This document shows, piece by piece, positions 1 through 64,000 of a stretch of 64,000 nt of DNA. The notes below the pieces were generated by a model that ran no database searches, was not told where the DNA came from, and worked only from the letters and a program-made list of their open reading frames with translations. The stretch lies in NCBI GenBank assembly GCA_030428885.1, contig JAUIEJ010000006.1, forward strand, positions 310,001 through 374,000. Direction: 5' to 3'. This DNA is from Gemmatimonadota bacterium. GTDB taxonomy: Bacteria > Gemmatimonadota > Gemmatimonadetes > Longimicrobiales > Gaopeijiaceae. Positions within the stretch are counted from its first letter, which is position 1. Each line of letters starts with the position of its first letter. The position numbers and the translations under genes are program-made.

Positions 1-619
1 GCCCCACCAGGACCACGGGGAAGTTCCGCACCTTTCCCGTCTGGATGAGGGTCAGGGCCTCGAAGAGCTCGTCCATGGTGCCGAACCCGCCGGGGAAGAT
101 GACGAAGGCATCGGCGTACTTCACGAACATGGTCTTCCGGACGAAGAAGTACCGGAAGTCCACGGAGTGGTCCACGAAGGGGTTGGTACCCTGCTCGAAG
201 GGCAGTTCGATGTTGCAGCCGATGGAGGCCACCCCGGCCTCCCGGGCGCCCCGATTGGCGGCCTCCATCATGCCGGGGCCGCCGCCCGTGATGATGCCGA
301 AGCCCGCCTCCCCCAGGAGTCGGGCGGTGTCGACGCACTTCTGGTACATGACGTCCCGGGGTCGCACCCGGGCCGAGCCGAACACCGACACGCAGGGTCC
401 CTGGCCCGTCATGGCTTCGAAGCCTTCCACGAACTCGCCCATGATCCGGAAGATCCGCCACGAATCCAGCGCCAGGGCGAACTTCGGCGACCGGGAGAGC
501 TCTTCGACGGTGGTCTGGAGAAACCGCTCGTCTTCCGTCTCCCGGGAGGGCGGCGGCGGCGGCACCACCTCCTGCTCACCGGGAATGGCCGCGCCTTCGT
601 CGAAGGGCAGGTCGCTCAC
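1..619 (-). CDS. LOG family protein (TIGR00730-type), 3' end cut by the window
   Basis: Members of this family are nucleotide 5'-monophosphate phosphoribohydrolases, including cytokinin-activating LOG enzymes; some were misnamed lysine decarboxylases. The Rossmann-type nucleotide motifs are visible: VFGSARV near residue 70, GGGPGMMEAANRGA near residue 105, and the signature PGGFGTMDE close to the window edge. About 206 residues are present and the C-terminus is missing. The N-terminus carries a proline run and about 60 residues before the core. The GTG start overlaps the stop of the upstream zinc-ribbon gene in a GTGA junction, so the two are probably co-translated. The substrate in this organism cannot be told from sequence. 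Confidence 0.9.
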   Translation of the reverse strand, partial: MSDLPFDEGAAIPGEQEVVPPPPPSRETEDERFLQTTVEELSRSPKFALALDSWRIFRIMGEFVEGFEAMTGQGPCVSVFGSARVRPRDVMYQKCVDTARLLGEAGFGIITGGGPGMMEAANRGAREAGVASIGCNIELPFEQGTNPFVDHSVDFRYFFVRKTMFVKYADAFVIFPGGFGTMDELFEALTLIQTGKVRNFPVVLVG

Positions 620-1425
620 GCGTCGCCCCCGGTGAATGCGGTGGCGTCGGCGCGCACTGTGCCCATCATTTCGGTGTGGGCCTCGTAGTCGAGGTTCCCC
701 GACGCCATCTCGGCATCGAAGACATCCAGCAGGTGCTCGTAGTACCCTCGCGCGGCCTCCGCATCTCCGGCTTCCGCAACCGCCTGGCCCGCAGCGTAGA
801 GGAGCAGCAGGTGGTCCGGCCCCGTCGCGAGACCTTCCTCCGCCGTGGCGATCGCCCCCGTCAGATCCCCCGCGGTCCGTTGCAGCGTCGACTTGTGGAA
901 GAGGCCGTCCAGATCGAGGGGGGCGGCCCGGTCGTACGCCTGGATCGCCATGGGGACGAACTGGGCCGCCTGGACCGAATCTCCGGCGGCCGATGCACGC
1001 ATCACGCGGTCGAAGAGGGCATCCGCTGCTTGCCGCGGCGTCATGGAGTTGAGGTCGACGGCCGCCGCTCCCGTGGCCGGTGCCTGGGTGGGCACGGGAG
1101 CCACCTGGTCGGGGCGCAGGATCGGCCAGGCCACCACCAGGATCAGGAGGATCAGCAGGCCCCCGGCGAACCACCACGCCACGTTGGGATCGCCGGAGCC
1201 GCCCCCCACCTCGGCCCCGGCGGCCGCGCCGGCTCCCGCCGATTTCCGGGAAGCGCCACCGCCTCCCCCGGACCCCGCACCGCACTGGGTGCAGAATCGC
1301 GCACCGGCCTGGAGGGATGCACCACACTGGGTGCAGTGACGGGCCTTCAGAGGAGTCCCACAGTTGCCGCAGAAGTTGCCGCTGGCAGCGCTGCCGCACT
1401 TGGGACAGGTCTTGGACGGTGTCAT
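616..1425 (-). CDS. Double zinc-ribbon membrane protein with TPR-like C-terminal half
   Basis: This 269-residue protein begins with two CxxC...CxxC zinc ribbons (CPKCG...CGNCG and CTQCG...CTQCG, residues 8 to 49). A glycine/alanine-rich linker and one strong transmembrane segment (about residues 84-102) follow. The C-terminal half is alanine-rich and helical and reads like two or three degenerate TPR repeats. Zinc-ribbon-TM-TPR proteins of this kind are common and mostly uncharacterised. It is the first gene of a pair with the LOG gene, overlapping it by 4 bases. No catalytic residues are visible; an adaptor role is only a guess. Confidence 0.8.
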   Translation of the reverse strand: MTPSKTCPKCGSAASGNFCGNCGTPLKARHCTQCGASLQAGARFCTQCGAGSGGGGGASRKSAGAGAAAGAEVGGGSGDPNVAWWFAGGLLILLILVVAWPILRPDQVAPVPTQAPATGAAAVDLNSMTPRQAADALFDRVMRASAAGDSVQAAQFVPMAIQAYDRAAPLDLDGLFHKSTLQRTAGDLTGAIATAEEGLATGPDHLLLLYAAGQAVAEAGDAEAARGYYEHLLDVFDAEMASGNLDYEAHTEMMGTVRADATAFTGGDA

Positions 1426-1459
1426 GGAATCAGGGTTCTTCCGGACAAAGATGAGGAGG

Positions 1460-3868
1460 TCACTGGAACACGCGCTCGGGAGATCCCACCAGGGCCCGGA
1501 ACAGGATGGGCCACGTGGCCATGGACTGCCCCCGATAGTTGGGCTGGAATCCGAAGAGGGTCACCGAGCCCTGGCCCACCCGGGCCTCCACGATGGCCGG
1601 CTTTCCGGCCACGTGTTCGGGCCCCAGCACCCATCCCGACATCAGGGGCTGATCGGCGAACCGGGCCAGAACGCGGACCGTGGGATCGGTGACGTCGAAG
1701 GCCCGACTGCTGCGCCAGAACCACGAGGCCACCTCGGGCTCCAGGCCCTGGGCGAAGGGATCGTCTTCGAGCTCCAGCGACAGGAGCGACCCCGGAATGT
1801 AGAAGTCCTGCGGCGGGAGTCGATCCACGGCGTTGTCCACGCCCAGGTCGAAGAGATCGACGGCCAGCTCGGTGGCCTCCTCGATGGCCACGAGGCGTCC
1901 CCCGTTCCGCACGAAGTCCCGGAGCGCACGCTGGCCGTCCTCGCCGATCCCCCCGGTGTACTCGTCGGGAAGGACGCCCTCCGAGAAACCCTCGACGATG
2001 GCCGCCGGGCTCTGGTCCTGGAGAAGGATCACGTCGAAGCGCTCGTTGAGATTCCCGGCCCGGATCGTGGCATCGTGGATCGTGTCGTAGGCGAGGCCGT
2101 GCTCGTCGAACACCCACCGCGTCCATCCCGCTTCCATGGGTTCCCGCCATCCCTTGTAGATCCCCACCCGGGGCGCACCGTCGCCCCGGAGTCCCGGCGG
2201 GAGCCGGAAGTCGAAGTCCGGCGCATCGATGCGCTCGGAGAGGGCGACGCCCAGAGGCTCGAAGACGGGCACCGCATCGATGTCGAGAAGGAGGGGCAGG
2301 GTGTGGGCGGTGACGTCGTACGGGCGCTTGGGCGGGCCCCCGGGATACTCCCGGAGGTCGGGATAGACCTGGCGCTCCAGGAGCGTCTGGGCGAACGAGG
2401 CGTAGGGCTGCCGCATGGGCACCACCCAGGTGCCGGCCTCGAACCGTTCGCCGTCGGCGGTGAAGGGGGCTTCGGCCCGGTGGACCTCCACGTCGCCCAT
2501 GGCCAGGATCCGCAGGGCGTAGGCCACGCCTCCCGGATTGTCCTCGTCCGGCGGGATCAGCCACGCCTCGGGGGTACCTTCGGCCACCTCCACCGCCCGG
2601 GTCCCGATGGCGTGGAAGTTCTCCAGCCAGTAGCGCCGGTTGCGAGCGGCGTTGGTGAGGAGCGCCATTGCGCCCGCCTCCTGATACTCCACGATGTCGG
2701 GCAGACCCCAGCGCCCTCCTTCCCACGGCCAGGGGTAGTTCCAGCTCCGGGCCCCGGCGTCGTACTCCCGTCCCCCTCCGATGTCGGCGGGATCGACCTC
2801 CACCGAGGTCGCCAGATCGGCCGACGCGGTTTCACTCAGGATCCGGGCTCCCGCGTGGTAGTGCTGATAGGCGCGGGCCGGGGTGTAGGCGTCGTAGATG
2901 GCCTGGACCACCACGCCCGGCTTGCCCTGGGCCGTGAGTTCCGCGGCCATGTAGCTGCCCAACTGACTCACGGCACTGGTGAGTCCCGGGTCGATGTTGG
3001 GGTCCCACGGCTCGGTGTAGGGGGGGAAGAAGATCCGGGCGCCCCCGCCCCCCATCTGGTGGATGTCGTGGACGATCTGGGGGTGCCAGGCGTTGTGGGC
3101 CTTCTCGATGGTGAGGCGGGTCTCGGCCTGGGTGAAGGCGTACCAGTCCCGGTTGTTGTCGTGGCCGACGTAGCGATGGTACAGCCAGGGCAGGGGGGCG
3201 GCTTCGTACTCGGTTCCGACCCACTCCTCGTACCAGTCCACGACCCACTGGAGCCCGTCGGGGTTCAGCGACGGAATGTCCAGGAGCACCACGTTGTCCA
3301 GGATCTCCCGCACCTTCTCGTCGTCGGACGAGGCCAGCCGGTAGAGAAGGTTCGCCGCGGACTGGGAAGACCCCACTTCGGTGGCGTGGATGCCGTGGGT
3401 GATGAGCACCACCGTGCGCCCCTCGTCCAGAAGCCGGGCCAGCTCCGCCTCACCCCCGATGCGCCGAGGATCGGCCAGCCGCATCTGGATCTCCCGGAGC
3501 TGGTCGAGGCGGGCGTGATTGGCCGGGCTGGTCACGGTGAGCATCACGAAGGGGCGCCCGTCGGTGGTCTGCCCGAGGGTATCCACCGCGACCCGGTCCG
3601 AGGCCCTGGCCAGGGCCTCGTAGTACCCGGTCAACTCGGTCCAGTCGGCCAGGCGTTGCTCCGTGCCCGGGCGGAAGCCCAGGACCGAGGCGGGCGTGGG
3701 CACCTGGGCGGCGGCCCCAACCACGGCGACGGCCGAGAAGACAAGACCGGCGGCCAACCGGGACACGAGGGTTCGCGGGGGGAGGGGCGTCCGGTTCGGG
3801 GCGGGACGAGGATGGCGCATGGGCGGGGTCGCGGAAGGTGGGAGCGGGGGCGAGGGCATCGTACCCAT
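1460..3868 (-). CDS. Secreted M14-family zinc carboxypeptidase
   Basis: A large (about 800 residues) peptidase with an N-terminal export signal (hydrophobic core LAAGLVFSAVAVVGA ending in AQ). The M14 zinc site is recognisable: HATE (the HxxE pair) followed later by DIHQMGG, which supplies the third ligand. SLNPDG and NNRDWYAF are also typical of the family. A C-terminal glutamine-amidotransferase-like region (about residues 550-780) is common in secreted M14 proteins of this size. The start at 3868 was preferred because GGAGGGAGGCGGG lies just upstream; 3820 gives a shorter, more classical signal peptide. It probably degrades exogenous peptides outside the inner membrane. Confidence 0.85.
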   Translation of the reverse strand: MGTMPSPPLPPSATPPMRHPRPAPNRTPLPPRTLVSRLAAGLVFSAVAVVGAAAQVPTPASVLGFRPGTEQRLADWTELTGYYEALARASDRVAVDTLGQTTDGRPFVMLTVTSPANHARLDQLREIQMRLADPRRIGGEAELARLLDEGRTVVLITHGIHATEVGSSQSAANLLYRLASSDDEKVREILDNVVLLDIPSLNPDGLQWVVDWYEEWVGTEYEAAPLPWLYHRYVGHDNNRDWYAFTQAETRLTIEKAHNAWHPQIVHDIHQMGGGGARIFFPPYTEPWDPNIDPGLTSAVSQLGSYMAAELTAQGKPGVVVQAIYDAYTPARAYQHYHAGARILSETASADLATSVEVDPADIGGGREYDAGARSWNYPWPWEGGRWGLPDIVEYQEAGAMALLTNAARNRRYWLENFHAIGTRAVEVAEGTPEAWLIPPDEDNPGGVAYALRILAMGDVEVHRAEAPFTADGERFEAGTWVVPMRQPYASFAQTLLERQVYPDLREYPGGPPKRPYDVTAHTLPLLLDIDAVPVFEPLGVALSERIDAPDFDFRLPPGLRGDGAPRVGIYKGWREPMEAGWTRWVFDEHGLAYDTIHDATIRAGNLNERFDVILLQDQSPAAIVEGFSEGVLPDEYTGGIGEDGQRALRDFVRNGGRLVAIEEATELAVDLFDLGVDNAVDRLPPQDFYIPGSLLSLELEDDPFAQGLEPEVASWFWRSSRAFDVTDPTVRVLARFADQPLMSGWVLGPEHVAGKPAIVEARVGQGSVTLFGFQPNYRGQSMATWPILFRALVGSPERVFQ

Positions 3869-3909
3869 CCCGCCTCCCTCCAGCAACGCTCCATGGGACT
3901 CCCGACGGG

Positions 3910-4674
3910 TCAGAGTCCCGACGGATGGTCCAGGAAGGTCCAGGTCAGGTCGAACCGGTCGGCCAGGTGGGTGGCCAACGCCTTCACACCGAAGGTCTCG
4001 GTGGCGTAGTGGCCGGCCAGCACGAGGTGCATGCCCAGCTCGTGGGCGTCGGTGAAGGTGTGGTGGGCGCCCTCGCCCGTGACCAGGGCGTCGAGCCCCG
4101 CCGTGGCGGCGTCCTCCAGGAACGAGGCGCCCCCTCCGGTCACCACCCCCACCCGATGTACGGCGTCGGGACCGGCGCCGAGCCGTCGGGCGGGGCCATC
4201 CACGGCCTGGGACGCACGGTCTTCCAGTTCACCGGGCGACCATCCACCGGGGGCCAGGCCCCACCAGCCCAGGGGCGCGCCCTTGTATTCGCCGAACCTC
4301 CCCTCGATCCGGAGTCCCATGGCCCGAGCGAGAAGAGCACAGTTGCCCAGTTCCGGGTGTCCGTCCAGGGGAAGGTGCACCGAGTAGACCGCCATCCCGC
4401 TGTTCAGCAACTGCGCCAGTTTGCGGTACCGACGTCCCGTTATGGGGCGCAGACCGCTCCAGAACAGCCCGTGGTGGACGATGAGCAGGTCGGCGTCGGC
4501 GGCCACCGCGGCGGTGATCACCGCCTCGCTGGCATCGACGGCCGAGGCGATCCGGTGCACCGGTCGGCCTGGGGCTCCCTGGACCTGGAGACCGTTGAGG
4601 GCCGTGGGATAGTCGGGATGGTCCTGCACCCCGAGGAGCTCATCGGCATACTGGATCACCGATTCCAATTTCAT
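3910..4674 (-). CDS. Nif3-like dinuclear metal centre protein (YqfO/YbgI family)
   Basis: A 254-residue member of the NIF3 superfamily, toroidal hexamers with a dinuclear metal site and uncertain cellular role, often annotated as GTP cyclohydrolase type 1-like. Visible family features are the N-terminal DYPTALNGLQVQG, the metal-binding LLIVHHGLFW (residues 65-75), YSVHLPLD, and the C-terminal GEGAHHTFTDAHELG and LAGHYATETFG. ATG 4674 was chosen because the family begins MKLxxxIxxxDELL; an in-frame upstream extension of 28 residues is proline-rich and unlike the family. It lies upstream of the M14 peptidase in the same direction. Confidence 0.9.
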   Translation of the reverse strand: MKLESVIQYADELLGVQDHPDYPTALNGLQVQGAPGRPVHRIASAVDASEAVITAAVAADADLLIVHHGLFWSGLRPITGRRYRKLAQLLNSGMAVYSVHLPLDGHPELGNCALLARAMGLRIEGRFGEYKGAPLGWWGLAPGGWSPGELEDRASQAVDGPARRLGAGPDAVHRVGVVTGGGASFLEDAATAGLDALVTGEGAHHTFTDAHELGMHLVLAGHYATETFGVKALATHLADRFDLTWTFLDHPSGL

Positions 4675-4876
4675 GGCGGGCCCGAGCGCGGTCCGAGGGA
4701 CGGAAGGGTTTTCAACATCGGGCGTGGAATCCCGGGGGACAACCCCCGTGTGGAACACCGCGCCGCCCCGTGGAAAACCCCGCGTTCGTGGCGTCTCTCC
4801 GCCATGAAACGTGAACGGGGCCGAATGTGGAAAACCGACCGGAGGCCCGTTTCCACAGACGGAGAGCCTGGAGGCC
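4675..4876. other. Intergenic segment with a cluster of TGTGGAA-type DnaA-box-like motifs
   Basis: This 202-base gap separates the bactofilin and Nif3-like genes. It holds TGTGGAACA (about 4750), CGTGGAAAA (about 4772), TGTGGAAAA (about 4825) and TTTCCACAG in the opposite orientation (about 4850). These resemble weak DnaA boxes (consensus TGTGGATAA/TTATCCACA), but none is perfect. It must also contain the promoter for the Nif3-like gene or the terminator of the bactofilin gene; no clear hairpin was seen. Confidence 0.35.
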
Positions 4877-5335
4877 TCAGCCGGCCTTCTGCGCCGCGTC
4901 GTCGTCCATCTTCCGGGGACCCGACGGCACGGTCGACTTCGACGACACCACGTCCGACACGGCCTTCTCGCCCATGGTGAGGGAGCCGTTCATCTCGGCG
5001 CCCTCTTCGAGCTGCATGCGACGCGCCCGCACCTCGGCGTTGATCCGGGCCGTGGCCTGCACCTCGAGGCGGGACGCGGCGTTGACCGACCCGCTGACCC
5101 GGCCTCCCAGGACCGCGTCCTGGGTGAAGATCTTCCCCTCCACCTCGCCGTCCTTCCCCACGACCACGGCCTTGCCGGCCCGAATGGTCCCTTCGACGCG
5201 TCCCTCGATGCGGAGGGTGCCGTCGGTTTCGCAGTCGCCCACCACGGTCATGCCCGGGCCGATGATGGAGATGACGGTATCCTGGGGGACGGGGGTCGAT
5301 CGGTCACGTGCCATGGAAGAGCTCCGAAACTTCAT
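4877..5335 (-). CDS. Bactofilin (polymer-forming cytoskeletal protein)
   Basis: A 152-residue protein with the bactofilin/DUF583 beta-helix: repeated short glycine-punctuated strands such as GTLRIEGRVEGTI, VVVGKDGEVEGKI and AVLGGRVSGSV (residues 35-125), with short unstructured ends. Bactofilins assemble into nucleotide-independent filaments at the membrane and often position peptidoglycan hydrolases. The ATG at 5335 overlaps the stop of the M23 peptidase gene (ATGA); ATG 5314 is an alternative giving MARDRSTP. The adjacent M23 peptidase and parAB suggest that the filament links cell-wall remodelling or chromosome segregation to the envelope; this is inferred from neighbourhood only. Confidence 0.93.
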   Translation of the reverse strand: MKFRSSSMARDRSTPVPQDTVISIIGPGMTVVGDCETDGTLRIEGRVEGTIRAGKAVVVGKDGEVEGKIFTQDAVLGGRVSGSVNAASRLEVQATARINAEVRARRMQLEEGAEMNGSLTMGEKAVSDVVSSKSTVPSGPRKMDDDAAQKAG

Positions 5336-6096
5336 GCGGGGGGTCGGACCAGGGTGAGGGGATCGACGGCCTCGCCGTCGAGAAGGACCTCGAAGTGCAA
5401 ATGTGGTGCCGTGGATCGGCCGGTGCTTCCCGAGAGGGCGATGATCTCCCGACGGCGGACGGACGCGCCTTCCGCCACCAGGAGGAGGTTGGCGTGGGCG
5501 TATCGGGTTCGATACCCGTTTCCGTGATCCAGCACGATGTATCGCCCGTACACGGGATCCTCGCCCGCCTCGGCCACGGTCCCGGCCCCGGCCGCCCGGA
5601 TGTACGAGTCGGTGGGGACCGCGATGTCCAGGCCTGGATGGCCGCCGGCGTCCACCCCCTCGAGGAGAGGCTGGGTGACGAAACCCCGTTCGGTGAGCGG
5701 CCAGGCCGAAGGGGTCGGATCGTCATCGTCGGCGGAGTCGCGGTTGCGCACTCCCGCCGGAGGGGGCAGCCAGACTTCGGACTCCACACCGTCTCCGCCG
5801 GGACCGAACAAAGACCGAATCTGGTCGTACCGGGTCTCCATGGCTTCCAGCGTTCGGGCCAGGGCCTCGAACTGCTCCCGCTCGGCCTCGAGCTCGGTCA
5901 CCCGGGCCTCCAGGGTCGATACCCGGAGAGCGCGGACGCCGAACCACACCCACGAGGTGAGGAACAGCACGGAAGCGACGCCCAGCGTCCAGGCGCCCCG
6001 ACGAAGCCAGAGCATGGAGCGCGCAGAGATGGTGAAGGTGCGGCTCTCGGTTCCGTCACCCGGCACCCAGATCAGGGACGAATCGTCGTCGGCCAC
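5332..6096 (-). CDS. M23/LytM-type peptidase, membrane anchored with coiled coil
   Basis: A 254-residue bitopic protein: a short cytoplasmic N-terminus, a TM segment (about residues 33-52), a coiled coil (about 58-95), then an M23 domain. The zinc ligands are visible in HPGLDIAVP (HxxxD) and, near the C-terminus, in APHLHFEV (HLH); YAHANLL supplies the usual catalytic histidine region. It therefore has a complete LytM active site and could cut peptidoglycan cross-links, although some relatives act as amidase activators. It starts with GTG 4 bases after parB and its stop overlaps the bactofilin start, so parB, this gene and bactofilin probably form one transcript. Confidence 0.92.
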   Translation of the reverse strand: MADDDSSLIWVPGDGTESRTFTISARSMLWLRRGAWTLGVASVLFLTSWVWFGVRALRVSTLEARVTELEAEREQFEALARTLEAMETRYDQIRSLFGPGGDGVESEVWLPPPAGVRNRDSADDDDPTPSAWPLTERGFVTQPLLEGVDAGGHPGLDIAVPTDSYIRAAGAGTVAEAGEDPVYGRYIVLDHGNGYRTRYAHANLLLVAEGASVRRREIIALSGSTGRSTAPHLHFEVLLDGEAVDPLTLVRPPA

Positions 6097-6100
6097 GAGA

Positions 6101-6997
6101 TCAGCCCAGCACGTCGGCCGCTTCCTCGCCCGCGATCAGGGCGAACAGCCGCTCGAAGTCCTCGGCGTCGTGAAACGGCACCTCGATGACCCCCTTTCCC
6201 GAGCGCGCCCCACCCCGGATCTGGACCCGGGTGGAGAGGCGCTCCCGGAGGGCTTCCTCGAGGGCCAGGATCACCGGGTCCCGGGAACGCCGCGATCCCG
6301 CACCCTTCCGGCCTCCCCGCCCTTCCCCTTTCGCGGCCCGCACGCGGCGCTCCACCTCCCGCACCGACCACCCTTCCTTCACGGTGGCCCGGGCCAGATC
6401 CGCCGCCCGGACTCCGTCGTCCAACGACAGGAGCGCCCGGGCATGTCCAGTGCTCAAGTCACCGTGCTGCAACAACTTACGAATGGAGGGCGGCAACTTG
6501 AGGAGCCGCAGCATGTTGGCGACGGTGCTCCGATCTTTGCCCACGGCCTGGGCCACGTCCTCCTGGGTCAGGCCGAACCGATCCATGAGAGACTCGTATC
6601 CCTCGGCCTCTTCCAGGGGGTTGAGCTGTTCCCGTTGGAGATTCTCCACCAGGGCCAGGACCAGCAAGGCTTCGTCGCTGACCTCCCGGACCACCACCGG
6701 CACGTCGGTCCAATCGAGCCGCTGGATCGAGCGGAATCGGCGTTCCCCGGCCACGAGTTGGTAGCGATCCCCCGATCCCCCGTCGGGTCGCACGAGAAGC
6801 GGCTGGAGCAGGCCGTTCTCGCGAATGGACGAGACCAGTTCGCCCAGCTCGTCTTCGGAGAACTCCTTCCGAGGCTGGAGGGGATTGGGAACGATGGACC
6901 CCACGGGGACCCGCCGGACTTCGGTTTCCGACGGCTCCGACACCAGGTGTTCGCCGAGGAGGGCGCCGAGACCGCGACCGAGGCGATCCTTCTTCAT
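6101..6997 (-). CDS. parB: Chromosome-partitioning protein ParB
   Basis: A 298-residue ParB. The N-terminal ParB/Srx CTP-binding domain shows NPLQPRKEF and the GERRFRS motif. It is followed by the helix-turn-helix (LTQEDVAQAVGKDRSTVANMLRLL), a basic linker and a C-terminal dimerisation region. ParB loads at parS sites as a CTP-dependent sliding clamp and recruits SMC. Its ATG overlaps the parA stop by 4 bases. Three matches to the universal parS sequence lie upstream of parA within the window, consistent with this protein's binding site. Confidence 0.97.
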   Translation of the reverse strand: MKKDRLGRGLGALLGEHLVSEPSETEVRRVPVGSIVPNPLQPRKEFSEDELGELVSSIRENGLLQPLLVRPDGGSGDRYQLVAGERRFRSIQRLDWTDVPVVVREVSDEALLVLALVENLQREQLNPLEEAEGYESLMDRFGLTQEDVAQAVGKDRSTVANMLRLLKLPPSIRKLLQHGDLSTGHARALLSLDDGVRAADLARATVKEGWSVREVERRVRAAKGEGRGGRKGAGSRRSRDPVILALEEALRERLSTRVQIRGGARSGKGVIEVPFHDAEDFERLFALIAGEEAADVLG

Positions 6998-7788
6998 GCC
7001 GTCTCCCGCGTCGGGCGCCGCTCATCCCGAGCCTGAATCACTTCGCGCGCGAGGGCCAGATAACTCTGGGCGCCGGCGGAGAGGGCGTCGTACTCGACGA
7101 TGGGGCTTCCGAAGCTCGGCGCTTCGGCGAGGCGTACGTTCCGGGGGATCTGGGTGCGATAGACCTTCCGCCCGAAGTACTGCACGGCCTCTTCGGCGAC
7201 CTGACGGGACAGATTCAGCCGTTTGTCGTACATGGTGAGAAGCACACCCTCGATCTCCAGCGAGGGATTGAGCCCCTTCTGCACGACGCGCACCGTGTTC
7301 AAGAGTTGGCTCAGGCCCTCCAGTGCGTAGAACTCGCACTGGATCGGGATCAGCACCGAATCGGCGGCCGTGAGTGTGTTGAGGGTCAGGAGCCCCAGAG
7401 ACGGAGGACAATCCACGAGGATGAAGTCGTATTCGTCCCGGATGGGCGCCAACGCAGCCCGGAGAATCGACTCCCGCTCGCCCTCGCCCACCAGCTCGAT
7501 CTCGGCACCCACCAGGTGTTTGGTCGAGGGAAGGAGATCGAGGTGGTCGAAGTGCACGCCCTTGGCCACGCACGACGCCACGGAACGGCGTTCTACCAGG
7601 ACATCGTAGACCGTAGGCCGGGATTGCCGGCCTTCCAGCCCCAGACCCGAGGTGGCGTTGCCCTGGGGGTCGATGTCGATGATCAACGTGCGTTGCTCCG
7701 CCACCGCGAGAGCCGCGCCCAGGTTGATGGCCGTGGTCGTCTTTCCGACTCCACCCTTCTGATTCGCGATGGCGATAACGCGGGACAT
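6994..7788 (-). CDS. parA: Chromosome-partitioning ATPase ParA (Soj-type)
   Basis: A 264-residue ParA/Soj ATPase starting MSRVIAIANQKGGVGKTTT, with the deviant Walker A KGGVGKTT at residues 11-18, switch region DIDPQGNATSG, and Walker B ILVDCPPSLG. ATG 7788 was chosen because family members begin almost at the P-loop; the open frame runs about 100 codons further upstream through the parS-containing gap but is not protein-like there. With ParB it segregates the origin region. It is the first gene of the parA-parB-M23-bactofilin set. Confidence 0.97.
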   Translation of the reverse strand: MSRVIAIANQKGGVGKTTTAINLGAALAVAEQRTLIIDIDPQGNATSGLGLEGRQSRPTVYDVLVERRSVASCVAKGVHFDHLDLLPSTKHLVGAEIELVGEGERESILRAALAPIRDEYDFILVDCPPSLGLLTLNTLTAADSVLIPIQCEFYALEGLSQLLNTVRVVQKGLNPSLEIEGVLLTMYDKRLNLSRQVAEEAVQYFGRKVYRTQIPRNVRLAEAPSFGSPIVEYDALSAGAQSYLALAREVIQARDERRPTRETA

Positions 7789-8033
7789 GGCCGACTGGGG
7801 CTCGAGAAACGGGCGCCGGGAACACGGAGGGGTCGGAATATGGCCCCCCGAACCGGCGACGTAAAGCAACTTGTGGTCCCCCCCTGGGCGTTCGAAGGGC
7901 AGTTGTGGCCCGGTTCGGCGTCCGGGGGTGCAGGAAATCGCCCGACCCCACGTCGCCCCACGGAGGACCGTCATTACGGGGGATGCGGATGGAAGCTGCC
8001 GCTCGCCACAATTCCCACAGTCACGGGAACGCG

Positions 8034-8042
8034 TGTGGATTG
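8034..8042 (-). other. Degenerate DnaA box abutting parS site 1
   Basis: TGTGGATTG matches the DnaA box TGTGGATAA at 7 of 9 positions and shares its last two bases with the first parS. Simultaneous occupation by DnaA and ParB would be sterically difficult. This is a weak match and may be chance. Confidence 0.3.
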
Positions 8043-8056
8043 TTTCACGTGGAACG
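8041..8056. other. parS site 1 (ParB-binding)
   Basis: TGTTTCACGTGGAACG matches the universal parS TGTTTCACGTGAAACA at 14 of 16 positions (differences at positions 12 and 16). It lies 253 bases upstream of the parA start. Confidence 0.85.
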
Positions 8057-8155
8057 GTCCCCGGGGACGCGGTATTCCAGGGGAATGCGGCGGCGCGAAG
8101 CCACAAACGTGCCTACGATCCCGACTCGCTGCCGGCCGGCGTGTAACGAGCCGGG

Positions 8156-8164
8156 TGTGGATAA
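8156..8164 (-). other. Perfect consensus DnaA box
   Basis: TGTGGATAA is the exact complement of TTATCCACA, the strongest DnaA box. It lies 30 bases from the perfect parS and is the only perfect box I found in the window. Confidence 0.65.
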
Positions 8165-8194
8165 AGAGGGGCGCTCGATATCGGTCCGGGATCG

Positions 8195-8210
8195 TGTTTC
8201 ACGTGAAACA
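8195..8210. other. parS site 2, perfect 16-bp palindrome
   Basis: TGTTTCACGTGAAACA is identical to the universal chromosomal parS consensus. It lies about 7 kb from dnaA, where primary ParB loading sites are usually found. Confidence 0.95.
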
Positions 8211-8797
8211 GGACCACGACCAGTCCGCTTCCCACGGCTCGCTAGTGCAACAACGCCCCTTCCCCCTCTCCCGAGCTCGGATGACCACCCAACGGGGGGT
8301 CCCGCAGCTGGTGTGGCCGCCAGGCGTGCGCCGCGGCCCGTTCCAACCCACAGCCCGGGCGGAACAGGGCCGGTCCGACGGAAGGGGTTCGCGCGAAGCA
8401 ATAGTCACGCGTGCACGCACCGCGCACACCGTTACGCCGTGCGGCCGGCGGAGGCGTCGACGCCGTCGAACCAACCCGCGGGCCACGCGCGTGCGCGCGG
8501 TGGGCGAGTACACGTTCGAAGCGCGGGCTGGCGGGCGCGGGTGCAATGAAGTGCCCTGAACGCAGCGCGTCGGGCGCCGAACATGGCCCCGAGACCAACG
8601 CCGCGACGTGCACCGTACCGCCCGCGAACCCTGGGATGAACGGAGCCGCCTCGGCGCCCGATCCGCTCGACGCTCCGACCCAACGGCCCCTGGGCCGGAT
8701 CCAACACCGCACCGTCCGGACGTTCCCGGATCGATGCGGAGTCCCGGCCAAGCACCCCCGCGCTCCCGGGGCGGGAACGGTCTCATCCACCCCCAGG

Positions 8798-8813
8798 TGT
8801 TTCACGTGGAACA
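8798..8813. other. parS site 3 (ParB-binding)
   Basis: TGTTTCACGTGGAACA matches the parS consensus at 15 of 16 positions. It carries the same A-to-G change at position 12 as site 1, so the local ParB evidently tolerates it. It lies about 600 bases from site 2 and 400 bases beyond the mnmG stop. Confidence 0.9.
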
Positions 8814-9195
8814 TCTCCGTGGAGCGAACGGCACCCCCCTTGTCGAACACCCTTGAGCTCTCGGTCCCACAAGAGACGAAGAACATCCAGGATCCCCCCT
8901 GGCCGAGCCGGATCGGGCAGGATGCGGATCCGTGTCCCCGGGCGAAGGGCCCGATCCGGTCGCCCCAGGCGACTCCGGACGGCGTGATGCGGATCCCGAA
9001 GAGCCGACGCCCCGACCGCGATCCTCCGACAGATCCCACCGAACCCGGGAACGGGTGGTCTGATACGCCGTCGCGGGAGCCCGAGGGCACCGCGGGTCTG
9101 GCGTAGAGGGGCCCGGGAACGAGAGGTCATGGTCGCGAAGGACCTGGATGGGCGCCGAAGGAATGTATTCGGTGTTTGTTCGGCCCCAGAGCCCT

Positions 9196-11118
9196 TCAGC
9201 CTCGTGACGCGCCCCGGCGTACCCTCGGACCCACCGTCCCCCCGCCCCGCCACTTCCGGACCTCCATGACCAGGTTCTGGAGGTCCGCCTGGGATACCCC
9301 CGGGATCCGTCCGGCCTGGGCCAACGTACCGGGGCGAATCCGGGTCAGCTTCTCCCGAGCCTCGGCCGAGAGGGTGATGAAGGCATCGTAGGGTACGGAT
9401 TCGGGAAGCTCGAATTGCGCCCGCGCCCTAAGCACCTGCGCCCGTTGACGTTCGCGCTCCACATAACCCGAGTATTTCAACTCGATCTCCACGGCACGGA
9501 GGGCGGCCGAATCCCCCGGCGGGGGGGCCGGCACCGTGGCCGCAGCGAAAAGCGCCTCGGCCTCCACACCGGGACGCCGCAGGAGCTCCGCCGCGGGCGT
9601 CGGTCCCGTGATGCCCCCGGCCCCCGCCTCCTCCAGGAGCCCCGCGGCCTCCTCCGGGCCCAGGCGCGTGTCCACGAACCAGCGGTGAATTCGGGATTCG
9701 GCGGCCTGACGGTCTTCGAGCGCCGTTTCCTGGGCGTCGGTGAGCAACCCGAGCTCCGCGGCCCGCGGACCGAGCCGCGCCACCGCGTTGTCCTGCCGCA
9801 GCAGGAGCCGGAACTCGGATCGGGAGGTGAAGAGCCGGTAGGGTTCGTCCACCCCCCGCGTCACCAGATCATCGATGAGGACGCCGATGTAGGCCTCGTC
9901 CCGCTCGAGGGTGAACGATGGCCGTCCCAGGGCACGGAGTCCGGCGTTGATCCCCGCCATGACGCCCTGGCCCGCAGCTTCCTCGTACCCGGTGGTCCCG
10001 TTGATCTGTCCCGCGAAGAACAGCCCCGGTACGGCCCGCACCTCCAGCGTGTGCCGAAGCTGGTGGGGCGGAAAGTAGTCGTACTCGATGGCGTACCCTA
10101 GGCGCGTGATCCGTGCCCGCTCCAACCCCGGGACGGACCGGACGAAGGCCTCCTGTACGTCGCCCGGAAGGGACGTCGACAGTCCGTTCACGTACAGCTC
10201 GGTGGTGTCCAGTCCCTCGGGCTCCAGGAAGACCTGGTGCCGGGGGGAGTCGGGAAACCGCACGATCTTGTCTTCGATGGACGGGCAGTACCGGGGTCCC
10301 CGCCCCGAGATCTCGCCACCGTACAGTGCGCTCCTCTGCAGGTTCTCCTCAACCACCCGGCGAAGGGCCGGTCCCGTCCAGGTGATCCAACAGGGGCGCT
10401 GCGACGGCACCTTCTCCCGCGTATACGACGAGAACCGGAAATCCTCGGGATCGCCTTCCTGGAGCTCCACCTTCCCGTAATCCACCGTGCGGCCGTCGAT
10501 CCGGGGCGGCGTTCCGGTCTTGAAGCGCGCCACCTCGAATCCCATGCCCTCGAGAGCCTCCGCCAGCGCCACGGAAGGCGCTTCTCCGGCGCGCCCACCC
10601 GCAGTCCCCGGCCCCGTGCCCCGGTGGATCCGCCCTCGGAGAAACGTGCCCGCCGTCACCACGACGGCCCCGGCGCGAACCCTGTGGCCGCCCTGGGTGA
10701 CGATGCCCACCACACCCGCTCCGTCCTCCTCCCCCAGCACCACCCCGTCGACCCGGTCCTGAAAGAGGTCCAGCCCGGGCAACTCCTCCAGACAGCGCCG
10801 GACCGCCCGGGGGTACAGGGCCCGGTCGCATTGGGCCCGAGGACCCCACACCGCCGGCCCCCGCCGACGGTTGAGCATGCGGAAGTGGATCCGGGACGCG
10901 TCCGTCGCCCGACCCATGATCCCACCCAGGGCATCCACCTCCCGGGCCACCACCCCCTTGGCGATGCCCCCGATGGCCGGATTGCAGCTCATCTGGCCGA
11001 CCCGCTCGAGGTCGGGGGTCACCAGGAGCGTGCGCGCACCGAGCCTGGCCGCGGCGGCGGCGGCCTCGGTCCCGGCATGCCCCCCGCCGACGACCACGAC
11101 ATCGCAGGTCCACTCCAT
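9196..11118 (-). CDS. mnmG: tRNA uridine-5-carboxymethylaminomethyl synthase subunit MnmG (GidA)
   Basis: A 640-residue FAD protein that, with MnmE, modifies U34 of certain tRNAs. The FAD motif GGGHAGTEAAAAAARLG is at the N-terminus; SCNPAIGGIAKG, GTFLRG, YCPSIEDKI and FAGQINGTTGYEEAAGQG are all standard family blocks in the right order. ATG 11118 begins MEWTCDVVVVGGG and has GAGGA 13 bases upstream; the longer open frame upstream overlaps the acylphosphatase gene and is not used. The full family length is preserved. Confidence 0.98.
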   Translation of the reverse strand: MEWTCDVVVVGGGHAGTEAAAAAARLGARTLLVTPDLERVGQMSCNPAIGGIAKGVVAREVDALGGIMGRATDASRIHFRMLNRRRGPAVWGPRAQCDRALYPRAVRRCLEELPGLDLFQDRVDGVVLGEEDGAGVVGIVTQGGHRVRAGAVVVTAGTFLRGRIHRGTGPGTAGGRAGEAPSVALAEALEGMGFEVARFKTGTPPRIDGRTVDYGKVELQEGDPEDFRFSSYTREKVPSQRPCWITWTGPALRRVVEENLQRSALYGGEISGRGPRYCPSIEDKIVRFPDSPRHQVFLEPEGLDTTELYVNGLSTSLPGDVQEAFVRSVPGLERARITRLGYAIEYDYFPPHQLRHTLEVRAVPGLFFAGQINGTTGYEEAAGQGVMAGINAGLRALGRPSFTLERDEAYIGVLIDDLVTRGVDEPYRLFTSRSEFRLLLRQDNAVARLGPRAAELGLLTDAQETALEDRQAAESRIHRWFVDTRLGPEEAAGLLEEAGAGGITGPTPAAELLRRPGVEAEALFAAATVPAPPPGDSAALRAVEIELKYSGYVERERQRAQVLRARAQFELPESVPYDAFITLSAEAREKLTRIRPGTLAQAGRIPGVSQADLQNLVMEVRKWRGGGTVGPRVRRGASRG

Positions 11119-11144
11119 GGAATCCCCGTTCCTCACAAGGCGCC

Positions 11145-11429
11145 TCAGACGACGGCGTGAAACCCGTCGGCCTGTGCTGAGGGTCCCGCTGCGATCTCGT
11201 CCACCCCCACCACCCGGGCCGCCGGGGGACCCTCGGCCAACCAGCGGGCCAGGGCCACCAGGTCGTCCCGGGCACCGCCGGCATGGACCTCCACCGATCC
11301 ATCGGCATTGTTCCACACCCGGCCCCGGAGTCCCAGATCCCGCGCCCTCTGGACCGTGTGCCAACGGAATCCCACGCCCTGGACCCGGCCCCGAACCCTC
11401 CACCCCCGGGCCTCCACCGCGCCCTCCAT
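11145..11429 (-). CDS. Acylphosphatase
   Basis: A 94-residue protein with both acylphosphatase signatures: GRVQGVGFRWHTVQRA (including the catalytic Arg) and GRVWNNADGSVEV (catalytic Asn). It hydrolyses carboxyl-phosphate bonds of acylphosphates. Its ATG shares one base with the mnmE stop (TGATG), and it ends 26 bases before mnmG, so it sits inside an mnmE-acylphosphatase-mnmG operon. No functional link with tRNA modification is established. Confidence 0.93.
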   Translation of the reverse strand: MEGAVEARGWRVRGRVQGVGFRWHTVQRARDLGLRGRVWNNADGSVEVHAGGARDDLVALARWLAEGPPAARVVGVDEIAAGPSAQADGFHAVV

Positions 11430-12799
11430 CACTTGCCCACGCAGAAGCTCCGGAACACCCGATCCAGCACGTCGTCGGTATCCACCAGCCCCACCACCTC
11501 CTCCAGCGCCGATTCGGCGGCCTTCAGATGGGTGGAGGCGTACTCGGCCGGCACTCCCTCGTCCAGAGCCCGGGCGAAGGCATCGACCTCGTCGGCACCC
11601 CGCACCACCGCCTCGGTCTGGCGCCGGCGGGTCAGCACCGGGGCGTCGTCGGGGCGGGCCCGGAGGTGGGCGAAGCACCGGGACGCCACGGCCGAGCGCA
11701 GTTCATCCAATCCCTGCCCGCTCACCACCGATACCCGCACCGCGCCGGCCCACTCCTCGGGACGACGCGGTTGGACGCCGTCCTCCCGATCGGCCATGGT
11801 GAGGACCGGAAGGACCGGGACGTCCCGCGCCGCCAACCACGCCCGATCGGCGTCCGGCATCTCTTCTCCCTGGGGCACGCAGTGGAGCACGAGATCGGCG
11901 TGGTCCAGGAACCGCCGCGCCACCTCCATCCCCATCTGCTCCACCCGGTCGCCCTCCTCCCGCAGCCCTGCGGTATCCACCAGGCGGACGGGAAATCCGT
12001 CCATGACGATGTCGGCCTCCAGGGCGTCCCGGGTCGTCCCGGGGACGTCGGTCACCAACGCCCGCTCCTCGCCCAGAAACGCGTTGTAGAGCGACGATTT
12101 CCCCGCATTGGGCCGCCCCGCCAACACCACCAGCGCCCCTTCCCGCAGCCGCTCCCCCTCGGGCCCCGTGGCGGCCAGGCTTCGGAGTTCACGGGCCAGG
12201 TCCCGGGCCTTCCCGGCGATGACCTCCGCACCCACGGGCGGATCGTCCTCGTCGGGAAAATCGATGTGATGGGCCAGGACCGCTTCGAGCTGGAGCACGC
12301 CCTCCCGGAGTCCCGCGAGACGCCGCGAAAGATGCCGATCCAGTTGGCGCAGGGCCTCACGATGCAGCCGCGGGCTCGTTCCCCGAACGAGGTCGTCCAC
12401 CGCCTCGGCCTGGATGAGGTCGAGTTTGCCGTGGAGATGGGCCCGACGGGTGAACTCGCCGGGCTCGGCCATGCGAACACCCGCCGCCCGGAGGGCCTCC
12501 AGGACCCGGCGGGGCGTGAGACCGCCGCCATGGCCCGAGAACTCGGCCACATCTTCCCCCGTGTACGACCCGGGACCGGGAAACCAGGTCAGGAGTCCCC
12601 GATCCACCACCTCCCCCGAGACCGGGTCCACGAGCCGGACCAGGGTCGCTCGACGGGGCTCGGGCAGGCACCCATCCAGCTCGGGAACCGCCGCCCGGAT
12701 CACGTCGTCGGCGCGGGGTCCCGAGATGCGAACCACCGCCAGGGCACCCCGTCCCGGAGGCGTCGCCAGCGCGGCGATGGTATCGACGAGGTCGGCCAG
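11429..12799 (-). CDS. mnmE: tRNA modification GTPase MnmE, probable CTG start
   Basis: A potassium-dependent GTPase partner of MnmG. The G1 motif GRPNAGKS is near residue 226, G3 is DTAGLRE, and the C-terminus is the conserved CVGK containing the catalytic cysteine. The first ATG/GTG/TTG-type start is a GTG at 12736, which would delete the conserved N-terminal block DTIAALATPPGRGALAV. That block is encoded just upstream in frame, and the frame is closed by the yidC stop at 12814. The only near-cognate start that keeps it is CTG 12799 (or GTC 12802), preceded by a G-rich stretch. CTG initiation is my inference; a sequencing error is the alternative. Confidence 0.9.
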   Translation of the reverse strand: MADLVDTIAALATPPGRGALAVVRISGPRADDVIRAAVPELDGCLPEPRRATLVRLVDPVSGEVVDRGLLTWFPGPGSYTGEDVAEFSGHGGGLTPRRVLEALRAAGVRMAEPGEFTRRAHLHGKLDLIQAEAVDDLVRGTSPRLHREALRQLDRHLSRRLAGLREGVLQLEAVLAHHIDFPDEDDPPVGAEVIAGKARDLARELRSLAATGPEGERLREGALVVLAGRPNAGKSSLYNAFLGEERALVTDVPGTTRDALEADIVMDGFPVRLVDTAGLREEGDRVEQMGMEVARRFLDHADLVLHCVPQGEEMPDADRAWLAARDVPVLPVLTMADREDGVQPRRPEEWAGAVRVSVVSGQGLDELRSAVASRCFAHLRARPDDAPVLTRRRQTEAVVRGADEVDAFARALDEGVPAEYASTHLKAAESALEEVVGLVDTDDVLDRVFRSFCVGK

Positions 12800-12811
12800 G
12801 ACGCCCCCCCG

Positions 12812-14566
12812 TCAGCCGCCGCCGCGATCCAGCTTCACGGGACCGGCCTTCGCAGCCGCCTTCCGTTCCCGGGCGATGAGCATCTGCTGCGGAATCGTGG
12901 CGAGCTGAGCCGTGGCGTAGTACAGGTTCAGACCCGACGGGAACTGCATGAAGATGAAGCCGAAGAAGGGCGGCATGAAGTACATCATCATCTTCATCTG
13001 CGGGTTCTTCCCCGCCTCCGGCATGGACCGGAAGGAGATGAACTGCAGGGCGAACATGGAGACCGCCAGCAGGATCGGCAGGAGGTAGATCGGGTCCTTG
13101 GCCGAGAGGTCCGGGAGCCAGAGGAAGGGGACTCCCCGCAGCTCGATGGTGTTCTGGAAGACGAAGAAGAGGGCGATGAGCACGGGCCACGGCAGGAGCA
13201 TGGGCAGACAACCGGCCAGCGGATTGAAGCCGTACTCCTTGTACAGCCGCATCATCTCCTTCTGGAGCTTCTCCGGGTTGTCCTTGTACTTGGTCTGGAT
13301 CTCCTTGACCATGGGCTGGACGGCCATGTTGCGCATCTGGGCGCGCATGGCCTTCTGATTGAGGGGCCAGAGCAGCACCCGCATCAACACGCCGAAGATC
13401 ACCAGCACCCAGCCGTACCCCACGTTGAGCTGGTCGTGGAGGAAATTCAGGATCCACAGGGTGATGGACACGAAGGGGCGGATCAGGGGCCGCAGCCACT
13501 TCCATCCGTACGGGTTCACCTCCTCCATGTCGGCGCCCAGCGCCTGGAGCCGGGAGTACACCTGGGGCCCCATGTAGAGGCGGTAGGCGAGCCGTCCGTC
13601 CGGACCCACCGCCTGGGACACCGACACCGACGGACGCATGGCGTCGACCCCCGGGACCGTCACCACGCCGCCCAGATACGGCCCGTCTTCCGAGGTCTCC
13701 CGCCCGGGGAGCACGGCCATGACGAAGTACTTGCTCTTCACGCCGGCCCACCGCCACGGCCCATCCACCACTTCGGGCCGCTCCACCTTCCGGAGTTCGG
13801 TCGATCGGACACCCCGGTTCAGGTGATTCCCGACCCACGCCATGACCCGGGCTTCCTGGGCCGAGTCGGCTTCGTTGTACGCCAATCCCCGCCCCAGACC
13901 GGTGAGCCAGAGCGGCCGGTCGACGCCGGCGACCTCGGCCTCCACGTCCACGAGGTAGTCGTCGGGGCGAAAGGTGTAGGCGATGCGCACGCGGAGGGCG
14001 GAGTTCGCCGGAGCCGCCGTGAAGGTCAGGGTCCGGGCGCCATCCCCCTCCGCCAGGCGGAGGCCGTCGGCCGGATCGGCGGTGAAGTCGAGGTCGGCCA
14101 GCGACACGGTGTCGCCCCCCACCACGAGGCGCTTGCCCAGGGCGTCGACACCGTCGGGCAGCAGTCCCACGGGGCCGTCCCGACCGTTGAGCGCCGCGTA
14201 CTCCAGCAGCTCCGCCGATTCCAGCGTCGCCCCGCGGCTGCTGAACTCGAACCGGTATTGAGGGGACTCCACGACGACGGCCTGGGCCGGAGGGCGGGGA
14301 AGGCCGCTGGTCTCCTGAATCCCGGGGGCCGCAGGGGCCGGCGCGTCCGTCACCGGACTCCCGGTCACCGAGCCCTCGGTCGCCGGCGCCCCCGATGCCG
14401 GCGCATCGGGAGTCGCCACCGCCCCCGGCGAATCCATCACCATGCCGGTGGAATCGCCCGCCATGGCGGGCATCTCGTCCAGGATCGGCGGAAAGAGCTT
14501 GTTGGTTCCCCAGATCACGAGGAACATCATCCCCAGCGCCAGTACGAAACGTCCTTCGGTGCTCAT
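12812..14566 (-). CDS. yidC: Membrane protein insertase YidC (long, Gram-negative type)
   Basis: A 584-residue insertase with an N-terminal TM segment (residues 5-22), a large periplasmic domain and the C-terminal five-TM core. The core shows LRPLIRPFVSITLWILNFLH, then GVLMRVLLWPLNQKAMRAQMRNM with the conserved hydrophilic-groove arginine region, and NPLAGCLPMLLPWPVLIALFF. The linker after TM1 is rich in Ala, Pro and Thr. The long periplasmic domain supports a diderm envelope. ATG 14566 is preferred to the far-upstream frame opening because it begins directly before TM1. It lies 5 bases from the yidD end. Confidence 0.97.
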   Translation of the reverse strand: MSTEGRFVLALGMMFLVIWGTNKLFPPILDEMPAMAGDSTGMVMDSPGAVATPDAPASGAPATEGSVTGSPVTDAPAPAAPGIQETSGLPRPPAQAVVVESPQYRFEFSSRGATLESAELLEYAALNGRDGPVGLLPDGVDALGKRLVVGGDTVSLADLDFTADPADGLRLAEGDGARTLTFTAAPANSALRVRIAYTFRPDDYLVDVEAEVAGVDRPLWLTGLGRGLAYNEADSAQEARVMAWVGNHLNRGVRSTELRKVERPEVVDGPWRWAGVKSKYFVMAVLPGRETSEDGPYLGGVVTVPGVDAMRPSVSVSQAVGPDGRLAYRLYMGPQVYSRLQALGADMEEVNPYGWKWLRPLIRPFVSITLWILNFLHDQLNVGYGWVLVIFGVLMRVLLWPLNQKAMRAQMRNMAVQPMVKEIQTKYKDNPEKLQKEMMRLYKEYGFNPLAGCLPMLLPWPVLIALFFVFQNTIELRGVPFLWLPDLSAKDPIYLLPILLAVSMFALQFISFRSMPEAGKNPQMKMMMYFMPPFFGFIFMQFPSGLNLYYATAQLATIPQQMLIARERKAAAKAGPVKLDRGGG

Positions 14567-14571
14567 GGCAT

Positions 14572-14829
14572 CTATTCCCTCGAGGTGCTGTCCGTGTCCC
14601 CGGACGGGCCGGGAAGCGGAGGCACCGGATCGTAACCCGAACCTCCCCACGGGTGACACCGGAGTATCCGGCGCATCGCCATCCAACCGCCCCGGAGCGC
14701 CCCGTGTCGCTCCAGCGCCTCCAGCGCGTACGACGAGCAGGTCGGCGTGTACCTGCACGACGGTGGGGTCCACGGCGAGATCCCCACCTGGTAGAACCGC
14801 ACCAGGCCCATCAGGACGCGGCGGACCAC
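14572..14829 (-). CDS. yidD: Membrane protein insertion efficiency factor YidD
   Basis: A short (about 85 residues) amphipathic protein with the YidD core [13 protein letters not shown]...[15 protein letters not shown] and the [14 protein letters not shown]-terminal block, including the three conserved cysteines. The start is uncertain. GTG 14829 has GAGGA a few bases upstream and keeps the conserved basic helix (VRRVLMGL). ATG 14811 would overlap the rnpA stop by one base but has no ribosome site. The gene lies between rnpA and yidC, its usual place. Confidence 0.93.
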
Positions 14830-15218
14830 GTGTCCTCGACCCACCCTACGAGTTCAGCGCGGAGTTCTTCGAATCCGGCATCGTACGCCTCTCGACGAGC
14901 CCGCACGAGAAGATCCACCGAAACCCCCCGTTCCCTCAACCTCGGAAGCAACTCCCGCCTTCCGATCTCCCGCAGCCTCCGCTTCAGCCGATTCCGATCG
15001 ACGATCCGATGCCGGTGTTTCGGCACCACCACGCCGAACCGGGAATGCGAAACGGGGGAAGCGGCGAAGACGACGTCCAGATGGCGCGTCCTCGTCCGCT
15101 TCCCCCTCGAGAAGAGCCCCCGGATCTCGGATCCTGAGCGGATCCGGTACGCCGGAGGGAATCTCGTGTCGGGACGGCCCGCCCGCGGCTCCGAGGCCGC
15201 AGCGCGCTCTCCGTCCAT
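14811..15218 (-). CDS. rnpA: Ribonuclease P protein component
   Basis: A 135-residue basic protein with the RNR signature [12 protein letters not shown] (about residues 75-86) and the [20 protein letters not shown] strand region that binds the pre-tRNA leader. A 20-residue N-terminal extension is longer than in many homologues. It starts 5 bases after rpmH and overlaps the yidD coding region at its end. Partner: RNase P RNA, not encoded in this window. Confidence 0.95.
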
Positions 15219-15223
15219 GATCG

Positions 15224-15373
15224 CTACTTGGAGCCGATCCTCACCGTCAGGCGGGCCCGGCCCTTCCGCCGCCGAGAAGCCAGGACCTTCCGGCCCCCCT
15301 TCGTCTTCATGCGTGCACGGAACCCGTGCTTGTTGACCCGCTTGCGATTCCGGGGCCGATACGTCGGCTTCAT
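15224..15373 (-). CDS. rpmH: Large-subunit ribosomal protein bL34
   Basis: A 49-residue basic protein starting [18 protein letters not shown] and continuing with the family blocks [22 protein letters not shown]. Length and sequence are typical of bL34, with a short C-terminal extension ending RIGSK. It is the promoter-proximal gene of the rpmH-rnpA-yidD-yidC-mnmE operon. Confidence 0.98.
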
Positions 15374-15422
15374 GGGTTTCTGTCCAGCTCAGAGTCGCTA
15401 TTCGTCGAGAATCGAGCTTGGA

Positions 15423-15452
15423 AAGCTAGCCGCACCCGCGGCGGTGCGTCAA
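15423..15452 (-). promoter_or_regulatory. Predicted sigma-70 promoter of the rpmH operon
   Basis: Reading the minus strand, TTGACG (15452-15447) is separated by 18 bases from TAGCTT (15428-15423). That predicts a transcript beginning about 43 bases before the rpmH ATG. The spacer holds a GC-rich inverted repeat. Confidence 0.6.
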
Positions 15453-15521
15453 CCCGTAAGTGCGGCATCCGGCCTCGGCCCACGAACGCCAGGCACGCCG
15501 GGCCATACGGGGCCCCACGAG

Positions 15522-15550
15522 TTGACTTTTCCACACCCCAACTCTAGGTT
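15522..15550 (+). promoter_or_regulatory. Predicted dnaA promoter with an overlapping DnaA-box-like site
   Basis: TTGACT (15522-15527), a 17-base spacer, then TAGGTT (15545-15550). The sequence TTTTCCACA (15527-15535), one base off TTATCCACA, overlaps the -35/spacer boundary. DnaA binding there would fit the autorepression known for dnaA genes in other bacteria. Confidence 0.5.
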
Positions 15551-15652
15551 CGCCGGCCCTCATTTTCCGTGGCCGATTCGGAGCCACGGACCCGGTTTCC
15601 CCTGCGCCGTCGCGAGCTCCCGGCTCCCGGCTCCGCGACGTCTCCACCGCCC

Positions 15653-17086
15653 ATGGAGTTCACCGCCACCGATCTCTGGACCCGCGTGCTCGACGCGGTC
15701 CGACCCGGCATGCCGGAGCAGAGCTTCAAGACGTGGCTCTCGGCAACCCGAGGGGTGGCGCTGGCGGAGGGGGAGCTCCAAGTGGAGGCGCCGAGTCAGT
15801 TCCACGCCGAGTGGATCGAAGACAAGTACCTCCCCACGCTCCAGTCCCTGGCCCACTCCCTCCTGGGCCGCCCCGTCCGCCTCCAGATCCTGGCCGGCTC
15901 GGGAGCCGCTCCGGTCTTCCCCGCGGTGGAGGTGACCCGTCCCCGTCCGTCACCTCCCCCCGTGGCGCCGCCCCCGCCCCGCCCCGAGACCCGGCGGGAG
16001 CCTCCGGTGCGGGACCGGGACGGGCCCCGGCCCCTTCTCAACGACCGTTACACCTTCGAGCGGTTCGTGGTGGGGTCGAACAACCAGTTGGCGTCGGCGG
16101 CCTGCCACGCCGTGGCCGAACAACCGGCCCGCATGTACAACCCCCTCTTCCTGTACGGGGGTGTGGGTCTCGGCAAGACCCATCTCATGCACGCCATCGG
16201 CAATCACATCCTCGGCGGCGCCCCCGATTCGAGCGTCCTGTACATCACCACCGAGCAGTTCGTCAACGACCTGGTGACCTCGATCCGCCAGGGAAAGACG
16301 CCCGAATTCAGGCAGCGGTACCGGGAAGTCGATCTCCTCCTGGTGGACGACGTCCACTTCATGAAGGAGAAGGAAGGCACCCAGGAGGAGTTCTTCCACA
16401 CCTTCAACGCCCTCTACGACGCTCGGAAGCAGATCATCCTCACCAGCGACCGCCCGCCGAAGGAGATCAAGGGGCTCGAAGATCGCCTCGTGAGCCGGTT
16501 CGAGTGGGGTCTGGTGGTGGACATCAAGCCTCCCGACTGGGAAACCCGCGTCGCGATCCTCCGCAAGAAGGCCGAAGACGACGGCCTGACGTTGGACCCG
16601 GAAGTCATCGACTTCATCGCCCGATCCTGCACGGCCTCGGTTCGGGAACTCGAAGGCGCGGTGATCAAGCTCCTGGCCTATTCGTCGCTGACGAACCAGG
16701 AGATCACCGAAGCCCTGGCCCGGACGGCCCTCTCGGGCATGATCCGCACCGACGACCGGGAGAGCATGCCCCCCGAGGCGGCCCTGACGCCCGAGCGGGT
16801 ACGGGACGTGGTGGCGAAGGAGTGGGGCGTCAAACCCGAGGGTCTGGCGTCGAAACGGCGCACGAAAGACCTCACGGTCCCCCGCCAGGTGGCCATGTTC
16901 CTCATCAAGGAGATCCTGGACACCCCCCTGGTGGCCATCGGCGAGGTGTTCGGAGGGCGGGATCACTCCACGGTGATCCACTCCATTCGAAAGGTCGAGG
17001 ACTCCATGGCCGACGACCCCGACTTCGCCGCCCGGGTGGCGGGCACCCGGGACCTGCTCCTGGGCACCGATGGAGCCCGTCCGTGA
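15653..17086 (+). CDS. dnaA: Chromosomal replication initiator DnaA
   Basis: A 477-residue initiator. Domain I (residues 1-85, LWTRVLDAVRPGMPEQSFKTW) is followed by a proline-rich linker, the AAA+ domain with Walker A GGVGLGKTH (about 168-176) and Walker B LLLVDDVHF (about 227), and domain IV with the DnaA-box-binding signature VFGGRDHSTVIHSI near 440. ATG 15653 was chosen because domain I begins there; an in-frame GTG at 15569 would add 28 non-conserved residues. Neither start has a strong Shine-Dalgarno. It is the first plus-strand gene after the strand switch. Confidence 0.97.
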   Translation: MEFTATDLWTRVLDAVRPGMPEQSFKTWLSATRGVALAEGELQVEAPSQFHAEWIEDKYLPTLQSLAHSLLGRPVRLQILAGSGAAPVFPAVEVTRPRPSPPPVAPPPPRPETRREPPVRDRDGPRPLLNDRYTFERFVVGSNNQLASAACHAVAEQPARMYNPLFLYGGVGLGKTHLMHAIGNHILGGAPDSSVLYITTEQFVNDLVTSIRQGKTPEFRQRYREVDLLLVDDVHFMKEKEGTQEEFFHTFNALYDARKQIILTSDRPPKEIKGLEDRLVSRFEWGLVVDIKPPDWETRVAILRKKAEDDGLTLDPEVIDFIARSCTASVRELEGAVIKLLAYSSLTNQEITEALARTALSGMIRTDDRESMPPEAALTPERVRDVVAKEWGVKPEGLASKRRTKDLTVPRQVAMFLIKEILDTPLVAIGEVFGGRDHSTVIHSIRKVEDSMADDPDFAARVAGTRDLLLGTDGARP

Positions 17087-17366
17087 CCCGGCCCCGTTGT
17101 CCACGACGCTGGGGAAAACCCCGGGGTTCTCCACGGACCTCGGGCACCCGGTTCGGGGTTTTCCCGGTCGGCGCCCGTTCTCCACGCGGCGTCCACACCC
17201 GGTCGAGCCCAGCTCTCGCCGCGGACCGCCGCCCCGGATCGGCGTCGGCCGCCCCTTTCGTCCACAACTCCACACGCCCTACTACGACTGCTTTTCTTTT
17301 CTATAATCAGAACAGCAGTATAGGGCCTGTGGGAACGTTCATCGTTCATCTCCCAGTGGAGTCTCC
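17087..17366. other. dnaA-dnaN intergenic region, oriC candidate
   Basis: These 280 bases contain several loose DnaA-box-like elements (TTGTCCACG near 17096, TTCTCCACG near 17133 and 17180, TCGTCCACA near 17260). They also hold the only clearly AT-rich stretch nearby (17289-17312), which could unwind. This arrangement between dnaA and dnaN is the classic oriC position. No single box is perfect, so the assignment is moderate. Confidence 0.45.
17302..17307 (+). promoter_or_regulatory. Perfect -10 hexamer TATAAT upstream of dnaN
   Basis: TATAAT lies 60 bases before the dnaN ATG in an AT-rich patch. The corresponding -35 position (17279-17284, CTACTA) is poor, so the promoter may need an activator, or the patch may serve mainly as an unwinding element. 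Confidence 0.5.
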
Positions 17367-18497
17367 ATGAAGTTCACCATCACGCGTCAGAACCTCCACA
17401 ACGGCCTCGCCGCCGTTTCGGCCAGCATCCCCAGCAAGACCACCTTGCCGGTGCTGTCGAACATTCTCTTCGAAACCGAGGAGGACGGGGTCTGGATGAG
17501 TGGCACCGACCTCGACGTGTCGGTGCGCGTGAAGGTGCCGGCCGAGATCCACGAGGCCGGAAGCCTGACCGCTCCGGGCAAGAAGCTCCAGGAGATCACC
17601 CGCGAACTGCCCTCCCAACCGGTGGAGATCTCCACCCGATCGGATCAGATCGCCCTCCGCTGCGGCGCGAGCCACTTCAAGCTCAACGGCCTCCCTGCCG
17701 ACGAATTCCCCTCGCTCCCGGCCGTGGACTTCGACTCGGCGGTGTCGGTGGGGGGAGACGACCTCCAGAGCCTCATCCAGCACACCTCCTTCGCCGTCTC
17801 CACCGAGGAGAGTCGCCCGATCCTGAACGGAGTCCTCTGGGAACTCCGGGAGGGATCCATGCGCATGGTGGCCACCAACGGTCATCGCCTGGCCCGCATG
17901 GGGGTTCCCACCGGGCCCGGTTCCATCACGAGCACCGACTTCATCGTGCCGCCGGCGGCCCTGTCCCAGGTGCAGCGTCTGCTGAAGGACGCCGACGAGA
18001 TCCAGGTCGCCTGGGACCACGGCGCCGACGGTGGAGCGCGCAAGAATCACCTCGGCTTCCGGGCCGGGCCCACCGAGGTCTACACACGCCTCATCGAGGG
18101 CACGTATCCGAACTACGAGCAGGTGATTCCCAAGGACAACGACAAGGAAGCCACCGTCGACAAGAAGACCCTGGAGTCGGCGGTACGCCGGATGGCGGTC
18201 GTGGCCTCGGACCAGACCCATCGCATCCGCCTGCGGTTCGAGCAGGATCGGGTGCACCTGAACGTCCTCACGCCCGACCTGGGAGAGGGCCACGACGAAC
18301 TCGAGCTCTCCTACGGCGGCGAGGAGATGGAGATCGGCTTCAACGCCAACTACCTCCTCGAGGTGCTGCGCTACATGCCGTCGTCGGACGTGAAGCTGAG
18401 CTTCAAGGCACCGGAGCGGGCCGCCACCATCGAGCCCGTGGGCGACGACGCCATGGACTACCTCTGCCTGGTCATGCCCCTGCGCCTGCTGGACTGA
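17367..18497 (+). CDS. dnaN: DNA polymerase III sliding clamp, beta subunit
   Basis: A 376-residue clamp with three repeated domains. It begins MKFTITRQNLHNGLAAV and ends with the conserved MDYLCLVMPLRL; intermediate blocks include TLPVLSNILFE, STEESRPILNGVLWE (domain 2) and GTYPNYEQVIP (domain 3). GGAG lies 8 bases before the ATG. The ring tethers DNA polymerase III to DNA. It follows dnaA in the usual order; the next gene, pyrE, converges on it 12 bases downstream. Confidence 0.98.
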   Translation: MKFTITRQNLHNGLAAVSASIPSKTTLPVLSNILFETEEDGVWMSGTDLDVSVRVKVPAEIHEAGSLTAPGKKLQEITRELPSQPVEISTRSDQIALRCGASHFKLNGLPADEFPSLPAVDFDSAVSVGGDDLQSLIQHTSFAVSTEESRPILNGVLWELREGSMRMVATNGHRLARMGVPTGPGSITSTDFIVPPAALSQVQRLLKDADEIQVAWDHGADGGARKNHLGFRAGPTEVYTRLIEGTYPNYEQVIPKDNDKEATVDKKTLESAVRRMAVVASDQTHRIRLRFEQDRVHLNVLTPDLGEGHDELELSYGGEEMEIGFNANYLLEVLRYMPSSDVKLSFKAPERAATIEPVGDDAMDYLCLVMPLRLLD

Positions 18498-18499
18498 CC

Positions 18500-18517
18500 C
18501 CGGGTGAGGTCACCCGG
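18500..18517. terminator. Palindromic hairpin between convergent dnaN and pyrE
   Basis: CCGGGTGA-GG-TCACCCGG is a perfect 8-bp inverted repeat in the 12-base gap between the two stop codons, overlapping the pyrE stop. No T-run follows, so termination, if any, would be bidirectional and U-tract independent. Confidence 0.45.
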
Positions 18518-19070
18518 CCCGGGCGGCCTCCAGGAGCTCGGCTCCGGTGAACACGGCCACGAGAGGGAGGTCGGCGGCGTCCAGGCGCTCCCGGCCTCCC
18601 TCTTCCCGATCGACCAGCGTCAGCACGCCGGCGATGGTGCAGCCGTAGTCCCGGAGCACCTCCACCGCTTTCAGGGCGCTGCCGCCACTGGTCATGGAGT
18701 CCTCCACCACCAGGCAGCGGGCATCGGTGGGGAGGCCCCCTTCGACCTGCTGGCCCGTCCCATGGCCCTTGGGCTGTTTGCGCACCGAGAACGCGTCCCG
18801 GGGGTCGCCCCGATCGAAACTCTCCCGGGCGATGGCGTAGGCCACGGGGTCGGCTCCCATGGTGAGTCCCCCCACGTGGGTGAAGTCCAGCCCGCTGGCG
18901 CGGAGGGCGTCCCAGCATACCTTCCCCGTGAGGGCCTGCCCCTCGGCCGACATGGTCGTGCGGCGGGCATCCACGTAGTACGACGAACGTGCGCCGCTTG
19001 CGAGGGTAAACTCTCCCAGGCGGACGGATCGCTCCACCAGGAGCGCCTTGAGTCGGGTGCGAGATTCCAT
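18510..19070 (-). CDS. pyrE: Orotate phosphoribosyltransferase
   Basis: A 186-residue type I phosphoribosyltransferase with the PRPP-binding motif CLVVEDSMTSGGSALKAVE near residue 115 and SSYYVDARRTTMSAEG near residue 30. It converts orotate and PRPP to OMP in pyrimidine synthesis. The open frame extends far upstream, antisense to the lipoprotein gene; ATG 19070 (MESRTRLKALLVERSV) was chosen because OPRTases begin about 20 residues before the FTLASG motif. No other pyr gene is nearby. Confidence 0.95.
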   Translation of the reverse strand: MESRTRLKALLVERSVRLGEFTLASGARSSYYVDARRTTMSAEGQALTGKVCWDALRASGLDFTHVGGLTMGADPVAYAIARESFDRGDPRDAFSVRKQPKGHGTGQQVEGGLPTDARCLVVEDSMTSGGSALKAVEVLRDYGCTIAGVLTLVDREEGGRERLDAADLPLVAVFTGAELLEAARAG

Positions 19071-19112
19071 GCCGCCATCCTCTCGCTCCCAGTCCCCCAT
19101 CGTCAACCCTTC

Positions 19113-20090
19113 ATGATGCGTCTCCCCCGCCATCTTCCCCGGACCCTCGCCCTCGGAGCCGCCCTGGCGGTCACCGCGTGCGAGAGCAGCGGCCCCGTGG
19201 ATCCCGGCACCCTCCGCTTCGGGCAGATCGGATCCATGCAGCTCACGGTGGTCACGCCGCTGGCTCTGGGGCTGGGAGAAACGCAGCAGATCCTCTCCTG
19301 GGACTCGGACGGGTTCTGGAGCGTGGAGGAGGAAGTGCGCTATCGGGGGCTCGTAGGCGACGCCACGGGTCGCAGCATCGAGGGATCGCCCGATCCCCTG
19401 GCCAACGCGTACGCCCAGTGGATCACCGACGTCAACGACAACCCCGGGCTGACGTTGTTCGTGGACGATCTGGACCCGGAGCTGGACCCCGACTGCCTGG
19501 TCACCCAGTCCCGGATCACCCTGGCCATCCACGACGACACGAAGAACGAGACCCGGAGTTGGACCCGCTGCGTGCCGGGCTTCCTCCAGGACCTGGGCTT
19601 CAACGCCGGTCCCGATCCCTCGGCGCCCCGGGTGGCGAATCTGGCCCGCCTGGCGCGGGACTACACCGTGGGACAGGACTTCCGGTCGTCCCACGAAGCC
19701 ACCCAGCCGTTCGGCACCCTGGACAAGGGCGACGACACCCCGTCGGGGCTCACCTCCCCCACCATCATCCAGACGGCGTCCCATTTCGAGGGGTTCTGGG
19801 CCCTCCACGCCCCCGGGACCGAGCCGCCCCCCGTGGACTTCGAGGCCGAGACGGTCATCGTGGCGGCCCAGGGCGAGCGGAGGGAGGCGGGCGACAGCCT
19901 GTCGGTCCGGGCGGTGCGACCCACGGGCATCCAGGGTGCGGTCATCACCCTGGTGGAACGGGTGCCCGGGGACTTCTGCTCCCCCGCCGAGTTGACCCAC
20001 GTGCCCTATCACGTAGTGGTGACGCCACGCCTGCCCGATCCCGTGAGCTTCCAGTCTCCCATCCTCGTGGAGCTGGTGGACTGCGGATGA
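19113..20090 (+). CDS. Lipoprotein with a possible PrcB-like C-terminal domain
   Basis: A 325-residue protein with a short basic N-terminus, hydrophobic core and lipobox VTAC (Cys at about residue 24), so it is lipid-anchored. The first 200 residues match no family I recognise. The last 90 (VDFEAETVIVAAQG..., then PYHVVVTPRL) resemble the PrcB C-terminal beta domain of protease-associated proteins; this is a weak resemblance by eye. ATG 19113 or 19116 start it, divergent from pyrE with 42 bases between. The histidine kinase gene follows after 28 bases, suggesting one transcript. Confidence 0.75.
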   Translation: MMRLPRHLPRTLALGAALAVTACESSGPVDPGTLRFGQIGSMQLTVVTPLALGLGETQQILSWDSDGFWSVEEEVRYRGLVGDATGRSIEGSPDPLANAYAQWITDVNDNPGLTLFVDDLDPELDPDCLVTQSRITLAIHDDTKNETRSWTRCVPGFLQDLGFNAGPDPSAPRVANLARLARDYTVGQDFRSSHEATQPFGTLDKGDDTPSGLTSPTIIQTASHFEGFWALHAPGTEPPPVDFEAETVIVAAQGERREAGDSLSVRAVRPTGIQGAVITLVERVPGDFCSPAELTHVPYHVVVTPRLPDPVSFQSPILVELVDCG

Positions 20091-20118
20091 GGTTCGGGCC
20101 CGTCGCCGAGGTCACGCG

Positions 20119-21546
20119 GTGCTGACCCGGGTCTCCATTCGTGGCCGGTTCGTCGTCCTCCTGGCGGCGTTCTCCTTTCTCCTGGCGGTGCTCTTCGGCT
20201 ACATGGCCTGGCGGGTCGCGGGCACGGCCCTGGAGTCGGAGCTGGAGCAACGACTCGTGCAGGTCGTGGGAGCCGTCGCGAAGACCAACATGGAGCCGGA
20301 CTTCTACGCCAGCTTCCAACCCGGTGACGAAGACACCGACAGCTACGGTGCGGCTCAGGCCAAACTCGACAGTCTGGCCACGCACTACGTGGCCGACGCC
20401 TGGATTCTCCGTCCGGACGGACGGTCGGTGGTGGCCCGAGAGAGCCCGGACGAACTGCCCATCGGCGGCCCCCTCCGGTTCCTGGCCCCCTACACGTCGG
20501 AGATCCGCCTGGCCCAACGGGACGGGAGCTCGACCTCGCCCATCTGGTACGACAACGCCGGCGCCCCCTACAAGTACGGCTTCGCCTCGTTCGGCGGGTT
20601 GATCCTGGCGGTGCAGATGCCCGCCGACCTGTACGAACCCCTGGGCCGCCTCCAGCGGGCCCTGATCTTCGGCAGCCTCTTCGCCCTGGGCCTGTCGTTC
20701 CTCCTGGGCACGTTCCTGGCCGCCAACATCGCCTACCCCCTGGAGCGCCTGGTGCGGGCTGCGGGACGCATCCAGCGGGGTTACCTCGACCGCCCCGTCC
20801 GCCTGGACCGGGACGACGAACTGGGACGCCTCGCCGAGGCCATGGAGCGCATGCGGAAGGGCGTGCTCGAGCGCGACGAACAGTTGCGCCTCATGCTGGC
20901 CCAGGTGGCTCACGAGATCCGCAACCCCCTGGGGGGCCTCGAACTCTTCGCCACCGCGGCCATCGACGCCGAGGACCGAACCGAACGGAAGCGCCTCATC
21001 GACCGGGTCCGGGGGGAAGTGGGGGCCCTGAACCGCATCATCAACGACTTCCTGGCCTTCGCCCGTCCCACCGCTGTGGAGATGGCGGCCGTGGACGTCC
21101 GCATGCCCACCCGGGAGGCGGTGGAGCTCGCCACGGCCCAGGGGCGGGGGCACGACGCCCGGGTGGAACTGCTCCTGCCCCGGGAGCCCCTGGTGGCTCG
21201 GGCCAATCCCGAACAGGTGAAGCGGGTGGTGCTCAACCTGGTGCAGAACGCCTTCTCGGTATCCGACCGGGTGGTGGTCCGGGGACTCCCGGTGGGGGGC
21301 GAGACCCTCATCGCCGTGGCCGACGACGGCCCCGGCGTGCCCGCCGATCAGCGGGAGCGGATCTTCGAACCCTTCGTCACCGACAAGGAGAAGGGCGCCG
21401 GACTGGGACTCGCCATCGTGAAGCGCGACATGGAGGCCATGGACGGGCGGGTGGAGGTGGGTGACGCCCAGGAGTCGGGCGTTGGGACCGGTGCCGAGTT
21501 CCGGGTATATTTTCCCGGTTTGGAAGACCCCCCCAGGGAGGAATAG
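20119..21546 (+). CDS. Membrane sensor histidine kinase
   Basis: A 475-residue kinase: TM1 (about 11-30), an extracytoplasmic sensor of roughly 150 residues, TM2 (about 183-208), HAMP (about 208-255), dimerisation domain with phospho-acceptor His near residue 265 (HEIRNPLGGLE), and a C-terminal ATPase with N box NLVQNAF, G1 DDGPGVP and G2 GLGLAIV. The GTG start has GAGG 7 bases before it. Six bases downstream lies the NtrC-family regulator, its evident partner; HEIRNP-type kinases commonly pair with such regulators. The sensed signal is unknown. Confidence 0.93.
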   Translation: MLTRVSIRGRFVVLLAAFSFLLAVLFGYMAWRVAGTALESELEQRLVQVVGAVAKTNMEPDFYASFQPGDEDTDSYGAAQAKLDSLATHYVADAWILRPDGRSVVARESPDELPIGGPLRFLAPYTSEIRLAQRDGSSTSPIWYDNAGAPYKYGFASFGGLILAVQMPADLYEPLGRLQRALIFGSLFALGLSFLLGTFLAANIAYPLERLVRAAGRIQRGYLDRPVRLDRDDELGRLAEAMERMRKGVLERDEQLRLMLAQVAHEIRNPLGGLELFATAAIDAEDRTERKRLIDRVRGEVGALNRIINDFLAFARPTAVEMAAVDVRMPTREAVELATAQGRGHDARVELLLPREPLVARANPEQVKRVVLNLVQNAFSVSDRVVVRGLPVGGETLIAVADDGPGVPADQRERIFEPFVTDKEKGAGLGLAIVKRDMEAMDGRVEVGDAQESGVGTGAEFRVYFPGLEDPPREE

Positions 21547-21552
21547 GCCCGC

Positions 21553-22968
21553 ATGGCCGACATCCTGATCATCGACGACCACGACTCCATGCGGGAAGGG
21601 TTGGAGATCCACCTCCGCCGCCGGGGCCATCGCACGCTGGCCGCCACCGGCGGGCGGGCGGGCCTCGATCTCCTCCAGGAGTCCCCCGTGGACCTGGTCA
21701 TCACCGACCTGAAGATGGCCAAGGTCGACGGCATGCAGGTGCTCCGGGAGGTGAAGCAGACCGCCCCCGAGACCGAAGTGCTCGTCATCACCGGCTACGG
21801 CACCATCGAGACCGCCGTGGAGGCCATGAAGCTCGGAGCCGCCGACTTCATCACCAAGCCGTTTTCGTCGGAGGAATTCGGGGTCAAGGTCGACCGCCTG
21901 GTGGCCGACAGCGCCGAGAAGGCCCGGCTCCGCAAGGAGAATCTGGCCCTCCGGGTCGAAAACGCCGCCCTCAAGGAGGAGGGGGGAGACGTCCGCTACG
22001 GCGAGATCGTGGGAGACTCGGCCCCCATGCAGGAGGTCTTCCGTTGGATCGAGCGGGTGGCCCGCAGCGACTCCACGGTCATGGTGTACGGCGAGTCGGG
22101 CACCGGAAAGGAACTGGTCGCCCGGGCCGTCCACGCCGGGAGCCGCCGGCGCGACCGCCCCTTCGTCCGGGTGAATTGCGGCGCCCTGGCCGAGGGCCTG
22201 CTGGATTCGGAGCTCTTCGGCCACGAAAAGGGCGCCTTCACCGGGGCCGAGCGCCGCCGCCGGGGCCGGTTCGAACTCGCCGACTCGGGCACCCTCTTCC
22301 TCGACGAGATCGCCACCATCAGCCACGCCACCCAGGTGCGGCTTCTGCGGGTGCTCCAGGAACGGGAGCTGGAGCGGGTGGGGGGCGAGGAGACGATCCC
22401 GGTGGACGTGCGGATCGTGGCGGCCACCAACACCCCGCCCGACGAGCTCCTGGCCGGCGAGTTCCGGGAGGACCTCTTCTACCGCCTCCACGTGGTGCCC
22501 ATCCAGCTCCCCCCGCTTCGGGCCCGGAAGGAAGACATTCCCCTCCTGGTGTCCCATTTCCTGGACAAGCTCCGGGATCGCACCGGTTCACCCGTGCGCG
22601 GCGTGGGCGATTCGGCCCTGGACGCCCTCATGGCCCACGATTGGCCCGGAAACGTCCGGGAGCTGGAGAACGTGGTGGAGCGGGCCCTGGTGCTGGCCGA
22701 TTGTGAGGTTCTGGCGGCCGACGACCTCCCGCCCCTGGGAGAAAACGGCCGGTCCGCCCCCCTGCCCGACATCGGTCCCACTACCGCCGGCACGTCGTTT
22801 CCCGACGGCGGCATGGACCTGAATCGGGCCATGGAAGGCCTTGAGGAACGACTCTTGCGGCAAGCACTCGAGCAGGCCGAGGGCGTCAAGGCCGAAGCTG
22901 CCCGATTGCTAGGACTCAAGCCGAGCGCCCTCTACTACAAACTGGAGAAGTACGGGATCGAGGCGTGA
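21553..22968 (+). CDS. Sigma-54-dependent NtrC-family response regulator
   Basis: A 471-residue regulator with a receiver domain (phospho-acceptor Asp52 in ITDLKM; Lys in ITKPFSS), a AAA+ domain with Walker A GESGTGKE, the sigma-54-contacting loop GAFTGA, and a C-terminal Fis-type HTH (EAARLLGLKPSALYYKLEKYG). An AGGAGGAAT ribosome site precedes the ATG. Because GAFTGA is intact, it should activate sigma-54 promoters. Its stop overlaps the next gene's GTG start by 4 bases, tying it to two envelope genes that may belong to its regulon or sensory system. Confidence 0.95.
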   Translation: MADILIIDDHDSMREGLEIHLRRRGHRTLAATGGRAGLDLLQESPVDLVITDLKMAKVDGMQVLREVKQTAPETEVLVITGYGTIETAVEAMKLGAADFITKPFSSEEFGVKVDRLVADSAEKARLRKENLALRVENAALKEEGGDVRYGEIVGDSAPMQEVFRWIERVARSDSTVMVYGESGTGKELVARAVHAGSRRRDRPFVRVNCGALAEGLLDSELFGHEKGAFTGAERRRRGRFELADSGTLFLDEIATISHATQVRLLRVLQERELERVGGEETIPVDVRIVAATNTPPDELLAGEFREDLFYRLHVVPIQLPPLRARKEDIPLLVSHFLDKLRDRTGSPVRGVGDSALDALMAHDWPGNVRELENVVERALVLADCEVLAADDLPPLGENGRSAPLPDIGPTTAGTSFPDGGMDLNRAMEGLEERLLRQALEQAEGVKAEAARLLGLKPSALYYKLEKYGIEA

Positions 22969-23927
22969 GAATCCGAAGGACATCGACAGGAATTCGACGA
23001 TGGGGCCGGGTGCTGCACCCGGCCCTCGTCGTCCTGTGGATGGGCGCGTTCGGAGTCCCGAATCCCGCCGCCGCCCAGGACGATCCGGTCCTGGCCACCT
23101 ATCAGCGGCAGGGCCTGCGATACGAGGCGGCAGAAGATGCCTATCAGGCCGCCCTCACCGCCCGGCGGGTGATCCAGTCCGACTTCGACGCCCAGCTCGA
23201 CTCGGTGCGCATCGCCCGGGCCTCGGGCGACCAGGCGGCCTTCGATCGGGCCTCGGAGCGCAACATGCTCCTGGCCCGGGAGCTCTCCCGGGCCGACCGG
23301 CGCGTGGAAGCCACCTCCGATTCCCTCCAGGTGGCTCGACGGGAATACCTCGACGCCATGGACGCCCGGGTGACGGCACTGCTGGAACGGCAGGACTCGG
23401 CCACGACCCGGGACGAAGCGCAGCGGATCAGCGCCCTCCTCGCCGATCTCCGCAATCAGTACCGGGAACTCGAGTCGTCTTCAGACATCTTCACGCCCCA
23501 GGCACTCGTCCTCACCGGGGTTTTGGCGTACAATCCTACGGATACCCCGTCCCGTCTGCGTCAGAAGGTCGAGCTCGCCACCCGGCGGATCGAAGAGATG
23601 CAGGCCCGCATCGCCGAGGCCGATGACCGCATCGAGGGCATCGAGCAGCGCATCCAGCTCGCCCGTCAGTCGGACAACTTCCAGTCGTCCCTCGGGCGGT
23701 TCGACGACATCGCCGTGCCCGTGGGTGCACCGGGGCAGAGCCGTTCCCAGGGAGATCAGGCGGTGAGCGACTCCACCGGCGTCCTCACCGAACCCCAGAG
23801 CCTGGAGGAACAGCTCCGGGGCTGGCGGGAACTGCGGGGTCAGCTCGAGGAGATGCTCGGAAGCTTCCTGCGGCTCCGGGAGGAGCTCGAGGCCCACATC
23901 GGCGCCGATCGTCCGAGGCGCCGGTGA
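22965..23927 (+). CDS. Exported coiled-coil protein of unknown function
   Basis: A 320-residue protein with a probable signal peptide (hydrophobic core ALVVLWMGAFGV, cleavage after PAAAQ). Long charged heptad-like helices follow over residues 45-170 and 200-310, with a short non-helical centre (EPQSSDIFTPQALVLTGV-like) between. No enzyme motif is visible. It sits between the sigma-54 regulator and a beta-barrel gene with 4-base overlaps on both sides, so it is likely a periplasmic partner of that barrel or of the upstream kinase. I do not recognise the family. Confidence 0.8.
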   Translation: MRIRRTSTGIRRWGRVLHPALVVLWMGAFGVPNPAAAQDDPVLATYQRQGLRYEAAEDAYQAALTARRVIQSDFDAQLDSVRIARASGDQAAFDRASERNMLLARELSRADRRVEATSDSLQVARREYLDAMDARVTALLERQDSATTRDEAQRISALLADLRNQYRELESSSDIFTPQALVLTGVLAYNPTDTPSRLRQKVELATRRIEEMQARIAEADDRIEGIEQRIQLARQSDNFQSSLGRFDDIAVPVGAPGQSRSQGDQAVSDSTGVLTEPQSLEEQLRGWRELRGQLEEMLGSFLRLREELEAHIGADRPRRR

Positions 23928-25045
23928 AGCGGCGGCTCGGAGTCCTCGCCCTCGTGGGTGCCCTGGCATGGAGCACTCCCGCCGAGGCCCAGCAGTGGGG
24001 CGATCTGGTGGTGACCTTCGGCGTGTCCGGCGAGAACTACGACGGCAACCTGGCCAGCGTCACCGTTCCCGTGGTGGATTCGGCCAACGACGTGGGTGCC
24101 GCCGTGGGCGAGGTGGGCGTTCGGGGCTCGTTCTGGCTGCTCAACCGCACGAACACCAGCGTGCAGGGCTCCTTCGACCTGGGCATGCGCCAGTTCCTGG
24201 CGTCGGGCTTCGAGCTCCGGGACTATTCGCCCCGGGAGCGTTCGGGCCGGGGCACCCTGCAACTGCTCCACCGGGTGGGGAGTCTGGGCGTCCTCCGCCT
24301 CACCGGAGACTCCTGGCGGCGGGCCATCGACGACCGACCCCCCATGCCCCTCTTCCTCCAGCCGGGATACACCCGGTACCGGGGCACGGGGCAGTTCACC
24401 TTCCGGGCGGTGGACGGCGTGACCTTCGACCTCGCCGGCGACGTGGAGCGGGCCGACTACCAGACCCCCGAGAACTACACCCAGATCCGGTTGTTGGACC
24501 GGGACTCCCGGGGGCTGGAGGTGGGGGCTTCCTGGGGGAACGAGTGGCACGTGCGGTTCTTCGGGTCCTTCCGCACGGTGGACTACCCGAACTCGTCGAG
24601 CTTCGACCCCGCCGATCCCATCCGCCACGACGAGACCCTGACGGTGGGCGGCGAGTGGCGCTTCTCCCAATCGGCCGCCTTCCGGGCCGACGTGGGCCTG
24701 GAGGGCATCGTCAATCGATCCAACTCCCGCCGCGTGGAGTACGACGCCTTCCGGGCTCGGGCCCTGGTGGGGGTGCCCCTGCCGTGGTGGGGGCTGGGTG
24801 TGAACCTCTACGCCGTGGTGGCGGGAAAGAGCTACGTCTCGGAAATCCAGTTCGCCCGTCTGGTGCCCGGAGAGGAAGCCGACAACGCCTCGGTGGTCTA
24901 TCTGGACCTGAACCGCGCCCTGGCCCCGAACCTCGACGCCTCCCTGCGATTCGGTTATACCCGGGCCGAGACCGATATCGGCGACGCGTACTACCAGCGG
25001 TACGGCACCAGCTTCTTCCTCAACTACCGTCCCCGCCTCCGCTGA
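23924..25045 (+). CDS. Predicted outer-membrane beta-barrel protein
   Basis: A 373-residue protein with a clear signal peptide (LGVLALVGALAW, cleavage after AEAQ). It has many alternating polar/hydrophobic strands with aromatic girdles (VRGSFWLLN, GQFTFRAVDGV, EWHVRFFGSFRTV, ASLRFGYTRAETDI), ending near the C-terminus in SFFLNYRPRL. No plug or secretin domain is seen. The GTG start overlaps the coiled-coil gene's stop. The 3' end overlaps the convergent phosphopantetheinyl transferase gene by 26 bases. It is the last gene of the kinase-regulator-envelope cluster. Confidence 0.8.
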   Translation: MKRRLGVLALVGALAWSTPAEAQQWGDLVVTFGVSGENYDGNLASVTVPVVDSANDVGAAVGEVGVRGSFWLLNRTNTSVQGSFDLGMRQFLASGFELRDYSPRERSGRGTLQLLHRVGSLGVLRLTGDSWRRAIDDRPPMPLFLQPGYTRYRGTGQFTFRAVDGVTFDLAGDVERADYQTPENYTQIRLLDRDSRGLEVGASWGNEWHVRFFGSFRTVDYPNSSSFDPADPIRHDETLTVGGEWRFSQSAAFRADVGLEGIVNRSNSRRVEYDAFRARALVGVPLPWWGLGVNLYAVVAGKSYVSEIQFARLVPGEEADNASVVYLDLNRALAPNLDASLRFGYTRAETDIGDAYYQRYGTSFFLNYRPRLR

Positions 25046-25739
25046 CCCCGGCCACCGCCCAGGCCATCCAATCGCCGTCGTGGGAGATGGACACACCGCA
25101 GTCCTCCAGGACCCGGGTGTCCAGGTGGAGGTAGGGGGGACTCCGTCCCGCGGGGCCGTCGGGGCAGATCACCTCCAGCCGGGCCTCCTCGACGCCCAGG
25201 AACGCCGCCGCCTCCCGGCGCACGGCCAGGCGCACCAGGGCCGAAGGGAGCCCCCGGATCACCGGACGCTCCGCCTCGGAGAAGTGTCCGTGGCGTAGGC
25301 TCTCCAGGTCGGCGCCGCCGAATCCCCGATGCAGGGCCGCCTGGGCGCCGGCCCCCCACACCGGCAGGGCCCCGGGGCGGGAGGGACGGGCCACCGCCAC
25401 CAGGCGGTCCCGGGTGCCGTGGGTCGTGAGGTCCAGGGCGATGTCCCCGTACTGGACGCGCCCGGCATCGAGATCCACCCGGAACGCCGCATGGGCGAAG
25501 ACCGGGGGGGCTCCCCGCAGCAGGGTGGCGGCCTTGAAGGCGGCCTCCTTCGCCGCCCAATGGGCCCAGAAGGCGCTTCCGGGGTCCGGGGCCTCCACGA
25601 CGCGCCGACGTTCCTCCTCGGCCAGCACCCGCTCCACGGTGCGGGAGCGGGGAAGCCCCCGGAGCACCCGGGGCGTCCGCAGGTCCACCACGTCGATCCC
25701 CACCACCGCCGCCGGGCGCAGCGGCCCCGGGTGGGTCAT
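25020..25739 (-). CDS. 4'-phosphopantetheinyl transferase superfamily protein
   Basis: A 239-residue protein. The magnesium motif GIDVVDL lies near residue 13 and WAHWAAKEAAFKA near residue 65, both hallmarks of holo-ACP synthases. A C-terminal SISHDGDWMAWA block resembles the family's conserved SxSH element. It would attach 4'-phosphopantetheine from CoA to a carrier protein. Its length is about twice AcpS but near Sfp-type enzymes, and the motif order is AcpS-like. Its ATG shares one base with the thioesterase stop (TGATG). No carrier protein or synthase gene lies nearby. Confidence 0.82.
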   Translation of the reverse strand: MTHPGPLRPAAVVGIDVVDLRTPRVLRGLPRSRTVERVLAEEERRRVVEAPDPGSAFWAHWAAKEAAFKAATLLRGAPPVFAHAAFRVDLDAGRVQYGDIALDLTTHGTRDRLVAVARPSRPGALPVWGAGAQAALHRGFGGADLESLRHGHFSEAERPVIRGLPSALVRLAVRREAAAFLGVEEARLEVICPDGPAGRSPPYLHLDTRVLEDCGVSISHDGDWMAWAVAGVSGGGDGS

Positions 25740-26140
25740 CAGGGCGCCCCCAGGGCGGCGCGGACGTCGTCGGGAATGCGGGTCGGCTTCCCGTGGGCGC
25801 CCACCCACACCACCACCACTCGAGCCCGGGCGAAGACGGTCTCGGGCCCGCCGGGCGCGTGGGCCACCTGCTCCAGGGTCATGGACGAGTTCCGGATCTC
25901 GGCCGGTGCGGTGCGGATGCGCACGGCCTGCCCCAGGCGCGCCTCCCGGACGTAGTCCACCTCGACTCGGGCCACGTGGATCCCCACGCCGTCGGCCAGG
26001 AGGACGGCCGGGGGAAAGCCCGCGGCCTCCAGCGCCTGGAAGCGCGCGTACTCGAAGTGGTTCAGGAAGACGGCGTGGTTGAGGTGCCCGAACCCGTCGA
26101 GTTCGTAGCTGCGCACTTCGACATCGGTATGGTGGATCAC
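25739..26140 (-). CDS. Acyl-CoA thioesterase, hotdog fold (YbgC/FadM-like)
   Basis: A 133-residue single hotdog-domain protein. The catalytic segment SYELDGFGHLNHAVFLNHFEYAR corresponds to the family's DxxGHVNNxxYxxxxE, with the expected Asp and the Tyr replaced by Phe. The body then follows with VDYVREARLGQAVRIRT. It should hydrolyse acyl-CoA or acyl-ACP thioesters. GTG 26140 overlaps the LuxR gene stop (GTGA) and its own stop overlaps the PPTase start, so all three are translationally coupled. Confidence 0.88.
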   Translation of the reverse strand: MIHHTDVEVRSYELDGFGHLNHAVFLNHFEYARFQALEAAGFPPAVLLADGVGIHVARVEVDYVREARLGQAVRIRTAPAEIRNSSMTLEQVAHAPGGPETVFARARVVVVWVGAHGKPTRIPDDVRAALGAP

Positions 26141-29109
26141 GCGGTTCCCAGATCGGCGAGCATGGTGGACAGCTCGGTTCGCGAAGAGACGTTCAGCTTG
26201 CGATAGATGTGGCTCAGATGGGTCGACACGGTGCGGGGGGAGATTCCCAGGGCCCGCGCGGCGGCCTTGTTGGAGGCCCCGGCGGCCACGGCCCGGGCCA
26301 CTTCCAGTTCCCGATCCGACAGGCCCCCGGGTCCGTGGTCGTCCCGGGGCGGGGGCCGGGAGCCGACCTGACGGAACTGCGCCCGGGTCTTCTCGAGTTC
26401 GAACTCCCACCCCATGTGGCGGAAGAGCTCGTGGACCCGCCGGAGCTCCCGCAGGGCCTCCCTCCGCTGACCGAGCTCGTCGTACCGACCCGCCAACTGA
26501 CGCCGGACCCGGGCCGCGTGGGGCATCATGGGCACGGCCTCCAACGCCTCGGCCGCCTCGGTCATGAGGGCCGCGCCCCGGGCCGGATCGCCCCGCTTCC
26601 ACACCACCATGGCGTCACAGGCCCGGGCCCAGGCGCGACCCAGGGCGTGATCCAGGGCCTCCGCCTCCCGCCCCACGCGGGCCCCCTCGGCCTCGGCGCC
26701 GTCGGCGTCCTCGAGCCAGAGGTGGGCCTCCACCACCAGGGGACTCAACCACTGGAGGGCCCAGTAGACGAACCCCGAGGCCCGGGCGAGCTCCAGCCCC
26801 CGGGCGCCCACCCGGATCGCCTGGTCGTATTCCCGGCGGGCGAGGTGCAGATGGGTCCGGCCCACCAGGGCGGGAAGGACCAGGTGGACGCTCCGATTGC
26901 CTCCGTCGTCGTCCACCCGGGCCAGAGCGCCGGCCTCCGCCACCAGCTCGTGGGCTCGGCCGTGCTCGTCCCGGCCCAGGTGCACCCCGGCGGTGACCAC
27001 CAGGAGGCGGGAGAGCAGGGTCCGCTGGTTCAGCGCCCGGGCCAGTTCGATGGCGCCCTCCCCGAGTCCCGCGGCGGTTTCCCAATCCCCTCGACCGAAG
27101 GCCCGCTGCATGGCGACCTCGTCGACCCAGAGCCGCAGCACGGGCGACTGGAGTTCCTCCGCCGCCCGGCGGGCCTGCTCCAGGTGCCGGTCCAACTCCT
27201 CCGACCGACCCCGGACGCCGGCCAGGACCGCCAGCCCCCAGTGGCACCAGAACGTCGTCCGAGGCGCCTGGGCCCGGGTGGCCAGATCCAGGCCCCGCTC
27301 CAGGCACGCGGCGCTCCGCTCCGGCGGCCCGGTCCAGAGGTGAAGGAGCCCCAGCGCCCGGTGGGCTCGAGCCTGGAGATCCAGGCGGCCCGCGGTCTCG
27401 GCCCACTGGAGCGCCCGCTGCATCTCCTCCAGGGCGTCGGGGCCGGCGCCCAGTTCCTGGAGTACGGCGGCCCGGGTCAGGTGGACCCGGCTCAGAAGAT
27501 CGGGATGCCGATCGCCGGGAGGATCCACCGGGTCCAGGGCGGTTCGTGCCTCGGCCGGCCGCCCCGCCCCCAGGTGGGCCGTGGCGATGCGTCGCCGGGC
27601 CTCGTCGGCGTCCGGCCCCTGCTCCAGCCGCTCCACCACCTCGCTCCAGAGGCGGATGGCCTCGTCGTACGCCCCGAGACGGCTGTGGGCCCGAGCGAGG
27701 CCGACGACGGCCGTGTGGCGCGCCGGCGGGTCGTCGGCATCGAGACGCTCCAGGGCGCCCTCCAGGTATCGCGCCGCCTCCCGGTTGGCGTGGCGCGCCA
27801 GAGCCGCCTCTCCGGCGGCCAGGAGATACCGGGCCGCCTTGGCCGAGCGAGCCCCGTCGGGCGCACGGGAGAAGTGGAGGGCCAACTCGTCGGCGTGGCG
27901 GCCTGCCCGGGCCCCGTACCACGCCTCCAGCTCCCGGGCCACCTCGCCGTGGAGGGTCCGCCGGCGAGCGCCGCCCAGGTCGTCGTAGAGCGCCTCCCGC
28001 AGCATGGGATGCCGGAAGTCGTACTCCACCGACACGCCCTCCACCCGCTCCGCCATGACCCCCCGATCCGAGAGTTCGTCGAGGGACTCCAGGAGGGATT
28101 CGTCGTCCAGGCCCGCCACGGCCCGGAGCTGGGCCAGGCCCACCCGGGTGCCCAGGACCGCCGCCCGATCGGCGAGGCGTCGAGCTGCCGGGCTCAGCCC
28201 TTCCACCCGACTCCGGGCCAGCTCCCGCACCGACGGAGGCAACTCGAACCGCCGCGCCTCCCAGCCGTACCACGAGCCGTCCCGTTGGTGGAGCTGCCCC
28301 GATTCCACCAGCGCCCGGAGGGTCTCGGCGACGTAGTAGGGATTGCCCAGCGTCCAGGCGTGCAGCCGGGCCGCGAAGTCCCGCACCACCCGTTCCTCCG
28401 TATCGAAGCCCCGGGCCAGGAGGGAGCGCAGGTCGTCGCCGGTGAGGGGCGGAAGGGGGAGGCCTCGAACCAGTCCCTGACGCTTCAGTGACCGGGAGAC
28501 GTCCCGCCAGCGGTCGCTCTCCGTCGCCCCGTCGTCCGCATGGGTCGCCAGAAACCGAACCCGATGTCCGCCCACCTGGCGGGCCGCGAAGTGCAGCACC
28601 TGGAGCGAGGCGTCGTCGGCCCACTGGAGGTCCTCGAGGACCACGAGCACCGGACGCCGCTCCCCCAGTCCCTGGAGAAACTGCACGAACGTCCAGAGGA
28701 GCCGCGTCCGGAGCTCGTCGGGCGCACCCCCCGCCGCCGCCGAACTCGCTCCCCGGGGGGGAGCCCCCAGGGTGGGAAAGACCCGGGCGAGTTCGCCCGC
28801 CCCGCCCCGGGACAACGCGTCCACCCGCTGGGCACCCAGTTCGCCCATGAGGGGCGACAGGGCGTCGGTGAGGAGGGCGTACGGGATGCCCGACTCCACC
28901 GCGTAGGCGTGGCCCCGGAGCACGGTCCACTCGTCGTCCCCGGCCCGCCGGGCCGCGGCCTCGGCCAACCGGGACTTGCCCGCGCCCCGGGGTCCCTCGA
29001 GAACCAGGACCGTGGGGGCGGCGGAGGCCTGGAGAAACGCCTCGACGTCGCGGAGCTGGGGTGCGCGCCCCACCAGGGGGAGGGGCGTGGGGAGAGAGGA
29101 GGGAGGCAT
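26137..29109 (-). CDS. Large LuxR-family AAA/TPR transcriptional regulator (LAL/MalT-like)
   Basis: A 990-residue regulator. The N-terminal ATPase has Walker A GPRGAGKS (about 41-48) and Walker B VLVVLEDLQWADD (about 155-167). The middle is TPR-like helical repeats rich in Ala/Arg (about 380-880). The C-terminus is a LuxR HTH: LSDRELEVARAVAAGASNKA, then ISPRTVSTHLSHIYRKLNV. Such proteins act as ligand- or ATP-controlled activators. It heads a coupled three-gene set with a thioesterase and a PPTase, so control of a lipid or thioester pathway is plausible, but no target is shown. Confidence 0.9.
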   Translation of the reverse strand: MPPSSLPTPLPLVGRAPQLRDVEAFLQASAAPTVLVLEGPRGAGKSRLAEAAARRAGDDEWTVLRGHAYAVESGIPYALLTDALSPLMGELGAQRVDALSRGGAGELARVFPTLGAPPRGASSAAAGGAPDELRTRLLWTFVQFLQGLGERRPVLVVLEDLQWADDASLQVLHFAARQVGGHRVRFLATHADDGATESDRWRDVSRSLKRQGLVRGLPLPPLTGDDLRSLLARGFDTEERVVRDFAARLHAWTLGNPYYVAETLRALVESGQLHQRDGSWYGWEARRFELPPSVRELARSRVEGLSPAARRLADRAAVLGTRVGLAQLRAVAGLDDESLLESLDELSDRGVMAERVEGVSVEYDFRHPMLREALYDDLGGARRRTLHGEVARELEAWYGARAGRHADELALHFSRAPDGARSAKAARYLLAAGEAALARHANREAARYLEGALERLDADDPPARHTAVVGLARAHSRLGAYDEAIRLWSEVVERLEQGPDADEARRRIATAHLGAGRPAEARTALDPVDPPGDRHPDLLSRVHLTRAAVLQELGAGPDALEEMQRALQWAETAGRLDLQARAHRALGLLHLWTGPPERSAACLERGLDLATRAQAPRTTFWCHWGLAVLAGVRGRSEELDRHLEQARRAAEELQSPVLRLWVDEVAMQRAFGRGDWETAAGLGEGAIELARALNQRTLLSRLLVVTAGVHLGRDEHGRAHELVAEAGALARVDDDGGNRSVHLVLPALVGRTHLHLARREYDQAIRVGARGLELARASGFVYWALQWLSPLVVEAHLWLEDADGAEAEGARVGREAEALDHALGRAWARACDAMVVWKRGDPARGAALMTEAAEALEAVPMMPHAARVRRQLAGRYDELGQRREALRELRRVHELFRHMGWEFELEKTRAQFRQVGSRPPPRDDHGPGGLSDRELEVARAVAAGASNKAAARALGISPRTVSTHLSHIYRKLNVSSRTELSTMLADLGTA

Positions 29110-29165
29110 GCCCTCAACATAGGCTCGCCCCGGGACCGGTGCCCACCGGTCCGAGGCGGCCCACT

Positions 29166-30173
29166 TCAGTCTCCCAGGACCTCCAGCGCCCCCGGGAGGA
29201 CCTCCACCTCCAGTACGCCGCCGTCCACCGTGAACACGTCGCCGTCGGCCTCGAAGCGCACGGGCCCGCCGAACTCCACCCGGAAGTGGGCGCCGTCGAC
29301 GATGGAGACCTCGGGAGCGTCCACGTGGCGGCCTTTCCCCGCATCCCCGAACAGCTTCATGCGGCGGAGGGGCGAGGCGTCGCCGATCATGCAGGCGTGG
29401 AGCCGCCCGTCTTCCACCGTGGCCCGGGGGGCGATGGGAAACCCACCGCCGAAGTAGGGGGAGTTGCTGATGGTCACCATGAGGTGGCGTCCCCCTCCGA
29501 CCCGTCCCGTGGGGGAGTGGATCTCGGCCTCGATTCCGGGAAACCGGAAGAGCTGCTGCAGCGCCGTGAGCTTGTAGAGGGCCTCGCCCTTCAGAAAGCG
29601 GGCTCCGGCGGCGGCGTCCAGCACGGCGATGTCGAATCCGAATCCCACCAGATTCAGGAAGTGGCGCACCCGGGCCGGGGCCGTGGGCGGCGCCAGGCTC
29701 CCGGGTTCGCCCGGCGCGCTGGGGGTGAGGATCCGCCCCGCGTCGAGGCGCCGGGTGCGCCCCGCGGCCAGGGCCTTCACGGCGGCCTCGGGGTCGGAGA
29801 AGCGAAGCCCCAGGCTGCGGCCGAAGTCGTTGCCGGTACCGGCGGGAAGAAGCCCGAGCCGGACATCGGTCCGACCCGAGGTCAGGAGCCGGTCGGCCAC
29901 GTGGCTCCAGGTGCCGTCGCCGCCCACGGCCACCAGGGTCTGGAAGCCGGCCGACAGGGCCTCGTCGGCCAGGCGGTTCTCGTCGCCGGGCGCCGCCGTC
30001 ACGCCGTGCTGGAACCCCGGGAGATGCCGCCCCAGGAGGTCGAGGTACTCGGTCTGCCGCCGCCGTCCCCGCCCCCGCCCCGAGGCGGGGTTGAAGATGA
30101 CGAAGACCGAGCGACCGTCGCCGCTCAGATCGACTCCATCTCCTCGAAGGTCTGGACGCCGGCCCGATACCAC
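29166..30173 (-). CDS. Diacylglycerol/sphingoid-type lipid kinase (DAGK catalytic domain)
   Basis: About 320-335 residues with the DAGK/LCB5 motifs VIFNPASGRGRG, VAVGGDGTWSHVA and LPAGTGNDFGRSLGL in order, then the C-terminal beta domain. It transfers phosphate from ATP to a lipid hydroxyl; family substrates include diacylglycerol, sphingoid bases and ceramides. The start is unclear. GTG 30173 has its ribosome site too close, while CTG 30128 has GGAG five bases upstream and forms a CTGA overlap with the upstream gene's stop. Being downstream of an alpha-oxoamine synthase makes a sphingolipid-like substrate worth considering. Confidence 0.9.
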   Translation of the reverse strand: MVSGRRPDLRGDGVDLSGDGRSVFVIFNPASGRGRGRRRQTEYLDLLGRHLPGFQHGVTAAPGDENRLADEALSAGFQTLVAVGGDGTWSHVADRLLTSGRTDVRLGLLPAGTGNDFGRSLGLRFSDPEAAVKALAAGRTRRLDAGRILTPSAPGEPGSLAPPTAPARVRHFLNLVGFGFDIAVLDAAAGARFLKGEALYKLTALQQLFRFPGIEAEIHSPTGRVGGGRHLMVTISNSPYFGGGFPIAPRATVEDGRLHACMIGDASPLRRMKLFGDAGKGRHVDAPEVSIVDGAHFRVEFGGPVRFEADGDVFTVDGGVLEVEVLPGALEVLGD

Positions 30174-30787
30174 TCCTCCCGGATCGGGTACGACGAGACC
30201 TCTTCGAGGGTGAGCCCTTCGGTCATGGGGTGGGGGTGAAGCACCAGCTCGCCGTTCTCCTCGTCGTGCTCGGAGTGGGGCGCATCCATGAAGATGTTGA
30301 CCTTGAAGCGCTCGTCGCCCTCCACCGTGAAGCAGTGGTAGGGGTTCACCGTGGCATTGAAGTCGTGCTGGGTGACGGTGAGTTCGACCACGGGCTGTCC
30401 CGCGTCGCTCACCGTGACCTTCATGGCGTCGTCCGACTCCTGGAAGTCGAATTCCACGTCCTTCATGTAGTGGGGCAGGTGCCAGCGCTCGATGGCGTGG
30501 GCCCGGGAGGCCGCCGTGCTGGTGGCCACCATGAAGGGGTAGAACGCCGCCTTGGGGAGGGGCTTGCCCGGCTCGACCCGAGGCGGGGTGATGATGGCCA
30601 TCACCAGCTCGTCGTAGGCGCCCACCTCACTCTCGGTGAACTGGAACGCCAGAACGGCGAGCACGCTCCGGGTGTGCATGGCCTCGAGGGGTTCGAGGTG
30701 CGACGGGAGAAGGCCGCGGGCATCGGAGGTGGCCATCTCGAAGAACGCGCCGACGCAGTTCTCGAAGCCGTACCGGGTCAGGACCAT
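30125..30787 (-). CDS. Acetoacetate decarboxylase-like protein
   Basis: A 220-residue protein without TM segments. The pattern LLPSHLEPL, AVLAFQFTESEVGAYDELVMAI, FYPFMVATSTAASRAHAIERWHLP resembles the acetoacetate decarboxylase (ADC) fold family: pore-lining LEP, the GxYxEL segment, and the WxLP block. The ADC Schiff-base lysine is not evident, so decarboxylase activity cannot be assumed. It lies 82 bases after the alpha-oxoamine synthase gene and overlaps the lipid kinase, so the three are likely co-expressed. Assignment is by eye and moderate. Confidence 0.6.
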   Translation of the reverse strand: MVLTRYGFENCVGAFFEMATSDARGLLPSHLEPLEAMHTRSVLAVLAFQFTESEVGAYDELVMAIITPPRVEPGKPLPKAAFYPFMVATSTAASRAHAIERWHLPHYMKDVEFDFQESDDAMKVTVSDAGQPVVELTVTQHDFNATVNPYHCFTVEGDERFKVNIFMDAPHSEHDEENGELVLHPHPMTEGLTLEEVSSYPIREEWYRAGVQTFEEMESI

Positions 30788-30869
30788 CGAAGAGTTCCCT
30801 GGTCTGGGGTCGTGCGGACGGGCGTGACGAGGCCGAGCCCGAGGGGTGGGCCCGCCACGGAGTCCCCGA

Positions 30870-32231
30870 TCAGATGATGTGGTGGCGCTTCAGGACGTCC
30901 ACGATGATGCGGGCGCCTTCTTCGAGCTCGTCGCGGGAGTGGGCCGCCGAGATGGACATGCGGAACCGGGACTTGTGCTTGCCCACCGCCGGGTACTTCA
31001 CCGGGTTGATGAACACGCCTTCCCGGAGCAGCTCCTCGCCGATCTCGAACACCTTGGCGTCGTTGCGGACCATGATGGGAATCACCTGGGACTCGGAGTC
31101 GCCGATGTCGACGCCTCCGTCTCTCAGGAGTCCCTGCATGATCTCCACGTTCTCCCACAGCCGGGTGCGCAGTTCGGGCTCGGCTGAGGCGAGCTGGAGG
31201 GCCCGGGTGATCCCGGCCACCACCGTCGGCGCCAGGGCGCACGAGAAGAAGCGCGAACGGGAGAAGCCCCGGAGGTAGTCGATGAGGGCCCGGCTGCCGG
31301 CCACGAATCCGCCCTGCCCGCCCAGGCTCTTGGAGAACGTCCCGATGTGGATGTCCACCTCGGCATCCAGCCCGAAGTGTTCGGCCACGCCCCGACCGTT
31401 GGCGCCGAAGACGAAGGTGGAGTGGGCCTCGTCGATGAGCACCCGGGCGTTGTGGGACCGGGCCACCTCCATGATCTCGGGCAGCGGAGCGATGTCGCCG
31501 TCCATGGAGTAGACACCCTCGACGATCACCAGCTTCTTGCCCTCGAAGCCCCGGAGCTTGCGGTCCAGATCCTCGGGCTTGTTGTGCCGGAAGAACCGGC
31601 TCTTCGCCTTCGACAGGATCATGCCGTCGACGATGGAGGCGTGGGCGTACTGGTCGGCCACGATGAGGTCGCCCGAGCGCATGAGGCCGGCGATGACCCC
31701 CACGTTGGCGCTGTAGCCCGTGGGGAAGATCATGGCCGCTTCCTTCGCCTTGAAGGCGGCGAGCTCGTCGGCGAGCTGCTTGTGGAGCTGGGTGGTGCCC
31801 GAGAGGATCGGAGAGCCGGACGATCCGCCGCCGAATCGATCGACGGCCTCCTTGATCGCCTGCTTCACCTCGGGGCGGTACGACAGCCCGAGGTAGTTGT
31901 ACGAGGCGAAGTTGATGAGCCCCTTCCGCACCTCGTGGGTCTTGGTGTCTTCCACGTCGACCCGGGTGGACGGCGCCGAATGCAGCGGCAGCTCGTACTG
32001 GTAGTAGCCCTGGGGCTGAACCTGTCCCCACCACTCGGCGAAGGGCTCCAGAAGAGCGAAGGCGTCGTCGCCCGACCCGAAGTAGAAGTTCGTGTAGTCG
32101 TAGTCGAGGGCATCGACGTCGGCCGAGACCGCGTCCTGGCCCGACCCCTGGATTCGATTGGACCCGGTGGACACGCGCTTCTCCTCCGTAGAGGTTCCGG
32201 CCGTCGCTTGAAGTTCGTCGTGATCAGCCAT
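30870..32231 (-). CDS. Alpha-oxoamine synthase, serine palmitoyltransferase-like
   Basis: A 453-residue PLP enzyme of the AONS/KBL/SPT family. Visible are GSSGSPILSGTTQLH, the cofactor-ring histidine region ADQYAHASIVDG, the Asp of LIDEAHSTFVFG, and the PLP lysine in HIGTFSKSLGGQGG (about residue 300). An N-terminal extension of about 90 residues (YTNFYFGSGDDAF..., WGQVQPQGYYQYELP) recalls SPT more than BioF or KBL. It probably condenses an acyl thioester with an amino acid; SPT activity, the first step of sphingolipid synthesis, is an inference supported by the neighbouring lipid kinase. No biotin genes are nearby. It diverges from the PlsC gene with only 23 bases between starts. Confidence 0.85.
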   Translation of the reverse strand: MADHDELQATAGTSTEEKRVSTGSNRIQGSGQDAVSADVDALDYDYTNFYFGSGDDAFALLEPFAEWWGQVQPQGYYQYELPLHSAPSTRVDVEDTKTHEVRKGLINFASYNYLGLSYRPEVKQAIKEAVDRFGGGSSGSPILSGTTQLHKQLADELAAFKAKEAAMIFPTGYSANVGVIAGLMRSGDLIVADQYAHASIVDGMILSKAKSRFFRHNKPEDLDRKLRGFEGKKLVIVEGVYSMDGDIAPLPEIMEVARSHNARVLIDEAHSTFVFGANGRGVAEHFGLDAEVDIHIGTFSKSLGGQGGFVAGSRALIDYLRGFSRSRFFSCALAPTVVAGITRALQLASAEPELRTRLWENVEIMQGLLRDGGVDIGDSESQVIPIMVRNDAKVFEIGEELLREGVFINPVKYPAVGKHKSRFRMSISAAHSRDELEEGARIIVDVLKRHHII

Positions 32232-32254
32232 TAGGCTTCGCTCGCAGCAGGGGC

Positions 32255-33061
32255 GTGACCGAATCCTGGAGATCCGGTTTGAAAATCCGCGGGATCCTGA
32301 CCATAGCCGTCGCGGGGACCGCACTGGTCCTGGGAGACGTCGTCCAGCGGACGCTCCTCGTGGCCGCGGTGCGCCTCTTTCCGTCGCGCCGCCACCGGAT
32401 CCTGGCTTCCTGGCAGCAGGCTCTCGCCCGCCTCATGCTCTGGGCCGCCCGGGTCATCGGGGGGGCCCGCCACGGCGAGATTCCCCGAATTCCCGGAGGA
32501 CCCGGGACGCTGGTTCTCATGAACCACCAGTCCGTCATGGACATCCCGCTGGTCGTCCGTACCCTGCACGATACATACCCCAGAATCGTGACGAGGGCGC
32601 GATATGCCCGTGGCAAGCCACTAATCTCGCATATGGTCCGGCTGTATCAATACCCCACGGTAGATCCCGGGGCAACCGTCCGGACCAGCCTCGACGAGCT
32701 TCGGGAACAAACGGCGTCGAGCCCCGTCCCGGTGGTGATCTTTCCCGAGGGCACGCGCACGCGGGATGGGAGCCTCTCCAAGTTCCGTCGTATGGGACTC
32801 CGGGCCATCCTGGGCGGCCGCTCCTGGCAGGTGTGGCTCGTGACGGTGGACGGCTGGTGGCAGGCCGCCCGTCTCACCGACTTCATCGACAACGTCTCCG
32901 AGGTGGAGGGGCGCATGCAGGTGGACGGGCCCTTCACGTCGCCCGAGCCTGGGGAGTCGGTGGGGGCGTTCATCGCCGAGATGGAGCAGCGCATGGGCCG
33001 GCTCTTCGGCGAGCTGTCCGGAGGTCGTCCGCCGACCCTGCCGGTGGGCGAGCCCGAATGA
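32255..33061 (+). CDS. 1-acyl-glycerol-3-phosphate acyltransferase (PlsC family)
   Basis: A 268-residue acyltransferase with the catalytic NHxxxxD motif (NHQSVMDIP, about residue 89), a TM-like N-terminal helix, and the glycerophosphate-binding FPEGTRTRDGS near residue 163. It would acylate a lysophosphatidic acid or related lipid at the inner membrane. The start is GTG 32255 or TTG 32279. It is the first gene of a tightly overlapped trio with a Tam41-like nucleotidyltransferase and a CDP-alcohol phosphatidyltransferase (ATGA and GTGA junctions), which together read as phosphatidate, CDP-lipid, phospholipid. Confidence 0.92.
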   Translation: MTESWRSGLKIRGILTIAVAGTALVLGDVVQRTLLVAAVRLFPSRRHRILASWQQALARLMLWAARVIGGARHGEIPRIPGGPGTLVLMNHQSVMDIPLVVRTLHDTYPRIVTRARYARGKPLISHMVRLYQYPTVDPGATVRTSLDELREQTASSPVPVVIFPEGTRTRDGSLSKFRRMGLRAILGGRSWQVWLVTVDGWWQAARLTDFIDNVSEVEGRMQVDGPFTSPEPGESVGAFIAEMEQRMGRLFGELSGGRPPTLPVGEPE

Positions 33062-34041
33062 CGTCGGGATCCGCCGGCGCCCTCATCCCGGAGGAGCGTC
33101 GCGGGGGCCCCGTGGAGGCGCGGCCCATCGTCGACGCGTTGGTGGCGTCGGGCGGGGGCGCGATCCGGGGCATTCTCCTGTTCGGATCGCAGTTGAACCG
33201 GGCGTCCCCGTCCCCCCACAGTGCCTGGGATCTGGTGGTGATCGTGGATCGCTACGGCCCGTTCCACCAGGCGCTGGTGGCGGCGGGGCACCATCGGCGG
33301 CCGGCGTGGCTGCTCTCGGCCATGGGGCACGTCCTCCCCCCCAACATCACCGCCTTCGATCCCGGGGGCGGGGCGCCCCTGGCCAAGTGCGCCATCGTGT
33401 CGGCCCGGGCCTTCCGCAGGGCGTTGGCCCCGGGATCTCCCGACCACTTCCTCAAGGGCCGCATGGTGCAGAAGGTGGCCCTGCTCTGGTCTCGCTCCGA
33501 CGACGACGCGGCGTGGATCGAGGAGCGCCTGGCCGAAGCCCGGGCCGACGTGCTGAACTGGGCCGGCCCCTACATCGACGGGTCGTTCACCGCCGAAGGC
33601 TTCGCCCACCACATGCTCCGGGTCTCGTACGGGGGGGAGGTGAGGCCCGAAAACGCCGGTCGGGTCGACGACGTCTTCGAGTCCCAACGGCCCTTTCTCG
33701 CCGACGCGTACGCCCGCGTCCTGGCCGAGGCGGCCGAGGGCGGAAGGGTGCGGAGTCTCGGCGACGGGCGCTGGGCGCTGGATCCCGCACCCGGGTGGGG
33801 AGCCCGCCTCCGGGCCGGCTTGTACTTCGCCTGGTCGAAGGTGCGGGCCACGGCGCGGTGGCCGAAGCACATCCTCACCTTCAACGACTGGCTCACCTAC
33901 ATCCAGCGAAAGGTCGAGCGCCGCACCGGTCTCACGGTAGAGATCACGCCGTGGGAACGGCGGCTGCCCCTCCTCCTGCTCTGGCCCAAGGTGTTTCGGG
34001 TCCTGGCGGCCCGCTCCTCCACCGAGGCTTCCGACCCGTGA
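33058..34041 (+). CDS. Predicted nucleotidyltransferase, Tam41/Mmp37-like (possible CDP-diacylglycerol synthase)
   Basis: A soluble 327-residue protein. A nucleotidyltransferase signature GILLFGSQLNR...WDLVVIVD (about 37-62) is followed by FHQALVAAG, NITAFDP, AKCAIVSARAFRRAL and GRMVQKVALLW. This order parallels mitochondrial Tam41: GS motif, DFIxxVD, the KYGVIS block and the AGRLHKPV block. Tam41 makes CDP-diacylglycerol and is unrelated to the usual integral-membrane CdsA. The gene overlaps an upstream PlsC and a downstream CDP-alcohol phosphatidyltransferase, exactly where a CDP-lipid synthase would act. The call is by pattern only. Confidence 0.6.
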   Translation: MTSGSAGALIPEERRGGPVEARPIVDALVASGGGAIRGILLFGSQLNRASPSPHSAWDLVVIVDRYGPFHQALVAAGHHRRPAWLLSAMGHVLPPNITAFDPGGGAPLAKCAIVSARAFRRALAPGSPDHFLKGRMVQKVALLWSRSDDDAAWIEERLAEARADVLNWAGPYIDGSFTAEGFAHHMLRVSYGGEVRPENAGRVDDVFESQRPFLADAYARVLAEAAEGGRVRSLGDGRWALDPAPGWGARLRAGLYFAWSKVRATARWPKHILTFNDWLTYIQRKVERRTGLTVEITPWERRLPLLLLWPKVFRVLAARSSTEASDP

Positions 34042-34793
34042 GAACCGACCTGATGGTCCTGCTGGGCATCCTGGGCTTCGCCGTCCTCACCATGCCGGTC
34101 TACGCCGGGTCCGCCGCCCGGCGCCGTCCCGATCCCCTGGAGTCGTCGGCCCGGGGCGACTTCGTCCTGGGGTCGTTCGTGCGGGAGTGGTTCTACTGGT
34201 TCATCCGGCCCGTGGAGCGAGCCTCCCTCACCCTGGGCCTGTCGCCCCTCTTCTACAACGTGGCCGGGGCGGTCCTGGGCATCCTGGCGGGGGTGGCCTT
34301 CGCCCGGGGCAACATGGTGGCGGGGGGATGGCTGATCCTGGGAGGCGGCGCCGCCGACGTCCTGGACGGGCGCATCGCCCGCGCTCGGGGCATCGCCTCG
34401 CGCCGAGGGGCGTTCCTCGACTCCACCCTCGATCGTTTCGCCGAGTTCGGGGCCTTCGTGGGACTGGCCCTCTGGTTTCGCACCGACCCCACCGCCCTCA
34501 CCCTCACCGTGGTGGCCCTGGGCGGGTCTCTCCTGGTGAGCTACGCCCGTGCCCGGGGCGAGAGCGTGGGCATCGTCTGCAAGGTGGGGGTGCTGCAGCG
34601 GGCCGAACGCCTGCTCCTCCTGGGCTTCGGCGGCCTGTTCGACCCGGCCGTCTCCGAGCTCCTCGCCGGCCCGGGTCCGGGTCGGCTCATGCGGTTCGTG
34701 GTGGCCATCGTGGCCGTGGGCACGGTCTTCACGGCCATCTACCGCATCGTGTGGATCGCCCGGCGGCTTCCGGCGGTGGATCCCGACGAATGA
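34038..34793 (+). CDS. CDP-alcohol phosphatidyltransferase family membrane protein
   Basis: A 251-residue integral membrane enzyme with the complete family signature DG-x2-AR-x8-G-x3-D-x3-D, seen as DGRIARARGIASRRG then AFLDSTLD near residues 110-133. At least six TM segments flank it. These enzymes displace CMP from a CDP-lipid with an alcohol such as glycerol-3-phosphate, inositol or serine; the acceptor is not predictable here. The GTG start overlaps the preceding stop (GTGA). It is the last gene of the lipid trio. Confidence 0.93.
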   Translation: MRTDLMVLLGILGFAVLTMPVYAGSAARRRPDPLESSARGDFVLGSFVREWFYWFIRPVERASLTLGLSPLFYNVAGAVLGILAGVAFARGNMVAGGWLILGGGAADVLDGRIARARGIASRRGAFLDSTLDRFAEFGAFVGLALWFRTDPTALTLTVVALGGSLLVSYARARGESVGIVCKVGVLQRAERLLLLGFGGLFDPAVSELLAGPGPGRLMRFVVAIVAVGTVFTAIYRIVWIARRLPAVDPDE

Positions 34794-34820
34794 TGGCAGT
34801 TTCCGCGGCGTTTCGGCGCG

Positions 34821-34869
34821 ATACGTAGGGGACCCCGGGCCGATACGTCATCTGGTGGGCGCGCTACGT
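34821..34869 (+). promoter_or_regulatory. Three ATACGT-type repeats phased at two helical turns
   Basis: ATACGT occurs at 34821-34826 and 34843-34848, and CTACGT at 34864-34869, giving 22- and 21-base spacing. The flanks are also similar (GCG/GCCG before, CA or AGG after). Such phasing on one face of the helix suggests a cooperative operator for the FAD oxidoreductase gene starting at 34950. The cognate regulator is unknown. Confidence 0.4.
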
Positions 34870-34949
34870 CAGGCGTCGGATGTTCGGGCGACCCCCGGAT
34901 CCGGGATCATTCATGCGTCCACCCGATCCCACTCGCCGGAGCCAGGGAC

Positions 34950-36236
34950 ATGCCGACCCTCCCCGCCGCGCCGCCTACCGTGTTCACGCCCGATACGCCT
35001 TCCGTCCTGCCCTTCCCCCCCGCCGGCCATCCGGCGCCCGACGTCCCCGATGCCTCGGCCGTGGCCACGCCCCGGTCCGATCAGGAGGTCGCCGACCTCG
35101 TTCTCGCCGCCCGCCGCATGGGGCGCCCCCTGGCCGTGGTGGGTCGGGGCCATCCCTCCGTCGGTGTCCTCGCCCGGCGCGGGGCGATCCTCGTCGACCT
35201 CCGTGGGCTCTCCACGATTCGCGACGCCGACCGCTTCGGCCACTGGGTCGACGTCACCGGCGGCCTGGAGTGCCACGCCATCCAGGCGGTTCTGGACGCC
35301 CTGGGCACGGGCCGGCGCAGCCCCCTCCCGGCGAACCGCCTCTCGGTGGCGGCGGCGGTGGGCGCCGCCGGCTGCGACGTGACCGTCGACGACACCCTCG
35401 CCCGGCGGATCCGGTCACTCCGAGTGGTCGATGCCCGGGGCCGCATCTGCGACGTCACCCCCGAGTCCAACCCCGACTGGTTCCGACTCCTGGTGGGCGG
35501 GCACGGCCTGTTCGGCATCGTCCTGTCCGCCCGGGTCGACCTGGACCACGCCCCGTGGCCCGACCCCGTGCAGGGCCGATCGGTGGAGGCCGACGATGCC
35601 CCCCGGGTGCTTCACGACGCCCTGGAGGCCGGCGCCACCCGGGTGGCGTGGCGCCCTGCGCTGCACTTCTTCGGCCCCGCCGAGGCCGCGGCCGAGCTCC
35701 CCTGGGACGTGACCTGGGGCAACGCCACGCCCGAGCCCGCCGGTCGGCCGTGGCGGGCCCTCCTCGATGCCCGTTCCTTCGGGACGAGCCCCGAGGGAGA
35801 GTCGCCGGTGATCTGGGTGTCCCGACGCCTGGTGCGGGTGCGGGTGCCTCGCTCCGAGGTGCGGATCTACCTCCGCGACGTCGTGCGGCGTTCGGAGGAT
35901 CACGGCGACGGGGCCCCGGTGATCCGCATCCGGGCCGGCGACGGATCGGGTCGGGCACCCTGGTGCCGGGCCGACGAGGGCGACGCCGTGGTGGAAGTGG
36001 AGCCCGTGTCCACGACGGGCGCCTCCGGGGGGTGGGCCCTGGGCACGGCGCTGGTGCGCTCCGCCATGGCTCTGGGCGGCGAGCCCGAGATCGGGTGCCT
36101 CTCCCGGCTGGCTCCCGCCGAGCGTCGCCTGGCCATGCCCGATCTCGAGTCACGCATGGCCGCCAAGGCCTCCCTCGACCCGGAAGACCGCTTCCAGAAC
36201 GACGAGTACCTGGCGCTCCGCGAAGCCCTGGGTTGA
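34950..36236 (+). CDS. FAD-linked oxidase, cytokinin-dehydrogenase-like
   Basis: A 428-residue flavoprotein with a PCMH-type FAD domain: RSDQEVADLVLAARRMGRP, then VVGRGHPSV, where the Gly-His could be the covalent FAD histidine as in cytokinin dehydrogenase. GRRSPLPANRLSVAAAVGAAG and NPDWFRLLVGGHGLFGIV follow, closely parallel to cytokinin dehydrogenase and related oxidases. The substrate domain (about 215-420) is not recognisable. No signal peptide is evident. The LOG gene at the window start belongs to a family that includes cytokinin-releasing enzymes, but it lies 34 kb away, so no link is claimed. A perfect hairpin follows the stop. Confidence 0.82.
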   Translation: MPTLPAAPPTVFTPDTPSVLPFPPAGHPAPDVPDASAVATPRSDQEVADLVLAARRMGRPLAVVGRGHPSVGVLARRGAILVDLRGLSTIRDADRFGHWVDVTGGLECHAIQAVLDALGTGRRSPLPANRLSVAAAVGAAGCDVTVDDTLARRIRSLRVVDARGRICDVTPESNPDWFRLLVGGHGLFGIVLSARVDLDHAPWPDPVQGRSVEADDAPRVLHDALEAGATRVAWRPALHFFGPAEAAAELPWDVTWGNATPEPAGRPWRALLDARSFGTSPEGESPVIWVSRRLVRVRVPRSEVRIYLRDVVRRSEDHGDGAPVIRIRAGDGSGRAPWCRADEGDAVVEVEPVSTTGASGGWALGTALVRSAMALGGEPEIGCLSRLAPAERRLAMPDLESRMAAKASLDPEDRFQNDEYLALREALG

Positions 36237-36242
36237 ACGACG

Positions 36243-36275
36243 ACGCCCTCCGACCCGTGGCGGGTCGGAGGGCGT
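36243..36275. terminator. Perfect 15-bp stem hairpin between the FAD oxidase gene and tRNA-Asn
   Basis: ACGCCCTCCGACCCG, loop TGG, then CGGGTCGGAGGGCGT. It lies 6 bases after the oxidase stop and 15 bases beyond the tRNA 3' end on the other strand, so it can terminate both converging transcripts. No U-tract follows. Confidence 0.75.
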
Positions 36276-36289
36276 GGTGTTCCGTCGAG

Positions 36290-36363
36290 CGCCTCCTCCA
36301 GGACTCGAACCTGGGACACCCTGATTAACAGTCAGGTGCTCTAACCGACTGAGCTAAGGAGGC
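36290..36363 (-). tRNA. tRNA-Asn (anticodon GTT)
   Basis: Read on the minus strand, a cloverleaf is clear. The 7-bp acceptor stem is GCCTCCT/AGGAGGC and the D-arm is GCTC...GAGC. The anticodon stem is CCTGA/TCAGG with loop CTGTTAA, giving anticodon GTT. The T-arm is CCAGG/CCTGG with loop TTCGAGT. The discriminator is G and CCA is not encoded. Its first 8-10 bases contain the stop codon of the upstream minus-strand gene, so it is probably processed from that gene's transcript. Confidence 0.95.
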
Positions 36364-37016
36364 AGAACTCCCCGAAATTGGGGAGCCGATACGATACCCT
36401 CGCCGGAAGGGGGTGTCAATCGGTCCAGAGCCTCCACTGTCCCCCCCAGAAGCCGCGCCACGGCGGAGCCCACGTCGTAGGCCCCGTCCCAGATCCGGGC
36501 GAACCGGTCCGCTACCCGCCGCGCGTCCTCTCCGCTCACGGCGAACGCGAACCGGGGGCCCCCGACTCCCGGCGTCCGCTCCAGCCAGTGGGGCCCGAGG
36601 AGCGCCCGTTCTACGGGGTCGCCGTGAAACACGGTGAAGTCCGGCGACCATCCGGCCAGGGGCGCCGATCGCACCTCCAGGGTGCCGGCCCGCAGTCGCG
36701 ACACGAGCATTCGGAGCACCGGTCCGCGGCCCGGGTCCAGGAGGGTGCGGTGGGTCTCCACCTCCCAGGCGGACGTGGACAATTCCGACAGCACGAGCCG
36801 GATGCGAGCGACCCGCCCCAGGTCGTGGGGGGCGAGGCGAAGCGTCGCGATACGGAGCCGCGTGAGGGCGATGTCGGCCCTGGAGCAGCCCCGGAGCCAC
36901 CGGCGGTAGACCGTGGGGAAACGAGGGGGCACGCCTTCCACGAGAAGCCTGGGCGGAGCGGAGGCGGAGGCCTCGATCTGGGAGGCGGGCACGACGGACG
37001 ATGGGGATGGGGTCAT
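36354..37016 (-). CDS. Hypothetical protein whose stop lies inside tRNA-Asn
   Basis: A 220-residue soluble protein of unknown function. Visible features are a basic region RRWLRGCSRADIALTRLRI, a GWSPDFTVFHGDPVERALLG segment, and GEDARRVADRFARIWDGAYDVG near residue 170, which looks like a helical C-terminal domain. No catalytic motif is recognised. Composition matches its neighbours. The TAG stop falls 8 bases into the tRNA, and a small hairpin (36368-36385) sits in the last codons. It follows thymidine kinase in the same direction with a 48-base gap. Confidence 0.65.
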   Translation of the reverse strand: MTPSPSSVVPASQIEASASAPPRLLVEGVPPRFPTVYRRWLRGCSRADIALTRLRIATLRLAPHDLGRVARIRLVLSELSTSAWEVETHRTLLDPGRGPVLRMLVSRLRAGTLEVRSAPLAGWSPDFTVFHGDPVERALLGPHWLERTPGVGGPRFAFAVSGEDARRVADRFARIWDGAYDVGSAVARLLGGTVEALDRLTPPSGEGIVSAPQFRGVLPP

Positions 37017-37064
37017 GCCCCACGATGCCCCCGGCCCTGGGGCGAGGGGATGGCCCCATGGGCC

Positions 37065-37691
37065 TCAGGCCGAGTCCCGCCGCACCGGAAGCATCTCCGT
37101 CTGGTCCCGGTCCACCGACGGCACCTGGTGGCAGGATCGGCACCGGGCCTCGTAGCTCTCCGACCCTCCCACCTGGATCGTGGGCCCCTCCGCCGGTGCG
37201 GGCCGGCCGTCGATGAGCCGCTGGTTCCGGGTGGCCAGCTCGCCGCACTTCACGCAGATGGCCTGGAGCTTGTCGATGCGCTCCGCCACGGCCAGGAGCT
37301 CGGGAATCGGGCCGAAGGGCTCCCCGCGGAAATCCATGTCGGTCCCGGCGATGATCACCCGCACGCCCGCGTCGGCGAGGTGATTTGCCACGGGCACGAT
37401 GCCGCCGTCCAGGAACTGCGCCTCGTCCACCGCCACGACCTGGGTCTCCCGGTGGACCATCTCGGCGACCTGAAGGGAGCGGTGGATCGGAACGGCCTCG
37501 ATCTCACGACCGTCGTGTGTGCCGATTCGATACACCCCACCGTATCGATCATCGAGATGGGACTTGAACACCTGGACGTGTTTCCGGGCGATGACCGCCC
37601 GGCGGACCCGGCGAATCAGTTCCTCGGACTTGCCGCTGAACATGACGCCGGAGACCACCTCGATCCACCCGCGTTGCCGACTCGTATACAC
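37065..37691 (-). CDS. tdk: Thymidine kinase (type II)
   Basis: A 208-residue kinase with P-loop GVMFSGKSEEL, VVAVDEAQFLDGG (Walker B, catalytic Glu), the lid GTDMDFRGEPFGPIPELLA, and two CxxC pairs binding structural zinc (CVKCG and CRSC). It phosphorylates thymidine in salvage. GTG 37691 (followed by YTSRQRGWIEVVSG) has GGAG 5 bases upstream and matches the family N-terminus; an ATG 11 codons earlier is less likely. The long gap upstream should carry its promoter. Confidence 0.95.
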   Translation of the reverse strand: MYTSRQRGWIEVVSGVMFSGKSEELIRRVRRAVIARKHVQVFKSHLDDRYGGVYRIGTHDGREIEAVPIHRSLQVAEMVHRETQVVAVDEAQFLDGGIVPVANHLADAGVRVIIAGTDMDFRGEPFGPIPELLAVAERIDKLQAICVKCGELATRNQRLIDGRPAPAEGPTIQVGGSESYEARCRSCHQVPSVDRDQTEMLPVRRDSA

Positions 37692-38168
37692 CCTCGCTCC
37701 GGCGTTCGAACAGGAATCGGGCACCCACTTCCGTGGCGTTGGACCGCGACGAATCGCGTCTCGCGACGAATTGCCCCCGCTCCCCTCGCGGTGGTTCGGT
37801 GAGGGCTGGGGCGGGCCCGCCGCAGGGGTGGCCGTGAGTGCCGCAGTCTAGACCCCCCCGAGGGGAGTGTCCACCCGGAGTCCCCGGGATCGGCCCGGAT
37901 CCTGCAAGGGACCCACCCTTTCGAAGCGTCCGAGCGGGTACGGTGCGGTCCGCGAAGATGCGCGGCTTCGCAGGTCAAACCGCGGATTAAGGTTATCTTG
38001 ACCTCGCTTGACAGCGGGGGTTCGCGGGGGCAAATGTGGACGAGCGAGATAAACAAATGGTGCCTCGAACGAGTTCGGGCGCGTCGGTTCGGCCCCTCGT
38101 TCTGAACGATCCCCTGCGCGGTACGCCGACCCACTTACTCCTCTGCCCCCCCGGAGACGGATTCCTCG
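37692..38168. other. 477-base divergent intergenic region
   Basis: It lies between thymidine kinase (minus) and the 250-residue unknown gene (plus). A TTGACA at 38008-38013, with a second TTGACC 10 bases before it, could be a -35 for the plus-strand gene; the sequence 17 bases on (CAAATG) is a poor -10. No RNA gene or protein-like frame was seen. Confidence 0.35.
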
Positions 38169-38921
38169 ATGGGTGCGACCCCCACCCCCCGCGCGGAGGG
38201 CTGGACGATCGCCAGCGCTGAAGCTCTCCTCGAGTCCCTCACGGGCGTCGTTTCGGCACGTATCGTGGCGAAGCCCGGCGGCGAGATCGAGGAGATCCAC
38301 CTCCTGACCACGGAGGAGGTCTCCCCGAAGCAAACCGTTCGGAACGTCGAATCGGCCCTTCTGGCCCACTTCGATCTCGAGGTGGATCACCGGAAGATCT
38401 CCGTCGCGCGCACGAGCGCGCACAAGAAACCGGAGGCCGAGCCGGCCCCCCAGAAAGCCCCATCTCCCCCAGAGCCGGAAGCCCTTCCCCTGCGCGCGAT
38501 TCAAGCTTCAGCGCCGGGCGACCGATTCTTGTTCGTGGGACACCAGGTGGAAACGGAGCGGTCCCACATCGTCCGCATGCGGGTCATCCTCATGCTGGGC
38601 GAGGACCGCTTCGAGGGTGAAGCATCCGGAACGGACCTTCCCCGAACCCGCCTGGAAACCGTAGCGAATGCCACCATACGATGCGTCGAACAGGCATTGG
38701 GGGTGGGGAATCCGGAAGGAAGGCGGCTCACGCTGCAGTTGGATGGCGTGAAAACCGTCGAAGCGTTCGACCGCAGGTTCGTGTTGGTTTCGGTGCATGC
38801 TCTCACGGGACGTGAGGTGCACGCGCTGGCAGGAGCTGCAGCGATCGACGAGTCACCCGATCGCGCAGTCATCCTGGCGACCCTGCAGGCAACGGACCGT
38901 TGGGCCCGTGGCCGGATGTAG
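38169..38921 (+). CDS. Conserved-looking hypothetical protein, two alpha/beta domains
   Basis: A 250-residue soluble protein. Residues 15-80 form an alpha/beta unit (ALLESLTGVVSARIV, VRNVESALLAHFDLEV). A Pro/Glu linker (about 82-105) follows, then a second unit (about 118-250) with the pattern GEASGTDLPRTRLETVANATIRCVEQAL and VLVSVHALTGREVHALAGAAAID. No enzymatic motif is seen. The second domain recalls small dsRBD-like or regulatory folds but I cannot name a family. It precedes a possible 23-residue peptide and an HD-GYP gene in the same direction. Sequence from here on looks less GC-rich than the flanks. Confidence 0.75.
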   Translation: MGATPTPRAEGWTIASAEALLESLTGVVSARIVAKPGGEIEEIHLLTTEEVSPKQTVRNVESALLAHFDLEVDHRKISVARTSAHKKPEAEPAPQKAPSPPEPEALPLRAIQASAPGDRFLFVGHQVETERSHIVRMRVILMLGEDRFEGEASGTDLPRTRLETVANATIRCVEQALGVGNPEGRRLTLQLDGVKTVEAFDRRFVLVSVHALTGREVHALAGAAAIDESPDRAVILATLQATDRWARGRM

Positions 38922-38988
38922 AGACTCGAACCGGAGAACCCCCCTCGGTCTGTCCAGGAGCGAAGACGAGCGATAGAGCGGAGCGCAG

Positions 38989-39011
38989 CGACCTCGGTAG
39001 CGGCGAGGTCG
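38989..39011 (+). repeat. 8-bp inverted repeat upstream of the small peptide frame
   Basis: CGACCTCG, a 7-base loop, then CGAGGTCG. It lies 14 bases before the AAGGAGG ribosome site, so the RNA hairpin could modulate initiation of the following small frame or mark a processing site. Confidence 0.4.
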
Positions 39012-39038
39012 ACTCCATCCAAAAAGGAGGTGAGGAAT

Positions 39039-39110
39039 GTGCTCGACTCGATCTTCGACTTTTTCGGAGAGACGCTCGCGGTACTCGCCCGCGGTGTAAT
39101 GCAGTGGTAA
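39039..39110 (+). CDS. Possible 23-residue hydrophobic peptide with a very strong ribosome site
   Basis: AAAAAGGAGGTGAGGAAT precedes GTG 39039 with 8 bases between AGGAGG and the start, the best Shine-Dalgarno I noticed in the window. The GTG frame encodes LDSIFDFFGETL, then AVLARGVMQW after the initiator, and stops at TAA: an amphipathic to hydrophobic helix with acidic N-terminal and basic C-terminal residues. An overlapping ATG frame at 39037 (20 residues, Ser/Arg-rich) is less peptide-like. It lies 34 bases before the HD-GYP gene. It could be a secreted or membrane-acting peptide, a leader peptide controlling the next gene, or a spurious frame. Confidence 0.5.
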   Translation: MLDSIFDFFGETLAVLARGVMQW

Positions 39111-39144
39111 CCTGACTAGACAGGCCGAGGGGACCTTCACCTTC

Positions 39145-40584
39145 ATGAATCAGAGGGCGATTCAGACCTACGTCGCGGCGATCAGCGTCGTGGCCCTTGG
39201 CGCCCTTGCGTTGGTAGACTGGGCGCCCCTCCTAGCCTTGTCCGGCAGAGATCAGGCTGGCCTGATCCTGCTCATTCTCCTTGGGCTCGTGTCTGAGAGC
39301 ATGAGCCTCCGGACTGCGTCGAAGTCCGGATCAGGCACGTTCACGATCACGTTCATCCCCCTCCTGACGAGCGTGCTCGTGTTCGGGCCTTCTACGGCGG
39401 CCGCGTTCATGGTGGTCGCTGGCTCGCTGGGCCAGTTCGTTGTGCACCGGAAGCCCTTCCTCAAGGGCGCCTTCAATGTCAGCCAGTATCTAGTTGCCAC
39501 CGTTCTAGCGGGAATCGCGTACTCGTGGATGGGTGGTCGCGCGATGATGCCCGACGGGGGGTCCGCGGCTCTGCTCGCCTCCCTGATTCCTTTCGTGGGC
39601 TACGGTGTCGTCTTCCTCCTGGTGAATCACGCCGCGGTGTCCGGCGCGATTGCGATCTCTCGCGGGCTGACCTTCCAGGCGGTTTGGGGGGAGGTGTTTG
39701 GGAAGTGGGGCAGCAACATCGTCTACGATCTGATGGTGAGCCCGATCGCGATCGCCGTGGCGATCCTCTACCACGAACTGTGGTTGTTCGGACTGATCAC
39801 AGCCCTAATGCCCCTGTTCTTCATCAGGCATTCATACTTCCTGAACTACAAACTGATTCGCGCCAACCAAGACCTGCTCAGTGCCCTTGTGAAGGCTATC
39901 GAGACCCGGGACCCCTACACTTCTGGTCACTCGGTGCGCGTCTCAAACCTCGCGGGTGCCATCGCGCGCGAGATGAACCTTGGTGTCCGAATCGTGGACC
40001 GAATCGAGCAGTCCGCTCTGCTCCACGACATCGGAAAGATCGACGCGATCTATACGGAGATCCTGAGGAAGCCGTCCTCGCTCTCCTTTGAGGAACGTCA
40101 GGTCATTGAGTCGCACGTAACGAAGGGCGTCGATCTGCTTCAAAGTCTGTCCTCCGTTCCTGCAGCCGTCATCGCCGATGTGAGGCACCATCACGAGCGA
40201 ATCGATGGGCGGGGCTACCCGGACAAGCTCCGTGGTGAAGAAATCCCACTCGGAGCCCGGATCATCAACGTGTGTGATGCGATTGATGCAATGCTCTCCG
40301 ACAGGCCCTACCGGAAAGCACTGAGCATTGAAGCCACCAGAGAAGAACTGAAGAAGTTTGCCGGGATCCAGTTCGATGAGACCGTGGTCGAGATGATCGT
40401 CAACTCGAACGTGTTGGAAGAACACGTTGCGAACGTTCGCGCTCCGAGCGTCAGTTCAGAAGTCGATCCCGCAACTGAAGGAGCCGATCTCCCGTCCCCG
40501 GAAGCGAGAGCTCCTGCGCGACGTCCAAAGGCGGCGCGATCTGGTCACGGTTCAGCCGTACCTTCGACCGAAGGGCGAGCCTGA
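39145..40584 (+). CDS. Membrane HD-GYP domain protein (putative cyclic-di-GMP phosphodiesterase)
   Basis: A 479-residue protein: about seven TM helices (residues 8-230) forming an MASE-like sensory module, then an HD-GYP domain. The metal site is intact (SGHSVRVS, LLHDIGKID, HHHERIDGRGYPD, with GYP present). Such domains usually hydrolyse c-di-GMP. The catalytic domain ends near residue 430. The last 45 residues are Pro/Ala/Arg-rich and overlap the convergent AAA regulator gene by 134 bases, so that tail is likely read-through sequence. The start has no strong ribosome site, unlike the small frame upstream, so translation may be coupled to it. Confidence 0.9.
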   Translation: MNQRAIQTYVAAISVVALGALALVDWAPLLALSGRDQAGLILLILLGLVSESMSLRTASKSGSGTFTITFIPLLTSVLVFGPSTAAAFMVVAGSLGQFVVHRKPFLKGAFNVSQYLVATVLAGIAYSWMGGRAMMPDGGSAALLASLIPFVGYGVVFLLVNHAAVSGAIAISRGLTFQAVWGEVFGKWGSNIVYDLMVSPIAIAVAILYHELWLFGLITALMPLFFIRHSYFLNYKLIRANQDLLSALVKAIETRDPYTSGHSVRVSNLAGAIAREMNLGVRIVDRIEQSALLHDIGKIDAIYTEILRKPSSLSFEERQVIESHVTKGVDLLQSLSSVPAAVIADVRHHHERIDGRGYPDKLRGEEIPLGARIINVCDAIDAMLSDRPYRKALSIEATREELKKFAGIQFDETVVEMIVNSNVLEEHVANVRAPSVSSEVDPATEGADLPSPEARAPARRPKAARSGHGSAVPSTEGRA

Positions 40585-43500
40585 AGGCTTCGAGGTATAG
40601 CTTCAGGGCGGCTGGGATCATCCAGGGCAGCATCTCCCCGCCAAATGAAAGCAGAATCGAGATGGCATCAGTCGTTCGGCCTTCGACCTGAGCCACTCTC
40701 GCTCTCGCGATCGCAACGAGCGAGAGATTCCCGCGGAAACGTTGGCTCGGCTCTATACTCTCGATCTCCTTGACCCAGTTGCGTGCCTCCCTGAGCCGGC
40801 CCTCCTCAAGCGCCGATAGCGCTAGGCCCGCGACGCAGAGGTGACGGCCGGCTCCTTTGTCGCCTGCATGGCGGATCGCCGCCGAGAACTCGGTCGCTGC
40901 CTCACTCCCCCGCCCTAGGTGGAGGAGAAGCTCACCTTTGTTCACCTTGGTCGTGAGAAGCTCCAAGGGCGAGGCGTCGGGGCCAAGCAGTTCCCTCGCC
41001 TTGTCGAACGCCCCGGCGGCAGCATCTAGGTCACCGATGTCCATGAACCAGGTCCCTTCGTTGACGAAGGTGTCGTACAGAAGCCTTGAGTCTCCAGTCT
41101 TCTCCGCTGTTTCCCTCGCCATCAATACAGCACGGACACCGTCCGGCGTCGACAAGCGGCCACGGAAGACGAAGGCGACGATCCGTCTATTCAAAGCTCG
41201 GGAAAGCGCCCCGGGGACGCTGGCCCGCTGCGCTTCGTCGACAGCGCGTTGCGCCGACGAGAGCCCCTTGTGGGGGTCCCCCAGGTATAGATGCCGAGTC
41301 CGAGCCAAGTGAACCCAGACCGCTTCATCAGGCGTTTTGGGTTCGAGCTCGTCCGCAGCACTGAGAAGCTCTGCCGCCCAGGTGAGGTCCTCCTGGAAGT
41401 CCGCCACGGCTAGCGCTGTTTCGATGGCCTTCGCGTGCTCTACGGGCCATTCGGACGCCGCGAGAAGCGCGATAAGAGATCGGACACGATCCCGATCGAC
41501 GGAGGCCGGATCACTGAGGCTTTGGGCGACGAAGTGCCGCAGCTGCAACGTTCCTCGGTGCCCGGCGGATAGTTGCTTCTCCTGTAGTCCATCCTCTACT
41601 GCCTTGACGGCCCAATCCAACTGGCGCAGCCGAATCCTGGCGTCCGCTTCCTTGACACTCGACTCATGCACCCTTCCGTGCGACTGAGCCGATGCGCGGG
41701 CGGCCCTCCACAAGTCTGCGGCCTCTTGGAGGGCTCCCCGACGCTCTGCTTCCGTCGCCTCGCTCGCGAACGCAGGAAAGAGCAGGTCCGACGACTCACC
41801 GGTCGCCTGAGAATGCCGTTGGAGAGATACCGAAGGCACTTCTCGGCGTCGCGCTGCGAATAGGAATCGGAGATGGAAGGCCCTGCGCTCGTCTTTGGAC
41901 AATCGGGCGTAGGCTCCGGTGGCCAGGAACCTCTGCCGAAAAGAAATCCGATCTCCTCGACGAACCACCAAGGCCTTCTCTTGGAGGCTCTCGATCAGAG
42001 CGCTGAGCTTGTGAACCGGCCGCTCCAAGACCTCAGCTAGGAGCCCGATTCCGGTCTCCGACCCCGACACGGCTAGCACTGCGCAGAGAAGCCTCTCCTC
42101 CCCAGAGAGGCGAACCATGCGGCGCTCGACCAGATCCTGTGCGTTCTGGGGAAGTGTCGTCGATTGTGGACCAGCAGTCTCCGCCGCCTCAATGAGGTAC
42201 CCCGGAATGCCGCCGAGGGCAGAATAGATCCTCTCCGCCGCTTGATGGGTCAGGTCCGGAGAACATGCCTCAAGGACCGAGATTGACTCCCTCTTCGAGA
42301 GTTCTCCAATCTCATGGAATTCGATTCCCCGTATTCCTGGAAGAATCGCCTCAAGGATCGCTCGGGCCTCGCTCACGTCTGTGGCGGACACGGTTCCAAG
42401 GAGTCGCGCGTCGACCGTTCTGGCTCGGAAGAGATCTGCCAACAGGCGGAGGGACCCTGCGTCAGCGTCTTCGAGGTCATCGACCGGCAGCAAAGCCGTT
42501 CTGCCTTCGAGCATCGTGGTGAGGAGTCGCTGGAACTCTCTAGACACCGATTCTGGCTCGGGGAGGAGGACTACGTCTGTTGAGGGCCTGAGCCCAAGCT
42601 TCTCTGAGAGAGACGGGAAGGCCTGTCGAAGAAGCGGAATCAATAGATTTGGCTGAGATTCCAGCTGCGAAAGTGCCCAAGGTTGCATCAACATTTCCTG
42701 GCACAACCGGAACGGGGCAGTGCCAGAGGCCCGCTCACCAAACCCACGAAGCACTGGCTGACGGGGGAAGCGAACTCCGACATCTCCGATGACCAGGTCG
42801 AGAACGGTTGACTTCCCGATCGCAGCTGGCCCGAAGAGGATCGCTCCGAGTACCGACGTCTCCCTTAGTTGCCTCTGGACTGTCCCGACCAGCGCGTCTC
42901 GACCGCGAATCGCCAGCCGTGGCGAAGGGCGAGTCCTCTTGGGACCAAGCGACCGGCCCGCTTGAAGCGCATCAAGAGCCAGCCGCAGGTCTATTGAGTC
43001 CCTATCGCTCGCCTCTCCCGCCACATTTCGAAGGACCAATTCCGCTTCCCTGTATCGACCTCGCCCCTGCATGGCCCACGCCAGGTCGAGCAGGGGTCCT
43101 AACCCTCCCAGTCCCAGAGACAACATCCGGCTCGATACGGAATCCACGACATCGAAGTCTCTAGCAAGTGCGGCCTCGTCCAGGCGCCTCGTGAGCGACA
43201 CTTGTCTCAACCGCTGCAGACGGGCGCGGGCGGTGTCGAGCCAGTGGTCGAAGGGGGCGGTGGGGGCGGTCGTGAGGAGGGAGAGGGGAGGCTCGTTGCT
43301 GGGGTCCACCTCCGTTGCGTCGGAGGGGAGGCAGGCAACGAGGGCCTCCCCGCTCCGCTCCAACACGGGGGCGGGGGACCGGTTGTTGATCGCGTAGATG
43401 AGCTGGCGAATGCGGTGCCGCGTCGGGCGGCTCTCACCACGCTCCCACAGCAACCACGTGGCCTGTTCTCGAGTCAGCGTCCCCTGTGGGTCGGCGTAGA

Positions 43501-43603
43501 CGAGAGCCAGAAACTGGCGCTGGGTGGGCGTGAGTGGGCACTCCCGATCGCCGTCCATCAAGGCGGGCCCGCCGAAGAGGCGGATATGTGGGGAACGCTC
43601 CAC
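40451..43603 (-). CDS. Very large AAA/TPR transcriptional regulator with N-terminal winged-helix-like domain
   Basis: A 1050-residue protein. The first 100 residues (HIRLFGGPALMDGD..., LTPTQRQFLALVYA, LTREQATWLLWERG) look like a SARP/OmpR-type winged helix followed by a BTAD-like helical segment. The ATPase has Walker A FGPAAIGKSTVLDL (about 258-271) and Walker B LLPVDDLEDAD (about 360-370). The rest is TPR-like. No LuxR HTH is present at the end. Base composition changes within the gene near 43,200: the N-terminal 130 codons are as GC-rich as the flanks, the remainder visibly less. It lies 63 bases downstream of the AraC-type gene. Confidence 0.85.
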   Translation of the reverse strand: MERSPHIRLFGGPALMDGDRECPLTPTQRQFLALVYADPQGTLTREQATWLLWERGESRPTRHRIRQLIYAINNRSPAPVLERSGEALVACLPSDATEVDPSNEPPLSLLTTAPTAPFDHWLDTARARLQRLRQVSLTRRLDEAALARDFDVVDSVSSRMLSLGLGGLGPLLDLAWAMQGRGRYREAELVLRNVAGEASDRDSIDLRLALDALQAGRSLGPKRTRPSPRLAIRGRDALVGTVQRQLRETSVLGAILFGPAAIGKSTVLDLVIGDVGVRFPRQPVLRGFGERASGTAPFRLCQEMLMQPWALSQLESQPNLLIPLLRQAFPSLSEKLGLRPSTDVVLLPEPESVSREFQRLLTTMLEGRTALLPVDDLEDADAGSLRLLADLFRARTVDARLLGTVSATDVSEARAILEAILPGIRGIEFHEIGELSKRESISVLEACSPDLTHQAAERIYSALGGIPGYLIEAAETAGPQSTTLPQNAQDLVERRMVRLSGEERLLCAVLAVSGSETGIGLLAEVLERPVHKLSALIESLQEKALVVRRGDRISFRQRFLATGAYARLSKDERRAFHLRFLFAARRREVPSVSLQRHSQATGESSDLLFPAFASEATEAERRGALQEAADLWRAARASAQSHGRVHESSVKEADARIRLRQLDWAVKAVEDGLQEKQLSAGHRGTLQLRHFVAQSLSDPASVDRDRVRSLIALLAASEWPVEHAKAIETALAVADFQEDLTWAAELLSAADELEPKTPDEAVWVHLARTRHLYLGDPHKGLSSAQRAVDEAQRASVPGALSRALNRRIVAFVFRGRLSTPDGVRAVLMARETAEKTGDSRLLYDTFVNEGTWFMDIGDLDAAAGAFDKARELLGPDASPLELLTTKVNKGELLLHLGRGSEAATEFSAAIRHAGDKGAGRHLCVAGLALSALEEGRLREARNWVKEIESIEPSQRFRGNLSLVAIARARVAQVEGRTTDAISILLSFGGEMLPWMIPAALKLYLEAFRLALRSKVRLNRDQIAPPLDVAQELSLPGTGDRLLQLRDRLLN

Positions 43604-43666
43604 GGAGGTCCGTCCGTCTCGAGTGCTGGTGGGGCAACATTCTCCCGACGCCGGTGGTCGGCAACG

Positions 43667-44572
43667 TCAGAACCGGGAGGCGGCCTCCTCCTGGCGGGAT
43701 GGCGCCACACGGGCGGTCGACTCGGGGGCCGGGATCGGGGTCCCGGCGGGGGCCGTCGGCGACGCGGGTGCAGAGCGACGATCCAGGAGGTCGTCCGCCA
43801 GGTCGTCGGAGAAGCCTCCCTCTAGAGCTTCCTTGCGCAGCCACGCTTCCAGGAACCACTCCCAGCCGAGGCGGGAGCGGGCTTCGCTGGGACGGACTCC
43901 CGTGAGTCGCTTCATCTGGTTGCTCAGCGCGAACCCGTCCGGGTAGCCGAGCTCGGTCGCAACGCGGGAGAGCGGCAGACCACGCTCTTGAATGCGGATG
44001 ACGGCGCGGAGGACCCGAGCGGCGTGAAGCCAATGGGACGGGACCGGAAGCCCGTGGGTGGTGAAGCGACGGCCGAGAGCCCTTCGCGACAGGTAGACAC
44101 CACGGGCGAGGGCGTTCACCGAACGGATCTCCCGGGACAACTCGATGGTGCGTCGGATGAGGCGGCGCACGTCCATGTCGAGATGGATGCCTCGCCACCG
44201 GAGATAGTCCACCGCGGCGGCCGGAAGGTCGTCGGGGGGCGAAGTGAGAAGGGTGCGGAGGTCGTCGGGATGCGGCTCCTCGTGGAAGGGCAGGACCGAG
44301 ACCGGGCGGCAGAACTCGATCATCCGGAAGATCTCGTCCTTTCGCCGGACGGCGTCCGCGGGAGGCAGCACCACCACCAGGCTGAGTCCACCGGGTCTGC
44401 GGCGCACGGACTGGAGTTGCCGATCATCGCGATCCGGAGACATGCACCAGATCAGTGCCGCTCCGGTCACACCGATGTCCCGCGGAAGACGGTCGGGCTC
44501 CAGGATCGGGGCGAGTCGGCGGTAGGGGGGGCGGAACAGTTGGAAGGTTCCGCGGTGAGGACGGGACGGCAT
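43667..44572 (-). CDS. AraC-family transcriptional regulator
   Basis: A 301-residue protein. The N-terminal 130 residues are an unrecognised alpha/beta domain without a cupin or receiver signature. An AraC double HTH spans about 145-250 (SVNALARGVYLSRRALGRRF, then LSRVATELGYPDGFALSNQMKRLTGVRPSEAR). The last 50 residues are disordered, Pro/Ala/Ser-rich. The effector is unknown. It diverges from the TetR gene with a shared promoter region and precedes the large AAA regulator in the same direction. Confidence 0.87.
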   Translation of the reverse strand: MPSRPHRGTFQLFRPPYRRLAPILEPDRLPRDIGVTGAALIWCMSPDRDDRQLQSVRRRPGGLSLVVVLPPADAVRRKDEIFRMIEFCRPVSVLPFHEEPHPDDLRTLLTSPPDDLPAAAVDYLRWRGIHLDMDVRRLIRRTIELSREIRSVNALARGVYLSRRALGRRFTTHGLPVPSHWLHAARVLRAVIRIQERGLPLSRVATELGYPDGFALSNQMKRLTGVRPSEARSRLGWEWFLEAWLRKEALEGGFSDDLADDLLDRRSAPASPTAPAGTPIPAPESTARVAPSRQEEAASRF

Positions 44573-44617
44573 GGGGCCTCCGGGGCGTGGGGGGGCGGGT
44601 CGTGTGGGGACGGTGAC

Positions 44618-44630
44618 CCTCGGGCCGAGG
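44618..44630. promoter_or_regulatory. 13-bp palindrome in the araC/tetR divergent region
   Basis: CCTCGGGCCGAGG is a perfect odd-centred palindrome 46 bases upstream of the AraC-type start. It may be an operator for either regulator. Confidence 0.35.
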
Positions 44631-44661
44631 TATCATCAAAACGTCATCACCGAGCGGCACC

Positions 44662-44697
44662 TTGTGGCCCCGCGCCTGGATTCATATATAGAATTCT
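44662..44697 (+). promoter_or_regulatory. Predicted promoter and palindrome of the TetR gene
   Basis: TTGTGG (44662-44667), exactly 17 bases, then TATATA (44685-44690). The palindrome AGAATTCT (44690-44697) overlaps the -10 and start region, a typical place for TetR autorepression. The local sequence is unusually AT-rich for the window. Confidence 0.55.
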
Positions 44698-44726
44698 GAT
44701 TCGCACTTCGGACGAAGAGGCCCGTG

Positions 44727-45431
44727 ATGTCGCGCGATTCAGGCACCCCCACTCCCGAAGAGCTGGTCCGCCTACCCCAGCAGGACCGATCCCGACGGAC
44801 CCTCGATCGGATCGTGAAGGCCGCCCTGGCCCTCATTGCCGAGAAGGGCGTCGATGGAGCGTCGGTCCAGGACATCGCCCGACGGGCCCGGGCGTCGGTG
44901 GGCTCGTTCTACGCACGCTTCAAGGGCAAGGAGGACCTGCTCCGGTACCTCGAGTTGCGCCTGTGGTCCGACGTGGACGACGCCTGGACCCGGGCGCTGG
45001 CCGACCAGGATTGGTCGGACGGCAGCTTCGAGGACCTGGTGGCCACCCTCATCGGGGTGCTCGTGGAGGTGAACCGTGCCGGGGCCCGTCAGCGTCGGGT
45101 GCTGGAGGCACGGCGCGGTCCGGAAGAGAGCTCGGCGGCGGCCCGGGCCTTCGAGGCCCGCCTGGGGGGAGACATCCGTTCGCTCCTGTTGCGCCATCGC
45201 GACCGCATCGCCCACGACGATCCGGAGCGGGCCATCGATCTGTCGGTGGCGGCGGTCCGGGGCGTCCTGCGACTCCGGGACACGGGATCCCTGGCCGACA
45301 CCCGCCTCGAGGGATTGGGCGAAGAGGAATGGTCGGAGGCGCTGGTGCGTCTCGTCCTCGCCTACCTCACCGGCTCCGGCGAAACGGAGCCGGGCCGGGG
45401 CCAGATGGACTTCTTCGACGTCTGGGCCTGA
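44727..45431 (+). CDS. TetR-family transcriptional regulator
   Basis: A 234-residue regulator with the TetR N-terminal HTH (IVKAALALIAEKGVDGASVQDIARRARASVGSFYARFKGKEDLL, residues 29-72) and an all-helical ligand domain ending in an acidic tail. The ligand and targets are unknown; the divergent AraC-type gene and itself are the natural candidates. ATG 44727 has GAGG 7 bases before it; GTG 44724 would add one residue. It converges on a beta-barrel gene 7 bases downstream. Confidence 0.93.
   Translation: MSRDSGTPTPEELVRLPQQDRSRRTLDRIVKAALALIAEKGVDGASVQDIARRARASVGSFYARFKGKEDLLRYLELRLWSDVDDAWTRALADQDWSDGSFEDLVATLIGVLVEVNRAGARQRRVLEARRGPEESSAAARAFEARLGGDIRSLLLRHRDRIAHDDPERAIDLSVAAVRGVLRLRDTGSLADTRLEGLGEEEWSEALVRLVLAYLTGSGETEPGRGQMDFFDVWA
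45370..45393 (-). terminator. Hairpin inside the 3' end of tetR, possible terminator for the convergent gene
   Basis: CCGGCTCCG, loop GCGAAA, then CGGAGCCGG: a perfect 9-bp stem. It lies 46 bases beyond the stop of the minus-strand beta-barrel gene. No T-run follows on either strand. Confidence 0.45.
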
Positions 45432-45438
45432 CGCGCCG

Positions 45439-46074
45439 TCAGCCGCCGGTGCGGATCTGCACGCCCAGGGCGATGGCCTGTCGATCGCCCAGCGCCGCGC
45501 CGGCCCTCAGGATGAAGCGGCGGCCCGGGTCCAGGGCCAGGTCCACCCCCAGATCGGCCGTGGGGTACACGTCGAACTCGTCGTCGATGTCGTCTTCGTC
45601 GTCCAGGGACCGCCGGTAGTCCATGGCGACGCCGATCCCCAGGTACGGTGAGAACCACACCGAACCCGAGGCCCAGGAACGGCCGGCCGTGAGCCCCACG
45701 GGAACGGTGAAGAGCAGGTAGTCTCCCACGCCCACGCCCGCGCCGGCGATCCAGGCGATGTCCAGGGGCTGGCCCGGTCGAGCGTCGGCGATGCGGGTGC
45801 GCACGTCGATCCCGCCGAACCCCGCCGACTGGTCACCGGCCCCCGTGCCGGCGCCGCCCCGGAGGAAGACGTTGTCGGGCAGGCCCGGGGGCTGCCACAC
45901 CACCATGACCCCCTGGTCGTCACCCGGAAGGGTTTCGGCCTGGAGCCAGTGCACGGCCAGGCCTCCCTGGGTGTCGGGGCCCAGCATGCGAGGGGTCTCC
46001 CAGGCGAACTGGGCGCTGGCGGCCGAGGGTAGACCCGCGAGCAGGCCGACGAGGGCGAGAACGGAACGGCGCAT
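45439..46074 (-). CDS. Exported beta-barrel-like protein
   Basis: A 211-residue protein with a signal peptide (LALVGLLAGLPSA, cleavage after SAQ). The rest is strand-rich: IAWIAGAGVGVGDYLLFTVPVGLTAG, SVWFSPYLGIGVAM, ADLGVDLALDPGRRFILRAGAALG. This fits a small outer-membrane barrel of about 8-10 strands. An Asp/Glu-rich loop (DDEDDIDDEFD) separates two strands. The family is not recognised. It follows the exported lipoprotein gene by 50 bases in the same direction. Confidence 0.75.
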   Translation of the reverse strand: MRRSVLALVGLLAGLPSAASAQFAWETPRMLGPDTQGGLAVHWLQAETLPGDDQGVMVVWQPPGLPDNVFLRGGAGTGAGDQSAGFGGIDVRTRIADARPGQPLDIAWIAGAGVGVGDYLLFTVPVGLTAGRSWASGSVWFSPYLGIGVAMDYRRSLDDEDDIDDEFDVYPTADLGVDLALDPGRRFILRAGAALGDRQAIALGVQIRTGG

Positions 46075-46124
46075 CGGGGGGGACTCCGGTCGGTCGATGT
46101 CGAGAGAGCGGCGGCGAGGGGCCG

Positions 46125-47354
46125 TCAGTTCGGGGCCCGGACGCCCGGGGCGTCGTAGCTCCGGTTGCCGATGACGGGGCCGTGGAGGTCGAGGCCCGCG
46201 TTGTCGCGGATGGCGACCCACTGGGGAATCGAGCCCGGGAACGGCTCCGTCTGTCCGTTGAGGCCCAGCGGATCGGTGTACCACACCGTGGGCCCGTCGG
46301 CGTTGCGGATGTTGTTGGAGTTGATGTCCACGAACCGCCGCACACCCTTGAAGGGCGAGTTGGGCGAGTCCCACGCCGTGCCCGGGGCCACACCCTCGCA
46401 CCGGTCCCGATTGCTCGTGACGATCTGGTCGCATAGGTCTACCGGGCGTCCCAGGGAACGCTCCAGAGCCGGGTCGAAGAAGCGGCTGGGGTCCTTCACC
46501 TGGAAGTACGGGTTGAACGACACGAGGGTGCGATTGCTCACCGTCTTCAAGCGGGCGCTGATCTCCCAGCTCTCCCGCAGCGCCGAATCGAAGCGGGGAC
46601 GGTCGGTGCCGAACACCCGGTCCTGAACGCACGACTGGGTCGGTACGGCCCGCTTCCCGCCGCCGTTGGGCGAGATGGCCGGGGTGGCCACGCCGACGTG
46701 GACGTGGTTCTCCCGAGCGCACGAAACAACGAGCTCACCGGGGGTCCCGATGGGCACCAATAGAGTGGCGCTGAAGCCCGTGCCGTCGCTGCAGCGAATG
46801 TGGTACGCCACCTCGTGCATGTTGTTGGTGAAGGCATCGGGGGAGTGGGTGCCCTGATGCAGCTTCACCAGGGCGTCGCAGGTCACGGTGAGCACCGCCG
46901 AAGCGCCGTCCCCCACCCGCATCTCCATGTTGTTTTCCCACTCGATCTTGTGCCCGACGTGATCCTCGTGGCGATCGGCTCCGAAGCCGCTCTCCACCAG
47001 ATGCTGGTTGGCCAGTCCGAAGGGAATGTCTCCCACCACGCCGTAGAGATCCGAACCCCGGGGGTCGCGGCCGTGCTCGTGGCCGAAGGTGCACCCCGAG
47101 CCCGGATCCACCGGCGGATGCCAGGTCGGATAGAGCAGGCCGTCGGGGCCCACGGTGGAGTAGCTGTCGTGGACGGCCTTCGAGCAGGTGTCGGTTCCCG
47201 AGGGGGACCACAGGCCGTAGGCGGTGGACTGCCCGATGGGGTCGAGGTCGGGCCTCGGGTCCAGCCCCGTGGACGAGTCGTCGGAACACGAGGCCACCAC
47301 GGCCAGCAGAGCCAGGGCCAGGGGACGTCGGAACCACTGCTTCATGCCGGACAT
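46125..47354 (-). CDS. Lipoprotein of unknown function, about 410 residues
   Basis: The N-terminus has a basic start, hydrophobic core and lipobox VASC (Cys at about residue 25). The mature part has many paired cysteines (for example CSKAVHDSY, GCTFGHEHGRDPRG, VTCDAL, IRCSDG, VSCAREN) and several His-rich spots (GHEHGRDP, HEDHVGHK, RENHVHVG), suggesting metal binding or disulfides. I do not recognise a family. ATG 47354 has GGAGG 7 bases upstream. DsbA- and CcdA-like genes 4 kb away could serve such a cysteine-rich exported protein. Confidence 0.75.
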   Translation of the reverse strand: MSGMKQWFRRPLALALLAVVASCSDDSSTGLDPRPDLDPIGQSTAYGLWSPSGTDTCSKAVHDSYSTVGPDGLLYPTWHPPVDPGSGCTFGHEHGRDPRGSDLYGVVGDIPFGLANQHLVESGFGADRHEDHVGHKIEWENNMEMRVGDGASAVLTVTCDALVKLHQGTHSPDAFTNNMHEVAYHIRCSDGTGFSATLLVPIGTPGELVVSCARENHVHVGVATPAISPNGGGKRAVPTQSCVQDRVFGTDRPRFDSALRESWEISARLKTVSNRTLVSFNPYFQVKDPSRFFDPALERSLGRPVDLCDQIVTSNRDRCEGVAPGTAWDSPNSPFKGVRRFVDINSNNIRNADGPTVWYTDPLGLNGQTEPFPGSIPQWVAIRDNAGLDLHGPVIGNRSYDAPGVRAPN

Positions 47355-47389
47355 GGGACTGCCTCCATGGAGACCGGGGGTTGGGGACC

Positions 47390-48013
47390 TCATCGCCGCT
47401 TCAGGAAGACGCCGAGGCGGAGGACCGAGACTCCCACGTCGCGGTCGATGGTGACGCGCTCGTTCTTCAGCGATCCGAACGACGCCGCGTCCAGGGTGAT
47501 GCTGTTGCCCACCAGCCAACCGGGGGTCAGGGGGAGGTCCCACCCGAGACCCACGGTCAGGCGGCCGGCGTCGTAGCGCACATCCTCGGCGCGGTAGGCC
47601 GACCAGCCGCCGCCGCCGATGAGATGCAGCCCGCTGCCGGGGCGAGGGTAGACGTGGGCCACCACGCCGGCCCGCCACACCCACTCCCGGATGTCGTCGT
47701 CCAGGTGGGTCCAGAAGCCTCCTTCGACCCCGACCTTCACCGCCTCCGATGCCGAGGCTCCCACGGCGAGACCGGCCCAGGGGCCCGAGTCGCGCTCAGG
47801 GGTGCAGAGGTCGCAGGTGAAGCGGGTGGAGCCGGCGCCCACGGTGAGGGCCCACCACCGACCCGAGTCGCCGGAGGCGTCGCTTCCGGTCTGGGCCGAC
47901 GTGGGCGCGGCCGCTGCGAGGCCCAGAGCCAGCGCAAAGGCGAACATCCGTGCCGCTTCGCCGGCACGAAATGCAGCAGCCCACCGAGCCGATGGGGAGG
48001 GGTCCGACGGCAT
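47390..48013 (-). CDS. Exported beta-barrel-like protein (about 200 residues)
   Basis: A hydrophobic signal (MFAFALALGLAAAA, cleavage after TSAQ) is followed by strand-rich sequence typical of small outer-membrane barrels (WALTVGAGSTRF, AVKVGVEGGFWTHL, GLHLIGGGGWSAY, GRLTVGLGWDLPL) and a C-terminal VSVLRLGVFLKRR. A CxxC pair (CDLC) lies in an early loop. ATG 47947 would give a more usual short signal peptide than 48013. It is followed by the cysteine-rich lipoprotein gene 35 bases later. Confidence 0.72.
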   Translation of the reverse strand: MPSDPSPSARWAAAFRAGEAARMFAFALALGLAAAAPTSAQTGSDASGDSGRWWALTVGAGSTRFTCDLCTPERDSGPWAGLAVGASASEAVKVGVEGGFWTHLDDDIREWVWRAGVVAHVYPRPGSGLHLIGGGGWSAYRAEDVRYDAGRLTVGLGWDLPLTPGWLVGNSITLDAASFGSLKNERVTIDRDVGVSVLRLGVFLKRR

Positions 48014-48109
48014 GATGCGGGTATCCGGGGTTCAGACGGCCGAAACTGGGGAAGTCGCCGTCGCAAACTGCAATTCCCGGGCCGCCGTTCCGGTTGCCCG
48101 AACCGACGA

Positions 48110-48143
48110 CGCCCCGGGCCTCCGTCGCAGGAGACCCGGGGCG
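48110..48143 (-). terminator. GC-rich hairpin after the zinc protease gene
   Basis: CGCCCCGGGCCTCC, a 6-base loop, then GGAGACCCGGGGCG: a 14-bp stem with a single mismatch. It begins 33 bases beyond the stop of the minus-strand protease gene. No strong U-tract follows. Confidence 0.55.
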
Positions 48144-48176
48144 GCGAACACCCTCGTCGTCGGGGGCCTTCGACCG

Positions 48177-50714
48177 TCAGTGCCCTCCGCCCAGCGACCA
48201 GGTTGGCGTCTCCCACACCCCGCCCTCGAAGGGCTCGAGCCACCGGGCCGCCGACATGCCGATGGGGCTGCCTGCCGGCATGGAAGGCGCACCGGCCACG
48301 CCGCCCGCCTCCATGGGCCGTTCCAGGAAGCGGCCGATCTCGGCGGCCAGGTAGAAGTTCATGGCCCCGGCGGCGTCGTTGGCCGTCCCCGGTCGACCCA
48401 GGAGATTCCGGATCCGGTCCAGCTCCAGCGTGGCGTGGGCCCGCACCTGGGGCATGTCGGCGTCGTCGGAGAGCCGCATGAGGTGTCCCACGTAGAGGGA
48501 GCGGATCGTCCGGTTGATCTCCATGGCGTAGGGATCGGACGAGTCGTACTCGAACACCTCGCTCCAGAGGCGGCCCAGCACGTCGCCCAATCCGGGCAGG
48601 TCGTCGTCGATGACGGGCTGCTCCACCAGGCGCGCCGCACGCTCCGCGTTGAGGAGGAACGACAGGGTGGCGTCGGCCGCCGCCGCCGCCGGCGACACGG
48701 CGTCGAACACCGGGCCCGTCCACTTCCGGAAGAGCTCCTGCCCGCCCCCGAGTCCCGGCGGACGGGGCGGGAGGCTCTGGAGCACCGCCTCGGGCATCTT
48801 GAGCTCCACCGGATCCAGGGTGCGCATGAGGGCGTCCAGGGCCCGGTTCTGCTCGGCGGCGGGCACCCGCCGCAGCGGCTCCTGCCCGTCGCCCCGGAGG
48901 GCGTAGGTGTAGTAGAGCCCGCCCACGATCTTGGTGGTGGCCTCGGCCTGGTAGCGGTGGTGCAGGTAGAGGGGCACCAGGACGTCTTCCATGAGGGCCA
49001 TGGGTTCGCCGGCCTCGATGGCGGCCTCGCCGAACCGGTCCAGGGCCACCCGCCGCACGTCCATCATGCGCTCCAGCTCGGCGGCCACGTCGCCGCCGTT
49101 GTCCCAGAGGTGGTTCTGGGGATGGGCGCTGCTGGCCGGCCGCGCGTCCTGATCGGTGAGGAAGCTCACGCCCCGGTCCAGGGCGTCTTCCAGGATCGCG
49201 TCCAGCGCCTCGGGGTCGTCGCCGCCCCCGGGAAACTCCCGGTAGCCCCACTCGATGGCGACCTTGTCCCACTCTCCGATGCCCTCGTCGTAGGGGGACT
49301 CCAGGCTGATGGTGCCGTCGGGATTCAGGGTGGCCCGGGGGTGGGGATAATCCATCACCGACTGGTTGCCGGCGTCGCGCTCGGCGCTGGCGATGTAATT
49401 GTGGCTGAGGCCGATGGTGTGGCCGATCTCGTGGGCCGAGAGCTGACGAATGCGGTGGAGCGACATGGCCATGACGTCGTCGGCGTCTTCCGTGCCCGTG
49501 GCGTAGGGCGAGGTGAGGCCTTCGCCGATCAGATAGTCCTGCCGCACCCTCAGCGACCCCAGGGTGACGTGGCCCTTGAGGATCTCACCGGTGCGGGGAT
49601 CGGCGATGGAGTTGCCGTAGCTCCATCCCCGGGTGGAGCGGTGCACCCACTGGACCACGTTGTAGCGGGCGTCCATGGGGTCGGCCGTGTCGGGGAGCAT
49701 CTCCATGCGGAACGCGTCGATGAAGCCCGCCGCCTCGAAGGCCTCGTTCCACCAGGCGCCCCCGGTCAGCAGGGCGGTCCGGACCGGCTCCGGAGTCCCC
49801 GGATCCAGGTAGTACACGATGGGCTCCACCGGCGCGCTCATGGCCGCCGACGGGTCGGCCTTCTCCAGGCGATGGCGCCGGATGTAGCGCTTCACCAGCG
49901 GTTCTTCGATGGGCGTGGCGAAGTCGTACCAGCTCACGCCGCCGTAGCCGCCCCGGGGGTCGAACGCCCGAGGGGTATAGGACCCCAACTCGGGCAACTG
50001 CACGAACGAGTGGTGCTGGCGCACCGTCACGGCGCCGCCGTCGGCCGCCACGCTCCGCACGAGCCCCCCGGGCTGATCGCTGGTGAAGGTGAGGGTCACC
50101 TCCACCTCGGTGTTCTGCGGGAAGACCCGGGTGCGCTCCCGGAACGGCGCGCTCCGGGACGCGTCGACCCGGAAGGTGCCCTGGTTCGACCGGCGCAGAC
50201 TCCCGGCGACGTCGTGCCAGTCGCGCATGAAGAAGTCGGTGGCGTCGACGAGCACGCGGTCACCCGTGCGGGCCGCCACGGTCCATCCCTGGTGGATGGA
50301 CGACGGGAACCCGTCCCGCACCGACTTCTCCTCCAGGGGATCGTCGGTTTCGGCCCGGTACGTCAGGTTGGGCTCCTCCATGAAGATCTTGGGGCCCACC
50401 TGTCGGAAGACCACCACCCGGGAGCCGCCCAGGTCGCCTCGGTTGAGGCCCAGGTCGTTCTGCCCGAAGCCCGCGGGAAGCGAGGTGTAGTGGAGGATCT
50501 GCTCGTCCCAGCGGCCGATCTCGAGCCACAACTTGCCGCCGGCATCGTCCCAGTAGACGGGCATGAAGCCGTCGAGCTTCTCCATGCCCTCGGTCTTCGA
50601 CTCGATGGTGGGGGGCGCCGAGGCGGTGTCGCGTTGCTGGGCCGCGGCGGCCGCCGGTGGGGCGACCAGGAGGAAGGCGGCCGAAATCAGGCCGGGAGCA
50701 AAACGTCGGCGCAT
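48177..50714 (-). CDS. Exported zinc-dependent metalloprotease (DUF5117/DUF4953-like)
   Basis: An 845-residue protein with a signal peptide (cleavage near AAAQQ). A large N-terminal beta-rich domain (about 40-300) is followed by a metzincin-like zinc site, HEIGHTIGLSHNYIAS (about residue 430; HExxH plus a distal His), with the downstream SVMDYPHP Met-turn. The order matches secreted DUF5117-DUF4953 metalloproteases. GGAGG lies 7 bases before the ATG. It probably acts in the periplasm or outside the cell. A 321-base gap separates it from the upstream DsbA-like gene. Confidence 0.88.
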   Translation of the reverse strand: MRRRFAPGLISAAFLLVAPPAAAAAQQRDTASAPPTIESKTEGMEKLDGFMPVYWDDAGGKLWLEIGRWDEQILHYTSLPAGFGQNDLGLNRGDLGGSRVVVFRQVGPKIFMEEPNLTYRAETDDPLEEKSVRDGFPSSIHQGWTVAARTGDRVLVDATDFFMRDWHDVAGSLRRSNQGTFRVDASRSAPFRERTRVFPQNTEVEVTLTFTSDQPGGLVRSVAADGGAVTVRQHHSFVQLPELGSYTPRAFDPRGGYGGVSWYDFATPIEEPLVKRYIRRHRLEKADPSAAMSAPVEPIVYYLDPGTPEPVRTALLTGGAWWNEAFEAAGFIDAFRMEMLPDTADPMDARYNVVQWVHRSTRGWSYGNSIADPRTGEILKGHVTLGSLRVRQDYLIGEGLTSPYATGTEDADDVMAMSLHRIRQLSAHEIGHTIGLSHNYIASAERDAGNQSVMDYPHPRATLNPDGTISLESPYDEGIGEWDKVAIEWGYREFPGGGDDPEALDAILEDALDRGVSFLTDQDARPASSAHPQNHLWDNGGDVAAELERMMDVRRVALDRFGEAAIEAGEPMALMEDVLVPLYLHHRYQAEATTKIVGGLYYTYALRGDGQEPLRRVPAAEQNRALDALMRTLDPVELKMPEAVLQSLPPRPPGLGGGQELFRKWTGPVFDAVSPAAAAADATLSFLLNAERAARLVEQPVIDDDLPGLGDVLGRLWSEVFEYDSSDPYAMEINRTIRSLYVGHLMRLSDDADMPQVRAHATLELDRIRNLLGRPGTANDAAGAMNFYLAAEIGRFLERPMEAGGVAGAPSMPAGSPIGMSAARWLEPFEGGVWETPTWSLGGGH

Positions 50715-51035
50715 GGGGGATCCTCCGGGGTCGTGCGCGTCAGGGCGGGGCGGGTCGTCGGACCGGGACGGGGTCCCGGAACGCGGCAAGATGCGGGGCG
50801 GAGGGGGGCTGCGCCACCGGGAGAGCCGCAGGGTGCGGCGGCGGCACCAGGCTCGGGCGCCGCGAATTCCCCAGGAGAGACGACGACGGCGCAGGATTCC
50901 GGGTTCGCAACCGAGGCCGCCGACCGCACGGATGGGGATTTCACGTCGCCCGCCGAACCCTGGTGGTCGCCCTGGGGCTGCCGCCGATCCCGCCGCCTCC
51001 GGGCAGCCGGAACCCGCCCGCCCACGCCTCCCGCG
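50715..51035. other. 321-base gap upstream of the zinc protease
   Basis: No protein-like frame or RNA gene was seen. It should contain the protease promoter, but I could not identify convincing -35/-10 elements. GC-rich partial inverted repeats occur near 50,990-51,020. Confidence 0.4.
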
Positions 51036-51782
51036 TCAGCGCGCTCCGGGGCCGTCGCCTCGCACGGCCTGGGCGTAGGCGGTGTCCAGCACCTCGCGGA
51101 ACAGCTCCAGGGGGAGCGCCCCGGGAATGGGGGCGTAGCCCACCACGAAGAAGGTCGGGGTGCCCCGCACGCCCGCCTCCCGGGACAACTGGGTGCCCGT
51201 GGCGATCCGGTCGGTCTGGACGTCGTTGTCGATGCACGACTGCCAGCGGTCGACGTCGAGCCCCACGTCGGCGGCCATGGCGGCCAGCTCGGTCATGGGC
51301 TCGCTGGAGTTCTTCCAGGCGCTCTGGTCGGCGAAGAGCCGGTCCTGCATGACCCGGAAGTTGCCCTGCTCTCCGGCGCACTCCCCGGCCTGGGCCGCCT
51401 CCACGGCGTTGGGGAACATGCCCAGGATCATGGGCACGTACTTCCAGTACACCTTGCCCGTGGCCACGTATTCCTCTTCCAGGATCGGCCACACCTCTTC
51501 GTGGAAGCGACGGCAGTACCCGCACCCGAAGTCGCTGAATTCCACCAGCCGCACCGGGGCGTCGGGGTTGCCCACGTCGTACCCGAGGTCCTCCAGGCTC
51601 ACGGGCTCCTGGGGCGCGGCCATGCGGCGTTGGGCCTGGGCCTGCTGGGCGATGTCGGAGTTCAGCAGGTTGGCGGTGGTGGGGTCGGGGGTCGAGGCCT
51701 CCTCGGCGCCGCAGGCGGCGGTGAGGCCCAGAGCCAGGGCCGTCGCCACGGCCGCGACGGGAGATGAGGATCGACGCATCAT
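51036..51782 (-). CDS. DsbA-like thioredoxin-fold lipoprotein
   Basis: A 248-residue protein with a lipobox (TAAC, about residue 25), then a DsbA/DSBA_2-type thioredoxin fold. The active site CGYC lies in FSDFGCGYCRRFHEEVWP, and the cis-Pro loop is GVRGTPTFFVVG. A second cysteine pair (GECAGEQ and WQSCID) is in the helical insert. It is expected to oxidise or isomerise disulfides outside the cytoplasm. Its ATG overlaps the ccdA-like stop, so the two form a redox pair. Confidence 0.93.
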   Translation of the reverse strand: MMRRSSSPVAAVATALALGLTAACGAEEASTPDPTTANLLNSDIAQQAQAQRRMAAPQEPVSLEDLGYDVGNPDAPVRLVEFSDFGCGYCRRFHEEVWPILEEEYVATGKVYWKYVPMILGMFPNAVEAAQAGECAGEQGNFRVMQDRLFADQSAWKNSSEPMTELAAMAADVGLDVDRWQSCIDNDVQTDRIATGTQLSREAGVRGTPTFFVVGYAPIPGALPLELFREVLDTAYAQAVRGDGPGAR

Positions 51783-52519
51783 TCGAGCTCCAACGTGAAG
51801 GCCTGACCGAGGTCGGCCAGGAAGGCGGTGAGGTCGGCGAACCATCCCCCCACCATGAGTACGCCCAGTACCACCAGAATCGCCCCGGCGCCCCGTTCGA
51901 TCCAGGGGAGCCAGGGGCCCACGCGGCGGGTTCCCGCCAGCACCCAGTTCAGGGCCACCGCCGACCCGACGAAGGGCACGGCCAGCCCCAGGCCGTACAC
52001 ACCCAGGAGGGCGACCCCCTCCACCATGGTGGTTTCCAGGCCGGCATACAACAGGATCGAGGCCAGGACCGGGCCGATGCAGGGCGTCCATCCCGCACCG
52101 AAGGCGATGCCCACCAGCACCGACCCGATCCAGCCGGTGGGTCGGGACGACAACTGGGCGCGCCGCTCCCGGTACAGCCCGGGAATCCGGATCAGGCCCG
52201 TCATGTGGAGACCGAACACCACCACCAGGAGTCCCCCGAGACGAGTGATGGTGGGCAGCCATGGGGTCAGGGCCTGGCCCAGGGCCGTGGCCGCGGCTCC
52301 CAGGCTCATGAACACGAGACCGAAGCCCACGCCGAAGAGCACGGCGTGGAGCACGGCTCGGCTCCGGGCCCGGGCCACGTCGCCGTCTCGCAACTCCTCC
52401 AGGGTCATGCCCGAGACGAAGGTCAGATACCCGGGCACCACCGGCAGGACGCACGGCGAGAGGAACGACAGCAGCCCGGCCAGGAACGCCAGGGGGTAGG
52501 AGACACCGACCTCGAACAC
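51779..52519 (-). CDS. ccdA: CcdA/DsbD-type transmembrane thiol-electron transporter
   Basis: A 246-residue polytopic protein with six to seven TM helices. TM1 carries the conserved LLSFLSPCVLPVVPGYL and TM4 the partner cysteine in FGAGWTPCIGPVLAS. These two Cys-Pro motifs carry reducing equivalents from cytoplasmic thioredoxin across the membrane. The downstream overlapping DsbA-like lipoprotein is the probable acceptor. It lies 19 bases after the HD-domain gene in the same operon. Confidence 0.93.
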   Translation of the reverse strand: MFEVGVSYPLAFLAGLLSFLSPCVLPVVPGYLTFVSGMTLEELRDGDVARARSRAVLHAVLFGVGFGLVFMSLGAAATALGQALTPWLPTITRLGGLLVVVFGLHMTGLIRIPGLYRERRAQLSSRPTGWIGSVLVGIAFGAGWTPCIGPVLASILLYAGLETTMVEGVALLGVYGLGLAVPFVGSAVALNWVLAGTRRVGPWLPWIERGAGAILVVLGVLMVGGWFADLTAFLADLGQAFTLELE

Positions 52520-52538
52520 GGACGCGGTCCGGCGGGGC

Positions 52539-53381
52539 CTAGAAGCTGAACTCGCGCACGAGGCGCTTTTCGGTTTCGCCCTCCAGCGACACCCGGATCT
52601 CGATATGGGACTCCAGGCCGCTGCCCTTGAGCTTCTGGCGCAGAAGCTGGTCGAGCTGGAAGACGCCGGCGGAGTTGCTCATCTCGATGGTGATGCGGAT
52701 CGGCCGCTCCTCGCCCCGCTCGATGTGGACGGCCTCGATGGCCGCCGCCGAGACGGAGTGGATGGAGAGGGACCCGGATTCGAAGGGAATCCGGGATCGT
52801 CCCTTGGCCATGTCCAGGGCGTCGGCGATGCGGACGACCCCGGCCTCCAGGGTGAGGGGGCGACCCCCGCTCCGGTGCGAGATGATGGCGTGGAGGATCT
52901 CGGAGGTCAGGAGGGCGGCCGTGGGCCCGTCGTAGACCGAGGGCAGAAGCTCCTTCAGCTTCTCCCGGGCGAGGAAGAGGGAGAAGGCCTCGTGATCGTC
53001 CCGGTGAATGGCCATGCCCACGTCGTGGAGGAGCGCCGCCATGGCCACCACCACCTCGGCGTCCTGTCGCTCCAACCCGTAGGTGGTCTCCACCCCCGTG
53101 GGAATGTCGGCGTCCATGAGCAGTCGCAGCAGCCTCACGGCGATGTTCAACACGATCTTCACGTGCACCGGCCCGTGGTCGGTCATGCCCAGCCGCTCGA
53201 TGGCCGTCACGTTGGAGCCGATCCAGAGGGCGTAGAGCTCGGTGTCGGCGTTGACCTGCTCCATGAGGGAGTGGAGCCGGGGATTGTGACGGTCCGGCAC
53301 CGACATCTCGATGCGCTCGGCGAAACGCTCCGCCGGGGAGCGGGGGCCGGTGTCGGGGGTGCGTTCGGTGTCCAGGGTCAT
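52539..53381 (-). CDS. HD-domain phosphohydrolase-like protein
   Basis: A 280-residue soluble protein with an HD metal site: TDHGPVHVKIV (about 80-90), LLHDVGMAIHRDDHEAF (about 125-141) and a later RIADALDMAKGRSR. The last 80 residues form a separate beta-rich domain (IEAVHIERGEERPIRITIEM...). The arrangement resembles archaeal-type HD hydrolases; the substrate is unknown. The ATG overlaps the RDD gene stop (ATGA). Confidence 0.85.
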   Translation of the reverse strand: MTLDTERTPDTGPRSPAERFAERIEMSVPDRHNPRLHSLMEQVNADTELYALWIGSNVTAIERLGMTDHGPVHVKIVLNIAVRLLRLLMDADIPTGVETTYGLERQDAEVVVAMAALLHDVGMAIHRDDHEAFSLFLAREKLKELLPSVYDGPTAALLTSEILHAIISHRSGGRPLTLEAGVVRIADALDMAKGRSRIPFESGSLSIHSVSAAAIEAVHIERGEERPIRITIEMSNSAGVFQLDQLLRQKLKGSGLESHIEIRVSLEGETEKRLVREFSF

Positions 53382-54787
53382 GGGCGGGTCGGGGATCGGG
53401 GACCGGCGTCGTTTTGTTGGGCGGCCCAGGCCTCCTGCCAGGCGCCGGGTTCGATCTCGGCGCCGTCCATCACCACCACGGTGCCCACGATCTTGTCGTG
53501 GACGCACTGCCGGTTCGCATCCCAGAAAACCTGGAGAAAGCCCAGGGTTCCCGTGGCGATGCCGGCCACGTAGCCTCCCGCGCGTTCGAACGAGGCCCAC
53601 CAGTTGAGGCGTTCGCCGTCCAGGCGCAGGACCCGGAGTCCCATGGCCTTCTTTCCGATGGTCCGTCCGTTGGTGAGGGTCAGGGCCACGGTGAAGTAGA
53701 TGCTCCAGAGGCCGATGGCCGAACCCGCCTGGTCCCAGATGTCGCGGAAGAGTCCCAGGAACCCCGCTTCACCGGACTCGATCTCGGCCCGGGCTTCGGC
53801 GAGTCGGGTCTCGGAGGTCTCCAGGTCGTCGCTCACGTCGTCGAGGCGTTCTTCCAGCGCGTCGAGGGTGTCGTCGGCCACCAGGGGAACCAGGCGTCGC
53901 GACAGAAGGTCGAACGTCTCTTCGTCGGCGGGGTCGGGGTCTTCGGCGGCCTGGAGCGTGGCCCGTAGGCTCGCCCAGCGCTCCACCGCCTCGTCGTCGG
54001 AGAGGTCGGCCACCCGCTCGGCCGGGGTCGGGCCCACGTCGGCGTCGGTGGGCTCGGGAGCTTCGGCCACCTCGGCGAGGGCCTCGTCGGCGGCTTCTGC
54101 GGTGTCGATTCCCGCATCCCGGAAGGCCCCGGCGTAGACCGAATCCCGGTCCTCGGCCCAGGGAACGTCGTCGGGAAGCACCTCGTCCAGGAGCTGCCGC
54201 GCTTCGTCTTCGGTGAGGTCGTCGGCTCCGAGCTGCCGCAGGGACTCGGCCAGGATCTCCCGGGCCTCGTCCGGATCCTGGGTGGTCGAGAGGGAGGCGA
54301 AGGCCGAGATGCCGCGGAAGATGGAGCGGAGGTTGTTGGCGCCGGCCACGCCGGGCGGGCCCCCGCCCGGCGCCGCCACGTCGTCCACGTCGTCCACGTC
54401 GTCCAGGGCCGAGTCGACCACGCCGGCGGCGAAATCCTCGACCAGGCCATCGCCCGTGGCCACGGCCAGGTAGCCGATGAGAACGCCGAAGAGGATCACT
54501 ACGCCAAGGCAGCCGGTGGCTCCCCGAAACAGGATCGAGGTGACCTGCCCGAACGACTTGCCCGGCTTCCGAAACGCCATGGTGATGAAGAAGATCGCCA
54601 CGGCTCCCCAGAGGATCAGGGAGATCGACGCCGTCACGGCGGTGAGGATTCCGATGACCACCAGGTCGATGAGCAGGGCCCACAGCCGCCGCGAGGGGCG
54701 ACCCAGGGGCGTGCCCAGAAGCGCCTTCGAGATCTCGAAGGCGTCGGGGGTGATGATGCTCCGGGGGTCCCGGACGTTGGTGGCCAT
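53378..54787 (-). CDS. RDD-family membrane protein with a large acidic insertion
   Basis: A 469-residue protein. TM segments near residues 33-70 and 85-110 are followed by a 250-residue Asp/Glu/Ala-rich insertion (about 125-340). The C-terminal half of an RDD domain then follows: GRTIGKKAMGLRVLRLDGERL, a TM helix, and CVHDKIVGTVVVMDG. In ordinary RDD proteins these parts are adjacent, so the insertion splits the domain. The function of RDD proteins is poorly defined (transport or ion tolerance in some). It is 15 bases downstream of the HTH/zinc-ribbon gene. Confidence 0.82.
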   Translation of the reverse strand: MATNVRDPRSIITPDAFEISKALLGTPLGRPSRRLWALLIDLVVIGILTAVTASISLILWGAVAIFFITMAFRKPGKSFGQVTSILFRGATGCLGVVILFGVLIGYLAVATGDGLVEDFAAGVVDSALDDVDDVDDVAAPGGGPPGVAGANNLRSIFRGISAFASLSTTQDPDEAREILAESLRQLGADDLTEDEARQLLDEVLPDDVPWAEDRDSVYAGAFRDAGIDTAEAADEALAEVAEAPEPTDADVGPTPAERVADLSDDEAVERWASLRATLQAAEDPDPADEETFDLLSRRLVPLVADDTLDALEERLDDVSDDLETSETRLAEARAEIESGEAGFLGLFRDIWDQAGSAIGLWSIYFTVALTLTNGRTIGKKAMGLRVLRLDGERLNWWASFERAGGYVAGIATGTLGFLQVFWDANRQCVHDKIVGTVVVMDGAEIEPGAWQEAWAAQQNDAGPRSPTRP

Positions 54788-54802
54788 CCCCGCTCCGGTG
54801 AG

Positions 54803-55177
54803 CTACCGCCGCAGCCAGCGGGCCAGGAGGATTCCCGCGGCGGCCCCCAGGAGGGCCGTGGCCCACAGGGTACGGCGGACCGCGACCTCGTCGTCGCCGG
54901 TGGAGGCCAGGACGATTTCTTCGCCCGCCAACCCCCGCACCACCTCTTCTTCTTCTTCCAGGCCGCAGGCGGGGCAGGTGACGTAGCCCTTGTCCCGGGC
55001 CGTCCGGTTCGGGTATTCGAGCTCGGTGCCGCACTCGGGACAGGCCAGCGCGGCGCCCCGAGGCTCGATCATTCCGTAGAGACTGCCCTTGGACAGATCG
55101 AGATCCTCGGCGATGTCGTTCACGCTCGCGTCGGAATCCCAGTACAGTGTGTTGGCGCGTTCGGCGAGGGGCTCCAC
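54803..55177 (-). CDS. Small HTH/zinc-ribbon protein with C-terminal TM segment
   Basis: A 124-residue protein: residues 8-38 look like a short helix-turn-helix (YWDSDASVNDIAEDLDLSKGSLYGMI), residues 45-77 are a zinc ribbon (CPECG...CPACG), an acidic EEEEE stretch follows, and a TM helix closes it (ALLGAAAGILLARWL). A membrane-tethered DNA-binding protein is possible. GTG 55177 begins VEPLAERANTLYW; upstream sequence is not conserved in style. It heads the RDD-HD-CcdA-DsbA operon. Confidence 0.75.
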   Translation of the reverse strand: MEPLAERANTLYWDSDASVNDIAEDLDLSKGSLYGMIEPRGAALACPECGTELEYPNRTARDKGYVTCPACGLEEEEEVVRGLAGEEIVLASTGDDEVAVRRTLWATALLGAAAGILLARWLRR

Positions 55178-55355
55178 GGGTCGCCCTCCAGGATCGGGTC
55201 GGGGTCCGTCGATGGTCGGCAGCGGAAGGTACCCAACACCTCCCTCGCCCGCATGGGGCGGCGTCGGCGCGCGGCTCCGGATCGCCGCCGCCGGCGCGGG
55301 GTAGGCCCGGAGACTCCGGGTCCGCCGGGGTTCGCCACGCTCCACGGAGGGGGCC

Positions 55356-55622
55356 ATGCGGCACAGGGAACGAATTCTGGCCAGTCTGGACACCGTGTAC
55401 CGGGAGGCCTTCGAGGCCGCGCGGGAGCGGTCCGACTCCGAGGGCGCCCGGCGACTCGATTTCGAATACCAGCGGGACCAATTGCACCTGGAGGTGCTTC
55501 TCGACCTCCGGGATCTGCTCTTCGACGCCACGCCCGAGCCCGAAGAAACGGCCTCCGGGGGCGGTGTGTCCGACCTCCTCGACAAAGCCCAGGCCATTCG
55601 GAGATTCACCCGACCCCGATGA
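55356..55622 (+). CDS. Small hypothetical helical protein
   Basis: An 88-residue charged, helical protein (ILASLDTVYREAFEAARERSD, then YQRDQLHLEVLLDLRDLLFD) with a disordered Pro/Glu segment near residue 62. GGAGG lies 5-9 bases before the ATG. It overlaps the following cobalamin adenosyltransferase gene in an ATGA junction, so they are co-translated, but no motif indicates a role. Confidence 0.72.
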   Translation: MRHRERILASLDTVYREAFEAARERSDSEGARRLDFEYQRDQLHLEVLLDLRDLLFDATPEPEETASGGGVSDLLDKAQAIRRFTRPR

Positions 55623-56170
55623 AGATCTACACCCGGACCGGCGACGCCGGTGAGACCGCACTCTTCGGGGGCGGCCGTGTCTCGAAGGACCACCATCGCG
55701 TGGGGGCCTACGGCACCGTGGACGAGCTCAACGCGACGGTGGGCGCGGCGGTGGTGCACGTCGCCGACGGCGAGGTGCGGGGGCGGCTGGAACGCATCCA
55801 GCACGACCTCTTCGCCGTGGGCGCCATTCTGTCCACCCTTCCTCGGAACGACGACACGCCCCATCCCCACCTTCCCGCCATGCCCCGGGCGCGCATCGGC
55901 GACATGGAGGGGTGGATGGACGAGGCGGAGGCCGAGCTTCCGCCCCTGACCCAGTTCGTCCTTCCGGGCGGCACCCCGGGCGCCGCGGCGCTCCACCTGG
56001 CCCGGACGGTCTGCCGTCGGGCCGAGCGGGCCGTGGTGCACCTGGCCACCCTGGAGCCGGTGGACGACGACATCGTGCCGTTCCTGAATCGGTTGTCCGA
56101 CCTCCTGTTCACCCTGGCCCGCCTGGAAAACCATCGGGCCGGCGTCGCCGACGTCACCTGGGAGAAGTGA
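55619..56170 (+). CDS. Cob(I)alamin adenosyltransferase, PduO type
   Basis: A 183-residue enzyme with the N-terminal signature KIYTRTGDAGETALFGGGRVSKD (ATP binding), VGAYGTVDELNA, and the C-terminal CRRAERAVVHL and LNRLSDLLFTLAR. It adenosylates cob(I)alamin to coenzyme B12 using ATP. It overlaps the upstream small gene (ATGA) and the downstream gene (GTGA). No other cobalamin genes or B12-dependent enzymes are in the window. Confidence 0.95.
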   Translation: MKIYTRTGDAGETALFGGGRVSKDHHRVGAYGTVDELNATVGAAVVHVADGEVRGRLERIQHDLFAVGAILSTLPRNDDTPHPHLPAMPRARIGDMEGWMDEAEAELPPLTQFVLPGGTPGAAALHLARTVCRRAERAVVHLATLEPVDDDIVPFLNRLSDLLFTLARLENHRAGVADVTWEK

Positions 56171-56736
56171 ACCCGGAGCGGGGCGCACAGATGGCGGTGC
56201 GGGTGGTGCGCACCGCTCTCGAGGCCGGGGTGTCGGAGGCCGGCGGCCGGGGGTTGGAGCGCCTGCACGCCCTCGCCATGGCCGTGCGGGACGCCCGTCT
56301 CGACGACGACCACGATCCGGCGTATCTCCACCCGGGGCGGTCGGCCCTCATCCTGCTCCAGGACGTGGGCGAATCGGACCCCGACGTGTTGGGGGCCGCC
56401 CTGGTGGTGGATTCGGGGACTCCGGAGCTGGCCCCCGACCTTCGGGATGTGGACGATCCCACGGTGCGGGCTCTCGCCGGGGCCGTGCCGGCGTCGGGCG
56501 CGGAGGATCTGGCCGAGCGGTTGGTGGTGGGAGACGAGCGCCTGCGACGGGTCGCCCTGGCCGAACGCCTCGACCATCTGCGCCACGCCCACCTCTGGAG
56601 CGATCTGGAGGCGCGTCGCGCGGCCCATGCGGAGGCCGCGTCGGTCTACGCGCCGGTGGCCGACCGTACACACCCGGTGCTGGCCCGCCGATACTGGTGG
56701 TGGTGCCGGATGTTCGGCGCGCGTCACCTGCGATGA
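56167..56736 (+). CDS. Hypothetical protein, possibly HD-like
   Basis: A 189-residue helical protein. Histidines and aspartates recur (ERLHALAMAVRDARLDDDHD, YLHPGRSALILLQD, LDHLRHAHLWSDLEARRAAH), which could be a degenerate HD-type metal site, but no complete motif is visible. It is co-translated with the adenosyltransferase (GTGA overlap). A 46-residue frame overlaps its stop. Confidence 0.65.
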   Translation: MNPERGAQMAVRVVRTALEAGVSEAGGRGLERLHALAMAVRDARLDDDHDPAYLHPGRSALILLQDVGESDPDVLGAALVVDSGTPELAPDLRDVDDPTVRALAGAVPASGAEDLAERLVVGDERLRRVALAERLDHLRHAHLWSDLEARRAAHAEAASVYAPVADRTHPVLARRYWWWCRMFGARHLR

Positions 56737-56873
56737 TTCGCGGCGCCGAGACCCTCTCCGATCTCTTGCGGCGGCCGGGGGGTTCGGGCACCTTGTGCAT
56801 CACCCCGGCCGATGTGTTCCGCCGGGGTTCATCCAGACCTGATCGAACCGTCGAAGAACTGGAGTTCTCGTGA
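56733..56873 (+). CDS. Possible 46-residue small protein overlapping both neighbours by 4 bases
   Basis: ATG 56733 overlaps the preceding stop (ATGA), and its own TGA overlaps the ferredoxin GTG start (GTGA). The predicted protein begins [17 protein letters not shown] and ends RTVEELEFS. The head-to-tail coupling matches operon style here and would explain how ferredoxin is co-translated. It has no known motif, and a chance frame in GC-rich DNA is equally possible. Confidence 0.4.
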
Positions 56874-57100
56874 CGTACATCATCACCGAGCCCTGCCTCG
56901 GCACCAAGGACGGAAGCTGTGTCGAGGTGTGCCCCGTGGACTGCATCTACGAGGGCGACGACCAGTTCTACATCCACCCCGACGAGTGCATCGACTGCGG
57001 GGCTTGCGAGCCGGAGTGTCCGGTTCAGGCGATCTTCCCCGACACGGACGTGCCCCCGGAATGGACCAGCTACATCGAGAAGAATCGAGCGCACTTCTGA
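56870..57100 (+). CDS. Ferredoxin, 7Fe/8Fe type
   Basis: A 76-residue ferredoxin with two cluster motifs: an N-terminal CVEVCPVDC (residues 17-25, spacing allowing a 3Fe-4S or 4Fe-4S cluster) and [13 protein letters not shown] near residue 40. The N-terminal MTYIITEPC and the EWTSYIEKN end are typical of FdxA-like proteins. It serves as a soluble electron carrier. GGAG lies 5 bases before the GTG start. The downstream lipoprotein gene overlaps it by one base. Confidence 0.94.
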
Positions 57101-57654
57101 TGGCGACACCCGAAAGGGGGTCTTCGAGGCGGCGGGACGGAACCCTGGCGGTGTCCGCCCGCCGCTTCGTGCTATCCGCGCTGTCCGTCGCCGCGGTCAC
57201 CGCGGCCTGTGCGCCGGGGCCCGAAGGAACGGCGTCGTCTCCCCAGGCCATGGGTCCGGGCGTGGATTCGGCCGCGGTGGCAGCCGAGATCTCGGCCATG
57301 CTCCAGGCGTCGACGGAGGCCTGGAACCGGGGTGACCTGGAGGCTTTCCTCGACGACTACACGGACGAGCCCGGCCTGGCGTTCGTGGGCGCGTCTGGAG
57401 TCCGGCGGGGGAAGGACGAAGTGCGGGAGAGCTACCGGGAGTCCTACTTCGAGGTCGAGGGGGAGGCCGACGATCTGGCCTTCGATCAACTGGAGATCCG
57501 GCCCCTGGGACCGGGCTTCGCCCTGGCCCACGGACGGTGGACGCTCTTCGAGCCCGGGTTCGAGAACCAGACGGTGAGCGGACAGGGACGCTTCTCCCTC
57601 GTGCTGCGCAAAGAGGGCGAGAACTGGCGGATCATCCACGACCACTCGTCGTGA
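57100..57654 (+). CDS. Lipoprotein with a SnoaL/DUF4440-like domain
   Basis: A 184-residue protein with an Arg-rich, twin-arginine-like N-terminus (SSRRRDGTLAVSARRFVLSA), hydrophobic core and lipobox (TAAC, about residue 37), followed by a cone-shaped NTF2-like domain (LQASTEAWNRGDLEAFLDDY, FVGASGVRRGKDEVRESYRE, and a C-terminal WRIIHDHSS). DUF4440/SnoaL proteins bind or turn over small molecules; the ligand is unknown. Its ATG overlaps the ferredoxin stop (TGATG). A strong hairpin covers its stop codon. Confidence 0.85.
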   Translation: MATPERGSSRRRDGTLAVSARRFVLSALSVAAVTAACAPGPEGTASSPQAMGPGVDSAAVAAEISAMLQASTEAWNRGDLEAFLDDYTDEPGLAFVGASGVRRGKDEVRESYRESYFEVEGEADDLAFDQLEIRPLGPGFALAHGRWTLFEPGFENQTVSGQGRFSLVLRKEGENWRIIHDHSS

Positions 57655-57679
57655 CGGACCCTTTCGGGCCCGTCACGAC
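57648..57679. terminator. Strong hairpin overlapping the lipoprotein stop
   Basis: GTCGTGACGG, a 12-base segment that can itself pair (ACCCTTTCGGGC), then CCGTCACGAC: a perfect 10-bp outer stem. It lies between the convergent plus-strand lipoprotein and minus-strand small gene and may terminate both. Confidence 0.7.
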
Positions 57680-57696
57680 GGGGTCGTAGGCCGGGG

Positions 57697-57918
57697 TCAG
57701 AACCCCCGGGCGCGGAGCCGATCCAGGGAGATCGAGGCGGGCAGGGTTTCGCCCGGCGGCACGATCCGGGTCTGCGGCCGCGTCTCCTGCTCCTTCTGCT
57801 GACGCAGGAGGACCAGACTCGCGGCCACGGCGGCGGCTCCCAACAGGCTGACGGTCAAGGTTCGCAACGACGTCTCCGGGTCCGTGGGGGCACAAGCGCT
57901 GCTCTCGGCAGCGTGCAT
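57697..57918 (-). CDS. Small single-TM hypothetical protein
   Basis: A 73-residue protein with one hydrophobic segment (LTVSLLGAAAVAASLVLL, about 21-38) followed by a charged, Gln/Glu/Arg-rich tail. It may be a membrane-anchored small protein. No family is recognised. It is isolated, with the hairpin terminator downstream and a divergent M20 peptidase gene upstream. Confidence 0.6.
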   Translation of the reverse strand: MHAAESSACAPTDPETSLRTLTVSLLGAAAVAASLVLLRQQKEQETRPQTRIVPPGETLPASISLDRLRARGF

Positions 57919-58045
57919 GAACCGTGCCCGATCCAGGGCGATCCGCTCAAGGGGTTCAGGGCCCGGTTTTCATGGGATTTACGGGGTCGCGTCGAAGAGG
58001 TTACCCGGGAAAACCCGGCGGAGATTTCCGAGGGGGGGACGAGAG

Positions 58046-59215
58046 ATGCCGGAAAACCGAGGGTCGGCCGATGCCGATCCGGTGGGTCTGCTTCAGGCCC
58101 TGGTGTCGACGCCGTCGGTGAACCCGAGCCTGGAAGAGGGGGGCGCGGGGGAAGGGGCCGTGGCGACGCTCTGCGCGGGCTGGCTCCGGGCGTGGGGCTT
58201 CGCCGTGGAGATCTTCGAGCCCGAACCGGGTCGCCCCAGCGTCGTGGCCCGGCACGGTGCCGGCACGCCCCGTCTGCTCTTCAACGGGCATCTCGACACG
58301 GTGGGCGTGGAGGGCATGACCGTGCCCCCCTTCGGCGCCGCCCTGGACGGCGACATTCTGCGGGGGCGCGGCGCCTGCGACATGAAAGGCGGGGTGGCGT
58401 CACTCCTGGCGGCCGCCCGTACCCTGGCCGCAGAAGACCATGGGGGCACCCTGGTGGTCGCCCTCACCGCCGACGAGGAGCACGCATCTCTCGGCATGGC
58501 CGACCTGGTGGGCCGGGGAGTGGATGCCGACGTGGCGGTGGTGTGTGAGCCCACGAGCCTCACGGTGATGCCCGCCCACAAGGGCTTCGTATGGGCCGAT
58601 ATGCAGGTGAGGGGCCGGGCGGCCCACGGGTCCCGGCCCGAGGTGGGGATCGACGCCATCCGCCGGGCCGCGCGGTTCCTGGTGGAGATCGACGCCCTGG
58701 ACGCCGAATTGACCGACCGGGACCCCCACCCGCTCCTGGGGCACGGCTCGATCCACGCCGGGACCATCCGGGGGGGCAGCGCGCCTTCCGTCTATCCGGC
58801 CGAGTGTGTGGTGAGCCTCGAGCGTCGGACGCTGCCCGGTGAAACGGTCGAGGGGGTGATGGCCGAGCTCGAGGCCGTGGCCCATCGCACCCGGCTCCAT
58901 CACCCCGACCTGGAGTGGACCCTGGCCCCCACGTTGAACCGGCCCGGGACCGAGGTGGCCCCGGACCACCCTCTGGTCACGGGGCTCCTCGATGCCGTGG
59001 AGTCCACCTCACGCGCCCCCCGGGTGGGTCCCATGACCGCCTGGGTGGACGCGGCGTTCCTCAACGAGGCCGGGATTCCCGCGGTCTGCTTCGGCCCCGG
59101 GTCCATCGAGCAGGCCCACGCCGCCGACGAGTGGATCGACACGCGGGAGGTTCGGGCCTGTGCGGAGATCCTGGCCCGCTTCGGCCGGAGCTACCTCGCC
59201 GGGGTCAGCGGCTGA
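58046..59215 (+). CDS. M20-family metallopeptidase (ArgE/DapE-like)
   Basis: A 389-residue di-zinc hydrolase. Ligands are visible in FNGHLDTV (His), GRGACDMKGG (bridging Asp) and TADEEH (catalytic Glu and ligand Glu), with a later VVCEPTSL and C-terminal segment. A dimerisation domain lies at about 175-285. It resembles acetylornithine/succinyl-diaminopimelate deacylases, but substrate cannot be decided and no arg or dap genes are adjacent. GAGGGGGGGA precedes the ATG. Its end overlaps the convergent lipoprotein gene by 11 bases. Confidence 0.9.
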   Translation: MPENRGSADADPVGLLQALVSTPSVNPSLEEGGAGEGAVATLCAGWLRAWGFAVEIFEPEPGRPSVVARHGAGTPRLLFNGHLDTVGVEGMTVPPFGAALDGDILRGRGACDMKGGVASLLAAARTLAAEDHGGTLVVALTADEEHASLGMADLVGRGVDADVAVVCEPTSLTVMPAHKGFVWADMQVRGRAAHGSRPEVGIDAIRRAARFLVEIDALDAELTDRDPHPLLGHGSIHAGTIRGGSAPSVYPAECVVSLERRTLPGETVEGVMAELEAVAHRTRLHHPDLEWTLAPTLNRPGTEVAPDHPLVTGLLDAVESTSRAPRVGPMTAWVDAAFLNEAGIPAVCFGPGSIEQAHAADEWIDTREVRACAEILARFGRSYLAGVSG

Positions 59216-59570
59216 CCAACTCGATGGTGCCGCCCGCCACGCCGGTGCCGTAGAGGGTCGTGGCGTCGGGGCCACTCCGGTGGAGGATCTCCCGGAACTG
59301 ACTGGCCCGGAAGTTTTCCAGCGTCTCGGGCCCGCCCATCTGCACGCCGTCGAGGAAGACCACCGGCGGAGCGGCCTGCGTCCGGACCCGAAGCCAGGCG
59401 GGGCGCAGCCGACGGACCGCTTCGTATGCCGAGAAGGTCGCCACCGTCCCGAGTTCCTCGGCGGTGATCCGATTCGAGTTCCGGCTGGTCCCGCTCCCCC
59501 CTCCGGCGGAGGCACAGGCCCCGGCTACGAGAAGGAAGAGGACGGCGAACGGGAGCATGAGACGGCGCAT
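59205..59570 (-). CDS. Lipoprotein with a stand-alone TonB-plug-like domain
   Basis: A 121-residue lipoprotein (lipobox AGAC, about residue 19). The mature part (ITAEELGTVATFSAYEAVRRLRPAWL, VFLDGVQMGGPETLENF, REILHRSGPDATTLYGTGVAGGTIEL) matches the core of TonB-dependent receptor plug domains, but no barrel follows. Such mini-plugs are frequent in Gemmatimonadota-like genomes, to my knowledge without assigned function. It converges on the M20 gene. Confidence 0.8.
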   Translation of the reverse strand: MRRLMLPFAVLFLLVAGACASAGGGSGTSRNSNRITAEELGTVATFSAYEAVRRLRPAWLRVRTQAAPPVVFLDGVQMGGPETLENFRASQFREILHRSGPDATTLYGTGVAGGTIELVSR

Positions 59571-59715
59571 GGCGAACTCCTCCTGACAAGTGCGGACGCG
59601 CGGATCGACGGAGCACTATGCTTGATCCTCCCGCCCGCGCGCCACTATCGTCCCGCTCCCGGCCCTGCGGCCCCGCGCCGGTTTCGCCCCCATCTCGACT
59701 CCAATTCCATCGCGT

Positions 59716-61395
59716 ATGCGCCCCGGCAACCGGGTGTCCTCCGTTCTCCTCATGGTCTGCCTCGCAGGGTGCGGGGAGGTGGACGGCGGGGGTGGGGCGA
59801 CGGAGGCCGCGGACCTGGTACTCCGGGGTGGGTCGGTGTGGAGCCCGGGTGCGCCGGGAGCGGCCACCGCCCTGGCGGTTCGCGAGGGTCGCATCGTGGC
59901 GCGGGGGGACTCGGCGGCCGCCGAATCGTGGATCGGGCCGGACACCGAGGTGATCGAGCTGGCGGGGCGGTGGGCGGGCCCGGGGTTCGTGGACGCCCAC
60001 ACCCATTTCGTGGACGGGGGCTTCCAGCTCGGGGCGGTGGAGCTTCGGGACGTGGACACGCCGGAGGAGTTCGCCGAGCGCATCGCCGACGCCGTGGCGC
60101 GGGCCCCCGCAGGCAGTTGGATCCAGGGGGGCAACTGGGACGAGCAGCGCTGGGGTGGGGAACTGCCCCGTCGGGAGTGGATCGACGCCGTGGCCCCCGA
60201 CCACCCGGTCTTCGTGACCCGGACCGACCTCCACATGGGGGTGGCCAACACACGGGCGCTGGAGGCGGCGGGGATCACGGCCCGGACGCCCGACCCCGCC
60301 GGCGGCGTCATCGTGAGGGAGGCCGACGGCACGCCCACGGGGGCGTTGAAGGACGCGGCCATGAACCCGATCTACGCGGCGATTCCCGACCCCGACGAGG
60401 CGGCCTACGACGCCGCGTTGCAGGCGGCGGCGGCTCACGCCCTGTCCCGGGGTGTGACCCAGATCCACGACATGGGCCAGTGGGCTCACCTGGCGACCTA
60501 CCGGCGTGCCCGGGCGGGGAATCGTCTGCCCCTCCGGGTCTACAGCGTCGTGCCCCTCTCCGACGTGGACCGGTTGGCCTCGTTCGTGGAGGCCGAGGGA
60601 CGGGGAGACGAGCGGTTGTGGTGGGGCGGCCTCAAGGGATTCGTGGATGGATCCCTGGGCTCCACCACCGCCTGGTTCCACGATCCCTACGACGACGACC
60701 CGTCGTCTCGGGGCATCCTCACCGCCGATACGGCCCGGCTCCGGGATTGGATCGGGGCCGCCGATCGGGCCGGACTCCAGGTGATGGTCCACGCCATCGG
60801 CGACCGGGCCAACGACTGGCTCCTGGACGTCTTCGCGTCGACCGCGGAGGCCCAGGGCCCGCGGGACCGGCGGTTCCGGGTGGAGCACGCCCAGCATCTC
60901 ACGCCCGAGGCCGTGGTCCAGTTCGGGTCTCTGGGGGTGATCCCCTCCATGCAACCGTACCACGCGGCCGATGATGGTCGCTGGGCCGAGCGCCGTATCG
61001 GGGCCGAACGGGCGCGAGGGACGTATGCGTTCCGGTCGCTCATCGATGCCGGCGCCTGGCCGGCGTTCGGGAGCGACTGGACGGTGGCCCCGCTGGACCC
61101 GGTGCCGGGGCTCGACGCGGCGGTGACGCGGCGAACCCTGGACGGGGCCCATCCCGGAGGGTGGGTGCCGGAGCAGCGGATCTCCATGGAGGAGGCCCTC
61201 ACGGCCTGGACCCGGGAGTCGGCTCGGGCCGGGTTCGCCGACGAGCGGACCGGGGTGCTGGAGCCCGGGTTCGCCGCCGACATCGTCGTGTTGTCGACGG
61301 ATCCGTTCGCCTGGAGTGCCGGACGCGCTGACGCGCCGGTGGTGGACCTCACGCTCGTGGACGGGCGCATCGTGTATCGAAGGGAGGGATCGTGA
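59716..61395 (+). CDS. Amidohydrolase family 3 lipoprotein (YtcJ-like)
   Basis: A 559-residue protein with a lipobox (LAGC, about residue 16) and a metal-dependent amidohydrolase fold. It has the HxH pair in VDAHTHFVDGG, a QGGNWDEQ block, the MVHAIGDRAND histidine, VEHAQHL, and the C-terminal metal Asp in FGSDWTVAPLDP. YtcJ-type enzymes act on N-acyl or formamide-like bonds; the substrate is unknown. Lipid anchoring suggests a periplasmic location. The next gene overlaps it by 4 bases. Confidence 0.9.
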   Translation: MRPGNRVSSVLLMVCLAGCGEVDGGGGATEAADLVLRGGSVWSPGAPGAATALAVREGRIVARGDSAAAESWIGPDTEVIELAGRWAGPGFVDAHTHFVDGGFQLGAVELRDVDTPEEFAERIADAVARAPAGSWIQGGNWDEQRWGGELPRREWIDAVAPDHPVFVTRTDLHMGVANTRALEAAGITARTPDPAGGVIVREADGTPTGALKDAAMNPIYAAIPDPDEAAYDAALQAAAAHALSRGVTQIHDMGQWAHLATYRRARAGNRLPLRVYSVVPLSDVDRLASFVEAEGRGDERLWWGGLKGFVDGSLGSTTAWFHDPYDDDPSSRGILTADTARLRDWIGAADRAGLQVMVHAIGDRANDWLLDVFASTAEAQGPRDRRFRVEHAQHLTPEAVVQFGSLGVIPSMQPYHAADDGRWAERRIGAERARGTYAFRSLIDAGAWPAFGSDWTVAPLDPVPGLDAAVTRRTLDGAHPGGWVPEQRISMEEALTAWTRESARAGFADERTGVLEPGFAADIVVLSTDPFAWSAGRADAPVVDLTLVDGRIVYRREGS

Positions 61396-62138
61396 GCGAG
61401 GGAGCGAAGAGGGCGGGAGTGCCGGCCGGCGACGCCACGCGCCAGAAGGCGGTGGACGCCCTCTGCGAGGCGTTCGCCGAGGATCGCATCGCCGTGGACG
61501 AGTTCGAGCGGCGGGTGGAGCTCGCCCATCGAGCCGAGACGCTGGAAGAACTCCGGGACCTCCTGTCGGGGATTCCCGGGGCCGGGCCCCCGGCCCGTGT
61601 GGAAGGAGCGGGAGCGTCGGTCGCCGCCGCCGAGTCGGGTGGGGCCGATCTCCTTCCGGCTCACCCTCTCACGCACCATGCTCTCCAGCCGGCCGAAGCC
61701 GTGCGGCCCACCAGCTTCATCGGGGGGATCATGGGCGGGGGCGCTCGCCGCGGCGCCTGGTACCCGGCCCGGGTGAACTACGCCATGGGGTTCATGGGCG
61801 GCTTCACCCTCGACCTCCGGGAGGCTCCTCTTCCTCCCGGCGTCACCGAAATCAAGATCTTCTGCATGTGGGGGGGCGGCGAGATCATCGTCCCCCCGGA
61901 CGTGCGCGTGGAGGTATCGGCCATGGGGATCCTGGGAGGCTTCGACTACGACCATAGCCTTCCCGGCCCCCTGGACCCCGACGCCCCGGTGGTCCACGTC
62001 ACCGGCCTCTGCTTCATGGGCGGCGCGGAGATCTCCGTTCGCTACCCGGGAGAAAGCCCCGGCGACGCCAAGCGCCGCCGGAAGATCGAGAAACGGTCCC
62101 GGCGCAAGGCGCTCAAGGCCGGCCGGAAAGGAGACTGA
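61392..62138 (+). CDS. DUF1707-like / LiaF-type C-terminal domain protein
   Basis: A 248-residue protein. Residues 15-60 (ARQKAVDALCEAFAEDRIAVDEFERRVELAHRAETLEELRDLL) match the DUF1707 (SHOCT-like) module. After a linker with a basic GAW patch, residues 130-225 look like the LiaF C-terminal beta-helix repeat (FMGGFTLDLREAPL, MWGGGEIIVPPDVRVEVSAMGILGGFD). No TM segment is clear. LiaF-type domains modulate cell-envelope stress signalling. GTGA overlap with the amidohydrolase gene. Confidence 0.82.
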   Translation: MSEGAKRAGVPAGDATRQKAVDALCEAFAEDRIAVDEFERRVELAHRAETLEELRDLLSGIPGAGPPARVEGAGASVAAAESGGADLLPAHPLTHHALQPAEAVRPTSFIGGIMGGGARRGAWYPARVNYAMGFMGGFTLDLREAPLPPGVTEIKIFCMWGGGEIIVPPDVRVEVSAMGILGGFDYDHSLPGPLDPDAPVVHVTGLCFMGGAEISVRYPGESPGDAKRRRKIEKRSRRKALKAGRKGD

Positions 62139-62142
62139 CGCC

Positions 62143-62532
62143 GTGGCTCATGCCGCCCTGAACCTGCTCCGCATCGCCTCGGGACTGCTCTTCATGCAGC
62201 ACGGGGCCCAGAAGCTGTTCGCCGTCCTCGGACGGGAGACCCCCGTGGAGGCCTTCTCGCTCCTGTGGTACGCCGGCGTACTCGAGTTCTGGGGAGGGAT
62301 CCTGATGGTGGTGGGGCTGTTCACCCGACCCCTGGCGTTTCTGTTTGCCGGTCAGATGGTGGTGGCGTACGTGCTTCGCCACGCCCCCCGGGGCACCTTC
62401 CCCCTGACCAACGGGGGAGAGCAGGCCGCCCTCTTCGGCCTCATCTTCCTCTACATCGCCGCCCGGGGCGGAGGCGCGTTCAGCCTCGACGGGCTGAGGG
62501 CGGCACGCCTCCGGCGCCGGGCGGCGAAGTAG
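62143..62532 (+). CDS. DoxX-family membrane protein
   Basis: A 129-residue protein with four TM helices and the DoxX pattern: LLRIASGLLFMQHGAQKLF, then VEAFSLLWYAGVLEFWGGILMVVGLFTRP, and a GGEQAALFGLIFLYIAARGGGAFSLD C-terminus. Family members have been linked to redox and thiosulfate metabolism, with no firm common function. It follows the DUF1707-like gene by 4 bases. Confidence 0.92.
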   Translation: MAHAALNLLRIASGLLFMQHGAQKLFAVLGRETPVEAFSLLWYAGVLEFWGGILMVVGLFTRPLAFLFAGQMVVAYVLRHAPRGTFPLTNGGEQAALFGLIFLYIAARGGGAFSLDGLRAARLRRRAAK

Positions 62533-62553
62533 CGGGACGACCGGCGGCCTGGA

Positions 62554-62979
62554 TCAGCCGCAGTGGTCCGCGTACGCGCCCTGGAGCATCTCGGCGATCT
62601 GGTGCGGCGAGCTGCCCTCGATCCGGTGCCGCTCCATGAACCAGACCAGGTGTCCGTCCTTGAAGAGGGCCACCGACGGAGACGACGGCGGGTAGCCGGT
62701 GATGTACTCCCGGGCCCGCTCCGTGGCGTCCAGGTCCTGACCCGCGAAGACCGTGGTGAGCCGGTCGGGCTTCATGTCGCCCTGGAGCGACAGGAAGACC
62801 CCGGGCCGGGCGGCGCCGGCGGCGCATCCGCACACCGAGTTGACCACCAGGAGCGTGGTGCCGTCGGGGGCGTTGTCCCCCAGGGCCTGATCCACGGCGT
62901 CGGGCGTGCGAAGCTCGTCGAACCCGATGCGCACGAGGTCCTCGCGCATGGGGGCGACCATCATCTCGGGATACGGCAT
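62554..62979 (-). CDS. Bacilliredoxin, BrxA/BrxB family
   Basis: A 141-residue thioredoxin-fold protein with the N-terminal MPYPEMMVAPMREDLVRIGF and the active-site VNSVCGCAAGAARPG (CGC), both diagnostic of bacilliredoxins, which reduce bacillithiol-mixed disulfides. No bacillithiol-synthesis gene lies in the window, so the thiol partner is unproven. It converges on the DoxX gene with a 21-base gap and diverges from the molybdenum hydroxylase operon. Confidence 0.93.
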   Translation of the reverse strand: MPYPEMMVAPMREDLVRIGFDELRTPDAVDQALGDNAPDGTTLLVVNSVCGCAAGAARPGVFLSLQGDMKPDRLTTVFAGQDLDATERAREYITGYPPSSPSVALFKDGHLVWFMERHRIEGSSPHQIAEMLQGAYADHCG

Positions 62980-63155
62980 GAATGGGTGTCCTGGCTTGGT
63001 GGGATACGGCGAGGGCGTCGGCGCAGGGCGCGCCGACGGTCCCGGAGGATCGGTGGCGCGGTACACCCCCGCAACGCCCAGGATCCGCCTTGCCGCCAGC
63101 GGCTGACGCCCTGAGTTTTCGACCCGGTGAACTCCTCCCCACCCCGAGGTCCCTC

Positions 63156-63641
63156 GTGAGTCCAGGCAGCCGGATCGTTCGCTTCCGGGTCAACGGCGAC
63201 CCCGTGGAGGTGGGGGTGCCCGAGCACCACACCCTGGTGGAAGCGCTGCGCTACGCCCTGGGTCTCACGGGCACCAAGCAGGGCTGCGACAAGGGGGACT
63301 GCGGTGCCTGCACCGTGCTCGTGGACGGGCGGCCGACCCTCTCGTGCATCCTCCCGGTGCACGAGGCCGAGGACCGGGACGTGATCACGGTGGAGGGCCT
63401 GGCCCGAGGCGTCGAGCCCCACCCGCTGCAGGACGAGTTCGACCGCCACGGCGCCGCCCAGTGCGGATTCTGCACGCCGGGCATTCTCTGTTCGGCGGCG
63501 GCCCTGCTCGACGAGTCGCCGGCGCCCACCCGGGAGGAGATCCGGGAAGCCCTGTCGGGCAACCTCTGCCGGTGCACGGGCTACACGAAGATCTTCGTGG
63601 CGGTGGAGGCGGCCGCGGCCCGCCTGCGGAGCGCCCCGTGA
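63156..63641 (+). CDS. 2Fe-2S subunit of a molybdenum hydroxylase (xanthine dehydrogenase / CoxS type)
   Basis: A 161-residue subunit binding two 2Fe-2S clusters. The plant-type cluster is GCDKGDCGACTVLVDG with a later CIL. The helical domain holds QCGFCTPG and LCRCTGYTKI. It carries electrons from a molybdopterin subunit. The GTG start gives SPGSRIVRFRVNG; the frame is open further upstream but not conserved. Its stop overlaps the large-subunit gene start (GTGA). Confidence 0.93.
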   Translation: MSPGSRIVRFRVNGDPVEVGVPEHHTLVEALRYALGLTGTKQGCDKGDCGACTVLVDGRPTLSCILPVHEAEDRDVITVEGLARGVEPHPLQDEFDRHGAAQCGFCTPGILCSAAALLDESPAPTREEIREALSGNLCRCTGYTKIFVAVEAAAARLRSAP

Positions 63642-64000
63642 GCCGGGGGGAGCGCGGCGATTTCGCCGTCATCGGCCAGCGCCTCCGGAAGATCGACGGG
63701 CTGGCCAAGTCCACCGGGCGGGCGGCCTACACCGACGATCTCGTTCTCCCGGGCATGCTCCACGGCAAGATCCTCCGGAGTCCCCATCCCCACGCGCGGA
63801 TCGTCTCCATCGACACCTCCCGGGCCGAGGCGCTGGAGGGCGTCCACGGGGTGCTCACCGGCGGGGAGCTTCCCACCCCCTACGGCATCATCCCCTGGAC
63901 GCCCGACGAGAACGCGTTGGCGGTGGACCGGGTGCGGTACGTGGGCGACGGTGTGGCGGCGGTGGCGGCGGTGGACGAGGACACGGCGCTCCAGGCCCTG
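63638..64000 (+). CDS. Molybdopterin-binding large subunit of the hydroxylase, cut by the window end
   Basis: About 120 residues are present. They contain the family N-terminus: GQRLRKIDGLAKSTGRAAYTDDL, then LHGKILRSPHPHARIVSIDTS and GVLTGGELP. This is the aldehyde oxidase/xanthine dehydrogenase a/b hammerhead domain. The substrate-determining domains lie outside the window. It forms an operon with the 2Fe-2S gene; a FAD subunit gene would be expected nearby. Confidence 0.9.
   Translation, partial: MSRGERGDFAVIGQRLRKIDGLAKSTGRAAYTDDLVLPGMLHGKILRSPHPHARIVSIDTSRAEALEGVHGVLTGGELPTPYGIIPWTPDENALAVDRVRYVGDGVAAVAAVDEDTALQAL

Follow-up and report, generated by a model that had tools for sequence, protein, structure and literature searches.

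A divergent six-gene locus of Gemmatimonadota as a candidate for the synthesis of a long-chain amino phospholipid

In a 64,000-nucleotide stretch of DNA from a Gemmatimonadota bacterium (the window), an alpha-oxoamine synthase gene and the gene of a PlsC-type acyltransferase head two arms of lipid genes that point away from each other. What would such a locus make? A preliminary description read it as a route to an unusual phospholipid, in which an SPT-like synthase, an acetoacetate decarboxylase (ADC)-like protein and a lipid kinase face PlsC, a Tam41-like enzyme and a CDP-alcohol transferase. The locus has turned out to be real and conserved and its logic of kinase, CDP-lipid and transferase to be coherent, whereas the readings of the synthase as SPT, of the ADC-like protein as a decarboxylase and of the product as a ceramide had to be corrected. 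We propose, with confidence that stops a little short of even, that a single product comes from the locus, a long-chain amino phospholipid built through phosphorylation by the kinase, a CDP-lipid and transfer of a head group, and probably of the phosphoinositol type.

The locus and its lipid enzymes

All six open reading frames are intact and contiguous in two tight divergent arms, and the two starts are indeed 23 bases apart, as had been described. The left arm runs from the synthase through the ADC-fold protein to the kinase and the right arm from PlsC through the Tam41-fold protein to the CDP-alcohol transferase, with the following features:

25739..26137, minus strand: 4HBT thioesterase near the left arm (Pfam 4HBT_2, 1.4e-18)
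29166..30173, minus strand: YegS/DAGK-type lipid kinase, third in the left arm; GGDGT motif
30125..30787, minus strand: ADC-fold protein, downstream of the synthase; LPHYM where an LPK-type motif is expected
30870..32231, minus strand: alpha-oxoamine synthase of a distinct clade; ATG start, PLP lysine in TFSK, GSPILSG versus GSR-x-L-NG
32232..32254, no strand: divergent spacer of 23 bp, start codon to start codon
32255..33061, plus strand: PlsC-type acyltransferase; NHQSVMD (HX4D) and FPEGTR motifs (Pfam Acyltransferase, 7e-14)
33058..34041, plus strand: putative Tam41-fold cytidylyltransferase, second in the right arm; GSQ...SAWD
34038..34793, plus strand: CDP-alcohol phosphotransferase of the PIP-synthase or archaetidylinositol-phosphate-synthase type; GTG start, or ATG at 34053

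Neighbours in the right arm overlap by 4 bp each, the ADC and kinase genes overlap by 49 bp, and a gap of 82 bp separates the synthase from the ADC gene. Neither a ketone reductase nor an N-acyltransferase is found among the locus genes.

The kinase has both of its expected domains (Pfam DAGK_cat, 1.1e-26; YegS_C, 1.8e-25), and its gene is kept beside the ADC gene in relatives. The Tam41-like protein falls below recognition by sequence (Pfam Tam41_Mmp37, 10.5 bits against a cut-off of 24, E 0.36), and a sequence-only profile search of solved structures returned chance matches only. However, its AlphaFold2 model (pLDDT 84.2) contains the Tam41 nucleotidyltransferase fold with a helical C-terminal part, and the best Foldseek match is the Firmicutes Tam41 in complex with CTP (7ecd, E 7.5e-8, TMt 0.68), followed by Schizosaccharomyces pombe Tam41 (6ig4, E 3.3e-7). 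The predicted fold thus bears out the earlier Tam41-like call and supports the identity of the protein as a putative cytidylyltransferase of the Tam41 type. Like the Firmicutes and mitochondrial CDP-DAG synthases, the protein has a GS...D motif; unlike them, it is encoded next to an oxoamine synthase and an ordinary PlsC, and the genome has CdsA as well. The candidate role of sole CDP-DAG synthase of the genome is ruled out by this CdsA. The genome possesses an ordinary CdsA of its own besides two more CDP-alcohol transferases, so that the enzymes of the locus are additional.

The CDP-alcohol transferase (Pfam CDP-OH_P_transf, 7e-11) carries the CDP-alcohol signature DVLDGRIARARGIASRRGAFLDSTLDR and matches two solved PIP synthases (6h53, E 3.8e-20; 5d92, 5.7e-19). 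Its NCBIfam matches, archin_ph_syn (1.1e-37) and PIPSynth (8e-32), score 129.7 of 180 and 110.5 of 170 bits, under their cut-offs. An inositol-phosphate synthase (PF01658) is encoded in the window genome at C5:145354, but such a gene is present in 147 of the 160 phylum genomes sampled and is therefore unspecific; a link between it and the locus was rejected, the gene being unlinked and near-universal in the phylum.

The synthase and its ADC-fold partner

To which oxoamine synthases does the first enzyme of the left arm belong? It is a member of Aminotran_1_2 (Pfam, 1.5e-55), and its TFSKSLGG and DQYAHAS motifs align with SPT structures, so that the Schiff-base lysine and the active-site histidine are present; GSP stands at the GSR motif of the reference SPTs. 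The bioF and SPT models of NCBIfam score it almost alike (368.3 bits, cut-off 426, and 368.1 bits), both under their cut-offs. In the best tree, the rows of which include solved KBL, cysteate acyltransferase and the annotated Escherichia coli spt, it forms a clade of its own outside the SPT clade (99/98), and grouping with KBL or BioF is not seen. The approximately unbiased (AU) test rejects a grouping of the synthase with KBL (p 0.029) and leaves union with BioF above rejection (p 0.129 and 0.073), which bears on the earlier concern that the synthase might group with one of these. In the best tree the synthase is thus a lineage separate from the supported SPT clade and from KBL; it may be a sister of SPT or may belong with other oxoamine synthases, both placements being compatible with the tests. 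Of the previous SPT-like assignment, the oxoamine synthase family and SPT as best solved relative stood, whereas the best tree does not place it within the supported SPT clade.

Directly downstream, an ADC-family gene follows all 70 synthase genes found, 67 in the window's family and 3 in another family; the 67 pairs of the family all lie on one strand with gaps of 2–148 bp. The two genes also share exactly the same 26 of the 160 phylum genomes. The ADC-fold protein is a fixed, obligate downstream partner of the synthase. Its family was found only in Gemmatimonadota by one contig scan, which detects close relatives only, and plasmids gave a single weak match. The AlphaFold2 model (pLDDT 95.8) has an acetoacetate decarboxylase as its top PDB match in Foldseek (3bgt, E 1.7e-11, TM 0.67), whereas the Pfam ADC score (28.5 bits) lies just under the cut-off of 29.8 and a sequence-only profile search of solved structures gave chance matches only. 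The protein is thus alike in fold to the acetoacetate decarboxylase superfamily (3bgt, MppR, SbADC), but it lacks the Schiff-base lysine of the LPK/PKK motif. This lysine is replaced by histidine or another residue in 34 of 34 aligned homologues; its position was set by alignment with the known ADC motif and with an annotated plasmid ADC-family protein carrying LPKW, for which a solved-structure search gave no match. An ordinary acetoacetate decarboxylase is therefore ruled out, and the protein is not expected to decarboxylate by the ADC mechanism: the fold in the earlier ADC-like call holds, the catalytic lysine does not. The same description considered an ADC-fold protein foreign to known bacterial sphingolipid clusters; in agreement with this, no oxoamine synthase beside an acetoacetate decarboxylase-fold protein was found in the open literature searched.

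One pathway or two

From the enzyme families and folds, the linkage, the synthase–ADC pairing, the co-occurrence of the arms, the exclusion of classical SPT and the lack of bCerS and of a clear CerR orthologue, we infer substrates, order of steps, head group, role of the ADC-fold protein and the joint pathway itself. An outline would be as follows: initially, the synthase would condense a fatty acyl thioester and an amino acid, in the simplest case serine, and the product would be an alpha-amino ketone resembling 3-ketosphinganine. The ADC-fold protein would receive this aminoketone directly; since the missing lysine excludes a Schiff-base mechanism through that residue, its most likely task is to bind, shield or rearrange the reactive compound, and the amine of the aminoketone itself could replace the lost lysine. 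Then the YegS-type kinase would phosphorylate the lipid, and PlsC would attach an acyl chain in place of the missing ceramide synthase. The Tam41-type enzyme would convert the lipid phosphate to a CDP-lipid, in which the CDP-alcohol transferase would exchange CMP for a phosphorylated alcohol, with inositol 1-phosphate as the likeliest candidate.

Do the six genes belong together? In relatives, at 38–86% identity, the five genes other than the synthase are arranged in this same divergent order, which is therefore more than chance. All six are found together in the window and in L009, L010, L011, L061, L066, L067, L068 and L071; the layout reaches a second family of the class with L071 and also with genome G033, where a contig break inside the synthase gene divides it between L070 and L127. 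Tam41 and synthase occur together in 22 genomes, the synthase without Tam41 in 4 and Tam41 without the synthase in 2 (Fisher p 6e-21, uncorrected for phylogeny). Whether related genomes scatter these genes, as the preliminary description had asked, thus has a divided answer: the six-gene neighbourhood is kept in relatives including a second family, but the synthase–ADC pair is often elsewhere and either arm can occur alone.

This mobility suits a reading in which one locus serves two pathways: the synthase and ADC-fold protein would give an amino lipid that is non-phosphorylated or processed separately, and the kinase, PlsC, Tam41 and transferase would turn diacylglycerol into an ordinary glycerophospholipid, for instance phosphatidylinositol phosphate. 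In many relatives the pair lies away from the other genes and moves as a unit, often with a second ADC copy; G139 and G027 have synthase, ADC and kinase alone. G075 retains kinase, Tam41 and transferase after loss of synthase, ADC and PlsC, and G127 has Tam41 and transferase alone, beside ether-lipid-like genes. Moreover, the bacterial Tam41 of Firmicutes makes CDP-DAG (PMC11646218), and an unidentified aminolipid has been reported for a cultured relative, Gaopeijia maritima DH-78T (PMC11651109). On the other hand, the arms strongly co-occur within the family (counts in the same order, with genomes having neither last, 20/3/1/16; Fisher p 2e-7, uncorrected for phylogeny), all six genes are linked in two families, and where the synthase has left, another ADC copy remains with the kinase and the right arm. 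We regard the division into two pathways as a serious but doubtful competitor. Five points count against a joint pathway: the frequent separation of the pair, the separable arms, the absence of a reductase and an N-acyltransferase from the locus, the transferase scores under the PIP-synthase cut-offs, and the use of serine, which is only presumed.

Relation to known sphingolipid systems

Could the locus instead belong to the standard bacterial sphingolipid pathway, with a normal SPT making a ceramide phospholipid and with bCerS and CerR elsewhere in the genome? SPTs are the best solved relatives of the synthase (Sphingobacterium SPT, 3a2b, 294 bits), synthase and SPT as one clade are not rejected (AU p 0.105), and a bCerS-like protein scores at least 400 bits in 10 of the 26 synthase carriers and less in 4 more. 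However, the synthase stands in the best tree outside the supported SPT clade, which takes in the classical SPTs of other Gemmatimonadota, and the bCerS-like genes of the carriers have no CerR beside them. Among the 160 phylum genomes, classical SPT is found in 60–61 and the locus-type synthase in 26, and none has both. A search for ceramide synthase and reductase homologues elsewhere in the genome, which had been suggested earlier, came out against such a pathway: the bCerS profile, which has matches in 90 of the 160 genomes, has none in the window genome or its single-contig sister (G069), and neither has a clear CerR orthologue, the best profile matches reaching 91–93 bits where classical-cluster genomes give 490 and 306 bits, and the 91-bit match of the window genome lying at SDR background. 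The canonical ceramide route is therefore unsupported in the window genome, and we consider a standard sphingolipid locus improbable.

A still more remote reading makes the lipid genes mere neighbours of a secondary metabolite pathway, in which a PigH-like synthase acts on a carrier-bound acyl group and the ADC-fold protein tailors or cyclises the product; the nearest tree row is a PKS-linked Shinella synthase (89/90, long branch), prodiginine PigH homologues are among the closest plasmid matches and ADC-fold relatives are known in natural-product pathways (MppR, 4jmc), but the conserved neighbours are lipid genes and the locus has no PKS, NRPS or carrier protein gene.

The classical SPT-bCerS-CerR clusters, among them those of other Gemmatimonadota (L158–L169), also start with an alpha-oxoamine synthase, and the two synthases share a superfamily; the synthase of the locus is in a separate clade, and the locus lacks their GNAT acyltransferase, SDR reductase and PAP2_3 phosphotransferase. 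In Caulobacter crescentus, phosphosphingolipids involve the ceramide kinase CC_1160, the CDP-DAG-synthase-like CC_1161 and the CDP-alcohol transferase domain protein CC_1159 (PMC11324152), so that there, too, an oxoamine synthase is linked with a lipid kinase and with enzymes of the CDP-lipid synthase and CDP-alcohol transferase types. By this comparison the locus would resemble the Caulobacter logic with different enzymes: activation would fall to a protein of the Tam41 nucleotidyltransferase fold, the locus includes PlsC and an ADC-fold partner, and the window genome yielded neither bCerS nor a clear CerR. The inositol-lipid cluster of Bacteroides, BT_1522–BT_1526 (PMC9246714), offers a PIP-synthase-type CDP-alcohol transferase in a sphingolipid-capable bacterium with an inositol-phosphate synthase in its genome, as here; in contrast, neither an inositol-phosphate synthase nor a PIP phosphatase or an IPC-synthase-like gene is linked to the locus, which does contain a Tam41-type cytidylyltransferase and the synthase itself. 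No paper on Gemmatimonas with sphingolipids and polar lipids was found in the literature searched.

It is possible, although we would sooner doubt it, that some Gemmatimonadota have in this way a second route to a sphingolipid-like phospholipid, in which the synthase and a lysine-less ADC-fold protein act on an aminoketone and a Tam41-type enzyme CDP-activates a non-glycerol lipid, replacing SPT-bCerS-CerR and yielding a new class of phospho-amino-lipid. If true, the known bacterial sphingolipid route would have an alternative at the level of its enzymes, and an ADC-fold family with an altered catalytic site would gain a role. It would also mean that long-chain-base lipids are CDP-activated by a Tam41-type enzyme, a step so far only proposed, in Caulobacter and for another protein, and surveys that score sphingolipid capacity by SPT, bCerS and CerR may overlook such genomes or misjudge them.

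The 4HBT thioesterase gene near the left arm has a similar counterpart close to the locus in L012, L013 and L056; it is possibly associated with the locus, and the pathway argument does not need it.

Layout and gene families of the lipid locus

The lipid locus is real, conserved and unusual. The Gemmatimonadota genome that holds it is 5.39 Mb long, split over 23 contigs, and has Longimicrobiales/Gemmatimonadetes MAGs as its closest named relatives. The six ORFs of the locus, all intact, form two divergent arms:

29166-30173, minus strand: kinase, left arm
30125-30787, minus strand: ADC-like protein, left arm
30870-32231, minus strand: oxoamine synthase, left arm
32255-33061, plus strand: PlsC, right arm
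33058-34041, plus strand: Tam41-like protein, right arm
34038-34793, plus strand: CDP-alcohol transferase, right arm
36289-36363: tRNA-Asn, next to the locus
37065-37724: thymidine kinase, next to the locus

Only 23 bp separate the start codons from which the two arms diverge. Overlaps measure 4 bp between genes of the right arm and 49 bp between the ADC and kinase genes. The surrounding synteny is also conserved, as thymidine kinase lies near loci L015, L022 and L125. In loci L012, L013 and L022 of relatives, an undecaprenyl-diphosphate-synthase gene is found a few genes downstream of the kinase; the interval encodes a short winged-helix protein, an unannotated protein of 220 residues, or both.

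The kinase, PlsC, oxoamine synthase and CDP-alcohol transferase are backed by Pfam and NCBIfam, and among solved structures the transferase is closest to PIP synthases (6h53, 5d92). In Pfam the ADC match is marginal and the Tam41 match not significant, and these two assignments were decided by AlphaFold models. That of the ADC-like protein (pLDDT 95.8) finds its matches, at E about 1e-10 to 1e-11, among acetoacetate decarboxylases and their relatives MppR and SbADC; that of the Tam41-like protein (pLDDT 84) resembles the CTP-Mg-bound Tam41 of Firmicutes (7ecd, E 7.5e-8) and also Schizosaccharomyces pombe Tam41. The locus and gene families of the preliminary description thus hold.

The synthase and classical sphingolipid genes

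Is the synthase a serine palmitoyltransferase (SPT)? Its top solved relative is the Sphingobacterium SPT (294 bits). In the tree, it forms a separate, fully supported clade adjoining a long-branch PKS-linked synthase, outside the SPT clade (support 99/98) that contains the Bacteroidota, Sphingomonas and Escherichia coli SPTs and those of other Gemmatimonadota. A tree test rejects grouping with KBL, and rejects grouping with neither SPT nor BioF. A proline replaces the motif arginine (GSR) of most reference synthases. Therefore, the earlier SPT assignment needs correction, and the protein is named here an SPT-like oxoamine synthase of a separate lineage.

Classical SPT (called at 450 bits or more with A6) occurs in 60-61 of 160 genomes, one gene being truncated at a contig end, and none of the 160 has both classical SPT and the locus-type synthase (hypergeometric p 9e-7, uncorrected for phylogeny). 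Classical loci have the order SPT, GNAT, SDR and PAP2_3, the last being the Pfam family of inositol-phosphoceramide synthases. Such clusters (L158-L169), with bCerS-like GNAT and CerR-like SDR, are widespread in other Gemmatimonadota families. This order fits the bacterial ceramide synthase (bCerS)-ceramide reductase (CerR) pathway (PMC11087976). The preliminary description had pointed to bacterial sphingolipid clusters; a search of the window genome for ceramide synthase and reductase homologues elsewhere found no GNAT of the bCerS type and no clear orthologue of CerR. Some other genomes with the locus-type synthase have bCerS-like genes unlinked to CerR (L175-L183), adjoined in L179, L181 and L183 by a glycosyltransferase-like gene. 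On a Parabacteroides plasmid (L141:1735-4092), an SPT gene and a gene of the diacylglycerol-kinase family are divergently oriented, which is an independent case of linkage between SPT and kinase.

Conservation and the synthase-ADC pair

The divergent five-gene layout, ADC-kinase facing PlsC-Tam41-transferase, is kept in relatives. In the window's genus the synthase stands between the two arms (the sister genome G069, a single contig, has the six-gene locus L061). It does so too in two other genera, g2 and g5, and in f5, a distant family (G048; G033, where a contig end breaks the synthase gene). The six-gene neighbourhood described earlier is thus present in full in these groups, whereas in other genera the synthase lies away from the arms with a second ADC copy (L056-L058, L065, L073).

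Across the 160 genomes of the phylum, the synthase and the ADC family occur in an identical set of 26. Within the family, 67 of 121 genomes have the synthase, and in 67/67 the next gene downstream, on the same strand and at a gap of 2-148 bp, is an ADC gene; another five genomes of the family, all fragmented draft assemblies, have the ADC gene without the synthase (G181, G198, G220, G224, G240). The ADC tree splits into two old clades of paralogues, and members of both are found paired with the synthase; therefore the pairing looks functional, beyond mere inherited order. Tam41 and the synthase co-occur in 22 genomes, with four having only the synthase and two only Tam41; inside the family, the counts are 20 both, 3 synthase only, 1 Tam41 only and 16 neither (the Fisher tests on both sets of counts ignore phylogeny). 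The association between the two arms is looser than that of the synthase-ADC pair. The window genome holds two more ADC-family paralogues (C22:196141-196782 and C8:216910-217395; L054, L055) with no obvious lipid-gene neighbours, one seemingly N-terminally shortened.

In acetoacetate decarboxylase, the lysine at the LPKW position forms a Schiff base. LPKW is found there in a plasmid protein annotated as ADC-family, whereas the locus family has LPHY or other residues, and in the alignment the lysine is absent from 34 of 34 homologues. Thus, ordinary decarboxylation is unlikely, and the role given to this protein in the preliminary description, within an arm possibly making and phosphorylating an amino-ketone or sphingoid lipid, needs correction. 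Its fixed pairing with the synthase suggests that it may act on the aminoketone product.

One lipid or two

What would the six enzymes make together? The most economical reading is a single joint route: the synthase would produce an aminoketone, the ADC-fold protein would handle it, the kinase would phosphorylate and PlsC acylate the product, the Tam41-like enzyme would form a CDP-lipid, and the transferase would add a phospho-alcohol. We infer this joint pathway, as did the preliminary description, together with its step order, substrates and head group. The same logic has been proposed for Caulobacter phosphosphingolipids, with the kinase CC_1160, the CDP-DAG-synthase-like CC_1161 and the CDP-alcohol transferase domain of CC_1159 (PMC11324152); in the Gemmatimonadota locus it would be built with a Tam41-type activator. 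For bacterial Tam41, synthesis of CDP-DAG has been demonstrated (PMC11646218). Outside the locus, the window genome encodes an ordinary CdsA and a further two CDP-alcohol transferases, which makes the enzymes of the locus look specialised. It also encodes inositol-phosphate synthase, but this gene is nearly universal across the phylum.

In the main rival reading, two different lipids are made, one by the synthase-ADC pair and the other by the kinase-PlsC-Tam41-transferase set; it is favoured by the genomes G075 and G127 and by the relocated synthase-ADC pairs in relatives.

As its major polar lipids, Gaopeijia maritima DH-78T has an unidentified aminolipid as well as PE, PG and DPG (PMC11651109). 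In G127 (contig C3), locus L126 (8340-15818) has Tam41-like and CDP-alcohol transferase genes together with genes for an SDR, an FAD-linked oxidase and a fusion of fatty-acyl-reductase and PlsC; this cluster, which lacks the synthase, is ether-lipid-like.
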